From contig NZ_VLLL01000013.1 in assembly GCF_007994225.1 (NCBI RefSeq), positions 1-64,000 of the forward strand: a DNA stretch of 64,000 nt, in the 5' to 3' direction. Both the position numbers and the translations under genes were made by a program. Positions within the stretch are counted from its first letter, which is position 1; the number at the start of each line of letters is the position of its first letter. The notes beneath the pieces are model-generated. The model was not told where the DNA came from and made no database searches. It worked only from the letters and a program-made list of their open reading frames with translations. The DNA comes from Stackebrandtia albiflava. Lineage in GTDB: Bacteria > Actinomycetota > Actinomycetes > Mycobacteriales > Micromonosporaceae. Positions 1 through 64,000 of this stretch are shown here, piece after piece.

Positions 1-95
1 ACCGCACCACCAACGGCACCCTCGCCCACCACTGGATCGACGACGGCCACCACACCCCACACCACGACAACTGGGGCGGAAACATCACACCCTGA
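1..95 (+). CDS. C-terminal end of a repeat (lectin-like beta-propeller?) protein, truncated by the window edge
   Basis: The frame that starts at base 3 is open to a TGA at 93-95 and encodes about 30 residues containing GTLAHHWIDDG and DNWGG. This pattern (a Gly, a hydrophobic-His/Trp core, a DG turn, then a W-G-G turn) resembles one blade of the tachylectin/PLL-type sugar-binding propellers often secreted by actinomycetes. Only the last blade is visible, so signal peptide, catalytic partner domain and true length are unknown. The family assignment is inferred from one repeat. Confidence 0.45.
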   Translation, partial: RTTNGTLAHHWIDDGHHTPHHDNWGGNITP

Positions 96-98
96 CCG

Positions 99-239
99 TC
101 AAACGAGACGGACCGTCATCCGGGGAAGGACCCGTCCGGGAACGGAACCGCTCGGCGCCTCACCGATGCGGACCGCGCCCATGCGCCGGTAGAACGGTTC
201 CGCGCCCGGGTCGGCGTCCCAGTTCTCGGCGTTCACGGT
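99..239 (-). pseudogene. C-terminal remnant of a GNAT acetyltransferase
   Basis: The minus frame ending at 99 reads like the last 45 residues of a GNAT N-acetyltransferase. It has the acetyl-CoA-proximal pattern DPGAEPFYRRMGA, followed by GEAPSGSVPGRVLPRM, which matches the usual end of the fold. Upstream in the same and neighbouring frames there is no motif A (the R/Q-x-x-G-x-G/A loop) and no plausible N-terminal half, so the gene is broken. It is probably a decayed copy left by a deletion or rearrangement next to the protein gene at the window start. Confidence 0.45.
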
Positions 240-318
240 TCCGCCACGTCGGCGGGGCGGCATCGAGTCCCGCACCGTGGGCCGCTCCGGCCGAGCCGGT
301 GGCGGGGTTCGCCGGGAG

Positions 319-474
319 TCAGCGGCAGTCTCGCCGCGCCTGTTCCCGGGCGGTGAACAGCCCGAGCCTGCGCAGCAGTTCTCGGCTCTCACGGTCCGCC
401 GACACGTCACGCCGCGGCCGGATGATCTGTGGCGTTCCCTCACCGTTGACCGTCGTCAGGCACCTGTAGCACAT
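319..474 (-). CDS. possible small protein of 51 residues with a CxxC start
   Basis: An ATG at 474 opens a 51-codon frame. It begins MCYRCLTTVNGEGTP, has a charged middle, and ends with an amphipathic stretch (SRELLRRLGLFTAREQ) before TGA. Third positions are mostly G or C and the end is helix-like, which argues weakly for coding. There is no clear Shine-Dalgarno sequence and I recognise no family. It could be a small metal-binding or regulatory protein, or chance. The rest of 240-734 shows no convincing gene. Confidence 0.25.
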   Translation of the reverse strand: MCYRCLTTVNGEGTPQIIRPRRDVSADRESRELLRRLGLFTAREQARRDCR

Positions 475-734
475 GCGGTCAGGCTACCGCCCTGAATCGA
501 CCCTCATGCCGCCGACCTCGGGAACCCAAGGCCGGCAACCGGATCGGGCGACGCCGCGTCGCCGTCGCGGCCCGGGCGGGTAACGGCATGGCGGTCCCGG
601 CGCGGTCCCGGGTATGCTCACCGTCGGTGTGCCGGGAAGCCTGGTCGGCGTCGTCATAGTCGCCGTACCAGTGAGGTCGTACCCGTGTCACCGACATCCC
701 CTTCACGTGCCCGCGTCCGTTCCGGGGCGCTCCG

Positions 735-1601
735 GTGAACCCGACCGACCGGCGCTCCGTCTATCGAGGCGGCGACGCCGGAGACACCATTCGCCGTTGG
801 TGCGACACCCGGCTGCGTGAGTGGCGTACCGACCACGGCACGCGCAGGGTGAGCTGCGAGGACGCGACGGTCCACCTCACCTGCGTCGGCAGCGGTCCCA
901 CGAGGGTGGTCCTGGTGCCGGGCACCAACTTCAACGCCGCCACCAGCCGCACGATCGCCGCCGCGCTGGGCGCCCACTGGAGGACCGTGGTCGTCGACCT
1001 GCCGGGCCAACCGGGCTTGTCGGACCCGCATCGCCCCCGGACGCCGCACGACGGCTGGTACGGCCGGATCCTTACCGCCGCGCTGGAGGCGATCGACGCC
1101 CGTGACGTCGTCGTGGTCGGCCACTCCCTCGGAGCGGCGGTGGCGGCGTCCGCCCGGTCCGACCGCATCGCCGCCCGACTGCTGTGCTCACCCGCCGGGA
1201 TCACGCGACTGCGCATGGACCCGGTGATGCTGCGCCGTTCCACGGCCTGGCTGCTCGCGCCCACGTGGGAGCGCAGTCGCCGCCTGCTCGAACTGTTCAC
1301 GGCACCGGGCACGGCACCGGAGACCGACACCGTCGAATGGCTCGGCCTGGTGGCGAAACTGTGCCGGTCGAGCCTGGCTCCGCCACCACAACCGGCCGCC
1401 GTCCTACGGGCCTGCGGTGCGGCCCCGTTGATCGTGGCGACCGGTGAACACGACCGGTTCCTGCCGCCCCGGGTCCTGGAGCCGGCGGTGCGGCGGCGCC
1501 TGGACACGTCGCTGCGGGTGATACCGGAGGCCGGTCACCTGCTGGTGGAGGAACGTCCCGAGGAGGTCGTCGCGATGGTGGCCGAACTCGCCGAGCGCTG
1601 A
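735..1601 (+). CDS. alpha/beta hydrolase
   Basis: This is a 288-residue alpha/beta-hydrolase-fold protein starting at GTG 735. The nucleophile elbow GHSLGA lies at residues 129-134 with the nucleophile Ser131. The likely acid is Asp240 (in GEHDRF) and the base is His268 (in EAGHLL). An oxyanion-type HG-like strand (VLVPGTNFN) precedes it. There is no signal peptide, so it is probably cytosolic. The substrate cannot be read from sequence; esterases, C-C hydrolases and lactonases share this layout. It is convergent with the membrane protein gene at 1613 and stands alone on its strand. Confidence 0.85.
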   Translation: MNPTDRRSVYRGGDAGDTIRRWCDTRLREWRTDHGTRRVSCEDATVHLTCVGSGPTRVVLVPGTNFNAATSRTIAAALGAHWRTVVVDLPGQPGLSDPHRPRTPHDGWYGRILTAALEAIDARDVVVVGHSLGAAVAASARSDRIAARLLCSPAGITRLRMDPVMLRRSTAWLLAPTWERSRRLLELFTAPGTAPETDTVEWLGLVAKLCRSSLAPPPQPAAVLRACGAAPLIVATGEHDRFLPPRVLEPAVRRRLDTSLRVIPEAGHLLVEERPEEVVAMVAELAER

Positions 1602-1612
1602 GGTACCGGGGT

Positions 1613-2281
1613 TCAGCGGGGCGGCTGCTGCCACGGCGGATGGGCCGGAGCCGACGGAACGGAACGGCGCCGCATGCCGCGTCCGGTGGCGGGGAGGAAC
1701 GCCATGACGGCGGCGACCAGCCAGAGCAGGAACGCGACACCACTCATCAGGACAGGGCCCGCGAAGAACCCGAACGACATGATGTACACCAGCGCGTAGC
1801 CGTAGTAGAGCGCGACGAGCAGGCCGACGACGCCCAGCACGAAACGGGCGAAGTTCAGCCTGAACAGCATGACGAAGGCGAAGGCGAGCACGGTGGTGGC
1901 GACCGTCAGGGTCGCGCTGATCGCGAAGTCGATGTTTCCGGTGAACTGGAACGTGAACACCATCCCGATGACGGCGGCCAGTGACAACGGGTCACCGCCG
2001 GTGCCGTCCCAGTTGGCGAAGGCCACCACGTACGACAGGACCGCCGCGACGATGAACAGACCGGCCGACAGGTACACCGGTACGGGACTGTGCGAGACGG
2101 GGGACGGTGCGACGCCCGGCGGGGGCGGGTACACGGGAGCGGGAACGCCCGACAGGAAACCCTCGGCCTGCGGCGGAGGGAACCCGCCGGGCGGCGGCGT
2201 CCCGTAGTGCTGCGGTGGCACCGGTGGCGGTCCGTGGTGGCGCGATGGTGGATGACCGCCCGTCGGTGGTGGATATGCCAT
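1613..2281 (-). CDS. proline-rich, four-TM membrane protein
   Basis: A 222-residue protein with about 75 N-terminal residues rich in Pro, Gly and Tyr (PPPTGGHPPSRHHG and similar), then four hydrophobic segments: roughly FIVAAVLSYVVAFA, a second around the TGNIDFAIS region, LGVVGLLVALYYGYALVYI and GVAFLLWLVAAVMAFL. A basic tail (GRGMRRR) follows. The low-complexity head plus a small bundle is common in actinobacterial membrane proteins of unknown role. The start is ATG 2281 (MAYPPP); an in-frame ATG at 2293 is an alternative. It follows the membrane gene at 2310-2880 on the same strand with a short gap, so the two may be co-transcribed. Confidence 0.65.
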   Translation of the reverse strand: MAYPPPTGGHPPSRHHGPPPVPPQHYGTPPPGGFPPPQAEGFLSGVPAPVYPPPPGVAPSPVSHSPVPVYLSAGLFIVAAVLSYVVAFANWDGTGGDPLSLAAVIGMVFTFQFTGNIDFAISATLTVATTVLAFAFVMLFRLNFARFVLGVVGLLVALYYGYALVYIMSFGFFAGPVLMSGVAFLLWLVAAVMAFLPATGRGMRRRSVPSAPAHPPWQQPPR

Positions 2282-2309
2282 GGGTGACAACATAGCGTCA
2301 CCCGGTGGG

Positions 2310-2880
2310 TCAGCGTTCGGTGCGGCCGCGGACCTCGGAACGCGTGTCCGAGACCGTGTCCTCGCGGACATCCGACGCCCGGCCGCGCCCGGTCGGGTTC
2401 ACCTGTGGGAACTCTCCCGCCGAACGGTCGCCCGGTTCGGAACCCTCGGTGCGCGCCTCGCCGTACCGTACCGCCGGACCCGGGTCGTCACTCGGAGACG
2501 GGACGTTGACGAGTGCCCAGATCACGAACACGTCCAGCGCGACGATCACTATCGACCAGAGTGGATAGTACGGGATGAACAGGAAGTTCCCCACCGCCGA
2601 GACCACGGCCAACGCGATACCGATGGCCCTCGCGACCATGGAACGGCTGTACAGGTAGAGGCCGGTCAACAGGATCAGCACGCCGAGCACCGTGTGGATC
2701 CAGCCCCACCAGGTGGTGTCGAGCCCGAAGGTGTACTCCGGCGTGGTGACGAACACCGTGTCCTCCGCGATCGCCGCGATGCCCATGGTGATCTGGAACA
2801 GTCCGATCACCAGCAGCGCGGTGGCGGCGAACATGGTGCCGCCGATCGCCCAGGCGTCCCGGGCGGCGTTTCGAGCCATG
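2310..2880 (-). CDS. DUF7144-like four-TM membrane protein
   Basis: A 189-residue protein from ATG 2880, preceded by a GGGAGAG ribosome-binding site. Four transmembrane helices fill residues about 10-135: GTMFAATALLVIGLFQITMG, then TWWGWIHTVLGVLILLTGLYL, then a helix around IGIALAVVSAVGNFLF, then SIVIVALDVFVIWALV. The W-W-G-W-I-H loop and the final FVIWALV helix match the small actinobacterial family I know as DUF7144. The C-terminal 50 residues are charged, low-complexity and cytoplasmic. Function is unknown. It probably forms a transcription unit with the next membrane gene. Confidence 0.65.
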
Positions 2881-2974
2881 ATGCTCTCCCCTCGTGGCCG
2901 ACCAGGGGGGTAACGCCAGGATAGTGGGCTCGGCGGTGGGCGGGAGCCGATTCGGGCAGCCGCCCATCGGACGG

Positions 2975-3814
2975 TCAGACCGTGGGACGGCCGAGCCGGT
3001 CGAGCCGATCGAACTGCGCGGTGGTGAGACCGAACCGTGCCGCGGCCACGTTCTCCTCCAGATGCGCACGGCGCGCGGTTCCCGGGATCGGCAGGACCAC
3101 CGGTGACCTCGCCAGGAGCCACGCCAGGCACACCTGTGTCGGGGTGGCACCGAGCTCGGCGGCGACGGCGGTCACGTCGGGATCGGCACCGGCCTTGCCG
3201 TGGGCTATCGGCCGCCACGGCAGGAAGGCGATGTCCGCGGCCTCGCACGCCGCCAGCACCGGTTCGTGCTCGCGGTCGAAGAGGTGGTACCGGTTCTGCA
3301 CGGACGCTATCGGGGTGATCGCCCGTGCCCGCGAGAGCTCCGACACGCTCACCTCGGACAACCCGATGTGGCCGATCTTGCCGTCCTCGCGCAGCAGTGC
3401 CAGCGCGCCGACCTGGTCGTCGAGCGGCACCTCGGGGTCGACCCGGTGCAACTGCAGCAGCTCCAGCCGCTCGACCCGCAGCCGCCGCAACGCGTTGTCG
3501 ACCTGGGCGCGGAGGACGTGCGGTCGGCCGTCGAGGCGCCAGTCCGCCGGTGGTCCGGAGCCCTCCACGCCGACCTTCGTCGTGACGAGCAGGTTCGCGG
3601 GGTAGGGGTGAAGCGCCTCGGCGAGCAGTTCCTCGTTCGCGCCGCCGCCGTACATGTACGCGGTGTCGATCAGTTCGACGCCGAGTTCCACGGCACGTCG
3701 GGCCACCGCCCTGGACTCGTCGCGGTCGGCGGGACCCGTGGGGAGGTGCATCGCTCCGAAGCCCAGTCGGCGGACCTCGTGTTCTCCGCCGACGCGGAAC
3801 GTGGGTGTGGGCAT
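2975..3814 (-). CDS. aldo/keto reductase
   Basis: A 279-residue single-domain NAD(P)H-dependent (alpha/beta)8-barrel oxidoreductase. The AKR tetrad is visible: Asp50, Tyr55 (DTAYMYGGG), Lys80 (TTKVG) and His123 (LQLHRVD). The C-terminal LPIPGTARRAHLEEN segment is the NADPH phosphate-binding loop. It reduces an aldehyde or ketone; the physiological substrate is not evident. The start is ATG 3814 because the glycine-rich first strand follows directly (RRLGFGAMHLP). A 65-residue membrane protein gene lies upstream on the same strand. Confidence 0.9.
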   Translation of the reverse strand: MPTPTFRVGGEHEVRRLGFGAMHLPTGPADRDESRAVARRAVELGVELIDTAYMYGGGANEELLAEALHPYPANLLVTTKVGVEGSGPPADWRLDGRPHVLRAQVDNALRRLRVERLELLQLHRVDPEVPLDDQVGALALLREDGKIGHIGLSEVSVSELSRARAITPIASVQNRYHLFDREHEPVLAACEAADIAFLPWRPIAHGKAGADPDVTAVAAELGATPTQVCLAWLLARSPVVLPIPGTARRAHLEENVAAARFGLTTAQFDRLDRLGRPTV

Positions 3815-3872
3815 GCGTATCGGACTCCTCGGGCAGGGGAGCGACACGTCACCAACGGGACGGGAGTGACGT

Positions 3873-4071
3873 TCACCGCACCGAGGTGACGACCCCGGGC
3901 AGCTCGACCGGCTCGGGCATACCGGCGGTCGCGCGCCACAGGCCGAACACCGCGGCGGCCGCCACGGCCGCCAGCGCGCCGACGGCCGCGGCCCGTTTGA
4001 GCCACCGGAACCGCGCACCGGTGGACGGTGTGACGCCTCGCGTCGCGAACCTGCTCTGATACACCGCCATG
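3873..4071 (-). CDS. small single-pass membrane protein
   Basis: A 65-residue frame from ATG 4071 with an Arg-rich N-terminal cytoplasmic part (TGARFRWLKR), one alanine-rich helix (AAAVGALAAVAAAAVFGLW) and a short external tail. An upstream in-frame ATG at 4115 would add about 15 residues. No family is recognised. The transmembrane helix and the consistent GC-rich third positions support coding. Confidence 0.5.
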
Positions 4072-4466
4072 TCCCACGCCCCCTCTGCTCGGCTCGACAT
4101 CCGTGACGACGTCACCGCCGGTCACGGTCCTGTATGAAAGACGTATGAACCAGCCTGCCGGTGTCGGCCGGAACGGACAAGTCGCAGTGACCTTTGCGAC
4201 AGCGATATCCGTCGTTCGGCCGAGGCCGGTGGGTCGGTCGAGTGGCCGATGCGCCCGCAGTCAGACCTCCTGAAACATCGGCGTCTGATCGGGGAGGGAC
4301 GCATCAGGTGGATGAATTGCGAGGTGGAGGGTCTTCCGCGTACCGGTGTCGTACGCGGGGGCCCGATGACGCCGCCCTTGCCGTTCCGAGCCGGACAGTT
4401 CGATGATTCAGGAGCCCTAAACGCGGATGCGAGGCTCGGCGGCGCTGCGTATCCTTCTCTGTTGGC
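4072..4466. other. 395-bp intergenic region upstream of hrpA
   Basis: No convincing gene on either strand. It contains an 8-bp inverted repeat, CCGCGTAC at 4336-4343 and GTACGCGG at 4351-4358, about 110 bp before hrpA, which could be an operator or RNA hairpin. A short repeat pair (GTCGCA / TGCGAC) lies near 4180-4205. The long minus-strand open frame here and over hrpA is a high-GC shadow. Confidence 0.4.
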
Positions 4467-7400
4467 ATGAGCGCTGATCTGGTAACCCCGTCCCGCCTGC
4501 GCACCCGGGTGCGCGGGTTGCTGCTGCGTGAACAGGGCCGCCTGCTGCGGCGGATCGACCAGGCCCGCGGCGACGCCGGCCGGCTCGACAGGCTGGCGGA
4601 GGAGATCTCCGCCGCCGAGGAGCGGGTGGCCGCCAGGCGGGCCGCCGTTCCCGCGATCGACTACCCGGCGGACCTCCCGGTCAGCCGCCGCAAGGACGAG
4701 ATAGCCGAGGCGATTCGAGACCACCAGGTGGTCATCGTCGCGGGGGAGACGGGATCGGGGAAGACCACCCAGCTTCCGAAGATCTGTCTCGAACTGGGCC
4801 GCGGCGTCCAGGGGATGATCGGGCACACCCAGCCCCGGCGGATCGCCGCGCGCACGGTGGCACAGCGCATCGCCGACGAGCTGCGGACCCCGCTGGGCGA
4901 GGCGGTCGGCTGGAAGGTCCGGTTCACCGATCACGTCGGAGAACGGACCTTCTGCAAGGTCATGACCGACGGCGTCCTGCTCGCCGAGATCCACCACGAC
5001 CGGATGCTGCGCCGCTACGACACGATCATCATCGACGAGGCGCACGAGCGCAGCCTCAACATCGACTTCCTGCTCGGGTACCTGAAGCAGTTGCTGCCCC
5101 GGCGGCCGGACCTGAAGGTGGTCATCACCTCGGCCACCATCGACCCCGAGAGGTTCTCGCGGCACTTCGGTGACGCGCCGATCGTGGAGGTCAGTGGCCG
5201 GACCTATCCCGTCGAGGTGCGGTACCGGCCCCTGGTCGACGACTCCGACGACGAGACCGACGAGGTGCGTGACCAGATCACCGCCATCACCGAGGCCGCC
5301 AGGGAGTTGATGGCCGAGGGCCCGGGGGACATCCTGGTGTTCCTGTCCGGGGAGCGGGAGATCCGCGACACCGCCGAGGCGCTGCAGAAGGAACGGTTCC
5401 GGCACACCGAGGTGCTGCCGCTGTACGCCCGACTGTCCACCGCGGACCAACAGAGGGTGTTCGCGCCGCACACCGGCCGCCGGATCGTGTTGGCGACCAA
5501 CGTCGCGGAGACCTCGCTGACGGTGCCCGGAATCAAGTACGTGATCGATCCCGGGACCGCCCGCATCTCCCGGTACAGCAACCGGACCAAGGTGCAACGT
5601 CTGCCGATCGAGCCGGTGTCCCAGGCGTCGGCCAACCAGCGCAAGGGTCGATGTGGACGGACCAGCGACGGGATCTGCATCCGGCTGTACTCCGAGGAGG
5701 ACTTCGCCGCCCGGCCCGAGTTCACCGACGCGGAGATCCTCCGCACCAACCTGGCGTCCGTCATCCTGCAGATGGTCGCCGCCGGCCTCGGCCGTATCGA
5801 ACAGTTCCCGTTCATCGATCCGCCGGACCGCCGCAACATCAAGGACGGCACCGCGCTGCTGACCGAGCTGGGCGCGATCGACGACCACGCCGACGGCGAA
5901 CGCCGGCTCACACCCATCGGGCGCAAGCTCGCCCAGCTGCCCGTCGATCCGCGGCTCGGCCGCATGGTGCTGCAGGCCCACGAGGACGGCTGCCTCCACG
6001 AGGTGATGGTGATCGCCTCCGCACTGTCGATTCAGGACCCACGTGAGCGGCCCGTCGACAACCAGCAGGCCGCCGACGCCCGGCACGCCCGGTTCAACGA
6101 CCCCGCGTCGGACTTCCTCGCCTACCTCAACCTGTGGAACCACCTCCGCGAGGAACAGGCGCAACGGTCCTCCAGCGCGTTCCGCCGCATGTGCAAGGCC
6201 GAGTTCCTGCACTTCATGCGGATCCGCGAGTGGCAGGACATCTACGGCCAACTCAAGAGTGTCCTCAAGGGTCTCGACATCGTGCCGCCGGCCGCCACCA
6301 CCGGCGAACCCGACCTGCAACGGATCCACACCGCGCTGCTGGCGGGCCTGTTGTCACACATCGGCATGAAGGACCCCGAGGCCAACGAGTACCTGGGTGC
6401 CCGCAACGCCCGGTTCGCCATCTTCCCGGGCTCCAGCCTGCGTCGCAAGCAGCCCAGGTGGGTGATGTCCGCCGAGCTGGTCGAGACGTCCCGGCTGTGG
6501 GCGCGCGTGAACGGCAGGATCGAACCCGAATGGATCGAACCGTTGGCCGGGCACCTCGTCAAACGCAACTACTCCGAACCCCACTGGGAGAAGAAGCGCG
6601 CCGCGGTGATGGCCGTGGAGAAGGTCAGCCTCTACGGCCTGCCCATCGTGACCGCGCGGAAGGTCAACTTCGGCCGCATCGACCCGGCGACCAGCCGCGA
6701 CCTCTTCATACGCAGCGCCCTCGTGGAAGGCGACTGGGACACCCACCACGACTTCTTCGCCCAGAACCGGCGGCTCCTCGAAGAGGTCGAGGACCTCGAG
6801 CACCGGGCACGCCGCCGCGACATCCTCGTGGACGAGCAGACCCTCTACGACTTCTACGACGAACGGCTCCCCGCCGACGTCGTCTCCGGCCGCCACTTCG
6901 ACAGTTGGTGGAAGAAGGCCCGCAAGGCCGACCCGGAACTGTTGAACCTCGAGAAGTCCATGTTGATCAACGAGGCCGCCGACACCGTCGACGCGGCCGA
7001 CTACCCGGACTTCTTCGAGGCGGGCGGCGTCCGGCTCCCACTGTCCTACCAGTTCGAACCGGGAACCGCCGCCGACGGCGTGACCGTGGACATCCCGCTT
7101 CCCGTCCTCGGGCGGCTCGACGCCGACGCCTTCGGCTGGCAGGTCCCCGGACTACGGGAGGAACTGGCGACCGCCTGGATCAAGTCGCTGCCCAAGGCGT
7201 TGCGGCGGCCGTTCGCCCCCGCTCCCGACCACGCCAAGGCGGCCCTGCACGGCGTGACACCCGGCGACGGCTCACTGCTGGACACCCTCTCGGTGCGGCT
7301 GCGTGACATGCGGGGCGTCACGATCCCCCGCGACGCGTGGGACGAGTCGAAGATCCCCGGCCATCTGCTCATGACGTTCCGCGTCCACGACACCGACGGT

Positions 7401-8354
7401 GCCGTCCTGGCCGAGGGCAAGGACCTGATCTCGCTGCAACGGCAGCTCAGGCCGCAGGCCCGGGAGGTGCTGGCCGAGACGGTGCCTGGCATCGAGCGGT
7501 CCGGGCTCACCGACTGGACCTTCGGCGACCTGCCCAGGTTGCAGGAGCAGCAACGCGCCGGATACAGCCTCAAGGCGTACCCGGCGCTGGTGGACGAGGG
7601 CGACAGTGTCGCGATCCGGCTGCACGACACCGAGACCTCCGCCCAGCTCGCCATGTGGCACGGCGTGCGCCGGCTGCTCCGGTTGACCCTGCCGTCACCG
7701 GTCAAGCCGATGCTCGCCGGACTGTCCAGCGCGACCAAACTCGCATTGGGCGCGAACCCGTACGACGGAGTCCCGGCCCTGCTCGACGACTGCGTGCGCA
7801 CCGCGCTCGACAAGCTCATGATCGACCACGGGGGCGCGTCCTGGGAGGAGGCGGGATTCCAGCGGCTCCGCCAGGCGGTACGCCCCGAGTTGACTCCCAC
7901 GACGATGGGCGTCGCCGAGAAGGTCGCCGAGATCCTCACCGCCGAGCGCAGGGTGTCCGGTGCCCTGTCCGGTCGTTTCGCCTTCGCGCACCTGGCCGCG
8001 TTGCAGGACATGAAGCGGCAGGCGGCGGCACTGGTGTTCAACGGTTTCGTGAGCGCGTCGGGATGGTGGCGGCTCCCGGACCTGGTCCGGTATCTGACCG
8101 CGATCGAGCGGCGCGCCGAGAAGCTGCCCAAGGCCGGCGACGCCGACGCGGTGCGGATGGCCAGGGTCCACGAGGTGGAGGCCGCCTACCACGAGTTCGC
8201 GCGGGCGATGCCCGCCGCGGCGGCCTCACCGCAGGGGCAGGAGGTGCGCTGGATGTGCGAGGAACTGCGCGTGAGCCTCTTCGCTCAGGAGTTGGGCACC
8301 CGTTATCCGGTGAGCGACAAGCGGATCCACGCGGCGATCAAGGCGCTGCGCTGA
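4467..8354 (+). CDS. hrpA: ATP-dependent RNA helicase HrpA
   Basis: A 1295-residue DEAH-box helicase, the usual full length for HrpA. Motif I GETGSGKTT is at residues 93-101, DEAH at 190-193 (IIDEAHERS), motif III is SATID, and motif VI reads QRKGRCGRTSDG. Helicase-associated and OB-fold domains follow, then the long HrpA-specific C-terminal half (DUF3418 type). The enzyme unwinds RNA; in E. coli it has been linked to mRNA processing and rescue of stalled ribosomes. It is cytosolic and monocistronic, with a 395-bp leader region and a terminator-like hairpin at its stop codon. Confidence 0.97.
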   Translation: MSADLVTPSRLRTRVRGLLLREQGRLLRRIDQARGDAGRLDRLAEEISAAEERVAARRAAVPAIDYPADLPVSRRKDEIAEAIRDHQVVIVAGETGSGKTTQLPKICLELGRGVQGMIGHTQPRRIAARTVAQRIADELRTPLGEAVGWKVRFTDHVGERTFCKVMTDGVLLAEIHHDRMLRRYDTIIIDEAHERSLNIDFLLGYLKQLLPRRPDLKVVITSATIDPERFSRHFGDAPIVEVSGRTYPVEVRYRPLVDDSDDETDEVRDQITAITEAARELMAEGPGDILVFLSGEREIRDTAEALQKERFRHTEVLPLYARLSTADQQRVFAPHTGRRIVLATNVAETSLTVPGIKYVIDPGTARISRYSNRTKVQRLPIEPVSQASANQRKGRCGRTSDGICIRLYSEEDFAARPEFTDAEILRTNLASVILQMVAAGLGRIEQFPFIDPPDRRNIKDGTALLTELGAIDDHADGERRLTPIGRKLAQLPVDPRLGRMVLQAHEDGCLHEVMVIASALSIQDPRERPVDNQQAADARHARFNDPASDFLAYLNLWNHLREEQAQRSSSAFRRMCKAEFLHFMRIREWQDIYGQLKSVLKGLDIVPPAATTGEPDLQRIHTALLAGLLSHIGMKDPEANEYLGARNARFAIFPGSSLRRKQPRWVMSAELVETSRLWARVNGRIEPEWIEPLAGHLVKRNYSEPHWEKKRAAVMAVEKVSLYGLPIVTARKVNFGRIDPATSRDLFIRSALVEGDWDTHHDFFAQNRRLLEEVEDLEHRARRRDILVDEQTLYDFYDERLPADVVSGRHFDSWWKKARKADPELLNLEKSMLINEAADTVDAADYPDFFEAGGVRLPLSYQFEPGTAADGVTVDIPLPVLGRLDADAFGWQVPGLREELATAWIKSLPKALRRPFAPAPDHAKAALHGVTPGDGSLLDTLSVRLRDMRGVTIPRDAWDESKIPGHLLMTFRVHDTDGAVLAEGKDLISLQRQLRPQAREVLAETVPGIERSGLTDWTFGDLPRLQEQQRAGYSLKAYPALVDEGDSVAIRLHDTETSAQLAMWHGVRRLLRLTLPSPVKPMLAGLSSATKLALGANPYDGVPALLDDCVRTALDKLMIDHGGASWEEAGFQRLRQAVRPELTPTTMGVAEKVAEILTAERRVSGALSGRFAFAHLAALQDMKRQAAALVFNGFVSASGWWRLPDLVRYLTAIERRAEKLPKAGDADAVRMARVHEVEAAYHEFARAMPAAAASPQGQEVRWMCEELRVSLFAQELGTRYPVSDKRIHAAIKALR

Positions 8355-8399
8355 CCGTTCCGTGCCGACCCGGTGGGTGCGGGGACCCGGAACGTCAGG
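8352..8399. terminator. convergent terminator candidate between hrpA and the kinase gene
   Basis: The arms are CTGACCGTTCCG and CGGAACGTCAG, 11 paired bases with one bulged C, around a GC-rich loop. The structure overlaps the hrpA stop codon and the end of the minus-strand kinase gene, so it could serve both directions. There is no U-tract. Confidence 0.45.
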
Positions 8400-9897
8400 G
8401 CACCTCGCTGCAGCTCTCCTCGTCGGCGGCCATCTCCACCACGATGACGATCTCGGAGTCGGCCGGCACCTCGGTGTCGGGCGCGGGCCGCTGTTCCACG
8501 ACGCCGCACTCGAACTGGCCGGTTCCCCGCGGCTCCGGACGGATGTTGGTGAACCCCTCTTCCCGCAACTCGGCCTCGGCGTCGGCGGCGGACTCCTCCA
8601 GGACGTCCGGGACCCGGATCGGGGTCGGATCCGGTGACGGACTCGGGTCCTGATCGTTCCCGCTCTGGTCACCACCGGAACCGGAGTCCTGGGTGTCGTC
8701 CTCGGCCCCGTCCGGCGAGGACTCCGGGGACGACTCGGACGAGGACGTACTCGTCCCACTACCCGGGTCGGCGTCGGCCTCCTCCGGCGTGTCGGGGTTC
8801 CACGGCTGGAGGATCAGCAACGCCACCATGACCGCGACCACGCCGACCGCGACGGCGGCCACCGCACCCAGTTTCCCGCCCCGGCGGCCCTCCTCCGTGT
8901 CGGCCGGGCGGGCCGCGTGGACGCCGGTGTCGTGTCGGGGAGGCGGTGGTGGTGCCATCGGCCGCGCCACCCCACGCGGTGAGGTGTGCTGCGGCGGCGA
9001 CTGCGGCATCATGCGCGTCGCGGACGCCGGTGCGATCGGTGCGACCATCGTCCGGGTGTGGGACGGGCCGCGGCCCTGCGCCGCGTCCCGGCACGCCTGG
9101 GCGAACGCCTCGGCGGACGGGAACCGGTCGGCGGGGTTCTTCGCCAGTGCCCGCATGACGAGATCGGCGACGGGTGGTGGGACGTCGTTCGGCAACGGCG
9201 GCGGCTGGTGGCCGATGTGACCGGCGATGATGGCGGCGGGCGTGTCACCGGTGAACGGTTTGCGGCCCGACAGGCATTCGTAGGCGACGATCCCCAGCGA
9301 GTACACGTCCGAGGCGCCGGTCAACGGCTGACCGTGCAGCTGCTCGGGTGACACGTAGGCGGTGGTGCCCATGATCATGCCGGTGCTGGTCAGTCCGGCC
9401 TCGCCGTTGGCGCGTGCGATCCCGAAGTCGACGATCTTGGGCTTGCCGCCCCGTCGTGTGATGAGGATGTTGGCGGGCTTGACGTCCCGGTGGATGATCC
9501 CGGCCTGGTGTGCCGAGTGCAGCGCCTCGGCGGCCTCGGCCAGGATGCGCAGCAGCTCGGTCTGGTCGATCCGGCCGAGCTCCGACAACAGCGACGACAG
9601 CGAGCGGCCCTCGACGAACTCCATGATCAGGTAACACAGCGAGCCCTCGGGCGTGGAGTCCTCGCCGTAGTCGTAGATGTTGACGATGCCCGGGGCGGCG
9701 AGCGCCGCCACCGCACGCGCCTCCACCTCGAAACGCCGCCGGAACATCTCGTCGTTCGACAGGCCGGCGTGGAGGACCTTGACGGCGACCGTCCGGTTGA
9801 GGCGCGTGTCGGTGCCCCGCCAGACGGTGCCCATGCCACCGGAGTCCACCCGGTCGTCCAGTCGGTAGCGACCGCCGAGCAGCTGTCCGACGCGCAT
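8395..9897 (-). CDS. PASTA-domain Ser/Thr protein kinase (PknB-like)
   Basis: A 500-residue membrane kinase. The kinase domain covers about 10-270, with the glycine loop DSGGMGTVW, Lys40, catalytic HRD with Asp138 and DFG Asp157. A Pro-rich juxtamembrane linker leads to one helix at about 343-363, then an acidic Ser/Asp-rich stretch and one PASTA domain (about 427-489). PknB-type kinases sense muropeptides or lipid II through PASTA repeats and phosphorylate cell-division and wall-synthesis proteins. Here there is only one PASTA repeat, and the gene lies outside the usual pknAB/pbpA/rodA cluster, so it is a paralogue rather than PknB itself. It is divergent from the gene at 10093. Confidence 0.93.
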   Translation of the reverse strand: MRVGQLLGGRYRLDDRVDSGGMGTVWRGTDTRLNRTVAVKVLHAGLSNDEMFRRRFEVEARAVAALAAPGIVNIYDYGEDSTPEGSLCYLIMEFVEGRSLSSLLSELGRIDQTELLRILAEAAEALHSAHQAGIIHRDVKPANILITRRGGKPKIVDFGIARANGEAGLTSTGMIMGTTAYVSPEQLHGQPLTGASDVYSLGIVAYECLSGRKPFTGDTPAAIIAGHIGHQPPPLPNDVPPPVADLVMRALAKNPADRFPSAEAFAQACRDAAQGRGPSHTRTMVAPIAPASATRMMPQSPPQHTSPRGVARPMAPPPPPRHDTGVHAARPADTEEGRRGGKLGAVAAVAVGVVAVMVALLILQPWNPDTPEEADADPGSGTSTSSSESSPESSPDGAEDDTQDSGSGGDQSGNDQDPSPSPDPTPIRVPDVLEESAADAEAELREEGFTNIRPEPRGTGQFECGVVEQRPAPDTEVPADSEIVIVVEMAADEESCSEVP

Positions 9898-10092
9898 CGT
9901 GCTCCTCCCCCGGAAGTAGATCGACGTCCGATTATGTCATGTCCGTCGAGGCCGACCCGCGTTCCGGTGCCCGCGTGGACGACGTCGGAGTCGGCGATGC
10001 GGTGGCGCACACGGGACCGGGACGTGTTCCCGCCGGTCGGGTGGGACACCGGGTGAGCGAGCTCTCGTTGCGCCCGCGACTATTGTTGCCGC

Positions 10093-10803
10093 GTGACAGA
10101 AGACGTCTACGACGTGCATGGGCCGGCGACGCATCGGGCGCTCCGAGACGCGTGGGAGATGTGGGGCGAGGTCGACGAGCACGTGATCGGGCACCTCGTC
10201 AACCCGTCGTTCATGGGTGGCCCCTCCTGGCCCGCCACCCGCCAGGCGCACGTCATCGTGCGCCGCGACGGAGGAGGCGGCCTGCTGCTGGCCAGCGACG
10301 GGCTCGCCGACCCCATCGAGTGGGACGACGCGCCGCCCTCCAACGGCTTCGGCGCCGAGGTCTACGCGATGACCGCCGACACCTTCGAGGACACCGGTAC
10401 CACGGGACTCGCCGGTGAATGGCTGGGCAGGGTCGTGATGGCCACCTCCCAGATCGTGGCGGGCAACGGCCCCTCCTTCGCCAGGATGCTCGCGGAGAAC
10501 GGCACACTGACGGTCGGGTTCCCCAACGCGCAACTACCCGGCGAGCACGGCGCGAAGTACATGGACGAGGCCGGGAGTCTCGTGGTGATGCTCGGCCTCA
10601 CCGGGCCGGAGATCCCGGACTCCGTCGACGGCCCGCTGTCGTCGATCCGGCTCGTCAACATCAAACTGCTGACGGCGGCCGAGGCGGCGTTCTGCATCGA
10701 GGGCGGCCGTGGTGACGGCTCGGCCCGTACGGAACTCGTCACGCGGTTCGCCGCTCAGGGCCACGTCCTGTGGTCCAGCCTGTACCGGCCCTCGGTGGTC
10801 TGA
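10093..10803 (+). CDS. hypothetical protein, possible suppressor-of-fused-like domain
   Basis: A 236-residue soluble protein from GTG 10093, with no signal peptide and no transmembrane segment. The pattern HGPATHRALRDAWEMWGE at the N-terminus, the middle GFGAEVYAMTAD and W-L-G-R strands, and the late YMDEAGSLVVMLGL resemble bacterial SUFU-domain proteins. These are mostly of unknown function and sometimes act as immunity or scaffold proteins. The match is by eye and tentative. No polymorphic toxin gene is adjacent. Confidence 0.6.
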   Translation: MTEDVYDVHGPATHRALRDAWEMWGEVDEHVIGHLVNPSFMGGPSWPATRQAHVIVRRDGGGGLLLASDGLADPIEWDDAPPSNGFGAEVYAMTADTFEDTGTTGLAGEWLGRVVMATSQIVAGNGPSFARMLAENGTLTVGFPNAQLPGEHGAKYMDEAGSLVVMLGLTGPEIPDSVDGPLSSIRLVNIKLLTAAEAAFCIEGGRGDGSARTELVTRFAAQGHVLWSSLYRPSVV

Positions 10804-10829
10804 CCCGCCGTACCAGAGCCCGGAGGGTC

Positions 10830-10850
10830 GGCCGCCGGCGTGCGGCGGCC
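10830..10850. terminator. terminator candidate, convergent
   Basis: GGCCGCC at 10830-10836 and GGCGGCC at 10844-10850 form a 7-bp GC stem with a 7-nt loop, between the convergent genes ending at 10803 and 10859. Confidence 0.4.
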
Positions 10851-10858
10851 ACCCCGTC

Positions 10859-12598
10859 TCAGCCCTGCCAGGAACGCCACAGGTGGGCGTAGTGCCCGTC
10901 CGCGGCGACCAGGTCGTCGTGCGGACCCAGTTCCGCGATGCGGCCGGCCTGCACGACCGCGATCCGGTCCGCGTCGTGCGCGGTGTGGAGCCGGTGGGCG
11001 ATCGCGATGACGGTCCGCCCCGCCAGCACCGCCGCGAGGTGGCGCTCCAGGTGCCGGGCGGCACGCGGGTCCAGCAGCGAGGTCGCCTCGTCCAGCACCA
11101 ACACCTTCGGGTCGGCCAGCACCAGGCGCGCCAGCGCGATCTGCTGGGCCTGCGACGGCTCCAGCGACCTCTCACCGGAACCCACCCTGGTGTCCAGTCC
11201 GTCGGGGAGTTCCGCGACCCAGTCGGCGGCGTCGACGGCGGCCAGCGCCGCGGTGATCCGCGCGTCGTCGGCGGACGGGTCCGCCAGCGCCAGGTTGTCG
11301 CGGACCGTGCCGATGAACACGTGATGCTCCTGGGTGACCAGCAGCACCTCGTCGCGCAGCTCGTCGAGCGTCAGGTCCGCCACGGCCCGTCCGTTGAGGG
11401 TGATGCTGCCGTGGCCGGGATTGTCGATCCCGGCGATGAGCCGTCCCAGCGTCGACTTCCCCGCCCCGGACGGGCCGACGATGGCGAGCCGTTCACCCCG
11501 GGTGACCGTCAGGTCCACGTCGTGCAGCACGTCGTGCCCGTCGGTGTAGGCGTACCGGACCCGTTCGGCGCGCACGGCCGGGCCGTGCCGGGGAGCGGTG
11601 GACCGACCGGCGGTCTCCTCGTCGCGCGTGGGACCGACCCCGATGATGCGGCCCATGGACGCCTCTCCGGTCTGGAGCTCGTCCAGGAGCGCCAGCAGCA
11701 TGAACATCGGTTCGCCCGCCTGATTGGCGTACAGGACCGCCGCCGTCACCATGCCCAGCGAGATCATGTCGGCCCCGTACATCAGGCCACCCGTGAGCAG
11801 GACCGCCGCCACCGGAAGCGTCACGCCGAAGTCGAGGGACGGCATCAGCACGTTCCGCAGGAACAGGGTGCGCCGCTCCGCCCGGTAGGACGCGGCGATG
11901 CGCCGGTCGCCCCGGCTGATCCGGTCGTGCGCCAACCGCAGCGCCTCGATCGTGCGGGCGCCGTCCACCGTCGCGGCCAGTTCCTCGTTGATCTCGCTGT
12001 AGGTGGCGCTCTCGGCCAGGTACGCCGGGCGGGCGCGACGCAGGTACCACCGCACCGGCCCCCACAGCACCGGAACCGTCACGGCCAGCGCGACCACGGC
12101 CAGGATCGGGCTCACCAGTACCAGCGCGACCATGATGAACACCAGGCTCACCAGGTGGACGAGGCTCTCGGGCGCGGCATACCGCAGCACCCGGCCCAGT
12201 TGCGACACGTCGCGTGAACTGCGGGTCATCAGGTCGCCGGTACCCGCGCGTTCCACCGTCTTCAGCGGCAGTGCCAGCGCCCGTTTGACGAAGTCCTCGC
12301 GCATCCGCGCCATGATGGTCTCGCCGAACCGGCCCGACACGAAGTGGGACAGGCCCGCGAACACGGACTGCGCCACGACGAATCCGGCCACGGCGAAGGC
12401 GATGGAGTCGACCCCGCCGTCGCCCGCCGTGACCTTGTCGATGAGCATCCCCAGCAACCACGGCGCCCCGAGACCGGCCGCGGAGGCGCAGGCGTAGAGC
12501 ACGACGGTCCACGTCAACTGGCCACGGTGTTCACGGGCCAGGCGCCCCACGTGCCGCAGTGTCTCGGCCGTCTCGGCCACCGGCAGTCCGGTCTTCAC
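10859..12598 (-). CDS. ABC exporter half-transporter, subunit with intact Walker A but degenerate signature
   Basis: A 579-residue fused permease-ATPase (six-helix type I exporter membrane domain at about 20-310, ATPase at about 340-579). Walker A GPSGAGKST is at 375-383 and Walker B with catalytic Glu504 is VLVLDEATS. The signature motif, normally LSGGQ, reads LEPSQ (479-483). It overlaps the next subunit gene by 4 nt and is translated after it, so the two form a heterodimer. In the dimer this subunit gives the Walker A of one site and a dead signature to the other. The substrate is unknown; lipid, drug or peptide export is typical. Confidence 0.9.
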   Translation of the reverse strand: MKTGLPVAETAETLRHVGRLAREHRGQLTWTVVLYACASAAGLGAPWLLGMLIDKVTAGDGGVDSIAFAVAGFVVAQSVFAGLSHFVSGRFGETIMARMREDFVKRALALPLKTVERAGTGDLMTRSSRDVSQLGRVLRYAAPESLVHLVSLVFIMVALVLVSPILAVVALAVTVPVLWGPVRWYLRRARPAYLAESATYSEINEELAATVDGARTIEALRLAHDRISRGDRRIAASYRAERRTLFLRNVLMPSLDFGVTLPVAAVLLTGGLMYGADMISLGMVTAAVLYANQAGEPMFMLLALLDELQTGEASMGRIIGVGPTRDEETAGRSTAPRHGPAVRAERVRYAYTDGHDVLHDVDLTVTRGERLAIVGPSGAGKSTLGRLIAGIDNPGHGSITLNGRAVADLTLDELRDEVLLVTQEHHVFIGTVRDNLALADPSADDARITAALAAVDAADWVAELPDGLDTRVGSGERSLEPSQAQQIALARLVLADPKVLVLDEATSLLDPRAARHLERHLAAVLAGRTVIAIAHRLHTAHDADRIAVVQAGRIAELGPHDDLVAADGHYAHLWRSWQG

Positions 12599-14325
12599 AC
12601 CGACACCTCCGCTTCGCTGGTCTCGGTCTCACGGGCGACGACTGCGCGGTATCGCGGTTCGGTGCGGAGCAGGTCGCGGTGCGGACCGGTCGCGCACACC
12701 TCTCCGTCGGCCACGAAGCACACCTCGTCGGCCTGTTCCAGCATCAGCGGTGACGTGGTGGCCACCAGGGTGGTGCGGCCCGCCCGGTGGGCGCGCAGCC
12801 GGTGCGCGATCAACGCCTCGGTGTGGGCGTCCACGGCCGACGTCGGTTCCACGAGGATCAGGATCGGCGGGTCGACGAGCAGCGCGCGTGCCAGCCGGAG
12901 CCGCTGCCGTTGCCCGCCCGACACGTTGCGGCCGTCGGGTTCCAGCTCGCCGTCGAGACCCCCGAGACTGTCGACGGCGTCTCCCGCCACCGCCGTGTCG
13001 ACGGCCGCCATGACGTGCGCCTCGTCGGCGCGACCGGACAGGTCGAGCTGTTCTCGCAACGGCCCCGAGAAGAAGTACGCCTCGTTGTCGGCCACCAGGA
13101 CGTCACGCCGCACGTCGGCCAGTCGCAGTTCGGTCAACGGGATGCCGTCGGCGGTGGCCGCCGAGTCGACGTAACGGCCGAGCCGGTCGGCGATCGCGAC
13201 GGCGTCGCCGGGGTCGGCGCACGCCAACGCGGTGAAGTGCCCCGGTCGCAGTACCAGCCCGGACTCCGGGTCGGCGAGTTCGGAGATCGGGTCGGGTGCG
13301 GCGGTGGTGCCGGTGTCGGCGACCGCGGGGGTCACCCGCAACAGGGCCACGATCCGGCGGGCGGAGGCGTGCGCGGAGGTGTACTTGCGTGCCGTCTCCA
13401 GGAAGGTGCTCATCGGCATGATGAGGAACGACGTGTACCCGAAGACGGCGACGAGTTCACCGGCCGTGATGTCGCCGGCGACGGTGAGCCGGGCCCCGAT
13501 CCAGGTGACCGCCACCAGAAGCAGGCCCGGAAGCAACATCTGGAGACTCTTCATCACCGCGCTGGAGACGGCGACCCGGATGCCGGAGTCGCGGACCTCA
13601 CCGGACTGCCTGGTGTACTGCTCGGCGAACAGCTGTTCACCGCCGATACCGCGCAGGACGCGCAGCCCGGCGACGATGTCGTTGGCGCGGGAGGTCAGGA
13701 CGCCCTGTTCCTCCCGGTAGGTGTGCTCGCGGGTCTGCAGCGGTTTCAACAACGGCCCCACCACCAGCGCCTGGAGGGGCAGGCCGATGAGGATCACCGC
13801 TCCCAGCAGCGGCGAGATGTTCAGCAGCACCATCGCCACGGCCACGAAGGTCACGACCGCGCCGGTCGCCCGACCCAGCACGTCCAGGGCGGTGCCGATC
13901 GTCACCGGGTCGGCGCTTCCCACCGACACGACCTCGCCGGTGGAGATCCGGCGGGGCAGCACCCCGCCGACGCGGGTGGCGTGCCGCGTCGTCAACTGCA
14001 CCGTGCGGTATGCGCCGACGAGGAAGTTGTAGACGGCCATCTGGTGCCGGATCATGCCGAGCAGCGCCATGGCGGCGGCGAGTACGAAGATGATCCCGGC
14101 CCACAACAGGAGGGCGTCGGTGTCACGGGCGGCGACGCCCGCGTCGATGCCCTGACCGATGGCGCCGGGAAGGGCGCCGATGCACGCCATCCACGCGGTG
14201 CCGAAGAAGCCGGCGACGACGAGGGTGCGCCACTGACGGCTCAGCAGCCACAGTAGGAACCGCACCGGTGACCGGGTGTCGGGTTCGCCCGGATCGGGCA
14301 GGGGGAGTGGTTTCATCAGGCGCAT
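12595..14325 (-). CDS. ABC exporter half-transporter, subunit without Walker A or Walker B aspartate
   Basis: A 576-residue partner of the downstream gene and first in the operon. The membrane domain covers about 25-320. The ATPase domain keeps a perfect signature VSGGQRQRLRLARAL (468-482) and the Walker B glutamate Glu493. The Walker A region reads ACADPGDAVAIADRL (368-382) with no GxxGxGKS/T and no lysine, and Walker B is ILILVEPTS with Val in place of the magnesium-binding Asp. It cannot bind ATP canonically; it completes the active site of its partner. The domain is full length and in frame, so this is a fixed specialisation, not decay. Confidence 0.9.
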   Translation of the reverse strand: MRLMKPLPLPDPGEPDTRSPVRFLLWLLSRQWRTLVVAGFFGTAWMACIGALPGAIGQGIDAGVAARDTDALLLWAGIIFVLAAAMALLGMIRHQMAVYNFLVGAYRTVQLTTRHATRVGGVLPRRISTGEVVSVGSADPVTIGTALDVLGRATGAVVTFVAVAMVLLNISPLLGAVILIGLPLQALVVGPLLKPLQTREHTYREEQGVLTSRANDIVAGLRVLRGIGGEQLFAEQYTRQSGEVRDSGIRVAVSSAVMKSLQMLLPGLLLVAVTWIGARLTVAGDITAGELVAVFGYTSFLIMPMSTFLETARKYTSAHASARRIVALLRVTPAVADTGTTAAPDPISELADPESGLVLRPGHFTALACADPGDAVAIADRLGRYVDSAATADGIPLTELRLADVRRDVLVADNEAYFFSGPLREQLDLSGRADEAHVMAAVDTAVAGDAVDSLGGLDGELEPDGRNVSGGQRQRLRLARALLVDPPILILVEPTSAVDAHTEALIAHRLRAHRAGRTTLVATTSPLMLEQADEVCFVADGEVCATGPHRDLLRTEPRYRAVVARETETSEAEVSV

Positions 14326-14474
14326 AGCGGTTTGACGCTACGGAGCCGCGAACCCCGGCGGCAAGCGATTTACGTATGGCCTTGCTCTCCCCGTGGCGCG
14401 TGCGCGCGCGACGGTCCGGAGTGTCCGCCGGATCACGTCCGACGTGGGGGAACACGGTGCCGGCGAGCCGTCGC

Positions 14475-14512
14475 GGCGCCGCCCGGAGGACGTGGGTGTT
14501 CCGGGCGGCGCC
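14475..14512 (-). terminator. terminator of the SGNH hydrolase gene
   Basis: A perfect 13-bp inverted repeat, GGCGCCGCCCGGA / TCCGGGCGGCGCC, with a 12-nt loop, lies 10 bp past the stop of the minus-strand gene. There is no U-tract, as is common in high-GC actinobacteria. Confidence 0.6.
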
Positions 14513-14522
14513 ACGTCGGTGG

Positions 14523-15386
14523 TCAGCTGTCGAGGTGTGCCGAGACCATGCCCGCCACCGCGGCCATCCCCTTGGCGTTGGGGTGGATCGGCGCGGCGGG
14601 TTGGGTGGGTACGACGCCCTCGATCCAGCGGACGTCCTCGTCCTGGCACACGTCGTGCCCTCGGGTGAAGACGTCGACGTACTGGACGCCGTGGTCGGCC
14701 GCGAGGTCGGCGATCGTGGTGTTGAGCGCCTGTTCGACGCCGTCGAGGTAGGCGACGTCCCCGCGCGCGAGCGTCACCTTCGGCCAGCAGCCCCGGGACT
14801 CCGGAAGGATGGCCGGGTAACCGACCGCCAGCACCGTCGCGCCCGGGGCGCGTTCGCGTATCGCGGCGAAGACCGCGGCGATGTCGTCGGCGGTGTCGGC
14901 GATGCGCTGCCGCAGCTCGTCCACTCCGGTGCCGGTGTACTGCCGCTCGCAGGGGTTGCCGAGCGGATTGAGGGCGCCCTTCTTGATGCAGTTGATCATG
15001 ATGTCCGCGAAGCCGACGTCGTTGCCGCCGATCCCGACCGTCACCAGGGTGGTGTCGGCGGTGACCGCGTCGAGCTGGGCGGGGTTGGTGCCGAGCGTGG
15101 TGGTCTGCGGCGCGAACATGTCCTCGGTCTGGGCGCCGGTGCAGGAGACGTCGACGAACTCGCCGGCGCCGACCCGTTCCGCCAGCAGCGACGGGTAGTT
15201 GCGGTCCGACCGTAGGCATCCCAGCGGTGAACCGCCCTGGTCGGGGATGACCGGTCCGGCCACGAAGGAGTCTCCGAGCGCGACGTAACGGGACGGATCG
15301 GCGGCGTGGGCCGTGCCGGCGGACACCGGCAGTGACATGGCGGCGACTGTGAGTGCGGCGACGAGGCCGCGAAGACGTGGGGACAT
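14523..15386 (-). CDS. secreted SGNH/GDSL-family esterase or lipase
   Basis: A 287-residue exported protein. The signal peptide (about 1-29, MSPRLRGLVAALTVAAMSLP then SAGTAHA) ends with an A-x-A site. SGNH block I is ALGDSF with the nucleophile Ser40, block III is GGND, and His268 is in the final PIHPNAKGM. Cysteines at conserved spacing suggest disulfides, as in the Streptomyces scabies esterase and the S. rimosus lipase family. It hydrolyses esters outside the cell. ATG 15386 is chosen because AAGGAG lies 13 nt upstream and the signal peptide then begins at once. Confidence 0.92.
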   Translation of the reverse strand: MSPRLRGLVAALTVAAMSLPVSAGTAHAADPSRYVALGDSFVAGPVIPDQGGSPLGCLRSDRNYPSLLAERVGAGEFVDVSCTGAQTEDMFAPQTTTLGTNPAQLDAVTADTTLVTVGIGGNDVGFADIMINCIKKGALNPLGNPCERQYTGTGVDELRQRIADTADDIAAVFAAIRERAPGATVLAVGYPAILPESRGCWPKVTLARGDVAYLDGVEQALNTTIADLAADHGVQYVDVFTRGHDVCQDEDVRWIEGVVPTQPAAPIHPNAKGMAAVAGMVSAHLDS

Positions 15387-15549
15387 CGGGGAGCACACTC
15401 CTTGGCTCACGGGAAGGGCGACCGAGGTCAAAGTCATGGGGACATCGAGACATGTCGTCTATGACGTCGGTGCGCGGACCATCGGATTGTCCCGTGACCG
15501 GCGCGCTCTACGGTGGAGCCACGCCGTGGCGCGCGGTTGTCCCGGCGTG

Positions 15550-16530
15550 TCAGTGGTTCTCGGGGTAACCCAGTTCCGGCGCCGACACGTCGGCCAGTGC
15601 CAGCCGGATCTCCGGCGGCAGGAACACCGCCTCGGCGGCCAGCGCGCCGCGCAACTGGGCGGCGTTGCGGGCGCCCACGACGGCCGAGGTCACCCCCGGC
15701 TGGTCGCGCACCCACGACAGCGCCACCTCCAGGGGGGTCACCCCCAGGCCGTCCGCGGCGGTGGCGACCGCCTCGACGATCCCGGCACAGCGGTCATCCA
15801 GATAGGACGATACGAAGCGCCCCCACTGCGGCGACGACGCGCGCGAGTCGGAGGGTCGTCCGTAGCGGTACTTCCCGGTCAGGACCCCACGACCCAGCGG
15901 CGACCAGGCCAGGACGCCCACGTCCATCGCGAGGCAGGCCGGCAACACCTCGCGTTCGATCCCCCGCTGCACCAGCGAATACTCCACCTGGTTGGCGGTG
16001 ATGGGCACCCGGCCCGGCCACGCCCGCTGCCAGGCGACGGCCCGGCCGGTCTGCCAACCGGTGTGATTGGACAGACCCACGTACCGCGCCCGGCCGGACG
16101 CCACCGCGTGGTCCAGGGTGGCCAGTGTCTCCTCCATCGGGGTGTCCGGGTCGTGGACGTGCAGTTGCCACAGGTCGACGTGATCGGTGCCCAGACGTTG
16201 CAGCGACGCGTCCAGCGCCCGCAGCAGATGTCCCCTGGAGGTGTTGCGGTGCCGGGGTTCCCGGGCCACCACACCGGACTTGGTGGAGAGGTGGACCTCG
16301 CTTCGCGGCACCACCTTGTCCAGCAGTTCCCCCAGTACCGTCTCCGCGGCCCCCTGCCCGTAGATGTCGGCGGTGTCGACGAGGGTGCCGCCGGCCTCGG
16401 TGAACGTGGTGAGCTGCGCCGCCGCGTCGTCGACGTCGAAGTCGCTGCCGACTCCCCACGTCATCGTCCCCAGCCCCAACCGGGACACTTCAAAGCCGCT
16501 CAGGCCCAACGGTCGCTGCTCCACAAGCAC
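15550..16530 (-). CDS. aldo/keto reductase
   Basis: A 326-residue AKR of the voltage-gated-potassium-channel-beta-like type (AKR6/11/12). The tetrad is Asp52, Tyr57 (VDTADIYGQG), Lys84 (STKSG) and His124 (LWQLHVHDP). Near the C-terminus, VTSAVVGARNAAQLRGAL is the NADPH-binding loop. It reduces carbonyls with NADPH; the substrate is unknown. It is divergent from the F420-dependent oxidoreductase at 16729 across about 200 bp. Confidence 0.9.
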   Translation of the reverse strand: MLVEQRPLGLSGFEVSRLGLGTMTWGVGSDFDVDDAAAQLTTFTEAGGTLVDTADIYGQGAAETVLGELLDKVVPRSEVHLSTKSGVVAREPRHRNTSRGHLLRALDASLQRLGTDHVDLWQLHVHDPDTPMEETLATLDHAVASGRARYVGLSNHTGWQTGRAVAWQRAWPGRVPITANQVEYSLVQRGIEREVLPACLAMDVGVLAWSPLGRGVLTGKYRYGRPSDSRASSPQWGRFVSSYLDDRCAGIVEAVATAADGLGVTPLEVALSWVRDQPGVTSAVVGARNAAQLRGALAAEAVFLPPEIRLALADVSAPELGYPENH

Positions 16531-16728
16531 TGAACCTACCGGGCGGCGGCGGTCGGTGGCCAGCGCACACCGTCGTCACTCCGGGTCAGTCGGCGACTCC
16601 CCGCGCCCGCGCGGAGGGCCGCGTCTGCTGTGGTGGCGCGGAGGTGGGCCGCTAGGCTGGTTCGGCCCGCCCCGCCGCCGGGCGCGGCGATCTGACAGGC
16701 GGAACACGGCGACCGATCGGAGACCACA

Positions 16729-17784
16729 ATGCGCTTGGGACTGAGCCTCGGATACTGGGGGAGCGGAGCCGATCCGCAATCCCACCTGGCCGCCGCCCGG
16801 GAGGCCGAGCGGCTCGGTTACTCGGTGGTGTGGGCCGCCGAGGCTTACGGTTCCGACTCGGTCACCATGCTCACCTGGCTGGCCGCTCACACCGAGCGCA
16901 TCGACGTGGGTGCGGCGGTCATGCAGATCCCCGCGCGTGCCGCGACCATGACCGCGATGACCGCGGCGAGCCTGGACACCCTGTCGGGCGGCCGGTTCCG
17001 TCTCGGCCTGGGCGTCTCCGGGCCGCAGGTGTCGGAGGGCTGGTACGGCGTGCCGTTCGCCAAGCCGCTGGGCCGGACCCGGGAGTACGTCGACGTGGTC
17101 CGTCAGGTCCTCGGCGGCGGACCGGTGAGCCTGTCCGGTGAGCACATCACGCTGCCGCTGCCCGACGGCCCCGGAAAGCCGCTTCGGTTGGCGATGCGCC
17201 CGTCGCGGTCCGACATCCCGCTGTACCTCGCGGTGATCGGCCCCAAGAACCTGGAGCTCGCCGGAGAGATCGCCGACGGCTGGCTGGGCGTGTTCTTCGC
17301 GCCCGAGTACGCGGCCGACCAGCTCGCCTGCGTCGCCCGGGGAGCGGAGAAGGCGGGCAAGCCCGGACTGGCCGGTTTCGACGTGGTGCCCACCGTGCCG
17401 GTCGTCGTGGGCGCCGACCTGGAGGCGTGCGCCGACGCGGTCCGCGCCTACTGCGCGCTCTACATCGGAGGAATGGGCAGCCGCAAGCAGAACTTCTACA
17501 ACCAGTTGGCGACCCGGATGGGCTTCGGTGACGCCGCCGCGCAGGTGCAGGAGCTGTACCTGGCCAAGAAGCACCGGGAGGCCGCGGCGGCCGTCCCGTT
17601 CGAGTTCATCGACCGGACGTCGTTGCTGGGTCCCCCCGACCGGATCGCCGACCGGTTGACCGCGTTCGCCGAGGCGGGGGTGACGACCCTGTCGGTGACC
17701 ACGTTCGCACCCGACGTCGAGTCGCGCCTGGCGACGCTGCGCGCGGTGGCCGAGGCGGCCGAGTCGTCCGGGGCGGCGGAGTAG
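16729..17784 (+). CDS. F420-dependent LLM-class oxidoreductase
   Basis: A 351-residue luciferase-like monooxygenase-fold protein. It begins MRLGLSLGYWG, followed by EAERLGYSVVWAAEAYGSDS, the coenzyme F420-binding pattern of this family. The LGLGVSGPQVSEGWYG and PLYLAVIGPKNLELAGEIADG motifs are typical of actinobacterial members that sit next to uppP and mshC. It likely transfers hydride to or from F420; the substrate is unknown. Its TAG stop overlaps the GTG start of uppP by one base, so the two are translationally coupled. Confidence 0.9.
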   Translation: MRLGLSLGYWGSGADPQSHLAAAREAERLGYSVVWAAEAYGSDSVTMLTWLAAHTERIDVGAAVMQIPARAATMTAMTAASLDTLSGGRFRLGLGVSGPQVSEGWYGVPFAKPLGRTREYVDVVRQVLGGGPVSLSGEHITLPLPDGPGKPLRLAMRPSRSDIPLYLAVIGPKNLELAGEIADGWLGVFFAPEYAADQLACVARGAEKAGKPGLAGFDVVPTVPVVVGADLEACADAVRAYCALYIGGMGSRKQNFYNQLATRMGFGDAAAQVQELYLAKKHREAAAAVPFEFIDRTSLLGPPDRIADRLTAFAEAGVTTLSVTTFAPDVESRLATLRAVAEAAESSGAAE

Positions 17785-18608
17785 TGGAGATCTGGCAAGC
17801 CGTCGTCCTCGGGATCGTGGAGGGCCTCACGGAGTTCCTTCCGGTCTCCTCGACCGGGCACCTCACGGTGGTCAGCCAGTGGATCGGTCTGGACGCCGAC
17901 TCCTCCGCCGTCATCGGGTTCAACGCGATCATCCAGACCGCCGCCGTCGTGGCCCTGCTGATCTACTTCGCCAAGGACATCTGGCGCATCACCGCCGGGT
18001 TCTTCCGGGGACTGTTCTCGGCGCGTCACCGGTCGGCCTTCGAGTACCGGTTCGGTTGGTACGTCATCATCGGCTCGGTGCCGATCGTGTTGGCGGGCCT
18101 GTTCCTTGAGGACTCGATCGACTCGCTGTTCAACCTCTGGTTCGTGGCGTTCGGCATGATCGGTTGGAGCTTCGTGCTGTGGTTCGCCGAGTACGCGGCG
18201 ACCAACCAGCGCGGCGAGGCGCAGATCAACCTGAAGGACGCGTTGTTCGTCGGCATCCTGCAGTGCGTGGCCCTGTTCCCGGGCGTCTCGCGCTCGGGTG
18301 CCTCGATGTCGGCGGGCATGCTGCGCGACCTGGACAGGGTCTCGGCGACCCGCCTGGCGTTCTTCCTGGGCATCCCGGCGCTGACCGGTGCGGGTGTCCT
18401 GGAGGGCGCGGAGGCGTTCAACCAGGACGTCGGCGCGGTACCGGTGATCGTCGGCATGGTGGTCAGCGCCGGTGTCGCCTACGCGGCGGTGGCGTGGCTG
18501 CTGAAGTTCGTCTCGCGAAGCAGCCTCATGCCGTTCGTGTGGTACCGCATCGGGTTCGGTGTCGTCCTGATGATCCTGCTCGGAACCGGTCTGGTGCAGG
18601 CGACCTGA
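17784..18608 (+). CDS. uppP: undecaprenyl-diphosphatase
   Basis: A 274-residue polytopic membrane phosphatase (BacA/UppP family). Both catalytic signature regions are present: EGLTEFLPVSSTGHL at the N-terminus and PGVSRSGASMSAGM in the middle, each including the conserved Glu/Ser/Arg residues. It dephosphorylates C55-PP to C55-P, recycling the lipid carrier of peptidoglycan and wall polymers, and can confer bacitracin tolerance. GTG 17784 overlaps the previous stop. Next to mshC this order is common in actinobacteria. Confidence 0.96.
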   Translation: MEIWQAVVLGIVEGLTEFLPVSSTGHLTVVSQWIGLDADSSAVIGFNAIIQTAAVVALLIYFAKDIWRITAGFFRGLFSARHRSAFEYRFGWYVIIGSVPIVLAGLFLEDSIDSLFNLWFVAFGMIGWSFVLWFAEYAATNQRGEAQINLKDALFVGILQCVALFPGVSRSGASMSAGMLRDLDRVSATRLAFFLGIPALTGAGVLEGAEAFNQDVGAVPVIVGMVVSAGVAYAAVAWLLKFVSRSSLMPFVWYRIGFGVVLMILLGTGLVQAT

Positions 18609-18621
18609 CCCGCGGCGGCCT

Positions 18622-18645
18622 CCCGCTCGCGACCGCCGGAGCGGG
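18622..18645 (+). terminator. terminator candidate after uppP
   Basis: CCCGCTC and GAGCGGG pair over a 10-nt loop, 13 bp after the uppP stop. Confidence 0.4.
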
Positions 18646-18707
18646 TGAGATCCAGGGCACGTGGTGATCCGATCGTCGCCGTCGGGGCCGGCGTCTAGGC
18701 TCGGATC

Positions 18708-19946
18708 ATGGAATCTTGGCAGGCACCCCGACTTCCACAGCCCCCCGGTGGGGGCGAGCCGTTGCGGTTGTACGACACCGCCCGTCAGGCCGTCGCCCCG
18801 GCCGTGCCGGTACACGACGCGGCGCGCATGTACGTCTGCGGGATCACCCCGTACGACGCCACGCACCTGGGACACGCCGCGACCATGATCACCTTCGACG
18901 TGATCAACCGGGTGTGGCGGGACAACGGCCACGACGTGAACTACGTCCAGAACGTCACCGACGTCGACGACCCGCTGTTCGAGCGGGCCGAACGCGACGG
19001 CGAGGACTGGATAGTGCTAGGCCTGCGGGAGACCGCCCTGTTCCGGGAGGACATGGAGGCGCTGTCCATCCTGCCGCCGCGCGCGTACGTCGGCGCGGTG
19101 GAGTCGATGGACCTGGTCGCCGCGATGGTCGAGCGGCTTCGGGAGGCCGGTGCCGCCTATCCGCTCGACGACGGCACGGGTGACTACTACTTCCCGGTGT
19201 CGGCGGCCCCCGGTTTCGGCGGCGAGTCGCACTATGACCGGGACACCATGCTGCGCTACTTCGGGGAACGGGGCGGGGACCCCGACCGGGCCGGCAAACG
19301 CGACAGCCTGGACCCGTTGCTGTGGCGTGGCGGCCGCGCCGGTGAACCCAGTTGGCCGTCCCCGATGGGACCGGGCCGTCCCGGCTGGCACATCGAGTGC
19401 GCGGCCATCGCGTTGCGGCACCTCGGCGACCGGATCGACGTGCAGGGTGGCGGCAACGACCTGATCTTCCCGCATCACGAGATGTCGGCGGCGCACGCCG
19501 AGGTCGCGACCGGCGTCACGCCTTTCGCGGGGCACTACGTCCATGCCGGGATGATCGGTCTCGACGGCGAGAAGATGTCCAAGAGCCGGGGCAACCTGGT
19601 ATTCGTGTCGCGGTTGCGCGCCGACGGCGTCGATCCGGGCGCGATACGGCTCGGGCTGCTGGCCGACCACTACCGTTCCGACCGGGAGTGGAACGACGCG
19701 GTGCTCAAGACCGCACTCGACCGGCTCTCGCGGTGGCGGCTGGCGGCGACGACCGAGGGGCAGGCGGATCCGCGGCCGATGCTGGCGTCGGTGCGTGACC
19801 GGTTGTCCGACGACCTCGACACGGCGGGGGCGCTGGCGGCGGTGGACGCGTGGGCGGACGCCACACTGGCGCAGTCGGCGCCCGGATCCGGTGAACCGTC
19901 CGTCGCGAAGGACACTGTGGAGGGATTGCTCGGCGTCGCACTCTGA
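18708..19946 (+). CDS. mshC: L-cysteine:1D-myo-inositol 2-amino-2-deoxy-alpha-D-glucopyranoside ligase (mycothiol ligase)
   Basis: A 412-residue class I aminoacyl-tRNA-synthetase-like ligase, the normal MshC length. Cys44 lies in the zinc/cysteine-recognition motif CGITPYD, the HIGH-like signature is HLGH, and KMSKS is at 289-293. The C-terminal anticodon-binding region of CysS is absent, which separates MshC from cysteinyl-tRNA synthetase. It activates cysteine with ATP and joins it to GlcN-Ins in mycothiol synthesis, so the organism should use mycothiol as its low-molecular-weight thiol. No other msh genes are in the window. Confidence 0.95.
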
Positions 19947-20080
19947 GTGCGGCCGGTGAGGTGCCGGGACCGGCGAGAGTCCGGGGCGCGACCCCCATCA
20001 CATATCGGACATAACCACGGTAGGGTGGCTGGCTGTCGTCACCCTCGCCGACCCCTGTCCGACGCGAAGGAGCCCCCCGA

Positions 20081-21778
20081 GTGAAGATCCTGCTGCTGGT
20101 CTCGGCCTTCAACGGCCTGACCCAGCGCGCCTGGTGCGCCCTGCGTGCCGCCGGGCACGACGTGACCGTGGAACTGGCCCCCGTGCACTCCACACCGGAC
20201 TCCCTGGTCGCGGTCGTGCACGCCGTCTCGCCGGAACTGATCCTGTGTCCGTTCCTCAAACACCGTGTGCCCGCCGAGATATGGCGCAAATGGCCCACCG
20301 TCATCGTCCATCCCGGTCCCGTCGGCGACCGCGGTCCCTCGTCGCTCGACTACGCGATCCAGGAGCAGGAGGGACTGTGGGGCGTCACCGCCCTGTCGGC
20401 CGTGGAGGAGATGGACGCCGGCCCCGTATGGGCGTCACGGACGTTCCCCATGCCGGAACCGCCGACCTCCAAGGCGGCCCTCTACAACGGACCGGTGGCC
20501 GACGCCGCCATGTCCTGTATGGAGGAGGTCGTCGCCAAGGCCGCCGATCCCGGCTTCCAGCCCGTGTCCCAAGAGGACATGCCGCGCCCGGTGACCCACG
20601 CGCGCACCCGGCCCTCGATGCGCCGGGCGGACCGGGAGTTCGACTGGAGCCAACCCGCCGAGCAGATAGTCCGGCGGATCCACGCGGCCGACTCCGCACC
20701 CGGTGTGCGTACCGAGATCGAGGGCCGGACGGTGTACGTCTACGACGCCGCCGTGGCCGAGGGCAGGCCCCGACGCTTCTACCCCGGCACCGTCATCGGT
20801 AGAGGACAGGACGCCATCGCCGTCGCCACCGGCGACAAGACCGTGTGGATCGGCCACGTCAAGGAACCCCGCGACGCCGGCGGCGCCGGCGTCAAACTGC
20901 CCGCCACCACGGTGTTCGACGAACCCGTCCCCGACATGCCGGTGCCCGCCCCGCTCCAGGAGACCACGTACCGCCGCGTCGGTGACGTCGGCCACCTCGA
21001 CTTCCGGGTCTACAACGGCGCCATGTCCACCGCGCAGTGCGAGCGCATCGCCGCCGCCCTGGAGACCGCGCTGGCGCAGGACACCCGTGTGCTCGTCCTC
21101 AGCGGGTCACCACAGAACTTCTCCAACGGCATCCACCTCAACGTCATCGAAGCGGCACCCGACCCTGCCATGGAGGCGTGGCGCAACATCAACGCCATCA
21201 ACCGGCTGTGCACCGCACTGGTGTCGTGTACCGGCCAGCTCACCATCGCCGCGTTCACCGGCGGCGCCGGGGCGGGCGGCGTCATGCTCGGCCTCGCCGC
21301 CGACATCGTCGTCGCCCGGCGGGGCGTCGTGCTCAATCCGTACTACGACATGGGCCTGTACGGCTCCGAACTCCACACGTACACCCTTCCCCGCCGGGTC
21401 GGGCACGCCACCGCGACCCGGCTGTTGACCGAGAAGCTGCCGGTGGACGCGGAGGCCGCCGCCGGCATCGGCCTCGTGGACGCGGTCGGGCCACGCGACT
21501 GGGACCGGTTCCGGGACTGGCTCGCCGACCTGGCGGCCTCCTACGCCGAGCCGGAATGGCACGCCGAGGCGCTGGCGGCCAAGTCGAGGGTGCTGCAGGG
21601 GACCCGGCCGCCCGCGTACTACGCGGCGGCCGAACTCGCCGAGATGGCCAAGGATTTCTTCGACGACCGAAGCGGATTCGCCGCGGCGCGGCGCGCGTTC
21701 GTGGGCAAGACGGCGCCCACCGAGACGCCGACCCGGTTGGCGCGACACCGCTGGAGCCTGGTCGGCGACTCGGCCTGA
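20081..21778 (+). CDS. hypX: HypX/HoxX-type hydrogenase maturation factor (CO-forming)
   Basis: A 565-residue two-domain protein. Residues 1 to about 250 resemble 10-formyl-tetrahydrofolate-using formyltransferases (VIVHPGPVGDRGPSSLDYAI is the catalytic-loop region). Residues about 290-500 form a crotonase fold with the oxyanion loop GGAGAGGVMLGLAADIVVAR. This fusion defines HypX/HoxX, which takes a formyl group and releases the CO ligand of NiFe hydrogenase under air. The GTG start has AAGGAG upstream. It stands alone here with no hyp or hydrogenase genes in the window, and is convergent with the PAC2 gene. Confidence 0.88.
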   Translation: MKILLLVSAFNGLTQRAWCALRAAGHDVTVELAPVHSTPDSLVAVVHAVSPELILCPFLKHRVPAEIWRKWPTVIVHPGPVGDRGPSSLDYAIQEQEGLWGVTALSAVEEMDAGPVWASRTFPMPEPPTSKAALYNGPVADAAMSCMEEVVAKAADPGFQPVSQEDMPRPVTHARTRPSMRRADREFDWSQPAEQIVRRIHAADSAPGVRTEIEGRTVYVYDAAVAEGRPRRFYPGTVIGRGQDAIAVATGDKTVWIGHVKEPRDAGGAGVKLPATTVFDEPVPDMPVPAPLQETTYRRVGDVGHLDFRVYNGAMSTAQCERIAAALETALAQDTRVLVLSGSPQNFSNGIHLNVIEAAPDPAMEAWRNINAINRLCTALVSCTGQLTIAAFTGGAGAGGVMLGLAADIVVARRGVVLNPYYDMGLYGSELHTYTLPRRVGHATATRLLTEKLPVDAEAAAGIGLVDAVGPRDWDRFRDWLADLAASYAEPEWHAEALAAKSRVLQGTRPPAYYAAAELAEMAKDFFDDRSGFAAARRAFVGKTAPTETPTRLARHRWSLVGDSA

Positions 21779-21782
21779 GGCG

Positions 21783-22646
21783 TCAGTCGCGGCCCGTGTC
21801 GCCGTCTCCCTGTGGGCCGCGCCGCCGCAGGTAGCGTTCGAAGTCGCGGGCGATGTCGTCGCCGGAGGGCTCGGCATCGCCCTCACCGGCGTCGTCGAGT
21901 GAGTTGATGTACTCGGCGATGTCGGTGTCGGACTCCACCAACTGGGTTACCTCGTTCTCCCACTGCGCCGTCTTCTCCACCAGCGCGCCCGCCGGTACGG
22001 GCAGGTCCAGCAGCTCCTCCAGGCGATGCAGCAGGCCCAGCGTCGCCTTGGGGCAGGGAGCGGTCGCCGCGTAGTGCGGCACGTGGACCCAGCAGGATGT
22101 GACCGGAATCTCGATGTGCTGGAACGTCGCGTGCAGCAGGGCGATGATGCCGCCCGGCCCCTCGTAGTCGACCGGGTCCATCTTCAGCCGCCGGGCCAGC
22201 GCGGGGTCGTTCGAGGTCCCCGACACCGGCAGCGGCTTCGCGTAGCCGACGTCGGCCATCAGGGCGCCCAGCAGGATCACCTGTTCTATCTCCAGGCTGT
22301 GGCAGATCTCGGCGATCTCCTCGCAGAACCCGCGCCAGTGCATGCTCGGTTCGGAGCCCGTCAACAGCACCACGTCGCGATCGGCGTCGGCGGGTGAGGC
22401 CACCGAGAAACCGCTGAACGGCCAGTCCACCCGCTGTACACCTTCCGCGGTGACCTTCACGGTCGGTCTCGCCATCTGGAAGTCGTAGTAGGGATCCGGA
22501 TCGATGGTGGCCACGTGCGTCGCCTGCCACTGCTCGCTCAAGTGGGCGATGACATGGCTGGCCGAATCCGCGGCGTCGTTCCAGCCGGTGAAGGCCGCCA
22601 CCAGAACCGGCGACCGCAGTACCGGAAGTCCGTCGAACACTGTCAC
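21783..22646 (-). CDS. PAC2-family protein (possible proteasome assembly chaperone homologue)
   Basis: A 287-residue soluble protein. It begins FDGLPVLRSPVLVAAFTGWNDAADSAS and contains GALMADVGYAKPLPVSGTS, both hallmarks of the PAC2 family, whose eukaryotic members chaperone proteasome assembly. The acidic C-terminus (EGDAEPSGDD, then RRRGPQGDGD) is actinobacteria-like. Several actinobacteria place this gene near proteasome or metH/mshC genes. Its role is not proven. The start is GTG 22646, the first codon before the VFDGLP strand; longer frames upstream lack family sequence. Confidence 0.88.
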   Translation of the reverse strand: MTVFDGLPVLRSPVLVAAFTGWNDAADSASHVIAHLSEQWQATHVATIDPDPYYDFQMARPTVKVTAEGVQRVDWPFSGFSVASPADADRDVVLLTGSEPSMHWRGFCEEIAEICHSLEIEQVILLGALMADVGYAKPLPVSGTSNDPALARRLKMDPVDYEGPGGIIALLHATFQHIEIPVTSCWVHVPHYAATAPCPKATLGLLHRLEELLDLPVPAGALVEKTAQWENEVTQLVESDTDIAEYINSLDDAGEGDAEPSGDDIARDFERYLRRRGPQGDGDTGRD

Positions 22647-22836
22647 CTCGTCAGGGTACGTCCCGGTTCGCGAAGTGCGACAGGACGCCTGAATCCCGCG
22701 TTCCGGCCTCCGTCCCGGCATCCGGGAATTCACCGAACCCGCGCGCGGCCCCGGTCGCGGCGCTGACCTGCCCGGCGGCCCGTCGGCGTCGGGTATGCCG
22801 GGGCGGTGTCGTCCGGTTCGCCGTTAGTCTTGTCGC

Positions 22837-26357
<3,521 letters not shown>

Positions 26358-26373
<16 letters not shown>

Positions 26374-26394
26374 CGAAGTCATTTCGCGTTGAAG
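26358..26394. terminator. perfect 16-bp palindrome overlapping the metH stop codon
   Basis: CTTCAACGCGAAATGA at 26358-26373 and its exact complement TCATTTCGCGTTGAAG at 26379-26394 flank a 5-nt loop. The left arm contains the final metH codons and TGA. The stem is unusually AT-balanced for this genome, and no T-run follows. It may be a terminator or a protein-binding site. Confidence 0.55.
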
Positions 26395-26761
26395 CAGAAA
26401 CACAGAAATGCCAAGTGACGCGCGGAACCGGGCGTCGGCGCGGCCGGCCATCCGGGCCTTCGACACCTCGATGAGCGCGATGTCCGGTTTCGCGCCGTCA
26501 CGAGCCGTGTCGGTCGTGACGTGTTCGCCCGGCGTACCGGTGGGTGTCGCCTGCGGTACGTGTGAGGCGGGCACTGTCGGAAGGTGTGGCGACGGGACCC
26601 CGAGCGGCAACCGCTATCTTTGACGGCCCGGCCCCGGAACCGGCCCGGCGTCGCCGTGGAACGTGTTGAGGCGCGCGGCACACCGACGTGTCTCCGCCGA
26701 CACCCGCCGGCCCTCACCGGGGAACATGACGGCGTGGCCGTGCCGACAGATAGAGAGACCG
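26374..26761. other. 388-bp gap with a coding-like minus-strand stretch
   Basis: No complete gene is supported. On the minus strand, about 26420-26505, one frame has a run of codons all ending in G or C and a protein-like sequence (DIALIEVSKARMAGRADARF). It has no ATG or GTG with a ribosome-binding site just upstream and no stop before it runs into metH antisense. It could be a remnant of a small gene or a chance open frame. The right side is the HAD gene leader. Confidence 0.25.
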
Positions 26762-27451
26762 ATGCCCGAACCTGAACTGCGCGCCGTGCTGTTCGACATG
26801 GACGGCACCCTTCTGGACAGTGAACGGTTGTGGGAGGTGGGGTTGCGGGACCTGGCGGGCGAACTCGGCCGCACCCTCGACCCGGCGACCCGGGCCCGGT
26901 TGGTCGGCATGGACCAGACCGAGTCCGTCGAGGTGCTGCACTCCGAATGGGGGCTGCCGCACGACACCGTGCCCGCCAACACCCGGTGGCTGATCGAGCG
27001 GATGAAGGTCCTGTTCGCGGCGGGCATGACATGGCGGCCGGGTGCCGCCGACCTGTTGGCCGACGTCCGCCGGTCCGGCATTCCCGCCGCCCTGGTCACC
27101 GCGACCGGTAGGGAACTCGTCGACATCATCATCGGCACGATCGGGGCCTCGAACTTCACCGTGACGGTGTGCGGCGACGAGGTCGCCAGGAACAAGCCCG
27201 ACCCGGAGCCGTATGCCACCGCCTACCGCGCACTGGGCCTGGATCCCGGCGACTGCCTCGCGATCGAGGACTCCGTCACCGGGGTCGCCAGCGCGAGCGC
27301 GGCGGGCGTTCCGGTGCTGGCGGTGCCGAGTGAGGTCTCGATTCCGGCCCGTCCGGGCGTGGCGGTGAGCGAGTCGCTGCGAGGCGTCGACGTGGCGGCG
27401 TTGCGGCGCGCCCACGCCGGACTCATGACCAGGGAGTCACCGATCGGGTGA
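26762..27451 (+). CDS. HAD-superfamily phosphatase (beta-phosphoglucomutase-like)
   Basis: A 229-residue HAD subfamily IA hydrolase. Motif I is FDMDGT, with nucleophile Asp12 and acid Asp14. Motif II is TATGRE, motif III is the Lys in RNKPDPEPY, and motif IV is IEDSVTGVASA. A four-helix cap lies between motifs I and II. It removes phosphate from small metabolites, probably sugar phosphates or similar; the substrate cannot be read. ATG 26762 is preceded by GAGAGACC. It is convergent with the KamA-family gene. Confidence 0.92.
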   Translation: MPEPELRAVLFDMDGTLLDSERLWEVGLRDLAGELGRTLDPATRARLVGMDQTESVEVLHSEWGLPHDTVPANTRWLIERMKVLFAAGMTWRPGAADLLADVRRSGIPAALVTATGRELVDIIIGTIGASNFTVTVCGDEVARNKPDPEPYATAYRALGLDPGDCLAIEDSVTGVASASAAGVPVLAVPSEVSIPARPGVAVSESLRGVDVAALRRAHAGLMTRESPIG

Positions 27452-27461
27452 GTCCCTGACA

Positions 27462-27489
27462 CGGGGCCGCCCGGTGACGGCCGGCCCCG
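27462..27489. terminator. convergent terminator candidate (HAD gene / kamA-like gene)
   Basis: CGGGGCCG and CGGCCCCG form an 8-bp stem between two convergent genes only 48 bp apart. There is no U-tract. Confidence 0.45.
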
Positions 27490-27499
27490 GTGGGCTTCG

Positions 27500-28792
27500 T
27501 TACTGGAACGGGAAGCGGTCCGCGAAGGCGGGCTTGAGGTCGTGCAGCCAGACCGCGTGCGGATCGTATTCGGCGAAGAACGGCGTCCCGACCAGCTCGG
27601 GATCCCGGGCCTGGATCATGTGGAGCACGAAGACCCGCTCGCCACCGATCTCGGCCACGCCGTCGACGCACACCTTCCCGGGGTCGGCCGACATCGACGG
27701 GCCGCGAACCGTCCGGCACAGGCCGGACACCTGCGAGTACGCCTCACGGAAGATGTCGAACGCCCTGGCCAGCGGTACGGCGAAGTAGTCCTGCGGGCCG
27801 GTGTCGCGTTCCACGAACATGTAGTACGGGACCATGCCCATCCGGTGCTGGGTCCGCCACATGCCCGACCACAGTTCGGGACGGTCGTTGATCGAACGGA
27901 TCAGTGGTGCCTGGGTACGGATGATCGCACCCGTGTCACGGATCCGCCGGACGGCGTCGGCGACCAGTTCGGACTCCAGTTCGCGCGGATGCGTGAAGTG
28001 GGCCATGACGGCCAGGTTCTTCCCCGCGGCCACCACCTCCTCGAACAGCCGCAGGGTGGCGTCGGCGTCGGGGTCGGTGACGAACCGCTGCGGCCAGTAT
28101 CCGAGTGCCTTGGTGCCCAAGCGGATCGACTCGATCTGCTCCAGCTCCAGCAGCGGTGTGAGGTAACGCCGCAGTACCGGTTCTCCCATGATCATCGGAT
28201 CGCCTCCGGTGATCAGGACACTGGTGACCTCGGGGTGTTCGCCGAGATACCGGACCAGTTCGTCTATGTCGTTGCTGGCCATCTTCAGGTCCGCGTCGCC
28301 GACGAACTGCGCCCACCTGAAGCAGTAGGTGCAGTACGCGTGGCAGGTCTGGCCCTGTTGCGGGAAGAACAGCACCGTCTCGCGATACTTGTGCTGGATG
28401 CCCTGCAGCCGGCTGTCGCCGACGGTGGGGCGGTTGAGTTCCAGTTGGCCGGCCGGGTGCGGGTTGAGCCGGCGGCGGACCGCCGCCGCGGCGGCCTTGA
28501 GCCGTGGCCCGCGGGGATCGGTGTCGAGCAGGGCGGCCAGCGCGGTGACGTCCTCGGCGGGGAGCATGTCCTCCTGCGGGAACACCAGCCGGTACATGGG
28601 GTCGTCGGGGGCGGCGGACCAGTCGATCAGCTCGTCGACCACGTATGCGTTGGTACGGAAGGGCAGCACTGTCGCGACGGCGCGGGCACGCAGTCGCTGT
28701 TCGCCGGAGAGGCCCGCACGTTCGAGAAGTTCGTCGAGGTGCCTGGTGGTGTAGGCGCGGAACCTGCGTCCCTCGGTAATAGGCGACGACAC
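27500..28792 (-). CDS. KamA-family radical SAM aminomutase
   Basis: A 430-residue radical SAM enzyme with Cys150, Cys154 and Cys157 in CHAYCTYCFRW for the 4Fe-4S/SAM cluster, and SVLITGGDPMIM as the SAM-contact GGD segment. Length and layout match lysine 2,3-aminomutase. The PLP-lysine region, PGGGGK in clostridial KamA, reads SADPGKVCVDG, and no C-terminal zinc-cysteine cluster is seen, so the substrate may not be lysine. GTG 28792 has AAAGGAGG 8 nt upstream. No beta-lysine acetyltransferase or NRPS lies next to it. Confidence 0.85.
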   Translation of the reverse strand: MSSPITEGRRFRAYTTRHLDELLERAGLSGEQRLRARAVATVLPFRTNAYVVDELIDWSAAPDDPMYRLVFPQEDMLPAEDVTALAALLDTDPRGPRLKAAAAAVRRRLNPHPAGQLELNRPTVGDSRLQGIQHKYRETVLFFPQQGQTCHAYCTYCFRWAQFVGDADLKMASNDIDELVRYLGEHPEVTSVLITGGDPMIMGEPVLRRYLTPLLELEQIESIRLGTKALGYWPQRFVTDPDADATLRLFEEVVAAGKNLAVMAHFTHPRELESELVADAVRRIRDTGAIIRTQAPLIRSINDRPELWSGMWRTQHRMGMVPYYMFVERDTGPQDYFAVPLARAFDIFREAYSQVSGLCRTVRGPSMSADPGKVCVDGVAEIGGERVFVLHMIQARDPELVGTPFFAEYDPHAVWLHDLKPAFADRFPFQ

Positions 28793-29073
28793 GTGATCAG
28801 CCTCCTTTGTGGGGATATGTCGGCGGGCCGACCCGTTCCCGGTGTCAGCCCGCCGAGGTGTACGACGTTCGGCCGCGTGACCTCGCGGCGAGGGGGGGAA
28901 ATGTCCGGTGTCTAATCCTTCTTCATTTCCACTGTCATTCCAGCAAACCGTACGATCATCGGATTGTCAACAGAGGAAGGCGACGGAACGTGGGCGTAAC
29001 AGCAGGTAGCGCCACGGCCCGTCCTCACGGCGAGGGGTGACGCGATCGATTCGGTGGCGTCACGTGGATGGAA
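28793..29073. other. intergenic region upstream of the KamA-family gene
   Basis: It holds the ribosome-binding site and presumably the promoter of the minus-strand radical SAM gene. GC is locally lower around 28910-28970. No gene or repeat is supported; the open frames here continue into neighbouring genes in the wrong frame. Confidence 0.35.
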
Positions 29074-29113
29074 ACGGCGAACCGGCCCGCGAGCATACGG
29101 GCCGGTTCGCCGT
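29074..29113 (-). terminator. terminator of the secreted DUF6528-like gene
   Basis: A perfect 16-bp inverted repeat (ACGGCGAACCGGCCCG and its complement CGGGCCGGTTCGCCGT) with an 8-nt loop starts 13 bp beyond the stop of the minus-strand gene at 29127. Confidence 0.7.
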
Positions 29114-29126
29114 GGTGTGCGCGGTG

Positions 29127-30068
29127 TCAGTGGAAGGACGTGGCGTACCAGCGCGCCTTGTAGAACTCGGCGCCGGAGCGGGTGCGGTCGTCCGACTGGG
29201 AGAAGACGACGGTCGGGCTTCCCCAGGTCCGGGAACCGGTGTCGTCGGCCTGCACCCAGAAGTCCTCGCCACTCGAATGCCGTACGAAGGACTTGACCCG
29301 GCGGCTGCTCGAATACTTCGGCGCCTGCATCGTGCTCTTGACGACCCGGTAGATGCCGTAGGTGTCGGTGATCCACAGTCGACCCGGGTCCGAGTAGTCC
29401 GGTTGCAGATCGTGCCCCAGGCCGGGCAGCGTGATGGACTGCCCGGTGTAGCGCAGCCGGGTGTTCCGGTAGGTTCCGGTCACCTCGTACGTGCGCAGTG
29501 TCTTGTCGCCGATTGCCCACAACCGGTTGATCGTGGGATCCCACAGCACCCCGTGGGCGCCGGGGAGGCTGACCGTCTGCACCTTCGCGAGGGTTTCGGG
29601 GCGGCTGACGGCCGTAGGGCCGTACACCGTCAGGTAGCCGTGCGAGGAGGCTGTGACGATCGCGCCGATGTCGGGGATGCGTTCGGCGGCGTGCGGATTG
29701 CCGCCCGGAGCCGCACTCCACAACAGATCGTTCGACTCCTGGTGCTTCTCGTCGGTGACGTTCCAGATGCCGACGTTGCCGCCCGACGCCGCCGCCAGGC
29801 CGACGACGCCGAACGACGCCGTGTCACGGATCCGCACATCGGACAGGTTCGACCAGCCGCCGCCTCCGGGGCTGAACGTCTTGTAGACGTTGGCGTCGGT
29901 GAACGCCGAGTCCTTGTCGAACACCATGATCCGGTTGGAGACCTGTTCGGTCACGACCACCCGGAAGTTCGCGGTGGTGGAGACGTCGGCGGCGGCGGTA
30001 CCGGCGCCCGCCAGCACGGTGGCCGGCACGGCCAGGGCCGCTCCTCGCAACAGCGTGCGTCTTCTCAT
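29127..30068 (-). CDS. secreted DUF6528-like beta-propeller protein
   Basis: A 313-residue protein with an N-terminal export signal (MRRRTLLRGAALAVPATVLA, cleavage near TAAAD). The RRRTLLRG start is compatible with the Tat route. The mature part is a series of beta-propeller-like strands: FRVVVTEQVSNRIMVFD, GNVGIWNVTDE, GAHGVLWDPTINRLWAIGD, RLWITDTYGIY. This matches secreted actinobacterial proteins grouped as DUF6528, some linked to carbohydrate-rich environments. No catalytic residues are recognised. It is monocistronic with a strong terminator. Confidence 0.75.
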   Translation of the reverse strand: MRRRTLLRGAALAVPATVLAGAGTAAADVSTTANFRVVVTEQVSNRIMVFDKDSAFTDANVYKTFSPGGGGWSNLSDVRIRDTASFGVVGLAAASGGNVGIWNVTDEKHQESNDLLWSAAPGGNPHAAERIPDIGAIVTASSHGYLTVYGPTAVSRPETLAKVQTVSLPGAHGVLWDPTINRLWAIGDKTLRTYEVTGTYRNTRLRYTGQSITLPGLGHDLQPDYSDPGRLWITDTYGIYRVVKSTMQAPKYSSSRRVKSFVRHSSGEDFWVQADDTGSRTWGSPTVVFSQSDDRTRSGAEFYKARWYATSFH

Positions 30069-30133
30069 CGGCTACTCCTCATCACACTGGACGTCCGTGC
30101 CTGCCCGTCAGTGTGCGTGGCGAGTGCCACAAA

Positions 30134-30175
30134 ACGGCCACAGCGCGGGACGGACGTTCCCCGCGCCGTGGCCGT
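30134..30175 (-). terminator. terminator of osmC
   Basis: 16-bp arms with a single mismatch (ACGGCCACAGCGCGGG / CCCGCGCCGTGGCCGT) around a 10-nt loop, 13 bp past the osmC stop. Confidence 0.6.
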
Positions 30176-30188
30176 CGGTCGCCGCCCG

Positions 30189-30617
30189 TCAGTCGAGTAC
30201 GGCCTGCAGCGTGATGGTGGTCGCCGCGAGCGCCTTGCTCACCGGGCAGTTGGCCTTGGCGTTCTCGGTCGCGTCGAGGAACTCGGACGCGGTGATGCCC
30301 GGCACCTTGCCGTGCACCGTCAGGTGGATCCCGGTGATCCCGCCCGCGGCCGGGTCGAAGGTGACCTCCGCCTTGGTGTCGAGGCTCTCCGGGGGTGTCC
30401 CCGCCTTCGCCAGGCCCGCCGACAGCGCCATGGAGAAGCACGCGGAATGGGCGGCGGCGATCAGCTCCTCGGGACTGGTCTTCCCGTTGGCGTCCTGCGA
30501 ACGCGCCGCCCACGTCACGTCGGTCTCCGGCAACCCGGAGGACTCGAAGTGGACGGTGCCCTTACCGGACTGGAGGTCGCCGTCCCAGTTGGTGCGTGCG
30601 GTGCGAACCGTTGCCAT
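30189..30617 (-). CDS. osmC: OsmC-family organic hydroperoxide reductase
   Basis: A 142-residue OsmC/Ohr-fold peroxiredoxin. Redox Cys60 lies in AAHSACFSMALS and Cys124 in NCPVSKAL, the two-cysteine pair that reduces organic peroxides with a thiol reductant (lipoyl, mycothiol or similar). The pattern is closer to OsmC than to Ohr. It is cytosolic and single-gene, followed by a hairpin terminator. Confidence 0.93.
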   Translation of the reverse strand: MATVRTARTNWDGDLQSGKGTVHFESSGLPETDVTWAARSQDANGKTSPEELIAAAHSACFSMALSAGLAKAGTPPESLDTKAEVTFDPAAGGITGIHLTVHGKVPGITASEFLDATENAKANCPVSKALAATTITLQAVLD

Positions 30618-30733
30618 GATGGTGTCTCCTCGATCGCGGTGACTGCGGCGCCGGCCGCAGCGTACAACCGCAGGCTAACACCGGTCGCGGCCCGATCCGG
30701 CCATCACACGAGGCTCCGGCTTTGGCGGGTTGC

Positions 30734-31255
30734 TCAGCCGGTCAAGGCCTCGGCGGACGGGACGACGGTCACGCCGGACCTCGACAACTCCTCGTTGGTC
30801 TCGGCGGCGACCTCCTCGGCGGGTCGTCCGTCCGGATAGGTGCCGTGGCCGTCGCCCACCAGCCGGACGTCGAAACCCGCCGCCAGCGCCGACAGCGTCG
30901 TCGCCTTCACGCAGTACTCGCTCTGCAGGCCGGCGATCACGACGGTCTCGACCCCGTCGGCGCGCAACCGCTCGGCGAGTTCCGGATTGGAGGCGAACGT
31001 GTCGTTCTCGGTCTTCCGCACCACCGTCTCGCCCGGCTCGGCCTCGAACACCGGTTGCCAGCCGTCGGTACCGGGCCGGTCGGGGTCACCCGGGCCACCG
31101 TCGTTCAGGACGTGGACCACGGCGGCACCCGACGCGCGCGCCCGGTCGAGCAGGGACCTCAGCACCGGTGTGAGTGTCCCCGCGACCGGGGAGGCGGTGT
31201 CGCCGACCAACATGTTCCGTTGGACGTCGATGAACAGGAGTGCGGTATCCGTCAT
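30734..31255 (-). CDS. cysteine hydrolase of the isochorismatase family
   Basis: A 173-residue alpha/beta hydrolase with the catalytic triad Asp10 (LLFIDVQRNM), Lys81 (RKTENDTF) and Cys115 (GLQSEYCVKATT). A Cys nucleophile points to amide hydrolysis (nicotinamidase-, N-carbamoyl- or ureidoacrylate-type) rather than isochorismate cleavage, but the substrate is unassigned. It lies just downstream of the TROVE gene on the same strand, with a 57-bp gap. Confidence 0.9.
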   Translation of the reverse strand: MTDTALLFIDVQRNMLVGDTASPVAGTLTPVLRSLLDRARASGAAVVHVLNDGGPGDPDRPGTDGWQPVFEAEPGETVVRKTENDTFASNPELAERLRADGVETVVIAGLQSEYCVKATTLSALAAGFDVRLVGDGHGTYPDGRPAEEVAAETNEELSRSGVTVVPSAEALTG

Positions 31256-31312
31256 TGCGGCACCCTCTCACACGGCTGTGACAGTACGGCGGGACGGACA
31301 CCGGACGCCGAT

Positions 31313-32932
31313 TCACCCGGGACGGTCGGAGCCCTCCCACGGCCAGGTGCCGTCACGACCCGCCTCCAGCAACGGGATCATCCGGAACCCCGCGTCGGTG
31401 AGACCGCCGAAGGTGTGCCGGGTGCCGTGGCCCGAAGGCGCGTGACCGTACCGGTATCCGGCCAGGTTCCAGGTGTAGACCGGCACGTGCGCGGGCACCG
31501 CGCGGGTCACGTCCGGACCGTTGCCGTGCGCCTGCTCGTCGGTCAGGATGATCACCCGGTCGTGGTCCCGGTAGTGGCGGGTGACGGCGACCTCGGTCTC
31601 CGTGCCGCCTCCGATGAAGTACCCGTCGTTGCGCCAGCGGGACAACGCGCGCAGCACCGACTCCCGCTTCCGGAGCTTGAACACCTTCGTGCCCTCGTGC
31701 TGCTCGTGCCCGTACCAGGATCCCGAGAACGACACGATGGTGGCGCGCTCACTGCGATCGGCGATGGCCAGGCCGAACAGGGTCGCCGCGTCCCAGCGCA
31801 TGAGTGTGCCGTCGCGTGAGAAGCGGGCGTTCATCGACCCCGACGTGTCGACCAGGATCAGCGTCCGGCCCGGCAGCGGCGCGATGTTGGCGAGCGAGTG
31901 CTGCAGCGCGGTCTCCAACGGGTACGACCACCGCAGCGACGGTGCCGCGCGGTACGCCGACAGGAACCGCATCGGCAGCTGCCGTGACCGAGCGACCTCA
32001 CCCGGGGCGGAGAGCCGTGCCGCCACGGTCGCGGCGACCTCGTCGGAGACCCCCGCCTCGTCGAAGTTGCGCAGATTCCGCAGGCAGGCCATGTATCCCA
32101 TGGACGGGATCATCGCCTCCCACAGGCGTGCCTTGTCGGCCTTGGGGCCGGCGAGGGACAGGGCGTCCTCCCAGGCCATTCCGGCCGCCCGCAGTGCGTC
32201 GGGATCGGTCAGGACCGTGGGGTCGTCGGCGACGCGCGCCCGCAGCGCCGCGTTGCGGGCCACGACCGGCAGGACGTCCGCGTCCACCGGGTTGCCGCGG
32301 TCGCGGCGACGACCGAGCGCGTGGTCGAACAGGGCACCCTGCCAGGGCTTGTCGGCGGCCGGGGCGGGGTGGGTCAGTTCCAGGACGTCACCGAACCGGA
32401 CCGCGTGCGACGACGTGTCGTACTTCAACAGTGACCGTTCACTGTAGAGTCGGCGTGCCGCGTCGGCGATGCCCCGCTTGACGGGCTTGGGAATCCGGCG
32501 GCCGTACCGCCCGAACCAGTAGGCGATCGCCTCACCCGGCTCGTCGGCGCGCTGCAGCACCGAGGCGGTGATCTGCCGTCCACCCGGCAGGCCCGCGTCG
32601 CGCAGTGCCTTCGCGGCCTCCAGGCCGCCCACCAGGGCCGCCGAACGCATGTGCGCGCCGGTGCGCAGCCACGCCAGGAACGCACGCGTCCATGCGGGGT
32701 CCTCGACCGCCACGGTGTGGACGAGGGTCCGGAAGCGGTCGTCCCGGCCGTCGGCCGACTCGTAGAACGTGGGTTCGCCGACCATGTTGGCGACCGCGAG
32801 CAGGAACAGTTCGCTCTTCGGGTCCCTCGCGAAACCGGGGGCGCCCTCCGCCGTGCGGGCGGCGGGTTCGGCGGTGGCGGTGATGACGGAACCGACCGCC
32901 GCGCGGACCTTCGACGTGTTGAACTTGCTCAT
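31313..32932 (-). CDS. rsr: TROVE-domain protein, bacterial Ro60 (Rsr)
   Basis: A 539-residue Ro60 orthologue. The TROVE HEAT-repeat ring covers about 35-350, and the von Willebrand A domain about 355-539 with the MIDAS DTSGS (Asp362, Ser364, Ser366) and later TDEQAHG. Ro60 proteins bind misfolded RNA ends in the ring cavity and Y RNAs on the outer surface. In Deinococcus, Rsr assists rRNA maturation and degradation with PNPase. ATG 32932 is chosen because the family N-terminus follows; an upstream in-frame extension looks non-coding. A Y-RNA-like element lies 190 bp upstream on the same strand. Confidence 0.93.
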   Translation of the reverse strand: MSKFNTSKVRAAVGSVITATAEPAARTAEGAPGFARDPKSELFLLAVANMVGEPTFYESADGRDDRFRTLVHTVAVEDPAWTRAFLAWLRTGAHMRSAALVGGLEAAKALRDAGLPGGRQITASVLQRADEPGEAIAYWFGRYGRRIPKPVKRGIADAARRLYSERSLLKYDTSSHAVRFGDVLELTHPAPAADKPWQGALFDHALGRRRDRGNPVDADVLPVVARNAALRARVADDPTVLTDPDALRAAGMAWEDALSLAGPKADKARLWEAMIPSMGYMACLRNLRNFDEAGVSDEVAATVAARLSAPGEVARSRQLPMRFLSAYRAAPSLRWSYPLETALQHSLANIAPLPGRTLILVDTSGSMNARFSRDGTLMRWDAATLFGLAIADRSERATIVSFSGSWYGHEQHEGTKVFKLRKRESVLRALSRWRNDGYFIGGGTETEVAVTRHYRDHDRVIILTDEQAHGNGPDVTRAVPAHVPVYTWNLAGYRYGHAPSGHGTRHTFGGLTDAGFRMIPLLEAGRDGTWPWEGSDRPG

Positions 32933-33032
32933 GGTGGCCTCGGAGTCTCGGTCGCCGGTGGAGCGTCGAAGCCCTCCGGCGAGACCGTGCCCGAGTTCGA
33001 GGCGGAGCGGGAACATGCCGACGGATCGGTGA

Positions 33033-33048
33033 CGGACCCGAGGGTCCG
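33033..33048 (-). other. short hairpin between the Y RNA candidate and rsr
   Basis: CGGACC and GGTCCG pair over a 4-nt loop, about 100 bp before the rsr start. It may be a processing or attenuation hairpin if the RNA and rsr are co-transcribed, or chance. Confidence 0.25.
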
Positions 33049-33121
33049 GGTACGATCCGCACGGCATCCGTTGAAAGAGGAAGTAGCCCACCCCTTCGCA
33101 CCGGGCACGGTCGTCGTCGTG

Positions 33122-33258
33122 TCCACGCCCGAGATCGAGTCGACGCCGGTACGTGCCGCTCTACCGATTGAGCTACCACCACGGGGGTGGGCGGGACTCG
33201 AACCCGCAACCTGCCGATTAACAGTCGAAGTAACCGTCGTCTGCGCACCGGGCGTGGA
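33122..33258 (-). ncRNA. Y RNA (YrlA-like) candidate with a circularly permuted tRNA-like module
   Basis: Read on the minus strand. TCCACGCCCG (33258-33249) pairs perfectly with CGGGCGTGGA (33131-33122), and GACGACGGTTAC (33241-33230) pairs with GTACCGGCGTC (33152-33142) with one mismatch and one bulge. Inside this stem come an anticodon-arm-like hairpin with the 7-nt loop CTGTTAA (33224-33218), a variable-loop-like AGGTT and a T arm GCGGG-TTCGAGT-CCCGC (33207-33191). A 5-bp acceptor-like hairpin CCACC/GGTGG (33190-33176), TA like U8-A9 and a D arm GCTC-AATCGGTA-GAGC (33173-33158) follow. The D arm thus comes last, so this is not a functional tRNA. Bacterial Y RNAs carry a Ro-binding stem plus a tRNA-like module and lie near rsr, as here. 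Confidence 0.75.
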
Positions 33259-33265
33259 AGTCTTC

Positions 33266-33272
33266 AGTTGTA
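33266..33272 (-). promoter_or_regulatory. possible -10 element of the Y RNA candidate
   Basis: On the minus strand, TACAACT lies about 7 nt upstream of the 5' arm of the RNA stem. No clear -35 hexamer is visible at the usual spacing. Confidence 0.3.
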
Positions 33273-33724
33273 CCGTCTCGGACGTATCCGGTACTCGGGA
33301 TGTGAGCACCGGTGCGTTCCCAACGGCCACACCAGGATGCGCGAGGCGGCGGTGTGGGCGCCAGCGAATATACGCACCGCCCGCAACCCGCCGCCGAGGA
33401 CGTGAATATGCCTGATTGCGGCGTCTGGGAGCGTGGGTCGCCCTGGGGAACCCGGGAGCTGCTGGCCCAGGCATACCAGCAGCCGGAGCACGGCCGTACC
33501 TCTCCGGGCTGCCGCGGTTACCAGCATGCAGGTACTGACACCATTTTGGCGGGGCGCAAGGAGGACCGTAGCCACGGATTGTCGTCTCGAGACCGGCTGA
33601 ACCGCCCCGGCTGTCACAGCACGCCGCACCATGATGCCGAGTGGTGGGTACGGTCGGCCGCTACGGGGACGAAACCCTGGAAACCGGCTCTCCACCATTG
33701 TGCCCTCCCCCGAGCGCAATGGCG
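33273..33724. other. 450-bp non-coding stretch between the Y RNA candidate and the DUF4143 ATPase gene
   Basis: No convincing gene. Open frames on both strands lack family features. One 8-bp inverted repeat (GCTGCTGG / CCAGCAGC, 33458-33483) is present. Base composition is mixed, with lower-GC patches, suggesting an edge of acquired DNA. Confidence 0.35.
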
Positions 33725-35008
33725 TCACGACTGACCGGATTCCTCCGATCGGTGGGTAGCACCATCGGAATCCGTGGTCCATAGCGAACTGATCGGAATG
33801 CAACGGATGCCTGGGCCTAGTGAGTACTGTTCGGATCCGGTGTACAGCACGACACCCGCATGGAACCGGTCGCCGAGCCGGTCGCGTAGGTGGTTCAAGG
33901 ATCGAAGGTCTTCGGCGCGAACCATTCCCGACGACTTGACTTCGATGGCGACGACTCGGCCGCTGCTGTCCTCCAAGATCGCGTCGATCTCGTGGCCGTC
34001 CCGGTCTCGGTAGTGGTAGAGCCGCGCATCGGTGTCACACCAGGAGAGCTGCCGAGTGAGTTCGCCGAGGACGAAGGTCTCGATCAGACCACCGGTCGTC
34101 CTGTCGTCGAACGCGCCTGCCACCAGATGCGCGGCGAGCCCGGGGTCGGTGAAGACGAGCTTCGGGCGTTTGACCGCGCGACCGGTGGCTCCGCTGCTCC
34201 ACGCCGGGATCTGCTGTATGAGATAGATCGTCTCCAGGATTGCGAGGTACCTGCCGATGGTGCTGGCCGGGCTCGCCAAATCATTCGAGAGCCGTTGTTG
34301 GTTGAGCAGACCCGCCGATTGAGCGGCGAGGAGTTCGACGAGGCGTCGCATGTCCGCGGGGCGTTCGATGTCGGCAACCTGATGGACGTCTCTCACCATG
34401 AGATCGTTGAGGTAACCGGAGAAAAACCTACTTCGCCGACGAGGTGTTTCACGTCGAACCGCTTCGGGAAAGCCGCCCCGCTTGGCTAGTTGGACGTAGT
34501 CACTGCGTCGTACGTCCGATGGCCCGACCCGGAGTTCGCTACCGAGGTTGAACACCGCATCGACGAATCGATCGGGCATGCCCAAGATCTCTCCCTGCGA
34601 CAGCGGCCATAGTTCGATCGTTTCGGCCCTTCCGGGCATCGCGGCCGGGATCTGCTTCAGTGCCAGAAGCCTGGCTGATCCGGTGAGGAGGAATCGACCC
34701 GGTCGTGGGTCTCGATCGACGAGATACTTTATGGCGAGCCAGAGATCGGGAACCAGTTGAACCTCGTCCACCAACACCGTGCCGTCGGCGGTGAGGAACT
34801 CCACGGGATCGGCCTGTGCGGCATGGCGGGTTTGGGGGTCGTCGAGGTACTTGACGTGACTATTGTGCTGTCGGCTGACGCAGAGTTCGGCGAGCGTGCT
34901 TTTGCCGGTTTGCCGGGCACCCTCGATAACGACGACTCGCGTGTCGTCGAGTGCCTCTGCGACCAGCGTAGTCGCATGGCGGTGGAAGTGGTGACGTGTG
35001 TTGGACAC
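33725..35008 (-). CDS. AAA-type ATPase with DUF4143 domain
   Basis: A 427-residue protein from GTG 35008 (MSNTRHHF). Walker A is EGARQTGKSTLAE, and Walker B is near TVLVDEVQLVPDLW. An arginine-finger/sensor segment RFLLTGSARLL follows, then the DUF4143 nuclease-like C-terminal half ending with DAILEDSSGRVVAIEVKSSG, a PD-(D/E)xK-like core. Such stand-alone ATPases are scattered in bacteria and archaea, often in accessory DNA; the role is unknown, and defence or toxin-antitoxin function is suggested only by association. GC content is visibly lower than in flanking genes. A 45-bp tandem repeat lies just upstream. Confidence 0.88.
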   Translation of the reverse strand: MSNTRHHFHRHATTLVAEALDDTRVVVIEGARQTGKSTLAELCVSRQHNSHVKYLDDPQTRHAAQADPVEFLTADGTVLVDEVQLVPDLWLAIKYLVDRDPRPGRFLLTGSARLLALKQIPAAMPGRAETIELWPLSQGEILGMPDRFVDAVFNLGSELRVGPSDVRRSDYVQLAKRGGFPEAVRRETPRRRSRFFSGYLNDLMVRDVHQVADIERPADMRRLVELLAAQSAGLLNQQRLSNDLASPASTIGRYLAILETIYLIQQIPAWSSGATGRAVKRPKLVFTDPGLAAHLVAGAFDDRTTGGLIETFVLGELTRQLSWCDTDARLYHYRDRDGHEIDAILEDSSGRVVAIEVKSSGMVRAEDLRSLNHLRDRLGDRFHAGVVLYTGSEQYSLGPGIRCIPISSLWTTDSDGATHRSEESGQS

Positions 35009-35027
35009 GGTGTAATCATATCGGACG

Positions 35028-35162
35028 TGGTGATTCTGCGGGCTCTGAGTGGTGATTCTGCCGGGGGTCGCGTGGTGGATCTGCGGGGCCTGAGTGGTGG
35101 ATCTGCCGGGGGTCGCGTGGTGATTCTGCGGGGCCTGAGTGGTGGATCTGCCGGGGGCCGGG
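35028..35162. repeat. three tandem 45-bp repeats upstream of the ATPase gene
   Basis: Three direct copies at 35028-35072, 35073-35117 and 35118-35162. Each is made of two related half-units that start TGGTGATTCTG or TGGTGGATCTG. Copies differ at a few positions only. They lie 19 bp upstream of the ATPase start, where a promoter would be. There is no spacer sequence, so it is not a CRISPR. Confidence 0.85.
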
Positions 35163-35457
35163 CGGCATGTCGGCGGCCGGCGCACCGGTCCCGGTCGTGA
35201 AGCGGCGTACCGGTTCGGGAATCGGTGAGGCGCCACACCACCGGGGCCTCGCCGTCAGCGGTGCCGGTGTCCCTGCGACCGGCGCCGAGAACGGTGACCG
35301 GTATCCGAGGGACCGGGTATGTGATCCGGGCGCGTAGGCGTCCGAGGAGGTCCGACTCCGCGGAGGTCTCCCGCCCACCGTGGTGATTCCACCCGTGCGT
35401 TCCGTCGGGTGACTGCGGCTGTGTTCTCCGTGTCGGGGACATGGCCGAAGAAGCCGA
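35163..35457 (-). other. intergenic stretch with a coding-like minus frame, possible gene remnant
   Basis: From about 35390 to 35180 on the minus strand, one frame uses mostly G/C third positions and reads like protein (SDLLGRLRARITYPVPRIPVT, shortened). It then runs into the 45-bp repeats and on into the ATPase gene in another frame, so no clean gene end exists. No family or ribosome-binding site is recognised. A truncated gene is possible. Confidence 0.25.
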
Positions 35458-35495
35458 GTGGCGCTTGACGATCCACTGAGATCGTCAAGCGCCAC
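35458..35495 (-). terminator. terminator of the cysteine-rich peptide gene
   Basis: A perfect 15-bp inverted repeat, GTGGCGCTTGACGAT / ATCGTCAAGCGCCAC, with an 8-nt loop, 73 bp past the peptide stop. Confidence 0.6.
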
Positions 35496-35568
35496 GACGT
35501 GGGTCTCATGCAGGCCGGTGCCCACGGTCGGTTCACCCCGCCGTCGACTTCCCGGCCCGAGTGAGGTG

Positions 35569-35775
35569 CTAGCAGCAGGCGTACTGGTAGTAGCTGTTGC
35601 ACGCGGAGTTGACGCAGGACCGCCGCTTGGTGTGGAGGCCGCTGCACACTCCGCTGATGTAGCAGGAGCTCCAACTGCCGCATTCGTTGGGGCAGCCCGC
35701 CTTCGCCCCGGATTCCTTGAGCAGCTTCGAGAGCATCCGGTCGGCGGCGTTGTTGGCCTTGGTGAGAAGACGCAT
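35569..35775 (-). CDS. 68-residue cysteine-rich peptide with thrombospondin-like motif
   Basis: ATG 35775 has AAAGGA 7 nt upstream. Residues 1-27 (MRLLTKANNAADRMLSKLL and on to AKAG) form an amphipathic, leader-like helix without a hydrophobic signal core. The core holds eight cysteines at 28, 32, 38, 44, 54, 59, 67 and 68. Its middle, W35-S-S-C38 through C44 and KRRSC54, follows the thrombospondin type 1 pattern (W-x-x-C, C, R-x-C). It could be a ribosomally made, modified or disulfide-rich peptide. No modification or export gene is adjacent. The well-formed start and terminator support a real gene. Confidence 0.7.
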   Translation of the reverse strand: MRLLTKANNAADRMLSKLLKESGAKAGCPNECGSWSSCYISGVCSGLHTKRRSCVNSACNSYYQYACC

Positions 35776-36061
35776 GGTGGTCCTTTCGATTGAGGGCTTT
35801 GTCGCGATGTCCACTATTGGGCAATCGTTTTCCGGAGCGCAATAGTCAAGTGGCCGACGAGTTCGATCCGTTAGGCCATTGACTTATGAGCATGTCTGCG
35901 TCTAAGCCGGCTCGGCGTGTCCATGCCGACGGACCCTCCCGTCGGCCCAGGTCCACAGTGGTTCCGCGGCGCCGATGATGTGGTCGGTTTATGGCGGCGC
36001 CATAGATGCGTGATGGACCCGCTGGCCACGATGGTGGCCCGCGTTGGACCAAGGAGGACTG

Positions 36062-37156
36062 ATGACCAGACCGAGACGAAAGCTACTGAGGACGCTGACG
36101 TTGGCGCTGATACTGACGGTGACGGCGGTGGTGGCGCCCGACGCACTCGTGGGGCCGACCGAGGCCCAGGCCTCCACGGGATCGTCGTCGTTCGCGCTCG
36201 CCGATCCGAGCACGGTGCAGGCCAAGGACCGCACCTACGTCACCTACGGCACGACCGTCGGCGCCGGTGCCGGCCCCCGCTGTGGCGCCCGGGCGGGGGT
36301 GACGTTGTACGTGCCCTTCCTCAACCACGGATCGGGTGACACGGTCGGGATGTCCCACTGTGCGGCGGGTGACGCGCTACCTTCCGGGCCCGGCTCCTGG
36401 GCGGTGGACAACGGTGCCATCTGGGCACCCGGTGTGGCGTCGTTCAACGGCACGTACTACATGTACTACACGGCGACGAAGGCCGGAACCGGCCAGAAGT
36501 GCATCGGGCTGGCCACCTCCGGTGGAGCGAAGTCGCCGTTCGTCAACAGGGGCGAGTGGGCCTGCCCCGGCGGCGGGCGATGGGCCATCGACGCCAATCC
36601 CTTCGTCGCCAACGGCAAACTCTACGTCGCCTACCGTGATGACGCGATCACCTCGTATCCGGAGACCGGCATCTCCATCGTGCAGGTCCGTTCGGACGGG
36701 TCCGCCATCTGGAGCACCCGCCGTGACGCGCTGAAGAGCACAGACCTCAAATGGGACACCGAGAACGCGTCCGGCGGAACCCACGTCATCGAGAACCCGT
36801 CCATCTTCGTCGGCGGCGAGGGACGCTACTACCTGCTGTTCTCCGGCAACAACTGGAGAAGCGCCCGGTACTCGACCGGCATCGCCGACTGCGGCACGAA
36901 TCCCCTTCCTGCGACCCGGTGCAAACTCATAAAGGACGGCGCGAACCGGCCGTACTTCGGTTACACCGGATCCGGCGGGCTCGGGCCGTACCGCGGCCTA
37001 CCCGGCAACCACCCCGGCCCCGGAGCCATGGCGGTCATCTACACCGAGGACAACCGCCGGTGCGTCGTCTGGGCCTGGTACAACCCCGCCACGGGCAAGC
37101 GCCACCCGATCATCGGCGAACTCAAGCGCGACTCCAACGGCTTCTACGTCGCGTGA
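36062..37156 (+). CDS. secreted glycoside hydrolase family 43-type protein
   Basis: A 364-residue exported protein from ATG 36062 with AAGGAGG upstream. The signal peptide ends near EAQAS (about residue 40). The fold is a five-bladed propeller: LADPSTV holds the first (base) Asp, WAIDANPFV the second Asp, and HVIENPSIFV the catalytic Glu, the GH43 pattern of arabinanases, xylosidases and related enzymes. WAVDNGAIWAPGVASFNGTYYM is the classical GH43 blade-one/two motif. It likely trims arabinose- or xylose-containing polymers outside the cell. Large inverted repeats follow the stop. Confidence 0.87.
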   Translation: MTRPRRKLLRTLTLALILTVTAVVAPDALVGPTEAQASTGSSSFALADPSTVQAKDRTYVTYGTTVGAGAGPRCGARAGVTLYVPFLNHGSGDTVGMSHCAAGDALPSGPGSWAVDNGAIWAPGVASFNGTYYMYYTATKAGTGQKCIGLATSGGAKSPFVNRGEWACPGGGRWAIDANPFVANGKLYVAYRDDAITSYPETGISIVQVRSDGSAIWSTRRDALKSTDLKWDTENASGGTHVIENPSIFVGGEGRYYLLFSGNNWRSARYSTGIADCGTNPLPATRCKLIKDGANRPYFGYTGSGGLGPYRGLPGNHPGPGAMAVIYTEDNRRCVVWAWYNPATGKRHPIIGELKRDSNGFYVA

Positions 37157-37161
37157 CCGAT

Positions 37162-37226
37162 CCGGCGATCGTGCGCGAGGCTTCCGAGTCGCCGCGTGAG
37201 CGAGAGGTTTCGCGCAGGATCGCCGG
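37162..37226 (+). terminator. long inverted repeat after the GH43 gene
   Basis: 17-bp arms (CCGGCGATCGTGCGCGA and TCGCGCAGGATCGCCGG, one mismatch) with a 31-nt loop begin 5 bp after the stop codon. A plausible terminator, although the loop is long. Confidence 0.5.
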
Positions 37227-37256
37227 CCACGTATCGCGAGGTCGGTCACCGCTGCG

Positions 37257-37294
37257 GTAGCCGGGCCGGGTGCGATTCTCCATCGCCCGGCTAC
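37257..37294 (+). repeat. second inverted repeat downstream of the GH43 gene
   Basis: GTAGCCGGGC / GCCCGGCTAC with an 18-nt loop, lying between the GH43 gene and the next secreted-enzyme gene. It may be a backup terminator or a regulatory hairpin. Confidence 0.4.
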
Positions 37295-37389
37295 GGCGCG
37301 GGGACCGCCTCACCCGTTCGATCCGTTCTCTACCTCAAGAAGTCCATCTTCACACTTCATGTCCGATCACGTGTTCCGAGGAGTCCGAA

Positions 37390-38205
37390 ATGACCGGAAA
37401 GATCAGTAGACGTAAGGCGATCGCGCTCGGAGGAGGCGTAGTCGCCGGCGCCCTCACCGGCGCCCTCACCGGCACAGGCACCGCATCGGCGGCGACCCCC
37501 TGGTTCCGGCTGCCGGTGATCACGGCGAACATCGGGAGGAACAACCTCGGTGCCCGCGACGCGGCTTTCGACGCCGTGCGCAACGCCGACGACAGGGCGA
37601 GGCCGCTGGTCTGCTTCCAGGAGATCAGCGAGGGCGACTCCGGCGAAGAGAGGATGATCGACCACTACTTCGGCCCGCTCTACACCAAGGCCTTCCTGCG
37701 TCACCAGACCTCGTTCCGGATTCCGATCTGTGTCGGTAGACCGTGGATCGTCGTGTCCAGCCGGACACAGCGGGCACACGGCGGCATCCCGCATGTCACC
37801 CCGCCGCGTTGGTTCAACGAGGTCGTCGTCCGGCACCAGGACTATCCGGCCGTCGAGTTCGCGGTGCTCAACACCCACTACATCGCGAACGCGTACAACG
37901 GCGACCGGCGCACGGACCTGCGCGACGAATGGTGGGCGATGCGTGACATCCACCGGGCCAGAGCACGTGCGCACCACGCCGCGGGCAGGCTGGTGATCTG
38001 GGGGGCGGACACCAACCGTCCCGACTTCGGCACCGCGTCGGACCTGTCCGCAGAGCGGAAGGCGTTCGGTACCGGCATCGATCGCCTGCACTGGCTGCCC
38101 GGCAACGGTTCCGTACAGATCACCCTCAACGACACCAAGACCATCAACATGAACGTCGACGGTCATGACGCCCGCATGGCCGTGTTCCACGTCCGCGCCG
38201 TCTGA
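37390..38205 (+). CDS. secreted endonuclease/exonuclease/phosphatase-fold protein
   Basis: A 271-residue exported protein. The N-terminus SRRKAIALGGG before a hydrophobic run and TASAA is a Tat-type signal. Motifs of the DNase I-like fold are visible: ITANIGRNN (first strand), CFQEIS with the metal Glu, LNTHY, WGADTNRPD and a final DGHDA. It probably hydrolyses phosphodiester or phosphomonoester bonds outside the cell, as extracellular nucleases or phosphatases do. It is short for a secreted DNase but has all the catalytic motifs. It probably has its own promoter, since two inverted repeats separate it from the GH43 gene. Confidence 0.85.
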   Translation: MTGKISRRKAIALGGGVVAGALTGALTGTGTASAATPWFRLPVITANIGRNNLGARDAAFDAVRNADDRARPLVCFQEISEGDSGEERMIDHYFGPLYTKAFLRHQTSFRIPICVGRPWIVVSSRTQRAHGGIPHVTPPRWFNEVVVRHQDYPAVEFAVLNTHYIANAYNGDRRTDLRDEWWAMRDIHRARARAHHAAGRLVIWGADTNRPDFGTASDLSAERKAFGTGIDRLHWLPGNGSVQITLNDTKTINMNVDGHDARMAVFHVRAV

Positions 38206-38221
38206 CACGGCCCGACCCGGT

Positions 38222-38256
38222 GCCTCCCCCTCGGGTGTCCCACCCGAGGGGGAGGC
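38222..38256 (+). terminator. terminator of the EEP-fold gene
   Basis: A perfect 16-bp inverted repeat, GCCTCCCCCTCGGGTG / CACCCGAGGGGGAGGC, with a 3-nt loop, 16 bp after the stop. Confidence 0.7.
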
Positions 38257-38347
38257 CCCACACGAATTCGTACGGAGATCGGAAGAGACCGTCCTCAAGC
38301 GACGACGAGGCCGTCGTTGTGGCCAGGACGGGCTTCGAAGGGCGCGA

Positions 38348-38632
38348 TCACGCCCGCTTCCGCTTACCCTTGGCGTCCTTGTGCTGGAAGTAGACGAAGA
38401 GGCGGCCGAAGTTCTTGGAGTCCTTGTCGATCCGGTGGTACAGCGCCTTGATCTCCTTCTGCTCCAGGAACCGGATGACCTTCTTCTTCAGTTGGCCGGA
38501 TCCCTTGCCGGGAATGATCTCGACGGTGGTGATCTTCTTGTCCACGGCCTGTTGGATGACGTCGCGCAGCGCCTTGTCGATCTGGTCGCCCTTGTTGTAG
38601 ATGTCGTGGAGGTCCAGTACGAGTTTGGCCAT
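38348..38632 (-). CDS. small Smr-domain protein
   Basis: A 94-residue protein that is essentially one Smr domain: LDLHDIYNKGD matches the LDLH motif and IIPGKGSGQLKKKV the HGxGxG/TGKGxG motif, where the usual His is Pro. Stand-alone Smr proteins act as RNA or branched-DNA endonucleases; the MutS2 Smr cleaves mRNA at stalled ribosomes. The basic C-terminus (KDAKGKRKRA) suits nucleic-acid binding. The gene is monocistronic. Confidence 0.87.
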   Translation of the reverse strand: MAKLVLDLHDIYNKGDQIDKALRDVIQQAVDKKITTVEIIPGKGSGQLKKKVIRFLEQKEIKALYHRIDKDSKNFGRLFVYFQHKDAKGKRKRA

Positions 38633-38725
38633 GTCCCGATCATCCCACGCGTGGCACCGTTACGCCGGGGTGCAGGGCGGCGTACACCGTCCCCCGGCGG
38701 AGTCGGTCGGGTCCGGTCCGGGGGG

Positions 38726-40225
38726 TCACGGTTGCGGCTGCCGGTTGCCGCCGTGCGGCCCGTTCGGGTCGTACTCCTCCTCGCTCGTGTACCACGGGTC
38801 GTCGGCAGGCGGCATCTCCGGAGTGAAGTAAGGACCACCGGGCGACATCGGAGACAGGTCGACCGGCATCGACGGCATCACCGGGTTGTACGAACCGGGA
38901 GCCTCGGCGGACCCCGGCTCCTCCGCCGGCGCCTCGTCCACGTCCGGCGCGTACACCTCGGGCAGCCCGGCCGGGACGTCGTCGAGGTTCCCGTACTCCC
39001 GTTCCCGCGCGATGAGGGCGTCCAGTGCCTGCGCGCCGCCCTCGTCGGTCACCGAGTACGCCTCGGCTATGGCCTTGAACGCCCCACCGACCTGTACCAG
39101 GTCGTCGCTCATCTGGCCCAGCCGGGAATGGACCACGTCCACCAGGTAGTGCAGGTTCTCCGCGACGCCGGCACCGACGAACTCGGCGTCACCCAGCCCG
39201 ACCGACATCCGCCAGTCACATCGGCCGACCTCGATGGCGGCGTTGGCGTACGAGACGGCGACCAGCGGCAACCGGCGTTCACCGGCCATCCACAGTGCCA
39301 GGAGGTCCACCGTCATGTCGTTGCTGGCGCCGACGTAGGGGAAGTCGTCCAGGTAGCGGTCGGCGGGCAGGTCACCGACGTCGGGTCGCGGTATCACCAG
39401 CGCCTCACCGGCACCGATCTCCGCCAGGTCCTCGTTGAGGACACCCAGCAACCGGTCCGCCTGGGCGACCATCTGTTCGCACAGGGCGTCGCTGACGTGG
39501 TTGAGCTGGGACAGTATCTCGGAGGGGTGGGCGAACGCCCGTGACTGCTCCCCACCGGACGACTCGGTCGCCATGCCGCCGAATCCGGCGAAGCCGCCGA
39601 CGATGGTGGCGCCGACCCCCAGGCTCGTCCCGGCGGTGCCCATCGCTGCGGCCACCATTCCCGCCACCGTCGCCCCGATCCCCGCGACCTTGAAGACGGT
39701 GCTCCACACGCTGGAGCCGCCGCCGGCCTTCTCGTAGCTGCGGCACGCGGCGATCGCGCTGTCCAGTACGGCGTCGAAGTCGTGGAGTGCGGTCGCCATC
39801 AGCTGCCGGTAGCCGGCGGCGAAGCCGGTGAGTTCGGCGAGTGCGACGAACTGGTTGGCGTTGGTGGGGGAGAACCGGTCCTGGTACCGGGTCTTGAACT
39901 GCGTGGCCGCCTCGCCCGACCACGCCACCAGGTCCCCGCCGAGGCCGCCGAAGTCGCCCTCGGCGGTCTGCAGGTGACGGCGGGCGGCGTCGAGGTGCGT
40001 CAGGACCGGGTCCAGATAAGTGGGGCGCCCGGACAGGATGAACTGCGCGTTCATGTGCACCTGATGCCAGATGTTGCTGTAGAAGCCGTCGTAGAACTCG
40101 TCGGCGTCCTCGACCTCCTCGGCTTCGATGAGCGCGTCCACGTAGGCGATCTTGAATTCGTCGAACTTGGCCCACAGGTCCGTGTCCGGGATGACGGTGT
40201 CCAGGCCGGTGTCGGTGTCGTTCAT
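38726..40225 (-). CDS. WXG100-like, helical putative type VII secretion substrate
   Basis: A 499-residue acidic protein. A helical N-terminal region carries a WSG motif (GGDLVAWSGEAATQFKTRY, about 105-123) like WXG100/ESX helical hairpins. A glycine/alanine-rich hydrophobic stretch (about 185-235, with AGIGATVAGMVAAAMG) follows, then a second helical domain and a Pro-rich acidic tail. Large actinobacterial ESX-associated proteins have this shape. No secretion ATPase gene is near. It overlaps by 4 nt the YbaB-like gene upstream, so the two are a translational pair. Confidence 0.65.
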   Translation of the reverse strand: MNDTDTGLDTVIPDTDLWAKFDEFKIAYVDALIEAEEVEDADEFYDGFYSNIWHQVHMNAQFILSGRPTYLDPVLTHLDAARRHLQTAEGDFGGLGGDLVAWSGEAATQFKTRYQDRFSPTNANQFVALAELTGFAAGYRQLMATALHDFDAVLDSAIAACRSYEKAGGGSSVWSTVFKVAGIGATVAGMVAAAMGTAGTSLGVGATIVGGFAGFGGMATESSGGEQSRAFAHPSEILSQLNHVSDALCEQMVAQADRLLGVLNEDLAEIGAGEALVIPRPDVGDLPADRYLDDFPYVGASNDMTVDLLALWMAGERRLPLVAVSYANAAIEVGRCDWRMSVGLGDAEFVGAGVAENLHYLVDVVHSRLGQMSDDLVQVGGAFKAIAEAYSVTDEGGAQALDALIAREREYGNLDDVPAGLPEVYAPDVDEAPAEEPGSAEAPGSYNPVMPSMPVDLSPMSPGGPYFTPEMPPADDPWYTSEEEYDPNGPHGGNRQPQP

Positions 40226-40830
40226 TTCCTCTGCCTTCCGTTCGCCGGCTCATCGCCGGCGGTGACGTCTGTGGTGCGGGCGCGCGTCCGCGCCTGATCG
40301 GCGGCCCGTATCGCCGCCGTCAGCTCGTCCTGCAGCGTGTCGTCGTCGTAGTGGTCGAGCGTCCCCGGCCGGATCCGGACCGCCACCTCGATCGAACCGC
40401 GTCGCCTGACGCGCACGAGTTCCCGCGGCGACCGTGCTGTGACCTCGATGGCCTCCACCTCCATGCGCCGCCGTCGTAGCCGGGCGACGATCTCCCGGTC
40501 GGCGGGCCGCACGGCGGCTCCACGTATCGACGTCCGCAGCTCTTCGCGGGCACGATGCCGTTTCGCCAGCGCGGTGCGCCAGGCAGACGCCGCCTCCTCC
40601 GCCAGCAGTCGTTCGGCCGCCGCGCCGGCGCCACGACCGTGGAGGGTGACGTGGGTGCGGGAGCCGGTGATGGTGACCTTGACCCAACCGCGCGGTGACG
40701 TGGCGGACACGGTCAGGCCGCGGAACGCCTCGGCCAACGAGTCGCCGGGCGAAGCGGTGGGCGCCGTCGCCGTCTGCGGGGAGCCCGTCGGCCGGGTCCA
40801 CGGGCGGGGACCCTGGGGGTGCGTGGGCAT
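40222..40830 (-). CDS. YbaB/EbfC-like nucleoid-type protein
   Basis: A 202-residue basic protein with a Pro/Thr-rich N-terminus, then a YbaB-like alpha/beta core: TVSATSPRGWVKVTITG, a long helix (AEEAASAWRTALAKRHRAREEL), then a Pro-free C-terminal region. YbaB/EbfC proteins are small DNA-binding dimers; longer actinobacterial ones often precede WXG100-type genes, as here (4-nt overlap). The match rests on pattern alone. Confidence 0.55.
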   Translation of the reverse strand: MPTHPQGPRPWTRPTGSPQTATAPTASPGDSLAEAFRGLTVSATSPRGWVKVTITGSRTHVTLHGRGAGAAAERLLAEEAASAWRTALAKRHRAREELRTSIRGAAVRPADREIVARLRRRRMEVEAIEVTARSPRELVRVRRRGSIEVAVRIRPGTLDHYDDDTLQDELTAAIRAADQARTRARTTDVTAGDEPANGRQRK

Positions 40831-40981
40831 GGGGGCCTCTGCGGGGTCGACACGTCGATGTGTCTGGGATCACATCTTCGTCGTGCAGCCTACGAGACGC
40901 CGTCAAGCGGGCGGCCTCGGCGGGACTCGCGTACGCCGACGGGGCGGTGGACGTGCATCCACCGCCCCATCCGCGCGGCGG

Positions 40982-41545
40982 TCACCCCAGGGCGGCGATG
41001 GCCGCCGAGGCGATCTCCTCGTCGATCGCGCCGTCCGGCGCGCCACCGACGCCGACGCCCGCGATCGGTGCGTCCTCGAACGTGACCGGAACGCCGCCCG
41101 GCAGGAACAGTGTTCCCGGGATGTCCCCGATGTTCGGCTTGTTCCCGCTCGCGGCCTTGCCGAGGTCGCCGGTGGCCTGCCCGAAGGACACGGCCGTGAA
41201 CGCCTTGTCGATGGCCGACTGCGCGGTCTGCGGCCCGGCGCCCTCGTCCTTGAGCAGTCCGATCGTGTTGCCGGCCCGGTCGACGACCGCGACGGTGACA
41301 CGGACGCCCCGCTCGTCCGCGGCGTCCTGCGCGGCGGCCAGGACGGCCGAGACGGCGTCCGACGGCAGGGTCCGTCCGGTGGCGACGTCGTCGTCCTCCA
41401 CCGCCGTGACGGTCGTGACCCGGGGGGAGGAGGTCTCCGGGGAGGACGGCTCGGCGTAGGTGGCGGTGGCCAGCACACCGCCGACGATGGCCAGCCCGGC
41501 GATCGCGCCGGTCGTGATGCGGACCGTGTTGCGGTGAAGGTTCAT
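40982..41545 (-). CDS. HbpS/GlcG-like secreted haem-binding protein
   Basis: A 187-residue protein with an N-terminal hydrophobic export segment (ITTGAIAGLAIVGGVLATA) and a GlcG/HbpS domain (about 60-187): VTVAVVDRAGNTIGLLKDEGAGPQ shortened, TAQSAIDKAFTAVSFG and IAGVGVGGAPDGAIDEEIA. In Streptomyces reticuli, HbpS binds haem outside the cell and relays redox stress to the sensor SenS. Here the gene is divergent from a sensor kinase/response regulator pair, the same arrangement. Confidence 0.85.
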   Translation of the reverse strand: MNLHRNTVRITTGAIAGLAIVGGVLATATYAEPSSPETSSPRVTTVTAVEDDDVATGRTLPSDAVSAVLAAAQDAADERGVRVTVAVVDRAGNTIGLLKDEGAGPQTAQSAIDKAFTAVSFGQATGDLGKAASGNKPNIGDIPGTLFLPGGVPVTFEDAPIAGVGVGGAPDGAIDEEIASAAIAALG

Positions 41546-41710
41546 GGTGCTCCTCGTGTCGAGTGGTCGATGAATGACCTCTCCAGGTTTCCGCCGTTGT
41601 CAGTCCCGGGCATCGCGAGCTTGATTGACTTGCCGACGCCGGGTGGGTGAGGCCGGATGTCAACCGTTCGATCGATGCGGTGCGGCGCCTCCGGCGGGAC
41701 GCTTGGTGAC

Positions 41711-41722
41711 CGTCCCGGGACG
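41711..41722. promoter_or_regulatory. 12-bp palindrome in the HbpS-like/kinase intergenic region
   Basis: CGTCCCGGGACG is a perfect palindrome 20 bp before the kinase start. A partial copy, GTCCCGGG, lies at 41603-41610 nearer the HbpS-like gene. It is a candidate operator for the adjacent response regulator. Confidence 0.35.
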
Positions 41723-41742
41723 ACGGTGGGAGGTGAGGGGCG

Positions 41743-42888
41743 ATGACCGAACGGGTCTGGCTGGACCGCGCCATGCACGCGGGCTTCCTGCTGCTGGTCG
41801 TGGCGTCGGCCGCCCGCCTGGTCACACGTCACGGCTGGGCGACCGAGACCGTGCCGTTGGTGATCTGCGGTGTGATGACGGTGGCCTATCTCGTGGGGAT
41901 CGTGGCCGGGACCGACTCGCGTGCGGTGGTCGGATGGCTGGCCGCGATCCTGGTCCTGTGGCTGGTACTGGTACTCGTCGCGCCCTCGTTCGCGTGGTGC
42001 GCGGTACCGCTGTACTTCCTGTGCCTGCGCCACCTTCCGCCGCCGGTCACGGTCGCGGTGACCGTCGTCCTGACCGGTGCGGTCGTCGTCGGCCAGGTGA
42101 GGATCGCGGACGTGGTCGATCCGAGCCTGATCCTGGCGCCGATCGGGATCGCCGCCATGGTGACCGTGGTGTTCTGGACGTTGGAGCACGAACTGACCGC
42201 CCGCCGCCGCCTCATCGGGGACCTCGTGGCGACCCGCGACTCGCTCGCGGAGTCGCAGCGCAGGGCGGGGACCCTCGCCGAACGCGAGAGGTTGGCGGGG
42301 GAGATCCACGACACCCTGGCGCAGGGCCTCGCCAGTATCGGGATGTTGCTGCAGGCGGCCGAACGCTCCTGGGAGGCCGAACCCGTCAAGGCGCGGTCCC
42401 ACGTCACCAGGGCGGCGGCGGTCGCCGCGCACGACCTCGCCGAGGCCCGCCGGTTCCTCGACGACCTGACGCCGGAACCGGACGGCACCGTCGCGGGTGA
42501 CCTGCGGCGGCTGGTCGACGGCTTCCGGAGTGACGACGGGGCGGACGTGCGGTTCCACTGTGCGGGCGACCCGCGGCCGGTTCCGGCCGAGGCCCGCGGC
42601 GCGTTGTCACGGGTGGCCCGGCAGGCGGTGGCGAACGCCCTGGAGCACTCCGGCGGGGGCACGGTCGTGGTGACGTTGTCCTTCCTGGAGGAGGAGATCC
42701 GGTTGGACGTGGTGGACGACGGCGCGGGAATGCGCGCGCCCGGCGTGATCGCCCCGGGAAGGGGTTTCGGGATGCGTTCGATGCGCGACCGCCTCGCGCG
42801 GCTCGGCGGCAGTCTGGAGGTCGAGTCCCGACCCGGTGAGGGGACCGCGATCGCGGCGCGGATCCCGTTCGCGGGGAGTGGCGGATGA
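41743..42888 (+). CDS. sensor histidine kinase (SenS-like, HisKA_3 type)
   Basis: A 381-residue membrane kinase. About five hydrophobic helices lie within residues 10-145, then a dimerisation domain with phosphoacceptor His189 in GEIHDTLAQGLAS and an HATPase_c domain whose N box is VANALEHS and G boxes are DDGAGM and GRGFGMRSMRDRL. No periplasmic PAS or other sensor domain is present, which suits sensing through an external partner such as HbpS. It overlaps the response regulator gene by 4 nt. Confidence 0.93.
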   Translation: MTERVWLDRAMHAGFLLLVVASAARLVTRHGWATETVPLVICGVMTVAYLVGIVAGTDSRAVVGWLAAILVLWLVLVLVAPSFAWCAVPLYFLCLRHLPPPVTVAVTVVLTGAVVVGQVRIADVVDPSLILAPIGIAAMVTVVFWTLEHELTARRRLIGDLVATRDSLAESQRRAGTLAERERLAGEIHDTLAQGLASIGMLLQAAERSWEAEPVKARSHVTRAAAVAAHDLAEARRFLDDLTPEPDGTVAGDLRRLVDGFRSDDGADVRFHCAGDPRPVPAEARGALSRVARQAVANALEHSGGGTVVVTLSFLEEEIRLDVVDDGAGMRAPGVIAPGRGFGMRSMRDRLARLGGSLEVESRPGEGTAIAARIPFAGSGG

Positions 42889-43505
42889 GACTGTTCCTGG
42901 TGGACGACCACCCGGTGGTCAGGGCGGGGCTGGTGGCGCTGCTCGCCGGTGAACCCGACCTGACGGTCGTCGGTGAGGCCGCTGACGTGGCCGGTGCGGT
43001 CGGCGGGATCCACCGTGAGCGGCCCGACCTCGTACTGGTGGACCTGCGGTTGGAGGGTGACGGCGACGGCGTCGACGTGATCCGCGCGGTGAGGGCCTTC
43101 GACGATCCACCGCAGGTGCTCGTGCTCACGACCTATGAGACCGAGTCGGACATCGTGCGGGCGCTGGAGGCCGGGGCGACCGGTTACGTCCTCAAGGCGG
43201 GCCCGCCGGAGGAACTGTTCACCGCCGTGCGCCTGGCGGCGGTGGGTGAGACGGCGCTGTCGCCGCGGGTCGCGGGCGCGGTGATGCGCCGTATGCGGGC
43301 ACCCGCCTCGGCGCTGACGGCTCGTGAGATCGAGATCCTGACGTTGGTGTCACGTGGCATGGGCAATCGCAGGATCGCGCGGGAGCTGTTCGTCTCGGAG
43401 GCGACCGTCAAGACCCACCTGGTCCACGTCTATCGCAAGCTGGGGGTCGATTCACGGACTGCGGCGGTCACCGTCGCGGTGGAGCGGGGTCTCATCCGGA
43501 GGTGA
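42885..43505 (+). CDS. NarL-family response regulator (SenR-like)
   Basis: A 206-residue two-domain regulator. The receiver has acidic pair Asp7-Asp8, phosphoacceptor Asp53 and Lys104; the LuxR-type helix-turn-helix is at about 140-206 (LTAREIEILTLVSRGMGNRRIA). It is coupled to the kinase by a 4-nt overlap. Its target may include the divergent HbpS-like gene. In S. reticuli, SenR controls furS-cpeB and hbpS. Confidence 0.95.
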   Translation: MRLFLVDDHPVVRAGLVALLAGEPDLTVVGEAADVAGAVGGIHRERPDLVLVDLRLEGDGDGVDVIRAVRAFDDPPQVLVLTTYETESDIVRALEAGATGYVLKAGPPEELFTAVRLAAVGETALSPRVAGAVMRRMRAPASALTAREIEILTLVSRGMGNRRIARELFVSEATVKTHLVHVYRKLGVDSRTAAVTVAVERGLIRR

Positions 43506-43583
43506 CCCGGCGTTCCCGCCAGGCCGCCCGCGCGCTCGCGATTCACGCCATGTGCCGTGTCCCTCCCGACGGCGCCGGTGCGG

Positions 43584-44444
43584 TCACTTCAGTAGGCGGG
43601 ACATGCGCCGGTCGGCGAGCGGTTTCCCGCCGGTCTGGCAGGTGGGGCAGTACTGCAGCGACGAGTCGGCGAAGGACACCTCGCGGATGGTGTCACCGCA
43701 GACCGGACACGGCCGCCCGGCCTTGCCGTGGACCCGCAGCAACTCCTTCTTGTGTGCCTTCACCTGGCCGGCGGCCAGGTCGGCGGATTCGGCGACCGCC
43801 TCGGCGAGCGTGTCGCGGATCGCCCGGTGGAGTCGTTCGACCTCCTCCGGAGTGAGGGCGTCGGCCAGCTTGTACGGCGACAGTCTCGCCGCGTGCAACA
43901 CCTCGTCGGAGTAGGCGTTGCCGATGCCCGCCACGAGTCGCTGGTCCCGCAGCACCCCCTTGATCTGCTGACGGCGGCCCGCCAGGAGCGCGGTGAACGC
44001 CTCCAGTGTGAAGTCCGGTGACAGCGGTTCGACCCCCAGCGCCGCCACTCCCGGCACCGTGGCGGGGTCGGCGACGACGTACGCGGCCAGTCGCTTCCTG
44101 GTCCCGGCCTCCGTCAGGTCGAATCCGGATCCGTCGTCCAAGACCAGCCGGAGGGCCGTGAGGCCCTTGCCGGGGCGCAACGGGGCCGCGGGCAGTTCCT
44201 CACGCCAGCGCAGCCAACCCGCCCGCGCCATGTGGACGACCAGGTGGAGGCCGTCGAAGTCGAGGTCGAGGAACTTCCCGTGCCGGTCGACGGCGGTGAG
44301 CGCCCGCCCGGTCAGCGCGGTCGGCGGGGGATCGAAGGTCTTGAGTACCTGTATCGATGCGACGTCAACGCGGGTGACGCGGTGGCCTGTCGCGCGGCGG
44401 CTCAGGAAGCCGGCCAGCGCCGCCACCTCGGGCAGTTCCGGCAT
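43584..44444 (-). CDS. formamidopyrimidine-DNA glycosylase / endonuclease VIII family protein
   Basis: A 286-residue base-excision repair enzyme. The N-terminal MPELPEV places the catalytic Pro2 and Glu3 in the mature protein, and the zinc finger at the C-terminus reads CPVCGDTIREVSFADSSLQYC (shortened) with four cysteines. The helix-two-turn-helix before it is intact (GIGNAYSDEVLHAARLSP). It excises oxidised bases and nicks the strand. Whether it is Fpg or Nei cannot be decided from these motifs. Confidence 0.92.
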   Translation of the reverse strand: MPELPEVAALAGFLSRRATGHRVTRVDVASIQVLKTFDPPPTALTGRALTAVDRHGKFLDLDFDGLHLVVHMARAGWLRWREELPAAPLRPGKGLTALRLVLDDGSGFDLTEAGTRKRLAAYVVADPATVPGVAALGVEPLSPDFTLEAFTALLAGRRQQIKGVLRDQRLVAGIGNAYSDEVLHAARLSPYKLADALTPEEVERLHRAIRDTLAEAVAESADLAAGQVKAHKKELLRVHGKAGRPCPVCGDTIREVSFADSSLQYCPTCQTGGKPLADRRMSRLLK

Positions 44445-44499
44445 CCTTCCAGTCTCGCACCGGCGAGGTGCCCGGGCGGCGGATTCGGCCGGGCGGCCG

Positions 44500-44760
44500 T
44501 CAGGCCACGGAGCCGTGATCGGGTTCGCAGTCGTCGGCGAGCCGGTCCATCGACAACCCGTACAGGCGACACAGGGCCGCTACGGTGAAGTACGAGGGGC
44601 TGGGCAGCCGCCCGGTCTCGATCTTGCGAAGGGTCTCCGGTGACATGCCGGAGGCGGTGGCCGCGTCGACGATGCTGCGGTCGCCACGGGCCTTCCTGAG
44701 CCGGTCGCCCAATGCGCGGCCCCGGGCCAGTTGTTCGGCGTTGAGCGGTGGCCGGATCAT
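44500..44760 (-). CDS. XRE-family transcriptional regulator
   Basis: An 86-residue protein that is little more than one Cro/cI helix-turn-helix: LGDRLRKARGDRSIVDAATASGMSPETLRKIETGRLPSP, at residues about 17-55 when shortened. Its ATG lies 4 bp from AT-rich repeat operators, so the transcript is probably leaderless and autoregulated. It is divergent from map, which it may control. Confidence 0.88.
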   Translation of the reverse strand: MIRPPLNAEQLARGRALGDRLRKARGDRSIVDAATASGMSPETLRKIETGRLPSPSYFTVAALCRLYGLSMDRLADDCEPDHGSVA

Positions 44761-44763
44761 ACC

Positions 44764-44791
44764 GGTATTTTAATCCTGGTATTTTAATACC
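44764..44791. promoter_or_regulatory. repeated AT-rich operator between the XRE regulator and map
   Basis: GGTATTTTAAT occurs at 44764-44774 and again at 44778-44788, 14 bp apart. The second copy extends to the palindrome GGTATT-TT-AATACC (44778-44791). It is the only such AT-rich patch in the area and lies where the divergent promoters must be, so it is a likely operator for the XRE protein. Confidence 0.65.
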
Positions 44792-44818
44792 GTCAATCAC
44801 GCACACAGGAGTCAGAGC

Positions 44819-45610
44819 ATGATCGAACTGAAGTCCCCCGCCGAGATCGAGAAGATGCGACCGGCCGGGCGATTCGTCGGCCAGATCCTCACCGACCTCC
44901 AGGCGATCGTCGACGTCGGAGTGAACCTACTGGACATCGAACGGCACGCCAGGAAGATGATCGCCGACCGGGGAGCCACCTCCTGTTACTGGGACTACGC
45001 GCCCTCCTTCGGCGAGGGACCGTTCCGCAACGTCATCTGCCTGTCGGTCAACGACGCCGTACTCCACGGCCTGCCCCACGACTACACACTGCGCGACGGC
45101 GACCTGCTCAGCATGGACCTCGCCGTCGAGGTCGAGGGCTGGGTCGCCGACTCCGCCGTGAGCGTCAACGTCGGCGAGGCCCCCGAATCCGACACCCGAC
45201 TCATCCGTGCGACCCGGGAGGCGCTGGACGCCGGCATCGCCGCCGCCGTGCCCGGAGGCCGCATCGGCGACGTCTCCGCCGCGATCGGCGCGGTCGCCGC
45301 CGACCACGGCTACCTCGTCAACACCGAGTTCGGCGGCCACGGGATCGGCCGGACCATGCACGAGGACCCCAGCGTCCCCAACGCCGGGCGCGCCGGACGC
45401 GGCCTGCCGCTCCGGCCCGGCCTGGTCATCGCCATCGAACCGTGGTTCCTCGCCGGGACCGACCGGATCCGCCACGACGCCGACGGCTGGACGATCCGCT
45501 CCGCCGACGGCTCCCGGGGCGCCCACTCCGAACACACCGTCGCCGTCACCGAGGACGGGCCACTCGTCCTGACCGACCGCACCGGACTCACCGCTACGGT
45601 GGGGGCATGA
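44819..45610 (+). CDS. map: type I methionine aminopeptidase
   Basis: A 263-residue enzyme with all five metal ligands of the family: Asp100, Asp111, His174, Glu207 and Glu238. It removes the initiator methionine from new proteins. AGGAG precedes ATG 44819. This is probably a second, regulated map gene rather than the housekeeping copy, because it is divergent from a dedicated XRE regulator and fused translationally (4-nt overlap) to a hydrolase gene. Confidence 0.95.
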   Translation: MIELKSPAEIEKMRPAGRFVGQILTDLQAIVDVGVNLLDIERHARKMIADRGATSCYWDYAPSFGEGPFRNVICLSVNDAVLHGLPHDYTLRDGDLLSMDLAVEVEGWVADSAVSVNVGEAPESDTRLIRATREALDAGIAAAVPGGRIGDVSAAIGAVAADHGYLVNTEFGGHGIGRTMHEDPSVPNAGRAGRGLPLRPGLVIAIEPWFLAGTDRIRHDADGWTIRSADGSRGAHSEHTVAVTEDGPLVLTDRTGLTATVGA

Positions 45611-46437
45611 CGGACGTCCGGCCACTCGCCCACACCTTCGACTCCGAATCCGGCACGGTCCGCTGGGACGCCCACGGGGACGCCGACGCGCCGCCGGTCG
45701 TCCTGCTGCACGGCACGCCGTTCTCCTCATACGTGTGGCGTGACGTCGCCGCGGCCCTGGCGTCGAGGTTCCGCGTGTACGTGTGGGACATGCCCGGCTA
45801 TGGACAGTCCGCGATGTTCGACGGACAGGACGTGTCGCTCGCCGCGCAGGGACGGGTGTTCACCGCGCTGCTGCGGCACTGGGGACTGACGTCGCCGGCC
45901 GTGGTCGCCCACGACTTCGGAGGCGCCGTCGCGTTGCGCGCCCACCTCCTCCACGGCGCCCGCTACGACCGGCTGGCCCTCGTCGACCCCGTCGCGCTCG
46001 CCCCCTGGGGCTCCGAGTTCTTCCGGCTGGTCACCGACCACGCCGACGTGTTCGCCCGACTGCCCGACAACCTGCACGCCGCACTCGTACGGGAGTACAT
46101 CGGCACCACCGGGCCGCGACAGCCGCATCCCGAGACGCTCCACCGGCTCACCGAGGCATGGCGGGGAACCGACCGGCAGCCCGCCTTCTACCGGCAGATC
46201 GCGCAGGCGTCGCAGCGGTACACCGACGAGATCCAACCCCGATACGGTGAGATCGACATCCCGGTCCTGGTGTGCTGGGGTGAGGAGGACCGGTGGATCC
46301 CCGTGGAGAAGGCCACCGAACTCCACCGGCTGATACCCGGCGCACGGCTGAGGACGATTCCGGGCGCCGGCCACCTCGTGCAGGAGGACGCGCCCGCCGC
46401 GCTGACCGCGGCACTGTGGGGGTTCCTCACGGAGTGA
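45607..46437 (+). CDS. alpha/beta hydrolase with aspartate nucleophile (haloalkane dehalogenase-like)
   Basis: A 276-residue alpha/beta-fold hydrolase. The nucleophile position is Asp103 in AHDFGGA, as in haloalkane dehalogenases and epoxide hydrolases, rather than Ser. LLHGTPFSSYVW is the oxyanion/halide region, Asp228 lies in GEEDRW and His256 in GAGHLVQ. ATG 45607 overlaps the map stop. A fluoroacetate- or dehalogenase-like role is possible but not shown. Confidence 0.88.
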   Translation: MTDVRPLAHTFDSESGTVRWDAHGDADAPPVVLLHGTPFSSYVWRDVAAALASRFRVYVWDMPGYGQSAMFDGQDVSLAAQGRVFTALLRHWGLTSPAVVAHDFGGAVALRAHLLHGARYDRLALVDPVALAPWGSEFFRLVTDHADVFARLPDNLHAALVREYIGTTGPRQPHPETLHRLTEAWRGTDRQPAFYRQIAQASQRYTDEIQPRYGEIDIPVLVCWGEEDRWIPVEKATELHRLIPGARLRTIPGAGHLVQEDAPAALTAALWGFLTE

Positions 46438-46519
46438 GCCCGGCAATCCGATGAATCACCACCTACAATGGCCACCCCTGCGGTTACCGTGAACCCACAC
46501 GACGTTGATCGGGGGAACG

Positions 46520-47956
46520 ATGGCCGCAGCAGAGGGCACGGACGACAAGCACTCCCACACCACGGCGATCCTGGTGGCCTCCGCCGCCGCCATCGGCGGA
46601 TTCCTCTTCGGATACGACACCTCCGTCATCAACGGTGCCGTCGCCGCGATCCAGCGGGAGTTCGAGATCAGTTCGGTGACGCTGGGCTTCGTCGTCTCCT
46701 CGGCGCTGCTCGGCGCCATGGTGGGGGCCTGGTTCGCCGGACCGCTCGCCAACCGGCTCGGGCGCGTCCGCGTCATGGTCATCGCGGCGATCATCTTCCT
46801 GATCTCCGCGATCGGTTCGGCCCTGGCGGTGCACCCGGTAGACCTGACGATCTGGCGTGTCCTGGGCGGCCTCGGCGTCGGCGCGGCCTCGGTCATCGCG
46901 CCCGCCTACATCGCCGAGATCGCCCCCGCGAAGCTACGTGGCCGACTCGGGTCCCTGCAACAGCTCGCCATCGTCGCGGGCATCTTCGTGGCGCTGCTCG
47001 TCGACTACATCATCGCCGACGTGTCCGGCGGCGCCAGTGAGGAGACGCCGTGGGGTGGTACCGCCTGGCGGTGGATGTTCGCCTCGGGTGCCGTCCCCGC
47101 CGTCATCTACGGCATCATGGCGCTCCAGATCCCGGAGTCGCCGCGCTACCTGGTGTCCAAGAACGAACTGACCAAGGCCAAGGACGTCCTGAAACGGCTC
47201 ATCGGCGGCAACGTCGACGGCCGCATCCGTGAGATCCAACGCTCGCTGCGCAGCGACAAGCCGGTACGCCTGAGCGACCTTCGCGGACCCGTGTTGGGGC
47301 TGTTGGGCATCGTCTGGGTCGGCATCCTGCTGTCGGTCTTCCAGCAGTTCGTCGGCATCAACGTGATCTTCTACTACTCGTCGGTGCTGTGGGAGGCCGT
47401 CGGCTTCGACTCCAACAACTCGATGCTGATCAGCGTGATCACCTCGGTCACCAACATCGTCACCACGGTCATCGCCATCATGCTCGTCGACCGGATCGGC
47501 CGTAAACCGCTGCTCATGGCCGGTGCCGCCATCATGACGGTCAGCCTCGGCACCATGGCCGTCGTCTTCGCCTCGGCACCGCTGGTGGAGAACGCCCAGG
47601 GGGAGATGCAACCCGAGCTGCAGGGTGTGGCCGGTCCCATCGCCCTCGTGGCGGCCAACCTGTTCGTGTTCGGGTTCGGGTGCTCGTGGGGACCCGTCGT
47701 GTGGGTCCTGCTCGGTGAGATGTTCGGCAACCGCATCCGCGCGTCCGCGCTGGCGCTGGCCGCCGGGGCGCAGTGGCTCGCCAACTGGGCGGTGTCGACG
47801 ACGTTCCCGTGGCTGTCCGAGAAGGGTCTCGGCCTCGCATACGGCCTGTACGCGGGCTTCGCGTTCCTGGCCTTCTTCTTCGTGTGGCGGGCCGTCCGCG
47901 AGACCAAGGGCCGGGAACTGGAGGACATGGACAACCCGGCGGCCGCCCGGGCCTGA
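46520..47956 (+). CDS. sugar-porter family MFS transporter
   Basis: A 478-residue 12-helix transporter. Sugar-porter signatures are present: GYDTSVINGA (helix 1), the RLGRV loop, PESPRYLV, QQFVGINVIFYYSS (helix 7) and VDRIGRKPLL. It likely co-transports a hexose or pentose with protons. ATG 46520 is preferred over the upstream TTG 46505 because GGGGGAA precedes it. It is monocistronic. Confidence 0.95.
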   Translation: MAAAEGTDDKHSHTTAILVASAAAIGGFLFGYDTSVINGAVAAIQREFEISSVTLGFVVSSALLGAMVGAWFAGPLANRLGRVRVMVIAAIIFLISAIGSALAVHPVDLTIWRVLGGLGVGAASVIAPAYIAEIAPAKLRGRLGSLQQLAIVAGIFVALLVDYIIADVSGGASEETPWGGTAWRWMFASGAVPAVIYGIMALQIPESPRYLVSKNELTKAKDVLKRLIGGNVDGRIREIQRSLRSDKPVRLSDLRGPVLGLLGIVWVGILLSVFQQFVGINVIFYYSSVLWEAVGFDSNNSMLISVITSVTNIVTTVIAIMLVDRIGRKPLLMAGAAIMTVSLGTMAVVFASAPLVENAQGEMQPELQGVAGPIALVAANLFVFGFGCSWGPVVWVLLGEMFGNRIRASALALAAGAQWLANWAVSTTFPWLSEKGLGLAYGLYAGFAFLAFFFVWRAVRETKGRELEDMDNPAAARA

Positions 47957-47970
47957 CCCCGGACACGAGA

Positions 47971-48004
47971 ACGGGGTGTGACCGCCACGGCGGCCACACC
48001 CCGT
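47971..48004. terminator. convergent terminator between the MFS gene and the ABC permease gene
   Basis: ACGGGGTGTG at 47971-47980 and CACACCCCGT at 47995-48004 enclose a second stem, CCGCC / GGCGG. This long hairpin lies between two convergent genes. Confidence 0.6.
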
Positions 48005-48015
48005 CGTCATTCCGG

Positions 48016-50577
48016 TCAGTCGTGGGAGATCGCGCTCAACACGTTCAACCGGTTGGCGCGGAACGCCGGGATCAGCGACGCCAGCACACCGATCACCACG
48101 GCCGCGACCAGGTAGAACACCATCGTGCCCCACGGCATCACCAAGACCTCCAGGAAGTCGTCGGAGAGCGCCTGCTGCACCACGATGCCCAGGCCGGCCC
48201 CGGCGGCCAGGCCCAGTACCGCGCCGAACACCGAGATCACCACGGACTCGACCATCACCATCGCGGTCACCTGGCCGCGGGTCATGCCCACCGCCCGCAG
48301 CAGGCCCAGCTCCCGGGTCCGCTCCAGCACCGACAGCGTCAGGGTGTTGACCACGCCGATCACGGCGATGAAGATCGCCAGGCTGAGCAACACCTGCACC
48401 ACCAGCAGGACGGCGTCGAAGGTGACGGTCAACTGGTCGTTGAGGACACCGATGTCGGCGGCGGTCACCGCCGGATTTTCCGCGAGCAGTTGGTTGATCC
48501 GCTCGATCACCTGCGGCTTGTCCGCACCGTCCTCCAAGGTGATGTAGGCCTGCATCGGATCCGGCTGCCCGAACCGGTCGACGTGGTCGTCGCTGACCAT
48601 GACCTCACCGCCGATGCTCGACTCCACCACGGCCACCACGGTCAGCGGTGCGGCGGACTCGGCGGCGCTGAAGCGGAGGTCGACGGTGTCGCCGACGGTC
48701 ACCCGGTGCTGCTCCGCCCAGCCCTTGTAGACGACCAGGCCGTTCCGGTCCAGGTCGGACAGGTCGCCTTCGGAGACGGTGATGCCGAGCAGTTCCGTGT
48801 ACGCGGTGACGTCGTCGGTCGCCTCCACGAGGACGGCGGCCTCGTCGTTCGTGCCCGGTTCCACGAACTCCGCCTGGTCTATGTACGCGGCCGCCGCCTG
48901 CGACACCTCCGGCATTTCCCGGACCTCGTCGAGGATCTCGACGTTGTAGGAGTCGTTCAACGTGCCGACCCCGGCGATCATCACGTCGGCGGAGACCGAC
49001 TCGGCGAAGAACTTCTGGATGCTGGCGTTCGCCGAGGAGAGTACGACACCTACCGCGGTCACCAGGGTGATGCCGATCATGAGGGCCGAAGCGGTGATCG
49101 CCGTACGACGCGGGTTGCGTGAGGAGTTACGCCGCCCCAACTTGCCCGGCATGGACCAGGACAGCACGGCGCCGATCAGCGACACGAGCGGTTTCGCGAT
49201 GGCGGGGATGACGACGGCCAATCCGATGAACAACAGACCGACACCGGCCAGCACCAGCAGCAGACTGTCGTCGCCGTCGCCGACACGTTCCGTCAGCCCG
49301 AGGAACAGTGCCACCGCCCCAAGGGCGAGCAGAATGCCGCCGATGATCGCGAACCAGCGCACCGGTTTGATGGTGTTGGCCGCCTCCCGGAGCGCCGCCA
49401 TGGGCGGGATGCGGGACGCGCCGACCGCGGGGATCAGCGCCGCCAGCATCGTCACCCCGACCCCGATCAGCAACGCCGCCAGGATCGTCTGCCACGGGAC
49501 GACCAGGGTCGCCTCCATGTCGGTTCCCATGCTGGAGCCCAAGGCCACGGTTCCCAGATATCCGACACCGATGCCCAACAGCAGACCGACGACCGCCGAG
49601 AGCAACCCCACGATCAGGGCCTCCAGAAGCACCGCACCGGTCACCTGACCACGCCCGGCGCCCAACGCTCGGAACAACGCCAGTTCCCGGGTGCGCTGCG
49701 CAACGATGATGGAGAAGGTGTTGACGATGAGGAAGACACTCACGATCAACGCCACCGCGCCGAAACCCAGTAGCAGGTAGTTGAACACGTCGAGGAACGG
49801 CTGAAACGCCTCGGTCTGTTCTGCGGCCAGGTCCTCACCGGTCTGGACGACGTAACCGGAGCCCAGCAGATCCGCGATGTCGTCGCGCAGTTGCGAGTCG
49901 TCGGTGCCGGACTCCGCCGTCACGTCGATCAACGTGTAGGCGTCGGGCACGGTCATCAGGTTGGCGCGGGCCGCTTCGAGGGTGAACAGGATCGTCTGTT
50001 CACCGGCGACCGAGTCGCGGCCGCCGCTGTACCCGAAGACGCCGACGATCTCGAACTCCCGGGCCTCGGGGCCGTCCGTCAGCAACGGCAGCGTGTCACC
50101 CAGCTCGTATCCGGTGGTGGCGACCAGGCTCGCGCTGACCGCGACCTCGTCGTCGGCCTGCGGCTCGGTGCCCTCCTTCAGCTCCATCGGGTCCTCGAAC
50201 CCGGTGAAGTTCTGGCCGATGACCGGGGCGCCGAAGTTGGGGATCGCCTTGCCGTTCTTGCCGACGACCCGCAGTTTCCCGGTGCCCTCCGACACCAGCC
50301 CGGTCGCCTCCGACACCCCGTCGACCCCGGCGACCCGTTCCACGACGTCGGCGGGGATCGGTGTGGCGGACGCGAACAACGAATCGTCCCGTTCGGCGGT
50401 CACCTGGACGTCCACGTCGTCGAAGACGGTCGTGAACATCGACTCGATGCTCTTGCCCAGCGACGAGTTCAACACCAGCGAACCCGTCACGAAGGCCACG
50501 CCCAGCACCACCGCGATCGTGGACAACAACAGCCGCGCCTTGCGCGACAGCAGGCTCTTGAAAGTGGCGCGCAACAT
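48016..50577 (-). CDS. MacB/FtsX-type ABC transporter permease
   Basis: An 853-residue permease with two FtsX units: an N-terminal helix near LLLSTIAVVLGVAFVTGSLV, a large extracytoplasmic domain and three-helix blocks repeated once. The final block reads RTRELGLLRAVGMTRGQVTAMV, the FtsX coupling loop. It is mechanotransmission-type rather than a channel. ATG 50577 starts 3 nt after the ATPase gene. The substrate is unknown; antimicrobial peptide or lipoprotein extrusion is typical. Confidence 0.9.
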   Translation of the reverse strand: MLRATFKSLLSRKARLLLSTIAVVLGVAFVTGSLVLNSSLGKSIESMFTTVFDDVDVQVTAERDDSLFASATPIPADVVERVAGVDGVSEATGLVSEGTGKLRVVGKNGKAIPNFGAPVIGQNFTGFEDPMELKEGTEPQADDEVAVSASLVATTGYELGDTLPLLTDGPEAREFEIVGVFGYSGGRDSVAGEQTILFTLEAARANLMTVPDAYTLIDVTAESGTDDSQLRDDIADLLGSGYVVQTGEDLAAEQTEAFQPFLDVFNYLLLGFGAVALIVSVFLIVNTFSIIVAQRTRELALFRALGAGRGQVTGAVLLEALIVGLLSAVVGLLLGIGVGYLGTVALGSSMGTDMEATLVVPWQTILAALLIGVGVTMLAALIPAVGASRIPPMAALREAANTIKPVRWFAIIGGILLALGAVALFLGLTERVGDGDDSLLLVLAGVGLLFIGLAVVIPAIAKPLVSLIGAVLSWSMPGKLGRRNSSRNPRRTAITASALMIGITLVTAVGVVLSSANASIQKFFAESVSADVMIAGVGTLNDSYNVEILDEVREMPEVSQAAAAYIDQAEFVEPGTNDEAAVLVEATDDVTAYTELLGITVSEGDLSDLDRNGLVVYKGWAEQHRVTVGDTVDLRFSAAESAAPLTVVAVVESSIGGEVMVSDDHVDRFGQPDPMQAYITLEDGADKPQVIERINQLLAENPAVTAADIGVLNDQLTVTFDAVLLVVQVLLSLAIFIAVIGVVNTLTLSVLERTRELGLLRAVGMTRGQVTAMVMVESVVISVFGAVLGLAAGAGLGIVVQQALSDDFLEVLVMPWGTMVFYLVAAVVIGVLASLIPAFRANRLNVLSAISHD

Positions 50578-50579
50578 GA

Positions 50580-51365
50580 CTACCGGCGCTCCTCGCCCTG
50601 CGCGGAACCGACGATCTCGTCGAACCGCTTCAGCTCGTCCAGGACCCGGTCGGCGGTGGGATCGAACATCTCGTCCACCACCTGGCCGTCCGCGAGGAAC
50701 AGCACCCGGTCGGCGTACGAGGCGGCCACCGGGTCGTGGGTGACCATGACGATGGTCTGGCCGAAATCGTCCACCGAGCGCCGCAGGAACTTCAGCACCT
50801 CGGTGCCCGACTTCGAGTCGAGGTTGCCGGTGGGTTCGTCGGCGAAGATGACGTCGGGCCGTTGCACCAGCGCCCGCGCGCACGCCACCCGCTGCTGCTG
50901 CCCGCCCGACAGCTCGGTCGGCTTGTGGCTCAGCCGGTCACGGAGCCCCACCGTGTCCACCACCTGGTCGAACCAGGCGCGGTCGGGTTTGCGTTTGCCG
51001 ATCGACAGCGGCAGCAGGATGTTCTCCTCGGCCGTCAAGGTCGGCATCAGGTTGAACTGCTGGAAGATGAACCCGACCTTCTCCCTCCGCAGCAGGGTGA
51101 GGCCCTTGTCCGAAAGGCCCGTGACCAGGTTGTCGCCGATGTGGATCTCGCCCCGGTCCGTGTAGTCCAGGCCGGCCAGGCAGTGCATCAGTGTGGACTT
51201 ACCGGAACCCGACGGACCCATGATCGCGGTGAACCGGCCTTTGGTGAACTCCGCCGTCACACCCCGAAGGGCGATGACCTGAGCCTCACCGGAGCCGTAC
51301 ACCTTCCACACATCGGTCGCCCTGGCGGCGGCCTCGCCTCGGTCGGTGGAAACAGCTGTCGTCAC
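50580..51365 (-). CDS. MacB/LolD-type ABC transporter ATPase
   Basis: A 261-residue ATPase with Walker A GPSGSGKST, the Q-loop in FIFQQFNLMPTLTAEEN, signature LSGGQQQR and Walker B VIFADEPTGNLD, the classic pattern of the MacB/LolD/FtsE group. GTG 51365 has GGGAGGGAAG upstream. It is the partner of the following FtsX-type permease. The two-component system genes upstream on the same strand probably control it. Confidence 0.93.
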   Translation of the reverse strand: MTTAVSTDRGEAAARATDVWKVYGSGEAQVIALRGVTAEFTKGRFTAIMGPSGSGKSTLMHCLAGLDYTDRGEIHIGDNLVTGLSDKGLTLLRREKVGFIFQQFNLMPTLTAEENILLPLSIGKRKPDRAWFDQVVDTVGLRDRLSHKPTELSGGQQQRVACARALVQRPDVIFADEPTGNLDSKSGTEVLKFLRRSVDDFGQTIVMVTHDPVAASYADRVLFLADGQVVDEMFDPTADRVLDELKRFDEIVGSAQGEERR

Positions 51366-51569
51366 GGTGGCTTCCCTCCCATGAGATGAACCGGCACGTT
51401 GCTGCGCCGGCCCTTTCACGGTATGGCCGCAGACGCGCCCCGCCGTCGTGCGCGGGCACGATATCGACGTCCACCTGAGGCCACCGGAGGGAGCGATCGC
51501 CAGTCCTTCGGCGGAGCCGGAGTCACCACCGGGTAGGAGCCGTCCTAGTCCTCAGGGCGGAGGCCGCGG

Positions 51570-52253
51570 TCACCGACTCGGCTTGACCAGCCCGGTCTCG
51601 TAGGCGAGCACCACCGCCTGTACCCGGTCCCGCAGCCCCAGTTTCGTCAAGACGTGCCCGACATGAGTCTTCACGGTCGTCTCACTGACCGTCAGCTCTT
51701 TCGCTATTTCGGCGTTCGACATGCCCTTCGCGACCAGTCCGAGCACCTGCCGTTCCCGGTCGGTGAGGACGTCGAGACTGGTCGGGGTGGCTCCCGCCGG
51801 GTCGGGGAGCCGGTCGACGAACTTCTCCAGGAGGCGCCGAAGGATGCGGGGCGCCACCACGGCCTCACCGGCGGCGACGGAGCGGATCGCCGTGACCAGG
51901 TCGTCGGCGGGCACGTCCTTGGCGAGGAAGCCGCTGGCCCCGGCGCGCAACGCGCCGACCACGTACTCGTCGAGGTCGAAGGTGGTGAGGATCAGCACCC
52001 TCACCGGCAGCTTGGCCTCCACGATCGCCTTGGTGGCGGCCACCCCGTCCATCTTCGGCATGCGGATGTCCATCAGGACCACGTCCGGCAGCAGGCGCCG
52101 CGCCAACTCCACGGCCTCGGTGCCGTCACCGGCCTCGGCGACGATGTCGATGTCGGGCTCCGATCCCAGGACCATGCGGAACCCGGTGCGCAGCAACGGC
52201 TGGTCGTCCACGAGTAGGACCTTGATCGGCCGGTGGTCGGATTCGGCGCTCAA
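51570..52253 (-). CDS. NarL-family response regulator
   Basis: A 227-residue receiver plus LuxR-type helix-turn-helix. The receiver has Asp16-Asp17, phosphoacceptor Asp62 (VVLMDIRMP) and Lys112; the DNA-binding part reads LTDREREVLGLVAKGMSNAEIAKEL when shortened. It is translationally coupled (4-nt overlap) to the sensor kinase gene. About 200 bp downstream lies the ABC transporter it likely regulates. Confidence 0.95.
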   Translation of the reverse strand: MSAESDHRPIKVLLVDDQPLLRTGFRMVLGSEPDIDIVAEAGDGTEAVELARRLLPDVVLMDIRMPKMDGVAATKAIVEAKLPVRVLILTTFDLDEYVVGALRAGASGFLAKDVPADDLVTAIRSVAAGEAVVAPRILRRLLEKFVDRLPDPAGATPTSLDVLTDRERQVLGLVAKGMSNAEIAKELTVSETTVKTHVGHVLTKLGLRDRVQAVVLAYETGLVKPSR

Positions 52254-53512
52254 CGGTTGCCTCCGGTGTCGGTGCCCAGCGGGGCGGTGGTGGTGTCGAT
52301 GGGGATGATCGCGTGGACCCGGAAACCGCCGCCCGGCCGTGGCCCGGTCCGCAGGGTGCCACCGTACAGCGCGACACGCTCACGCATGCCGACCAGTCCG
52401 TGGCCGACCCGGCCGCTCTCGGTGGCGGGGGACCGGGGCCCCAGACCGGTGTCGGCGACCTCGAGGTCCAGCCCCCGCTCGCTGTACTGGATGCGCACAC
52501 CGGCGCGGGCCGGGCCGCCGTGCTTGAGCGTGTTGGTGAGGCCCTCCTGCACGATCCGGTACACCGTCAGGGCGATCCCCGGGTCCAGCGGATACGGTTC
52601 GCCCTCCACGATCAGGTTGACCGGCAGACCCGCCTCCCGGATCTGGGCGACCAGCGCGTTCACGGCCTCCAGGCTCGGTTGCGGCGTAAGTTCCTCGTCG
52701 TCGGCCTCGTCGGTGGAACGCAGCACGTCCAACAGGCGGCGCATCTCCCGCAGGGTCGCCCTTCCGGTGGTCTCGATGGTGGCCAGCGCCTCGTCGGCCT
52801 TCTCCGGCTGCCTCGCCAACACCCGGCGCGCACCCGTGGCGAGCACGCCCATCACCGCGATGTGGTGCGCGACGACGTCGTGGAGTTCGCGGGCGATGCG
52901 GCGGCGTTCGTCGTTGATCGCCTGCGTCACCAGGGCCTGCTGGTTCTCCTCGGCGATTCGGGCACGTTCCCGCAACTCCACCAGTTTGTGCCGGCGGCCG
53001 TGTATCGCGCGGCCCAGCATGAACAGCAGGATCGCCGAGACGTAGTTGATGACCAACGCGGCCTCGGCCGACATCCCCAACTGCGCCGGCGGGATGACGG
53101 CGACGACCATCATCGTCAACGTCCCCCACAGCAGCACCGTCGCCCCCACGGCGGCACGGAACGACAGATAGGCCGCGACCGTGTAGGCCAGGATCAGGAT
53201 CGTGTAGTTGAGGCTCTGCCACACCCGGTAGTCCAGGACGGACGCGACCATGAGCAGGACGGTCAGCCCCACCGACCACCACAGCAGCACCCGCCGCAAC
53301 GCGATCGGGACGACACCCAGGACGATCCAGCCGAGATACGGCAGGTTCAGGTCGGGGGCCTCGGGAACGATGTCCTGCACCGCGATCACCGAAGCCAGCA
53401 CCATCACCATGATGAGCACGGCGAACAGCACGTCACCGACCACCGGGTGACGCTGGAACCAGCCATGGACCGGCCCGCCCCGGCTCCACAGGGCGGCCTC
53501 TACACGGATCAC
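52250..53512 (-). CDS. sensor histidine kinase (HisKA_3 type)
   Basis: A 420-residue membrane kinase with about six hydrophobic segments in residues 25-170 and no large external domain, then phosphoacceptor His211 in RELHDVVAHHIAVM and an HATPase_c domain (VQEGLTNTLKHG, then GHGLVGMRERV). This intramembrane-sensing layout, with NarL partner and MacB-type ABC transporter, fits cell-envelope or antimicrobial-peptide stress systems (LiaRS-like). The stimulus is not evident. Confidence 0.92.
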   Translation of the reverse strand: MIRVEAALWSRGGPVHGWFQRHPVVGDVLFAVLIMVMVLASVIAVQDIVPEAPDLNLPYLGWIVLGVVPIALRRVLLWWSVGLTVLLMVASVLDYRVWQSLNYTILILAYTVAAYLSFRAAVGATVLLWGTLTMMVVAVIPPAQLGMSAEAALVINYVSAILLFMLGRAIHGRRHKLVELRERARIAEENQQALVTQAINDERRRIARELHDVVAHHIAVMGVLATGARRVLARQPEKADEALATIETTGRATLREMRRLLDVLRSTDEADDEELTPQPSLEAVNALVAQIREAGLPVNLIVEGEPYPLDPGIALTVYRIVQEGLTNTLKHGGPARAGVRIQYSERGLDLEVADTGLGPRSPATESGRVGHGLVGMRERVALYGGTLRTGPRPGGGFRVHAIIPIDTTTAPLGTDTGGNR

Positions 53513-53618
53513 CTACGAACCGTAACGTCGCCCACGGGGTGTCGGCTCCACGCGGTGGTGGATTCCGGAGTCCTCCTTGAGGTGGACGCGGTGACCGTTT
53601 CGGTCACGAGGGGCCGGG

Positions 53619-54833
53619 TCAGGAGTCGGTGAGTTCCCCCACCGGTGGGCCGCCGCGGTCCCGGAAGTGCCGGTGGAACAGGCTCAGCACCTCGTCGTTG
53701 ACGAGCGCCTCGGTGTCGGGGTGGGCGAGCATGTACTCGCACACCCGGCACCAGGCGTGACCGGCCGCCTTGGCGACCAGCGCCGCGCTCGCCCCCGCCG
53801 CGGCCGCGATGACCACGTTGGCCACCGGCACGAACCGGCCACCCAGCTTCGCGGTCTGGCCGCCCACCAGCTTCGCCAACTGGGCGCCCGACGCCTTCAA
53901 CACCAGGCGGCTGGTGGCGGTACTGGCGCCACCGGTCAACAGGACCGCCGCGGCGAGCCTGGCCAGTTGCTTCTTGCGGAACGGGATGCCGTAGGCGGCG
54001 CTGATCCGGGCGAACATCCGGGTGAGGCTGCCGGTCACCAGCACCAGGTCGGCCACCGGTACCGGTGTCGCCCCGGCCGCGCCCGACGTCAACGAGAACC
54101 GGTTCACGATCTTGGCCGCCGCGCGTCTTTTACGCACCAGGTCGAGCCGTTGCGCCGCCACCAGTGCCTCGTGCAGGCTGTCGGGGATCGCGGCGAAGGT
54201 GGCGTCGAGCAGTTCGGCGAGGCCGTGGCTGGGATCGCCCATCTCGGGGTCGGCGAGCGCGTTGACGAGGAACACCTTCCCGCGCGGGGTGACCGGCAGG
54301 TTCCGTGCGGTGATGGCCGCCGCCAGTTCACGGGTCGCCTTCGGCGTGTCGCCGGAGGGGGTCCGCCGGACCCGGGTGAGGATCATCATCACCGGGACCC
54401 CGAAACCGGCGAGGTGCGTCACGATGTTCGCCTGGCTGTCGACGAACCGGTGGGTCTGGGAGTTCTCCACGAACCACACCACGTGGATCTGCTCCGACAA
54501 CGGTTTGCGGTGATTGTCGGCGAACACGTGGGAGATCTCGTCCAGGAGCTGCCGTTCGGCGCCGCCGGTCTCGAAACCGGGCGTGTCGTAGATGCCCAGC
54601 GGCTCGGGCGCGCCGCCGTGGTACTGGATGTGGGCGGTGACGGAGTCGCCGGTGCCGGTCGCCGCCAGATCCCTGCCGAACACCGCGTTGAGCAGCGTGC
54701 TCTTGCCCACCCCGGTGTTGCCGAACACCGCGATGTTGACGGTGCCCAGTTCGCGCCGGGCCTGGCTGATCTCCTCGGCGAACCGCTTCGTGATGCCGTC
54801 GAAGTCGGTGATCCGGTCGCCTGCCTCGCTCAT
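53619..54833 (-). CDS. dynamin/Era-like GTPase with a hydrophobic C-terminal domain
   Basis: A 404-residue GTPase. G1 is GNTGVGKST (38-46), G3 is DTPGFE (Asp83), and G4 is replaced by LTRVRR. The C-terminal half (about 240-370) has hydrophobic helices (VVIAAAAGASAALVAKAAG) like DUF697 membrane-associated GTPases. GGAGGG precedes ATG 54833. It lies alone on its strand, divergent from the gene at 54907. Its role is unknown; such proteins associate with membranes and stress resistance. Confidence 0.85.
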   Translation of the reverse strand: MSEAGDRITDFDGITKRFAEEISQARRELGTVNIAVFGNTGVGKSTLLNAVFGRDLAATGTGDSVTAHIQYHGGAPEPLGIYDTPGFETGGAERQLLDEISHVFADNHRKPLSEQIHVVWFVENSQTHRFVDSQANIVTHLAGFGVPVMMILTRVRRTPSGDTPKATRELAAAITARNLPVTPRGKVFLVNALADPEMGDPSHGLAELLDATFAAIPDSLHEALVAAQRLDLVRKRRAAAKIVNRFSLTSGAAGATPVPVADLVLVTGSLTRMFARISAAYGIPFRKKQLARLAAAVLLTGGASTATSRLVLKASGAQLAKLVGGQTAKLGGRFVPVANVVIAAAAGASAALVAKAAGHAWCRVCEYMLAHPDTEALVNDEVLSLFHRHFRDRGGPPVGELTDS

Positions 54834-54906
54834 CGGTGGCCCTCCTGCCGGTTGCCGTGACAAGAAGTGTATTGCGAAGCGGCGACACCCCTGTCAGGAT
54901 CGGTCG

Positions 54907-55599
54907 GTGCTTCCCGACGTCGCCGCCGCCGCGGCCAACAACGCCCGCTGGTGTGACGCCGCGATCCGTTCCTACGGCATCCCGACCCGGTGGGGGCCGG
55001 GCTGGTGGGCGGCCCGGGACCGGACGCCCTTCATCTTTCCCGCCGCGGTGACGATCCGCCCGGGTGTGCCGGCCGACGAGCTGCTGTCGGCGATGCCGCG
55101 CCGCCGCGCCGCCGCCGTGAAGGACTCCTTCTCAGACCTCGACCTCGAACCCGAGGGCTTCCGTCCACTGTTCACATCCCAGTGGATCGCCGCGCCGCCC
55201 GCCGACGCCGCCGCGTCCCCCGTCGAGGCCGCCGCCTGGCGACGGGTACCAGACCCCGAAGACCTGGCCGACTGGCAACAGACCTGGGGACCCGACACAC
55301 CCGAACTGTTCCGGCCGGAACTGCTGACCGACCCGACCGTGACGATCGTGGCCGAACCCGACGGCGCCTGGATCCGCCGAGGCGCGATCCTCAACCGCAG
55401 CGGCCGCGTCGTCGGAGTGTCCAACGTCTTCGACACCGCCGGTGTCACCGAGGAGACGTGGCGGGCGGTACTGGCCGCGGCGGCCCGCTTCGCTCCCGGG
55501 AGGCCCGTCGTCGGCTACGAATCGGGTGACGACCTGACCGCCGCGCTGGCCGCGGGATGTCGCCGGATCGGGGAACTGCGGGTGTGGGTGGCGCGTTGA
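54907..55599 (+). CDS. hypothetical protein, actinobacterial
   Basis: A 230-residue soluble protein from GTG 54907. It contains ARWCDAAIRSYGIPTRWGPGWW near the start and ILNRSGRVVGVSNVFD later. The N-terminal half could be a degenerate acyltransferase-like fold, because the VVGYESGDDLTAALAAGC segment near the end resembles the GNAT acetyl-CoA loop, but no catalytic residues are clear. Strong G/C third positions support coding. Function is unknown. Confidence 0.7.
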   Translation: MLPDVAAAAANNARWCDAAIRSYGIPTRWGPGWWAARDRTPFIFPAAVTIRPGVPADELLSAMPRRRAAAVKDSFSDLDLEPEGFRPLFTSQWIAAPPADAAASPVEAAAWRRVPDPEDLADWQQTWGPDTPELFRPELLTDPTVTIVAEPDGAWIRRGAILNRSGRVVGVSNVFDTAGVTEETWRAVLAAAARFAPGRPVVGYESGDDLTAALAAGCRRIGELRVWVAR

Positions 55600-55608
55600 C
55601 CGTGCTGG

Positions 55609-56814
55609 TCACGTCGATGAACTCCCCGCACGTCGGCGTCGCATCCGGCTCGCCAACGGGGACAGCCCCGCCGCCAACAGTCCGCTGTTACCGGCCGCGA
55701 ACGGACCGAAGATCGCGAGGACCAGTACGTAACCCGCGATGAACGGCAGCAGCCGCGGATCGAGACCCGCGGCGGCGGCCATCGTGGCCAGGATCAGCGC
55801 GAACTCGCCGCGCGCCACCAGGGTCGTGGCGATGTTGGCGGCCGGGGTCAGGCCGAAACCGTTCATCCGGGCGGTCACCAGGCCGGCGGCGAGGTTCATC
55901 AGCATCGTGACGACCGCCGCGATCAGCACCGGCAGCCACACCGCGCCGAAGTCGCCGGGATCGATCGACAGGCCGAAGACGAAGAAGAAGATCGCGCCGA
56001 AGGCGTCCCGGAGCGGATGGACCAGCTCCCGGATCCGGTCGCCCGCCGAGGTGTTGCCGAGGATCAGGCCCGCCATGAAGGCCCCGATCGCGTCGACCAC
56101 CCCCAGTTCCTCCGACAGTCCCGCGATCAACACCGCGAAACCGAGGAAGCTGATGACGAGCAGTTCGTCGTCCTCGACCGCGACGAGCCTTCCGATCCAG
56201 CGGGTGCCGAACCGCGCCGCCAGCGCCAGCAGCAGCAGGAACCCGAACGCCTTCCCCGCCTGCGCCGCCGCCTCGCCGAGGTTCTCGGCCCCGCCGATGA
56301 CCGGCTGCAGCACCGCCAGGTACAGCGCCAGGAAGATGTCCTCCACGACCGTGATCCCGAGGATGAGTTTCGTCTCGGGACGCCCCAGCCTGCGGTTCTC
56401 GACCAAGACCTTCGTGACTATCGCCGACGAGGAGATGCCGATGACCCCGGCCAGCACCAGCGCCTCCGCCAGGCCCCACCCCAGCAGCCAACCGAACGTG
56501 AAGCCCGCCCCGACGTTCAACAGGAGATACAGCCCGCCCGCCACGACCAGGCTGCGGCCGCCACGCTGCAGGTCCTCCACGTGGAATTCGAGCCCCAGGT
56601 AGAACAGCAACAGGACCAGGCCCAGCGCCGACAGCATCTCGAAGTCGTGCGGGTCCTCCACCAGGACGAACCCCGGGGTGTGCGGTCCCACCAGGATCCC
56701 CGCCACCATGAACAACGGGATCGTGGGGAGACCGATCCGGCGGCCGAGCCGGGCGAGGACGGCGGCGGCGACGAACGCCCCGCCCATCGCCAGCAACGTA
56801 TCGGCGTGCCCCAC
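55609..56814 (-). CDS. CPA2-family cation/proton antiporter
   Basis: A 401-residue polytopic transporter with 10-12 helices and the CPA2 motifs FYLGLEFHVEDLQ, GISSSAIVTKVL and the GVVDAIGAFMAGL region. It lacks the C-terminal TrkA-N (RCK) domain usual in KefB/KefC, so it is a short, stand-alone antiporter exchanging Na+ or K+ for H+. It probably contributes to pH or ion homeostasis. It follows the RecB-like gene on the same strand. Confidence 0.92.
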   Translation of the reverse strand: MGHADTLLAMGGAFVAAAVLARLGRRIGLPTIPLFMVAGILVGPHTPGFVLVEDPHDFEMLSALGLVLLLFYLGLEFHVEDLQRGGRSLVVAGGLYLLLNVGAGFTFGWLLGWGLAEALVLAGVIGISSSAIVTKVLVENRRLGRPETKLILGITVVEDIFLALYLAVLQPVIGGAENLGEAAAQAGKAFGFLLLLALAARFGTRWIGRLVAVEDDELLVISFLGFAVLIAGLSEELGVVDAIGAFMAGLILGNTSAGDRIRELVHPLRDAFGAIFFFVFGLSIDPGDFGAVWLPVLIAAVVTMLMNLAAGLVTARMNGFGLTPAANIATTLVARGEFALILATMAAAAGLDPRLLPFIAGYVLVLAIFGPFAAGNSGLLAAGLSPLASRMRRRRAGSSST

Positions 56815-56944
56815 GACGTGTCACCTCTCGACGTGAACGCGCGGCGGGACCGCGTCGTTCCGGCTCACTGTGGTAGCACGATAGCCGCATACCGCCGCGA
56901 ATCAGGCGTATGGGGCATGTCGGGACGTGTCGCCGCCGGGCGTC

Positions 56945-57805
56945 TCAGCCGGCCGGGGTGGGATCGGCCTCGGGGATCAGTCCCGGGAGCTGCAGCGGTA
57001 GTGGATACGGCGGCGGCGTCCCACCGAACTCCGGGCACCTGTCCTTATAGGCGCACCAACCGCAAAGCGGTCCCTTCTTCGACGGGAACTCGCCGGTGGC
57101 CACGGCGCGGCTGATCGCCTGCCACAGCGCCGACACCGTCCTCTCCACACCGAGCAGTTCGGACTCCGTGGGCGCGTAGTCGACGACCTGACCGTCCTTG
57201 AGGTACAGCAGCCGCAGGATCCGCGGCACGACACCCCGGGTACGCCACAGCGCCAGCGCGTAGAACTTCAACTGGAACAGCGCCTGCCCCTGGAACGCCA
57301 CCGCCGGCGTCTTCCCCGTCTTGTAGTCGACGACCCGGACCTCCCCGGTGGGTGCGACGTCGAGCCGGTCGATGAAGCCCCGCATCCGCACGCCGTCGGC
57401 GAGCGTCGCCTCGACCAGGCACTCCCGTTCGGACGGGGCGAGACGGGTCGGGTCCTCCACCGTGAAATACGACTCGACCAGCGCCCGGGCGTCCGCCAGC
57501 CACTCCCGCTGCGTGTCCCCGCCGTCCTCACCGAACAGCTCCGCGGCCTCCGGCCGCTGCCGCCGCAGCCGTTCCCACTCCGGCGCCAGCAACGACACGG
57601 CCCGGCCGGGGGTGCGTTCGGCGGCCGCCAGGTCGTACAACCGCTCCAGCACCGCGTGTACGAGGGTGCCCTTCATCATCGCGGGCGTGGTCGGTTCCGG
57701 GAGCCGGTCGATCGCCCGGAAACGGTACAGCAGCGGGCACGTCTTGAAGTCCGCCGCGCGCGACGGCGACAGTGTGGTGGGGACGCGAGCCGGGGAGGAC
57801 GACAT
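56945..57805 (-). CDS. RecB-family exonuclease (PD-(D/E)xK, iron-sulfur)
   Basis: A 286-residue single-domain nuclease of the RecB/Cas4 fold. The catalytic core is GFIDRLDVAPTG, then VRVVDYKTGKTP (D-x-K), and the cluster cysteines are Cys23 (KTC) plus CGWCAYKDRC near the C-terminus. Actinobacterial members of this type are common next to trmI and mpa. It probably degrades or processes DNA ends; no helicase is fused. It is divergent from the site-2 protease gene. Confidence 0.9.
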   Translation of the reverse strand: MSSSPARVPTTLSPSRAADFKTCPLLYRFRAIDRLPEPTTPAMMKGTLVHAVLERLYDLAAAERTPGRAVSLLAPEWERLRRQRPEAAELFGEDGGDTQREWLADARALVESYFTVEDPTRLAPSERECLVEATLADGVRMRGFIDRLDVAPTGEVRVVDYKTGKTPAVAFQGQALFQLKFYALALWRTRGVVPRILRLLYLKDGQVVDYAPTESELLGVERTVSALWQAISRAVATGEFPSKKGPLCGWCAYKDRCPEFGGTPPPYPLPLQLPGLIPEADPTPAG

Positions 57806-57897
57806 CCCGACACGATATCGACGCACTGTGACACGACCGCCCCTCGGGCGGCTCCGTCACGGCAGGCCGTCGTGACGCTACCCGTACCATCGAATCG

Positions 57898-59972
<2,075 letters not shown>

Positions 59973-60002
59973 CCGGAGCCGGGTCTGTCGGAATTCCGAC
60001 AC

Positions 60003-60293
60003 TCACACCTCGGCCGCGAGCGGTCCCGCCACCGCGCGCCCCGCCCCGTCGGTGACGTGTATGCACTCCCCGGGGCAGTCCTTCGCGGCGTCGAGGACGT
60101 CCAGGCGCAGCCGCGCCGGCACCGGTACCCGCGCTCCGGGAGCGGTGCGCAACTCACCGTCCGCCGCCTTCACGTACGCCAATCCGTCGATGTCGAACTC
60201 GAAGACCGCGGGCGCGTACTGCACGCACAGGCCGTCGCCGGTGCACAGGTCCTGGTCGATGTGAACGTCGAGTCCGTCGTCGTGGGAGGTCAT
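60003..60293 (-). CDS. small [3Fe-4S]-type ferredoxin
   Basis: A 96-residue ferredoxin. The cluster motif CTGDGLC (Cys17 and Cys23, with an Asp in the middle position, which favours a 3Fe cluster) and the distal KDCPGECIHV give four cysteines. It is the kind of single-cluster ferredoxin that feeds electrons to P450 or other redox enzymes. It is antisense to the flanking trmI and mpa genes. Confidence 0.9.
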   Translation of the reverse strand: MTSHDDGLDVHIDQDLCTGDGLCVQYAPAVFEFDIDGLAYVKAADGELRTAPGARVPVPARLRLDVLDAAKDCPGECIHVTDGAGRAVAGPLAAEV

Positions 60294-60559
60294 GCACCCC
60301 ACCCTATGGGCCGCCTCCCGGCGCGTCCGAGGCGAGCGGTGGCGGATCGGGCCGTCGCGGCGGCCGAGGAGGGCGGGCGTCCCGGCGTCGCGCGCCGGAC
60401 CTGCGGCGACGCCGAGCCGCGCCGATCGGGCGACGCGCAGTGGGGCGGCGACAGCCCTAAGCGACGACGCGCTGGCGAAACGTCGGTGTCGCGGCTTATC
60501 CTGTTCGCTCACAACCGGCTACGGTTAAGGCAGGATCCTCTAGTGAGAGGTGGGACGAA

Positions 60560-62353
60560 ATGCCACGTAACGACGACGAGCAAGCCCGCGGCAGCCGTTG
60601 GGAGCGGGAAAGCCAAGACCTCTCCACCCAGGTCGCGTACTTGCAGGAGGAACTGGCGCTCGCGCGCCGGAAACTGACCGAGACGCCGCGTCACGTCCGC
60701 CTGTTGGAGGAGCGTCTGGCAGCCACCCAGGCGCAGATCGAGAAGATGTCCGAGCAGAACGAGCGGCTGGTCGCCACCCTGCGGGACGCGCGTGAGCAGA
60801 TTGTGACCCTCAAGGAGGAGATCGACCGCCTTGCCCAGCCGCCCAGCGGGTACGGCGTGTTCATCGAGATGCGCGAGGACGGCACGGTCGACGTCTTCAC
60901 CGGTGGCAGGAAGATGCGTGTCGCACTGTCGCCGTCCATCGACCCGGACAGCCTGCGCCGTGGCCAGGAGGTGCTGCTCAACGACGCGCTCAACGTCGTG
61001 GAGAACCTCGGGTTCGAGCGCGCCGGCGACGTCGTGACCTTGAAGGAACTGTTGGAGAACGACGAGGGCCACCCCGACCGGGCGCTGGTCACCTCGCACG
61101 CCGACGAGGAACGGGTGGTCTTCCTGGCCGACTCGCTCGTCAACGCGCCGCTGCGCGCCGGCGACTCGCTGCTTGTGGAACCCCGCGCCGGTTACGCCTA
61201 CGAGCGGATCCAGAAGAGCGAGGTCGAGGAACTGGTCCTGGAGGAGGTGCCCGACGTCGACTACGAGTCGATCGGCGGCCTCGACGGCCAGATCGAGTTG
61301 ATCCGCGACGCGGTGGAACTCCCGTTCCTGCACGCCGAGCTGTTCGCCGAGTACCGGTTGCGTCCGCCCAAGGGCATCCTGTTGTACGGGCCGCCCGGTT
61401 GCGGCAAGACCCTCATCGCCAAGGCGGTCGCCAACTCGCTGGCCAAGAAGGTCGCCGAGGCGCGTGGCGACGAGCAGAACGCCGACACGCGGGGGAAGAG
61501 CTACTTCCTCAACATCAAGGGCCCCGAACTGCTCAACAAGTACGTCGGTGAGACCGAACGACACATCCGTCTGGTGTTCCAGCGGGCCCGTGAGAAGGCC
61601 AGCGAGGGGCAGCCGGTCATCGTGTTCTTCGACGAGATGGACTCGGTGTTCCGCACCCGCGGCTCGGGCGTGTCATCCGATGTGGAGAACACGATCGTTC
61701 CGCAGCTGTTGTCCGAGATCGACGGTGTCGAGGGCCTGGAGAACGTCATCGTCATCGGCGCGTCGAACCGTGAGGACATGATCGACCCGGCGATCCTGCG
61801 TCCCGGCCGGTTGGACGTCAAGATCAAGATCGAGCGTCCCGACGCCGAGTCGGCGCGTGACATCTTCTCCAAGTACATCACGACGGACCTGCCGTTGAAC
61901 GACAACGACGTCTCCGAGCAGGGCGGCAGCCGCGAGGCGTGCGTCCAGGAGATGATCCAGGCGGCGGTCGAGCGGATGTACGCCGAGACCGAGGAGAACC
62001 GTTTCCTGGAGGTCACCTACGCCGACGGAGACAAGGAGGTCCTGTACTTCAAGGACTTCAACTCCGGCGCGATGATCCAGAACATCGTGGACCGTGCGAA
62101 GAAGATGGCCATCAAGGACTTCCTGAACTCCGGCCAGCGCGGCATCCGGCTGCACCACCTGCTGGACGCCTGCGTCGACGAGTTCCGGGAGAACGAGGAC
62201 CTTCCGAACACCACCAACCCGGACGACTGGGCGCGGATCTCCGGCAAGAAGGGTGAACGGATCGTCTACATCCGCACCCTCGTCTCCGGAGGCAAGGGCG
62301 ACGAGTCCGGACGCTCCATCGACACGGTCAACAACACCGGTCAGTACCTGTAG
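60560..62353 (+). CDS. mpa: proteasome-associated AAA ATPase (Mpa/ARC)
   Basis: A 597-residue ATPase. The N-terminal coiled coil (about 18-92) binds Pup, tandem OB domains follow, and the AAA module has Walker A GPPGCGKT at 277-284 and Walker [13 protein letters not shown]. The C-terminus ends GQYL, the penultimate-Tyr tail that docks the 20S proteasome. It unfolds pupylated proteins. The gene is upstream of a glutamine amidotransferase gene, not dop or pup, which are not in the window. Confidence 0.96.
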
Positions 62354-62364
62354 AACATCGACGA

Positions 62365-62395
62365 CGGAGGCCGGAACCGTGTGTTCCGGCCTCCG
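62365..62395 (+). terminator. terminator of mpa
   Basis: A perfect 13-bp stem, CGGAGGCCGGAAC / GTTCCGGCCTCCG, with a 5-nt loop, 11 bp after the stop. Confidence 0.65.
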
Positions 62396-62471
62396 GCCGT
62401 GTCCGGCGTTCCGGCGCGCCGGTGAACGGTGGTGGTTACGGGCTTGGACCGGAACCGGTACCTTGACCGAC

Positions 62472-63209
62472 GTGACTGAAGCAGCCCCACCGACCGGCCG
62501 AGTGCTGGTCGTCCAGAACACCCCGACCGGTGGCCCACGCCGGGTCGCCGACTGGCTGATCGACGCCGGGCTCACCCTCGACGTGGTCCACGGCTACGAG
62601 ATGCCGCCGCCCGCGGAACTCGACCACGCCGCGGTGATCGTGCTCGGCGGCGGATTCCTCCCCGACGAGGACACACGGGCGCCGTGGCTGGCCGCCACCC
62701 GCGCCCTGGTCCGGCAGGCGCTCGACCGGCAGGTGCCCGTGCTGGGCATCTGCCTGGGCGGGCAACTGCTCGCCCACGTCGCGGGCGGTGTCGTCGAGGG
62801 TGACGTCGGCGCACCCGAGTACGGCAGCACTCCGATCCGGCTCCGCGCCGAGGCCTCCGAGGACGCCCTGTTCGGTGGGCTTCCCGACGTCGTGCCCGCC
62901 ATCGAACACCACGTCGACGCGATCACGAAACTGCCGCCGGACGCGGTGTGGCTCGCCGAGACCGACCGGTGTCCGTACCAGGCGTTCCGGGTCGGACCGG
63001 TGGCGTGGGGGGTGCAGTTCCACCCGGAGGTCAATCCCGACCGCATCCTCAGCTTCGACGCCGAACGGTTGGCCGCCCAGGGCTTCGACCGTTCGGAGCT
63101 GCACCACGTCGCGATGACCAACGAACCCGCCGCCGGCCTGGTGTGGCGGAAGGTGATCGACCGGTTCGCCGACATCGTCACCGAATCCGCGACTCGTCCG
63201 GGTTCCTGA
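62472..63209 (+). CDS. class I glutamine amidotransferase-like protein
   Basis: A 245-residue stand-alone GATase. The nucleophile is Cys94 in GICLGGQLLAHVAGG and His184-x-Glu186 is in VQFHPEV, completing the triad. It resembles the GMP-synthase-like GATase family (PuuD/YfeJ-like), whose partners vary. GTG 62472 is chosen; a TTG at 62463 is possible. It is flanked by terminators, so it is probably monocistronic. Confidence 0.88.
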   Translation: MTEAAPPTGRVLVVQNTPTGGPRRVADWLIDAGLTLDVVHGYEMPPPAELDHAAVIVLGGGFLPDEDTRAPWLAATRALVRQALDRQVPVLGICLGGQLLAHVAGGVVEGDVGAPEYGSTPIRLRAEASEDALFGGLPDVVPAIEHHVDAITKLPPDAVWLAETDRCPYQAFRVGPVAWGVQFHPEVNPDRILSFDAERLAAQGFDRSELHHVAMTNEPAAGLVWRKVIDRFADIVTESATRPGS

Positions 63210-63221
63210 ACGTCGCCGTTC

Positions 63222-63270
63222 GAGCCGGGTGACGTCGCTCCTCACTGGACGGAGACCCGTCACCCGGCTC
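63222..63270 (+). terminator. terminator candidate after the amidotransferase gene
   Basis: A perfect 13-bp inverted repeat GAGCCGGGTGACG / CGTCACCCGGCTC with a 23-nt loop, 12 bp after the stop. Confidence 0.5.
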
Positions 63271-63308
63271 CGGCACGTCTTCTCGCCCGCTGACGGGTAC
63301 GGCGCGGG

Positions 63309-63998
63309 TCAGACCTCCACGGCCGCGAGTTGCCGACGGCAGTCCCGCGACAACCGGTACTGGCGGCGGATCCGGGCGGGCAGGCTCAACGGCCCCGGCA
63401 GAGTCGTGTCGCCGTACTGTGCCTCGGCGGTCAGCGCGGTGCCGTCCCAGCGGCCCGTCGCGGTCCACCGGCAGTCGCGTTCCCGGTCCGGTTCGCTGAA
63501 GTCGTGGCGCAGCAGCACCGCCTCCCCGGGGGCGGGCGGCGGCCCGTGCGACGGCAGCAGATCGTGGCGGCGACCCGAGGAACGCGCGATCCGTACCGGG
63601 CACACCGTCACGCCGTCCCCGAACCGGGCCAGCACCGCGTCGGCGGGTGCCCGGGCCGTCGACGGCGTCACCCGGACGTCCCGCAGCCGCAGCAGCAGTC
63701 GCGGCACGAACCACCAGTGCTCCCGCCTGAGCAGCATCGAATCCGCCAGTGTCCGCGACGGCGGATGCTTCCGGAGTTCCTGCGGCAGCAACGGACCGGA
63801 GAAGACCACGCCTCTGGGGTCCTCGACCAGTTCGGGACGTCCGGTCATCACCATGGGCCGCCACGCCTCACCGGACAGGCGTCGATCCGTCAGCGAGACG
63901 GCGACCCGTGCCGCACCCGCCACCGAACGCGCCACGGCCGCGTCGGCGTAGGTGAACGCGACGGTGGGAAGGTCCTCCCAGATCAGCGGCGTCACCAC
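63309..63998 (-). CDS. hypothetical protein, start possibly beyond the window
   Basis: A 229-residue or longer frame, the last 229 residues of which are visible. It is soluble and Arg-rich with conserved-looking Trp motifs (REHWWFVPRLLLRLRDVRV) and a CPVRIARSSG segment. I recognise no family; a phosphotransferase- or PylS-like assignment cannot be supported. The GTG near 63998 may not be the true start, since the window ends 2 bp on. Confidence 0.55.
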   Translation of the reverse strand: MVTPLIWEDLPTVAFTYADAAVARSVAGAARVAVSLTDRRLSGEAWRPMVMTGRPELVEDPRGVVFSGPLLPQELRKHPPSRTLADSMLLRREHWWFVPRLLLRLRDVRVTPSTARAPADAVLARFGDGVTVCPVRIARSSGRRHDLLPSHGPPPAPGEAVLLRHDFSEPDRERDCRWTATGRWDGTALTAEAQYGDTTLPGPLSLPARIRRQYRLSRDCRRQLAAVEV

Positions 63999-64000
63999 GC

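What the first reader, a model, noticed from the sequence alone, without database searches (positions are those of the whole stretch)
33122..33258. tRNA-like RNA in permuted order upstream of the Ro60 gene: a Y RNA candidate
On the minus strand, anticodon-like, variable-like, T-arm, acceptor-hairpin and D-arm segments occur in that order, a circular permutation with new ends between the D arm and the anticodon arm. A 10-bp perfect stem and a further bulged stem close it. The element lies 190 bp upstream of the TROVE gene, on the same strand. Bacterial YrlA RNAs are known to combine a Ro-binding stem with a tRNA-mimicking module near rsr. The completeness of the T loop (TTCGAGT), the D loop with GG and the Asn-like CTGTTAA loop is striking; tRNA-processing or modifying enzymes might act on it.
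Basis: partly seen in the sequence, partly recalled or inferred. Interest (0 to 1): 0.85.

Follow-up and report, generated by a model that had tools for sequence, protein, structure and literature searches.

The report
Y RNA copying a whole tRNA
Next to the gene for a Ro60-type protein this actinobacterium carries a small RNA that imitates a complete tRNA in rearranged order, including an anticodon arm that the standard family model does not describe, so such RNAs may deal with enzymes that act on tRNA anticodons.

Summary
Window 33258-33122 (minus strand) is a YrlA-type bacterial Y RNA, 189 nt upstream of the Ro60-like gene rsr (ATG at 32932). Rfam YrlA scores 44.9 bits, E 8.8e-9 for 601 bases, below its gathering score of 69. 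Circular permutation between Y RNA and tRNA is already published. What looks new is the anticodon arm. In the Rfam consensus the strand before the variable region pairs with the strand after the D arm. Here it closes its own hairpin with exactly seven loop bases. So it does in 54 of 126 parsed rsr-linked elements, window included (strict rule; U33 54/54, A38 53/54, R37 49/54); 50 of 126 have the Rfam arrangement. 35 relatives show compensatory changes in the arm and a co-varying Levitt pair 15-48. Triplets vary, but 36 of 54 loops end U36A37A38, a published determinant for t6A modification. The window's own predicted fold prefers another hairpin by 2.9 kcal/mol, so the arm rests on comparison. 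Best reading: an Rsr-bound Y RNA presenting a complete tRNA mimic to PNPase and tRNA-acting enzymes (inferred). The two primary Y RNA papers were not held, so novelty is provisional.

The parts
33122..33258 (-). whole YrlA-type Y RNA
   Evidence: RF02553 hit 33137-33240; R1 hit 33120-33260 at 138.5 bits, but the window is one of R1's 14 training rows
33249..33258 (-). 5' strand of the 10-bp closing stem
   Evidence: 8 pairs of this helix counted in 14 rows, 94.6% of cells paired, 5 of 8 pairs with two-sided changes
33122..33131 (-). 3' strand of the 10-bp closing stem
33241..33248 (-). conserved 5' motif GTGCGCAG of the inferred Ro-binding internal loop
   Evidence: T12, G13, C14, G15, A17, G18 invariant and G11 nearly invariant in 14 rows; Ro binding inferred
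33132..33141 (-). 3' side of the inferred Ro-binding internal loop (GACTCGATCT)
33230..33241 (-). 5' strand of the second, bulged stem
   Evidence: fold; helix 2: 87.9% of cells paired, 7 of 10 pairs with two-sided changes
33142..33152 (-). 3' strand of the second, bulged stem
33213..33229 (-). anticodon-like arm, TTCGA-CTGTTAA-TCGGC (positions 27-43); pair 27-43 is U-C, not standard, in the window
   Evidence: not in the window's own minimum-energy fold
33208..33212 (-). 5-nt variable region AGGTT; its last base is position 48 of the Levitt pair (A15-U48 here)
33191..33207 (-). T arm with loop TTCGAGT
33176..33190 (-). acceptor-like hairpin, 5 bp closed by CCCGT; no free 3' CCA end
33158..33175 (-). 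U8 A9 and D arm GCTC-AATCGGTA-GAGC
32982..33113 (-). second Y RNA-like element, without T arm and without the TAGCTC D arm, between the first and rsr
   Evidence: R1 52 bits, E 5.3e-10
31313..32932 (-). rsr, TROVE (Ro60-like) protein, 539 aa
   Evidence: PF05731 E 4.8e-16; VWA_2 E 1.5e-4 but below its cut-off; the only TROVE match in the genome

Best explanation
It is a YrlA-type Y RNA. Its closing stem with the conserved internal loop holds Rsr (inferred by homology). Its other half folds like a whole tRNA opened between the D arm and the anticodon arm and closed at the acceptor end by a short hairpin loop (supported by covariation). It presents this mimic to an effector, by analogy PNPase, and to tRNA-modifying enzymes (inferred). 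Unlike the Rfam YrlA consensus it also shows a closed seven-base anticodon-type loop, so enzymes that read anticodon loops can in principle act on it (inferred; first candidate the A37 modification t6A, because of U36A37A38).
For: Rfam YrlA E 8.8e-9. Adjacent rsr. In 13 of 14 rsr loci of named genomes a similar element precedes rsr; L042 shows none there and none with R1. Of 249 distinct R1 hits in the loci given to lie 0-1500 nt upstream of rsr on its strand, in 106 loci. These loci were largely chosen by R1 or by Rsr, and 21 RF02553 loci without rsr were not given, so this is linkage in a chosen set, not prevalence. Covariation on 14 rows including the window: 95.3% of cells paired, 22 pairs with two-sided changes against 15.1 shuffled. 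On 35 others: anticodon helix 98.3% paired, 21 two-sided cells against 4.7, 0 of 500 shuffles. Levitt pair 15-48 G-C or A-U in 121 of 126, 31 of 31 in A4. Hairpins directly before a 5-nt variable region: 7-base loops 57 of 126; 5, 6, 8, 9, 10, 11 bases: 0, 2, 1, 5, 5, 5; 3 and 4 bases: 11 and 20. U33 54/54 and A38 53/54 were not selection criteria. Loops end U36A37A38 in 36 of 54, and base 37 follows base 36 (Fisher p 1.4e-4 for all 54; 2.7e-4 for 46 deduplicated; 0.047 for 24 distinct loops). PMC9654439 (passages): U36A37A38 is a universal t6A determinant and C33 an anti-determinant for the bacterial enzyme.
Against: No transcript evidence. The window's fold does not form the arm; the mean probability of the three inner pairs exceeds 0.5 in only 11 of 54 class A sequences. 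On A4 the number of pairs with two-sided changes is not above shuffles (2 against 1.6; 314 of 500 as high). Inner pairing of the arm was a selection criterion for the 35 rows, which inflates the paired percentage; the parser also demanded A or G at position 15 and a D stem, so their conservation is partly selected. Related sequences are not independent. No promoter or terminator pattern was found by scan. The RF02553 score is below the curated threshold. Rsr and PNPase binding are by analogy only.
Confidence: 0.82

Rival explanations
1. Ordinary YrlA: the anticodon arm only completes the tRNA-like fold for PNPase or TruB/DusA binding and its loop has no partner of its own.
For: Rsr-linked elements without a closed arm are about as common: 50 class B against 54 class A of 126, and 8 loci carry both; the middle triplet varies freely.
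Against: U33, A38, the 7-base length and the 36-37 coupling are kept, more than a bare spacer needs.
Confidence: 0.4
2. Decoy or sensor for anticodon nucleases: the loop is cut or bound in place of real tRNAs, tying Rsr to tRNA damage and repair.
For: Of 5 actinophage records looked at (83 phage records match Rsr), 3 have the Ro-like gene among tRNA genes and one has an RNA ligase gene directly before it (Kela). Armed copies occur in a phage and a plasmid. PMC7790460 (passages) proposes YrlA as a competitive inhibitor of an anticodon nuclease and saw no fragments of Salmonella YrlA. RtcB is encoded in this genome.
Against: RtcB is on another contig; triplets are diverse; no cleavage data.
Confidence: 0.15
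3. Permuted tRNA gene: the acceptor loop is processed and the ends are joined to give a working tRNA-Asn.
For: Complete arms; order like permuted tRNA genes (recalled); CCA directly after seven acceptor positions and one base in 6 of 67 relaxed class A elements.
Against: In the window the acceptor is 5 bp with a 5-base loop and no CCA after it; among the 67, with stems extended as far as they pair, the loop is most often 2 or 4 bases (14 each); the genome has an ordinary tRNA-Asn whose arm differs at pair 31-39; the closing stem co-varies.
Confidence: 0.03
4. Remnant of two tandem tRNA genes: 3' part of one, 5' part of the next.
For: Tandem tRNA-Asn genes score as well as the window with the module model, so such an origin is plausible.
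Against: ARAGORN finds no tRNA in the window; closing stem and Ro-side motif are kept and co-vary before rsr in several genera.
Confidence: 0.03
5. Leader structure regulating rsr mRNA rather than a free RNA.
For: Same strand, close upstream; no terminator pattern between it and rsr in the window.
Against: tRNA core conserved to a tertiary contact; 189 nt and a second Y-like element lie between it and rsr; an armed copy lies in a tRNA array without rsr in the fetched stretch.
Confidence: 0.05

Closest known systems
YrlA (RF02553), Salmonella type; structure 6CU1
   Same: T arm, short acceptor hairpin, D arm in the same order; closing stem; next to rsr
   Different: in the Rfam consensus (structure line) the strand before the variable region pairs with the strand after the D arm; here it closes its own hairpin with a 7-base loop
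Mycobacterium smegmatis Yrl RNA (named in PMC4726728, passages, as bound by Rsr)
   Same: actinobacterial Y RNA bound by Rsr
   Different: its arm topology could not be checked; sequence and primary paper not at hand
Deinococcus Y RNA (RF01053)
   Same: Ro/Rsr partner RNA
   Different: only 15.9 bits, E 5.1, and at 32984-33108, the place of the second element, not of this one
Permuted tRNA genes of algae and archaea (recalled, no call)
   Same: 3' half precedes 5' half
   Different: no evidence of processing or ligation; acceptor loop short, no CCA after it in the window

Membership tests
YrlA (RF02553) | score at or above Rfam gathering threshold (69 bits) | tested here: not met
   44.9 bits, E 8.8e-9; none of the 61 genomes sampled has a hit over it either. 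Filed as a variant, not as a threshold member
YrlA (RF02553) | T arm, acceptor hairpin and D arm in that order | tested here: met
YrlA (RF02553) | closing stem formed by 5' and 3' ends | tested here: met
   10 bp; helix 1
YrlA (RF02553) | helix between the strand before the variable region and the strand after the D arm (consensus) | tested here: not met
   window is class A only under the rule; it closes 39-43 on the strand 5' of the loop
YrlA (RF02553) | linkage to rsr | tested here: met
YrlA (RF02553) | binds Rsr and PNPase; carries D and pseudouridine | not testable with these tools
   published for other species (PMC8394870, passages)
tRNA (RF00005) | gathering score 29 bits; ARAGORN call | tested here: not met
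   16.9 bits, E 1.2; no ARAGORN gene in the window
permuted tRNA gene | acceptor with CCA or processing sites and a joining site | tested here: not met
   no CCA after the window's acceptor strand; joining not testable

The most novel reading that the evidence does not exclude
Actinobacteria and their phages use a distinct Y RNA topology, a permuted tRNA with a complete, modifiable anticodon arm, as an Rsr-bound bait that is read by anticodon-loop enzymes (t6A synthase, anticodon nucleases), linking Ro60 to tRNA damage.
Probability: 0.2. Interest if true: 0.82.

Novelty: new variant of a known kind. Interest (0 to 1): 0.57.

Why it matters
The role of the tRNA-like half of bacterial Y RNAs is still discussed (PMC7790460 offers it as an open possibility). 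Two topologies of the same mimic, in 8 loci side by side, one with and one without an anticodon loop, give a natural comparison to test whether tRNA enzymes or anticodon nucleases are the partners. It also warns that such RNAs can be annotated as tRNAs (a Gordonia phage 'tRNA-Arg').

Tried and rejected
Isoacceptor-specific mimicry (does the D arm match the real tRNA with the same triplet?): not supported. 342 of 2000 shuffles at least as high with 66 of 76 items and a reference set contaminated by Y RNAs; 1152 of 2000 with 37 cleaned tRNAs of 281 and 45 of 76 items. No clean reference for CUC, UCC or GAU, so the test is weak.

Alternative hairpin of the window's minimum-energy fold (CUGUU-AAUC-GGCAG): not conserved in A4, 61.1% of cells paired, covariation not above shuffles, against 98.3% for the anticodon arm.

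Fold energy as evidence: z -1.21, dropped. Promoter: the scan found nothing in the window. Among 67 relaxed class A elements a TANNNT starts 7 nt upstream of the model start in 13, at most 2 at any other distance; several of the 25 upstream stretches printed there end another Y-like element.

Errors and dropped rows. One search read a wrong column and gave 16 rsr-near hits; correct this to 214 of 249 distinct hits (265 rows, 16 duplicates). 140 of the 164 loci then held, and the window, were given; left out were 3 copies of the window region and 21 RF02553 loci in which saw no rsr. 88 of the 214 were not parsed by the first parser and are outside the class counts, among them L040:2959 (a plain class A) and elements with other D arms. 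17 of the 106 loci have neither class A nor class B among their hits. The strict rule leaves 22 of 126 in neither class, 10 of them with a 7-base hairpin by the relaxed rule; relaxed class A is 67 of 126, of which 3 are class B by the strict rule. One search failed on a string one character short; the Levitt figures are.

Surveys. R1 at E <= 1e-15: 7 of 396 genomes of the phylum sample. At 1e-10: 70 of 250 of the family sample. At 1e-4: 261 of 394 of the class sample, a number inflated by tandem tRNA genes (L107, L123). With RF02553, 37 of 61 relatives match at E <= 0.01, none over the cut-off, and 9 of 14 control genomes ring too.

Full report
What is there. On the minus strand at 33258-33122 a perfect 10-bp stem closes a second, bulged stem and a tRNA likeness in the order anticodon arm, variable region, T arm, acceptor-like hairpin, D arm. 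ARAGORN finds no tRNA in the window and no Rfam family reaches its gathering score. With the lax search the best family is YrlA, 44.9 bits, E 8.8e-9 for 601 bases; tRNA follows at 16.9 bits, E 1.2. Downstream on the same strand lies rsr, a TROVE protein and the only one found in the genome. A second Y-like element without the tRNA module lies between them at 33113-32982 (52 bits, E 5.3e-10).

Relatives. A scan of named genomes gave 14 rsr loci (Dactylosporangium, Nocardia, Streptomyces, Micromonospora, Actinomadura, Saccharothrix). In 13 of 14 a similar element lies in front of rsr; L042 has none by that pattern, nor with R1. Fourteen rows including the window (A1) gave a structure with 95.3% of cells paired and 22 pairs with two-sided changes (15.1 in shuffles); slid partners fall to 38-45%. 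Model R1 was used on a class and a family sample and on fetched loci. Because R1 contains the window, the window's R1 score is not independent evidence. R2, built from 35 others that R1 had found, gives 73.3 bits. The same call shows that tandem tRNA-Asn genes reach 72 bits, so a module-only model cannot separate the two.

Two topologies. Of 249 distinct hits, 214 are upstream of rsr on its strand and 126 of these were parsed. In 54 (53 plus one that fits both rules; window included) the strand 39-43 pairs with a strand directly 5' of it and closes a 7-base loop (class A). In 50 it pairs with the strand after the D arm (class B, the arrangement of the Rfam consensus line). 22 fit neither. In tRNA terms class B is opened at the anticodon loop, class A between positions 26 and 27. 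Eight loci have both. The loop of class A has U33 in 54 of 54, A38 in 53, a purine at 37 in 49; position 32 is C in 45. Loop length was tested by counting hairpins of every length before a 5-base variable region: 57 of 126 for seven bases, 0 to 5 for five, six and eight to eleven, 11 and 20 for three and four.

Tertiary fold. The Levitt pair 15-48 was in no search structure, though the parser demanded A or G at 15. It is G-C or A-U in 121 of 126 (3 G-G, 2 A-C) and in 31 of 31 rows of A4 with letters on both sides. This is the strongest sign that a tRNA-like core, not only its hairpins, is kept.

Against the arm. The window's predicted fold prefers CUGUU-AAUC-GGCAG, and forcing the arm costs 2.9 kcal/mol. 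Only 11 of 54 class A sequences give the arm's inner pairs a mean probability above 0.5, but the class B stem fares no better (7 of 50), so single-sequence folding judges neither well. On the 35 rows of A4 the rival hairpin shows no covariation (61.1% paired); the arm does (98.3%, 21 two-sided cells against 4.7), with two reservations: inner pairing was a criterion for choosing those rows, and the number of pairs with two-sided changes (2) is not above shuffles (1.6).

The loop. Triplets vary: GUU 10, CUU 9, GCU, GAU and CAU 6 each, CCU 3, twelve others 1 or 2. 36 of 54 end in U36A37A38. A review states that U36A37A38 is a universal determinant of t6A-modifying enzymes and C33 an anti-determinant for the bacterial one (PMC9654439, passages seen). 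The window's loop CUGUUAA fits. Base 37 depends on base 36 (only weakly, p 0.047, if each distinct loop is counted once). The genome's own tRNA-Asn has a G-C pair at 31-39 where the Y RNA has A-U, so the arm is not an exact copy of it. D arms do not match the triplet's real tRNA beyond shuffles.

Phages, plasmids and tRNA arrays. 83 phage records encode a match to Rsr; I looked at stretches of five. In two Streptomyces phages and one Arthrobacter phage the Ro-like gene lies among tRNA genes; in Streptomyces phage Kela an RNA ligase gene directly precedes it. An armed Y RNA is present in Gordonia phage VanLee (106.2 bits), where its 5' part is the only annotated tRNA of the stretch, tRNA-Arg(tct), and in a Rhodococcus plasmid (92.7 bits); in phage BRock (79.8 bits) I read a four-pair arm from the alignment. 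One more lies inside an array of 15 tRNA genes.

What is known. ARTEMIS describes Y RNA 6CU1 as circularly permuted against tRNA (PMC11472068, passages). YrlA carries D and pseudouridine made by DusA and TruB, its stem binds Rsr and its tRNA-like domain is described as binding PNPase (PMC8394870, passages). Salmonella YrlA gave no fragments when tRNAs were cut, and the authors suggest it may inhibit the anticodon nuclease (PMC7790460, passages). M. smegmatis Yrl RNA binds Rsr (PMC4726728, passages). Chen 2014, Wang 2018 and three reviews are not held. My searches (for most papers I saw the listing only, and the lists were capped at 25 of 204, 25 of 93, 10 of 15 and 12 of 90) showed no paper on an anticodon arm in Y RNAs. 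That is a statement about those searches, not about the literature.

Mechanism. Shown by comparison: the rsr linkage, the conserved closing stems and the tRNA-like core. Inferred by homology: Rsr on the closing stem, PNPase or another effector on the tRNA-like half. Inferred from the loop: an anticodon-reading enzyme, first candidate t6A synthesis. Speculative: a bait for anticodon nucleases.

Noticed in passing
window 32982-33113 (-): Second Y RNA-like element with the conserved ends but without T arm or D arm; Rfam's Deinococcus Y RNA has a chance-level hit at the same place (15.9 bits, E 5.1). 74 of 106 rsr loci with hits have two or more.
   Followed up: partly
L105 2428-2566 (-), own genome C1:1374927-1375065: Another YrlA-like RNA with the Ro-side motif (82.6 bits), not near rsr; this genome has a single TROVE match, on another contig.
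   Followed up: partly
L106 about 2358-2603 (+), own genome: Two neighbouring T arm / acceptor hairpin / D arm modules (43.8 and 50.1 bits with R2) that lack the GTGCGCAG motif in the stretch read and are not near rsr.
   Followed up: no
L070 1501-1646 (-): Armed Y RNA (loop CUGCGGA) inside an array of 15 tRNA genes.
   Followed up: partly
L168 2198-2345, Gordonia phage VanLee: Annotated tRNA-Arg(tct) at 2204-2275 is the 5' part of an armed Y RNA: a likely misannotation; ARAGORN repeats it.
   Followed up: yes
L169, Streptomyces phage Kela: RNA ligase gene directly before the Ro-like gene.
   Followed up: no
L050 1350-1495, L051 1776-1922, L067 1212-1362, L037 3305-3452: Rsr-linked Y RNAs with D arms resembling other tRNAs (Glu-, Gln-, Leu-like; these names are recalled).
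   Followed up: partly
L107, L123: Tandem tRNA-Asn genes with a 4-nt spacer match the Y RNA models at 71-72 bits: a possible evolutionary source and a trap for surveys.
   Followed up: partly
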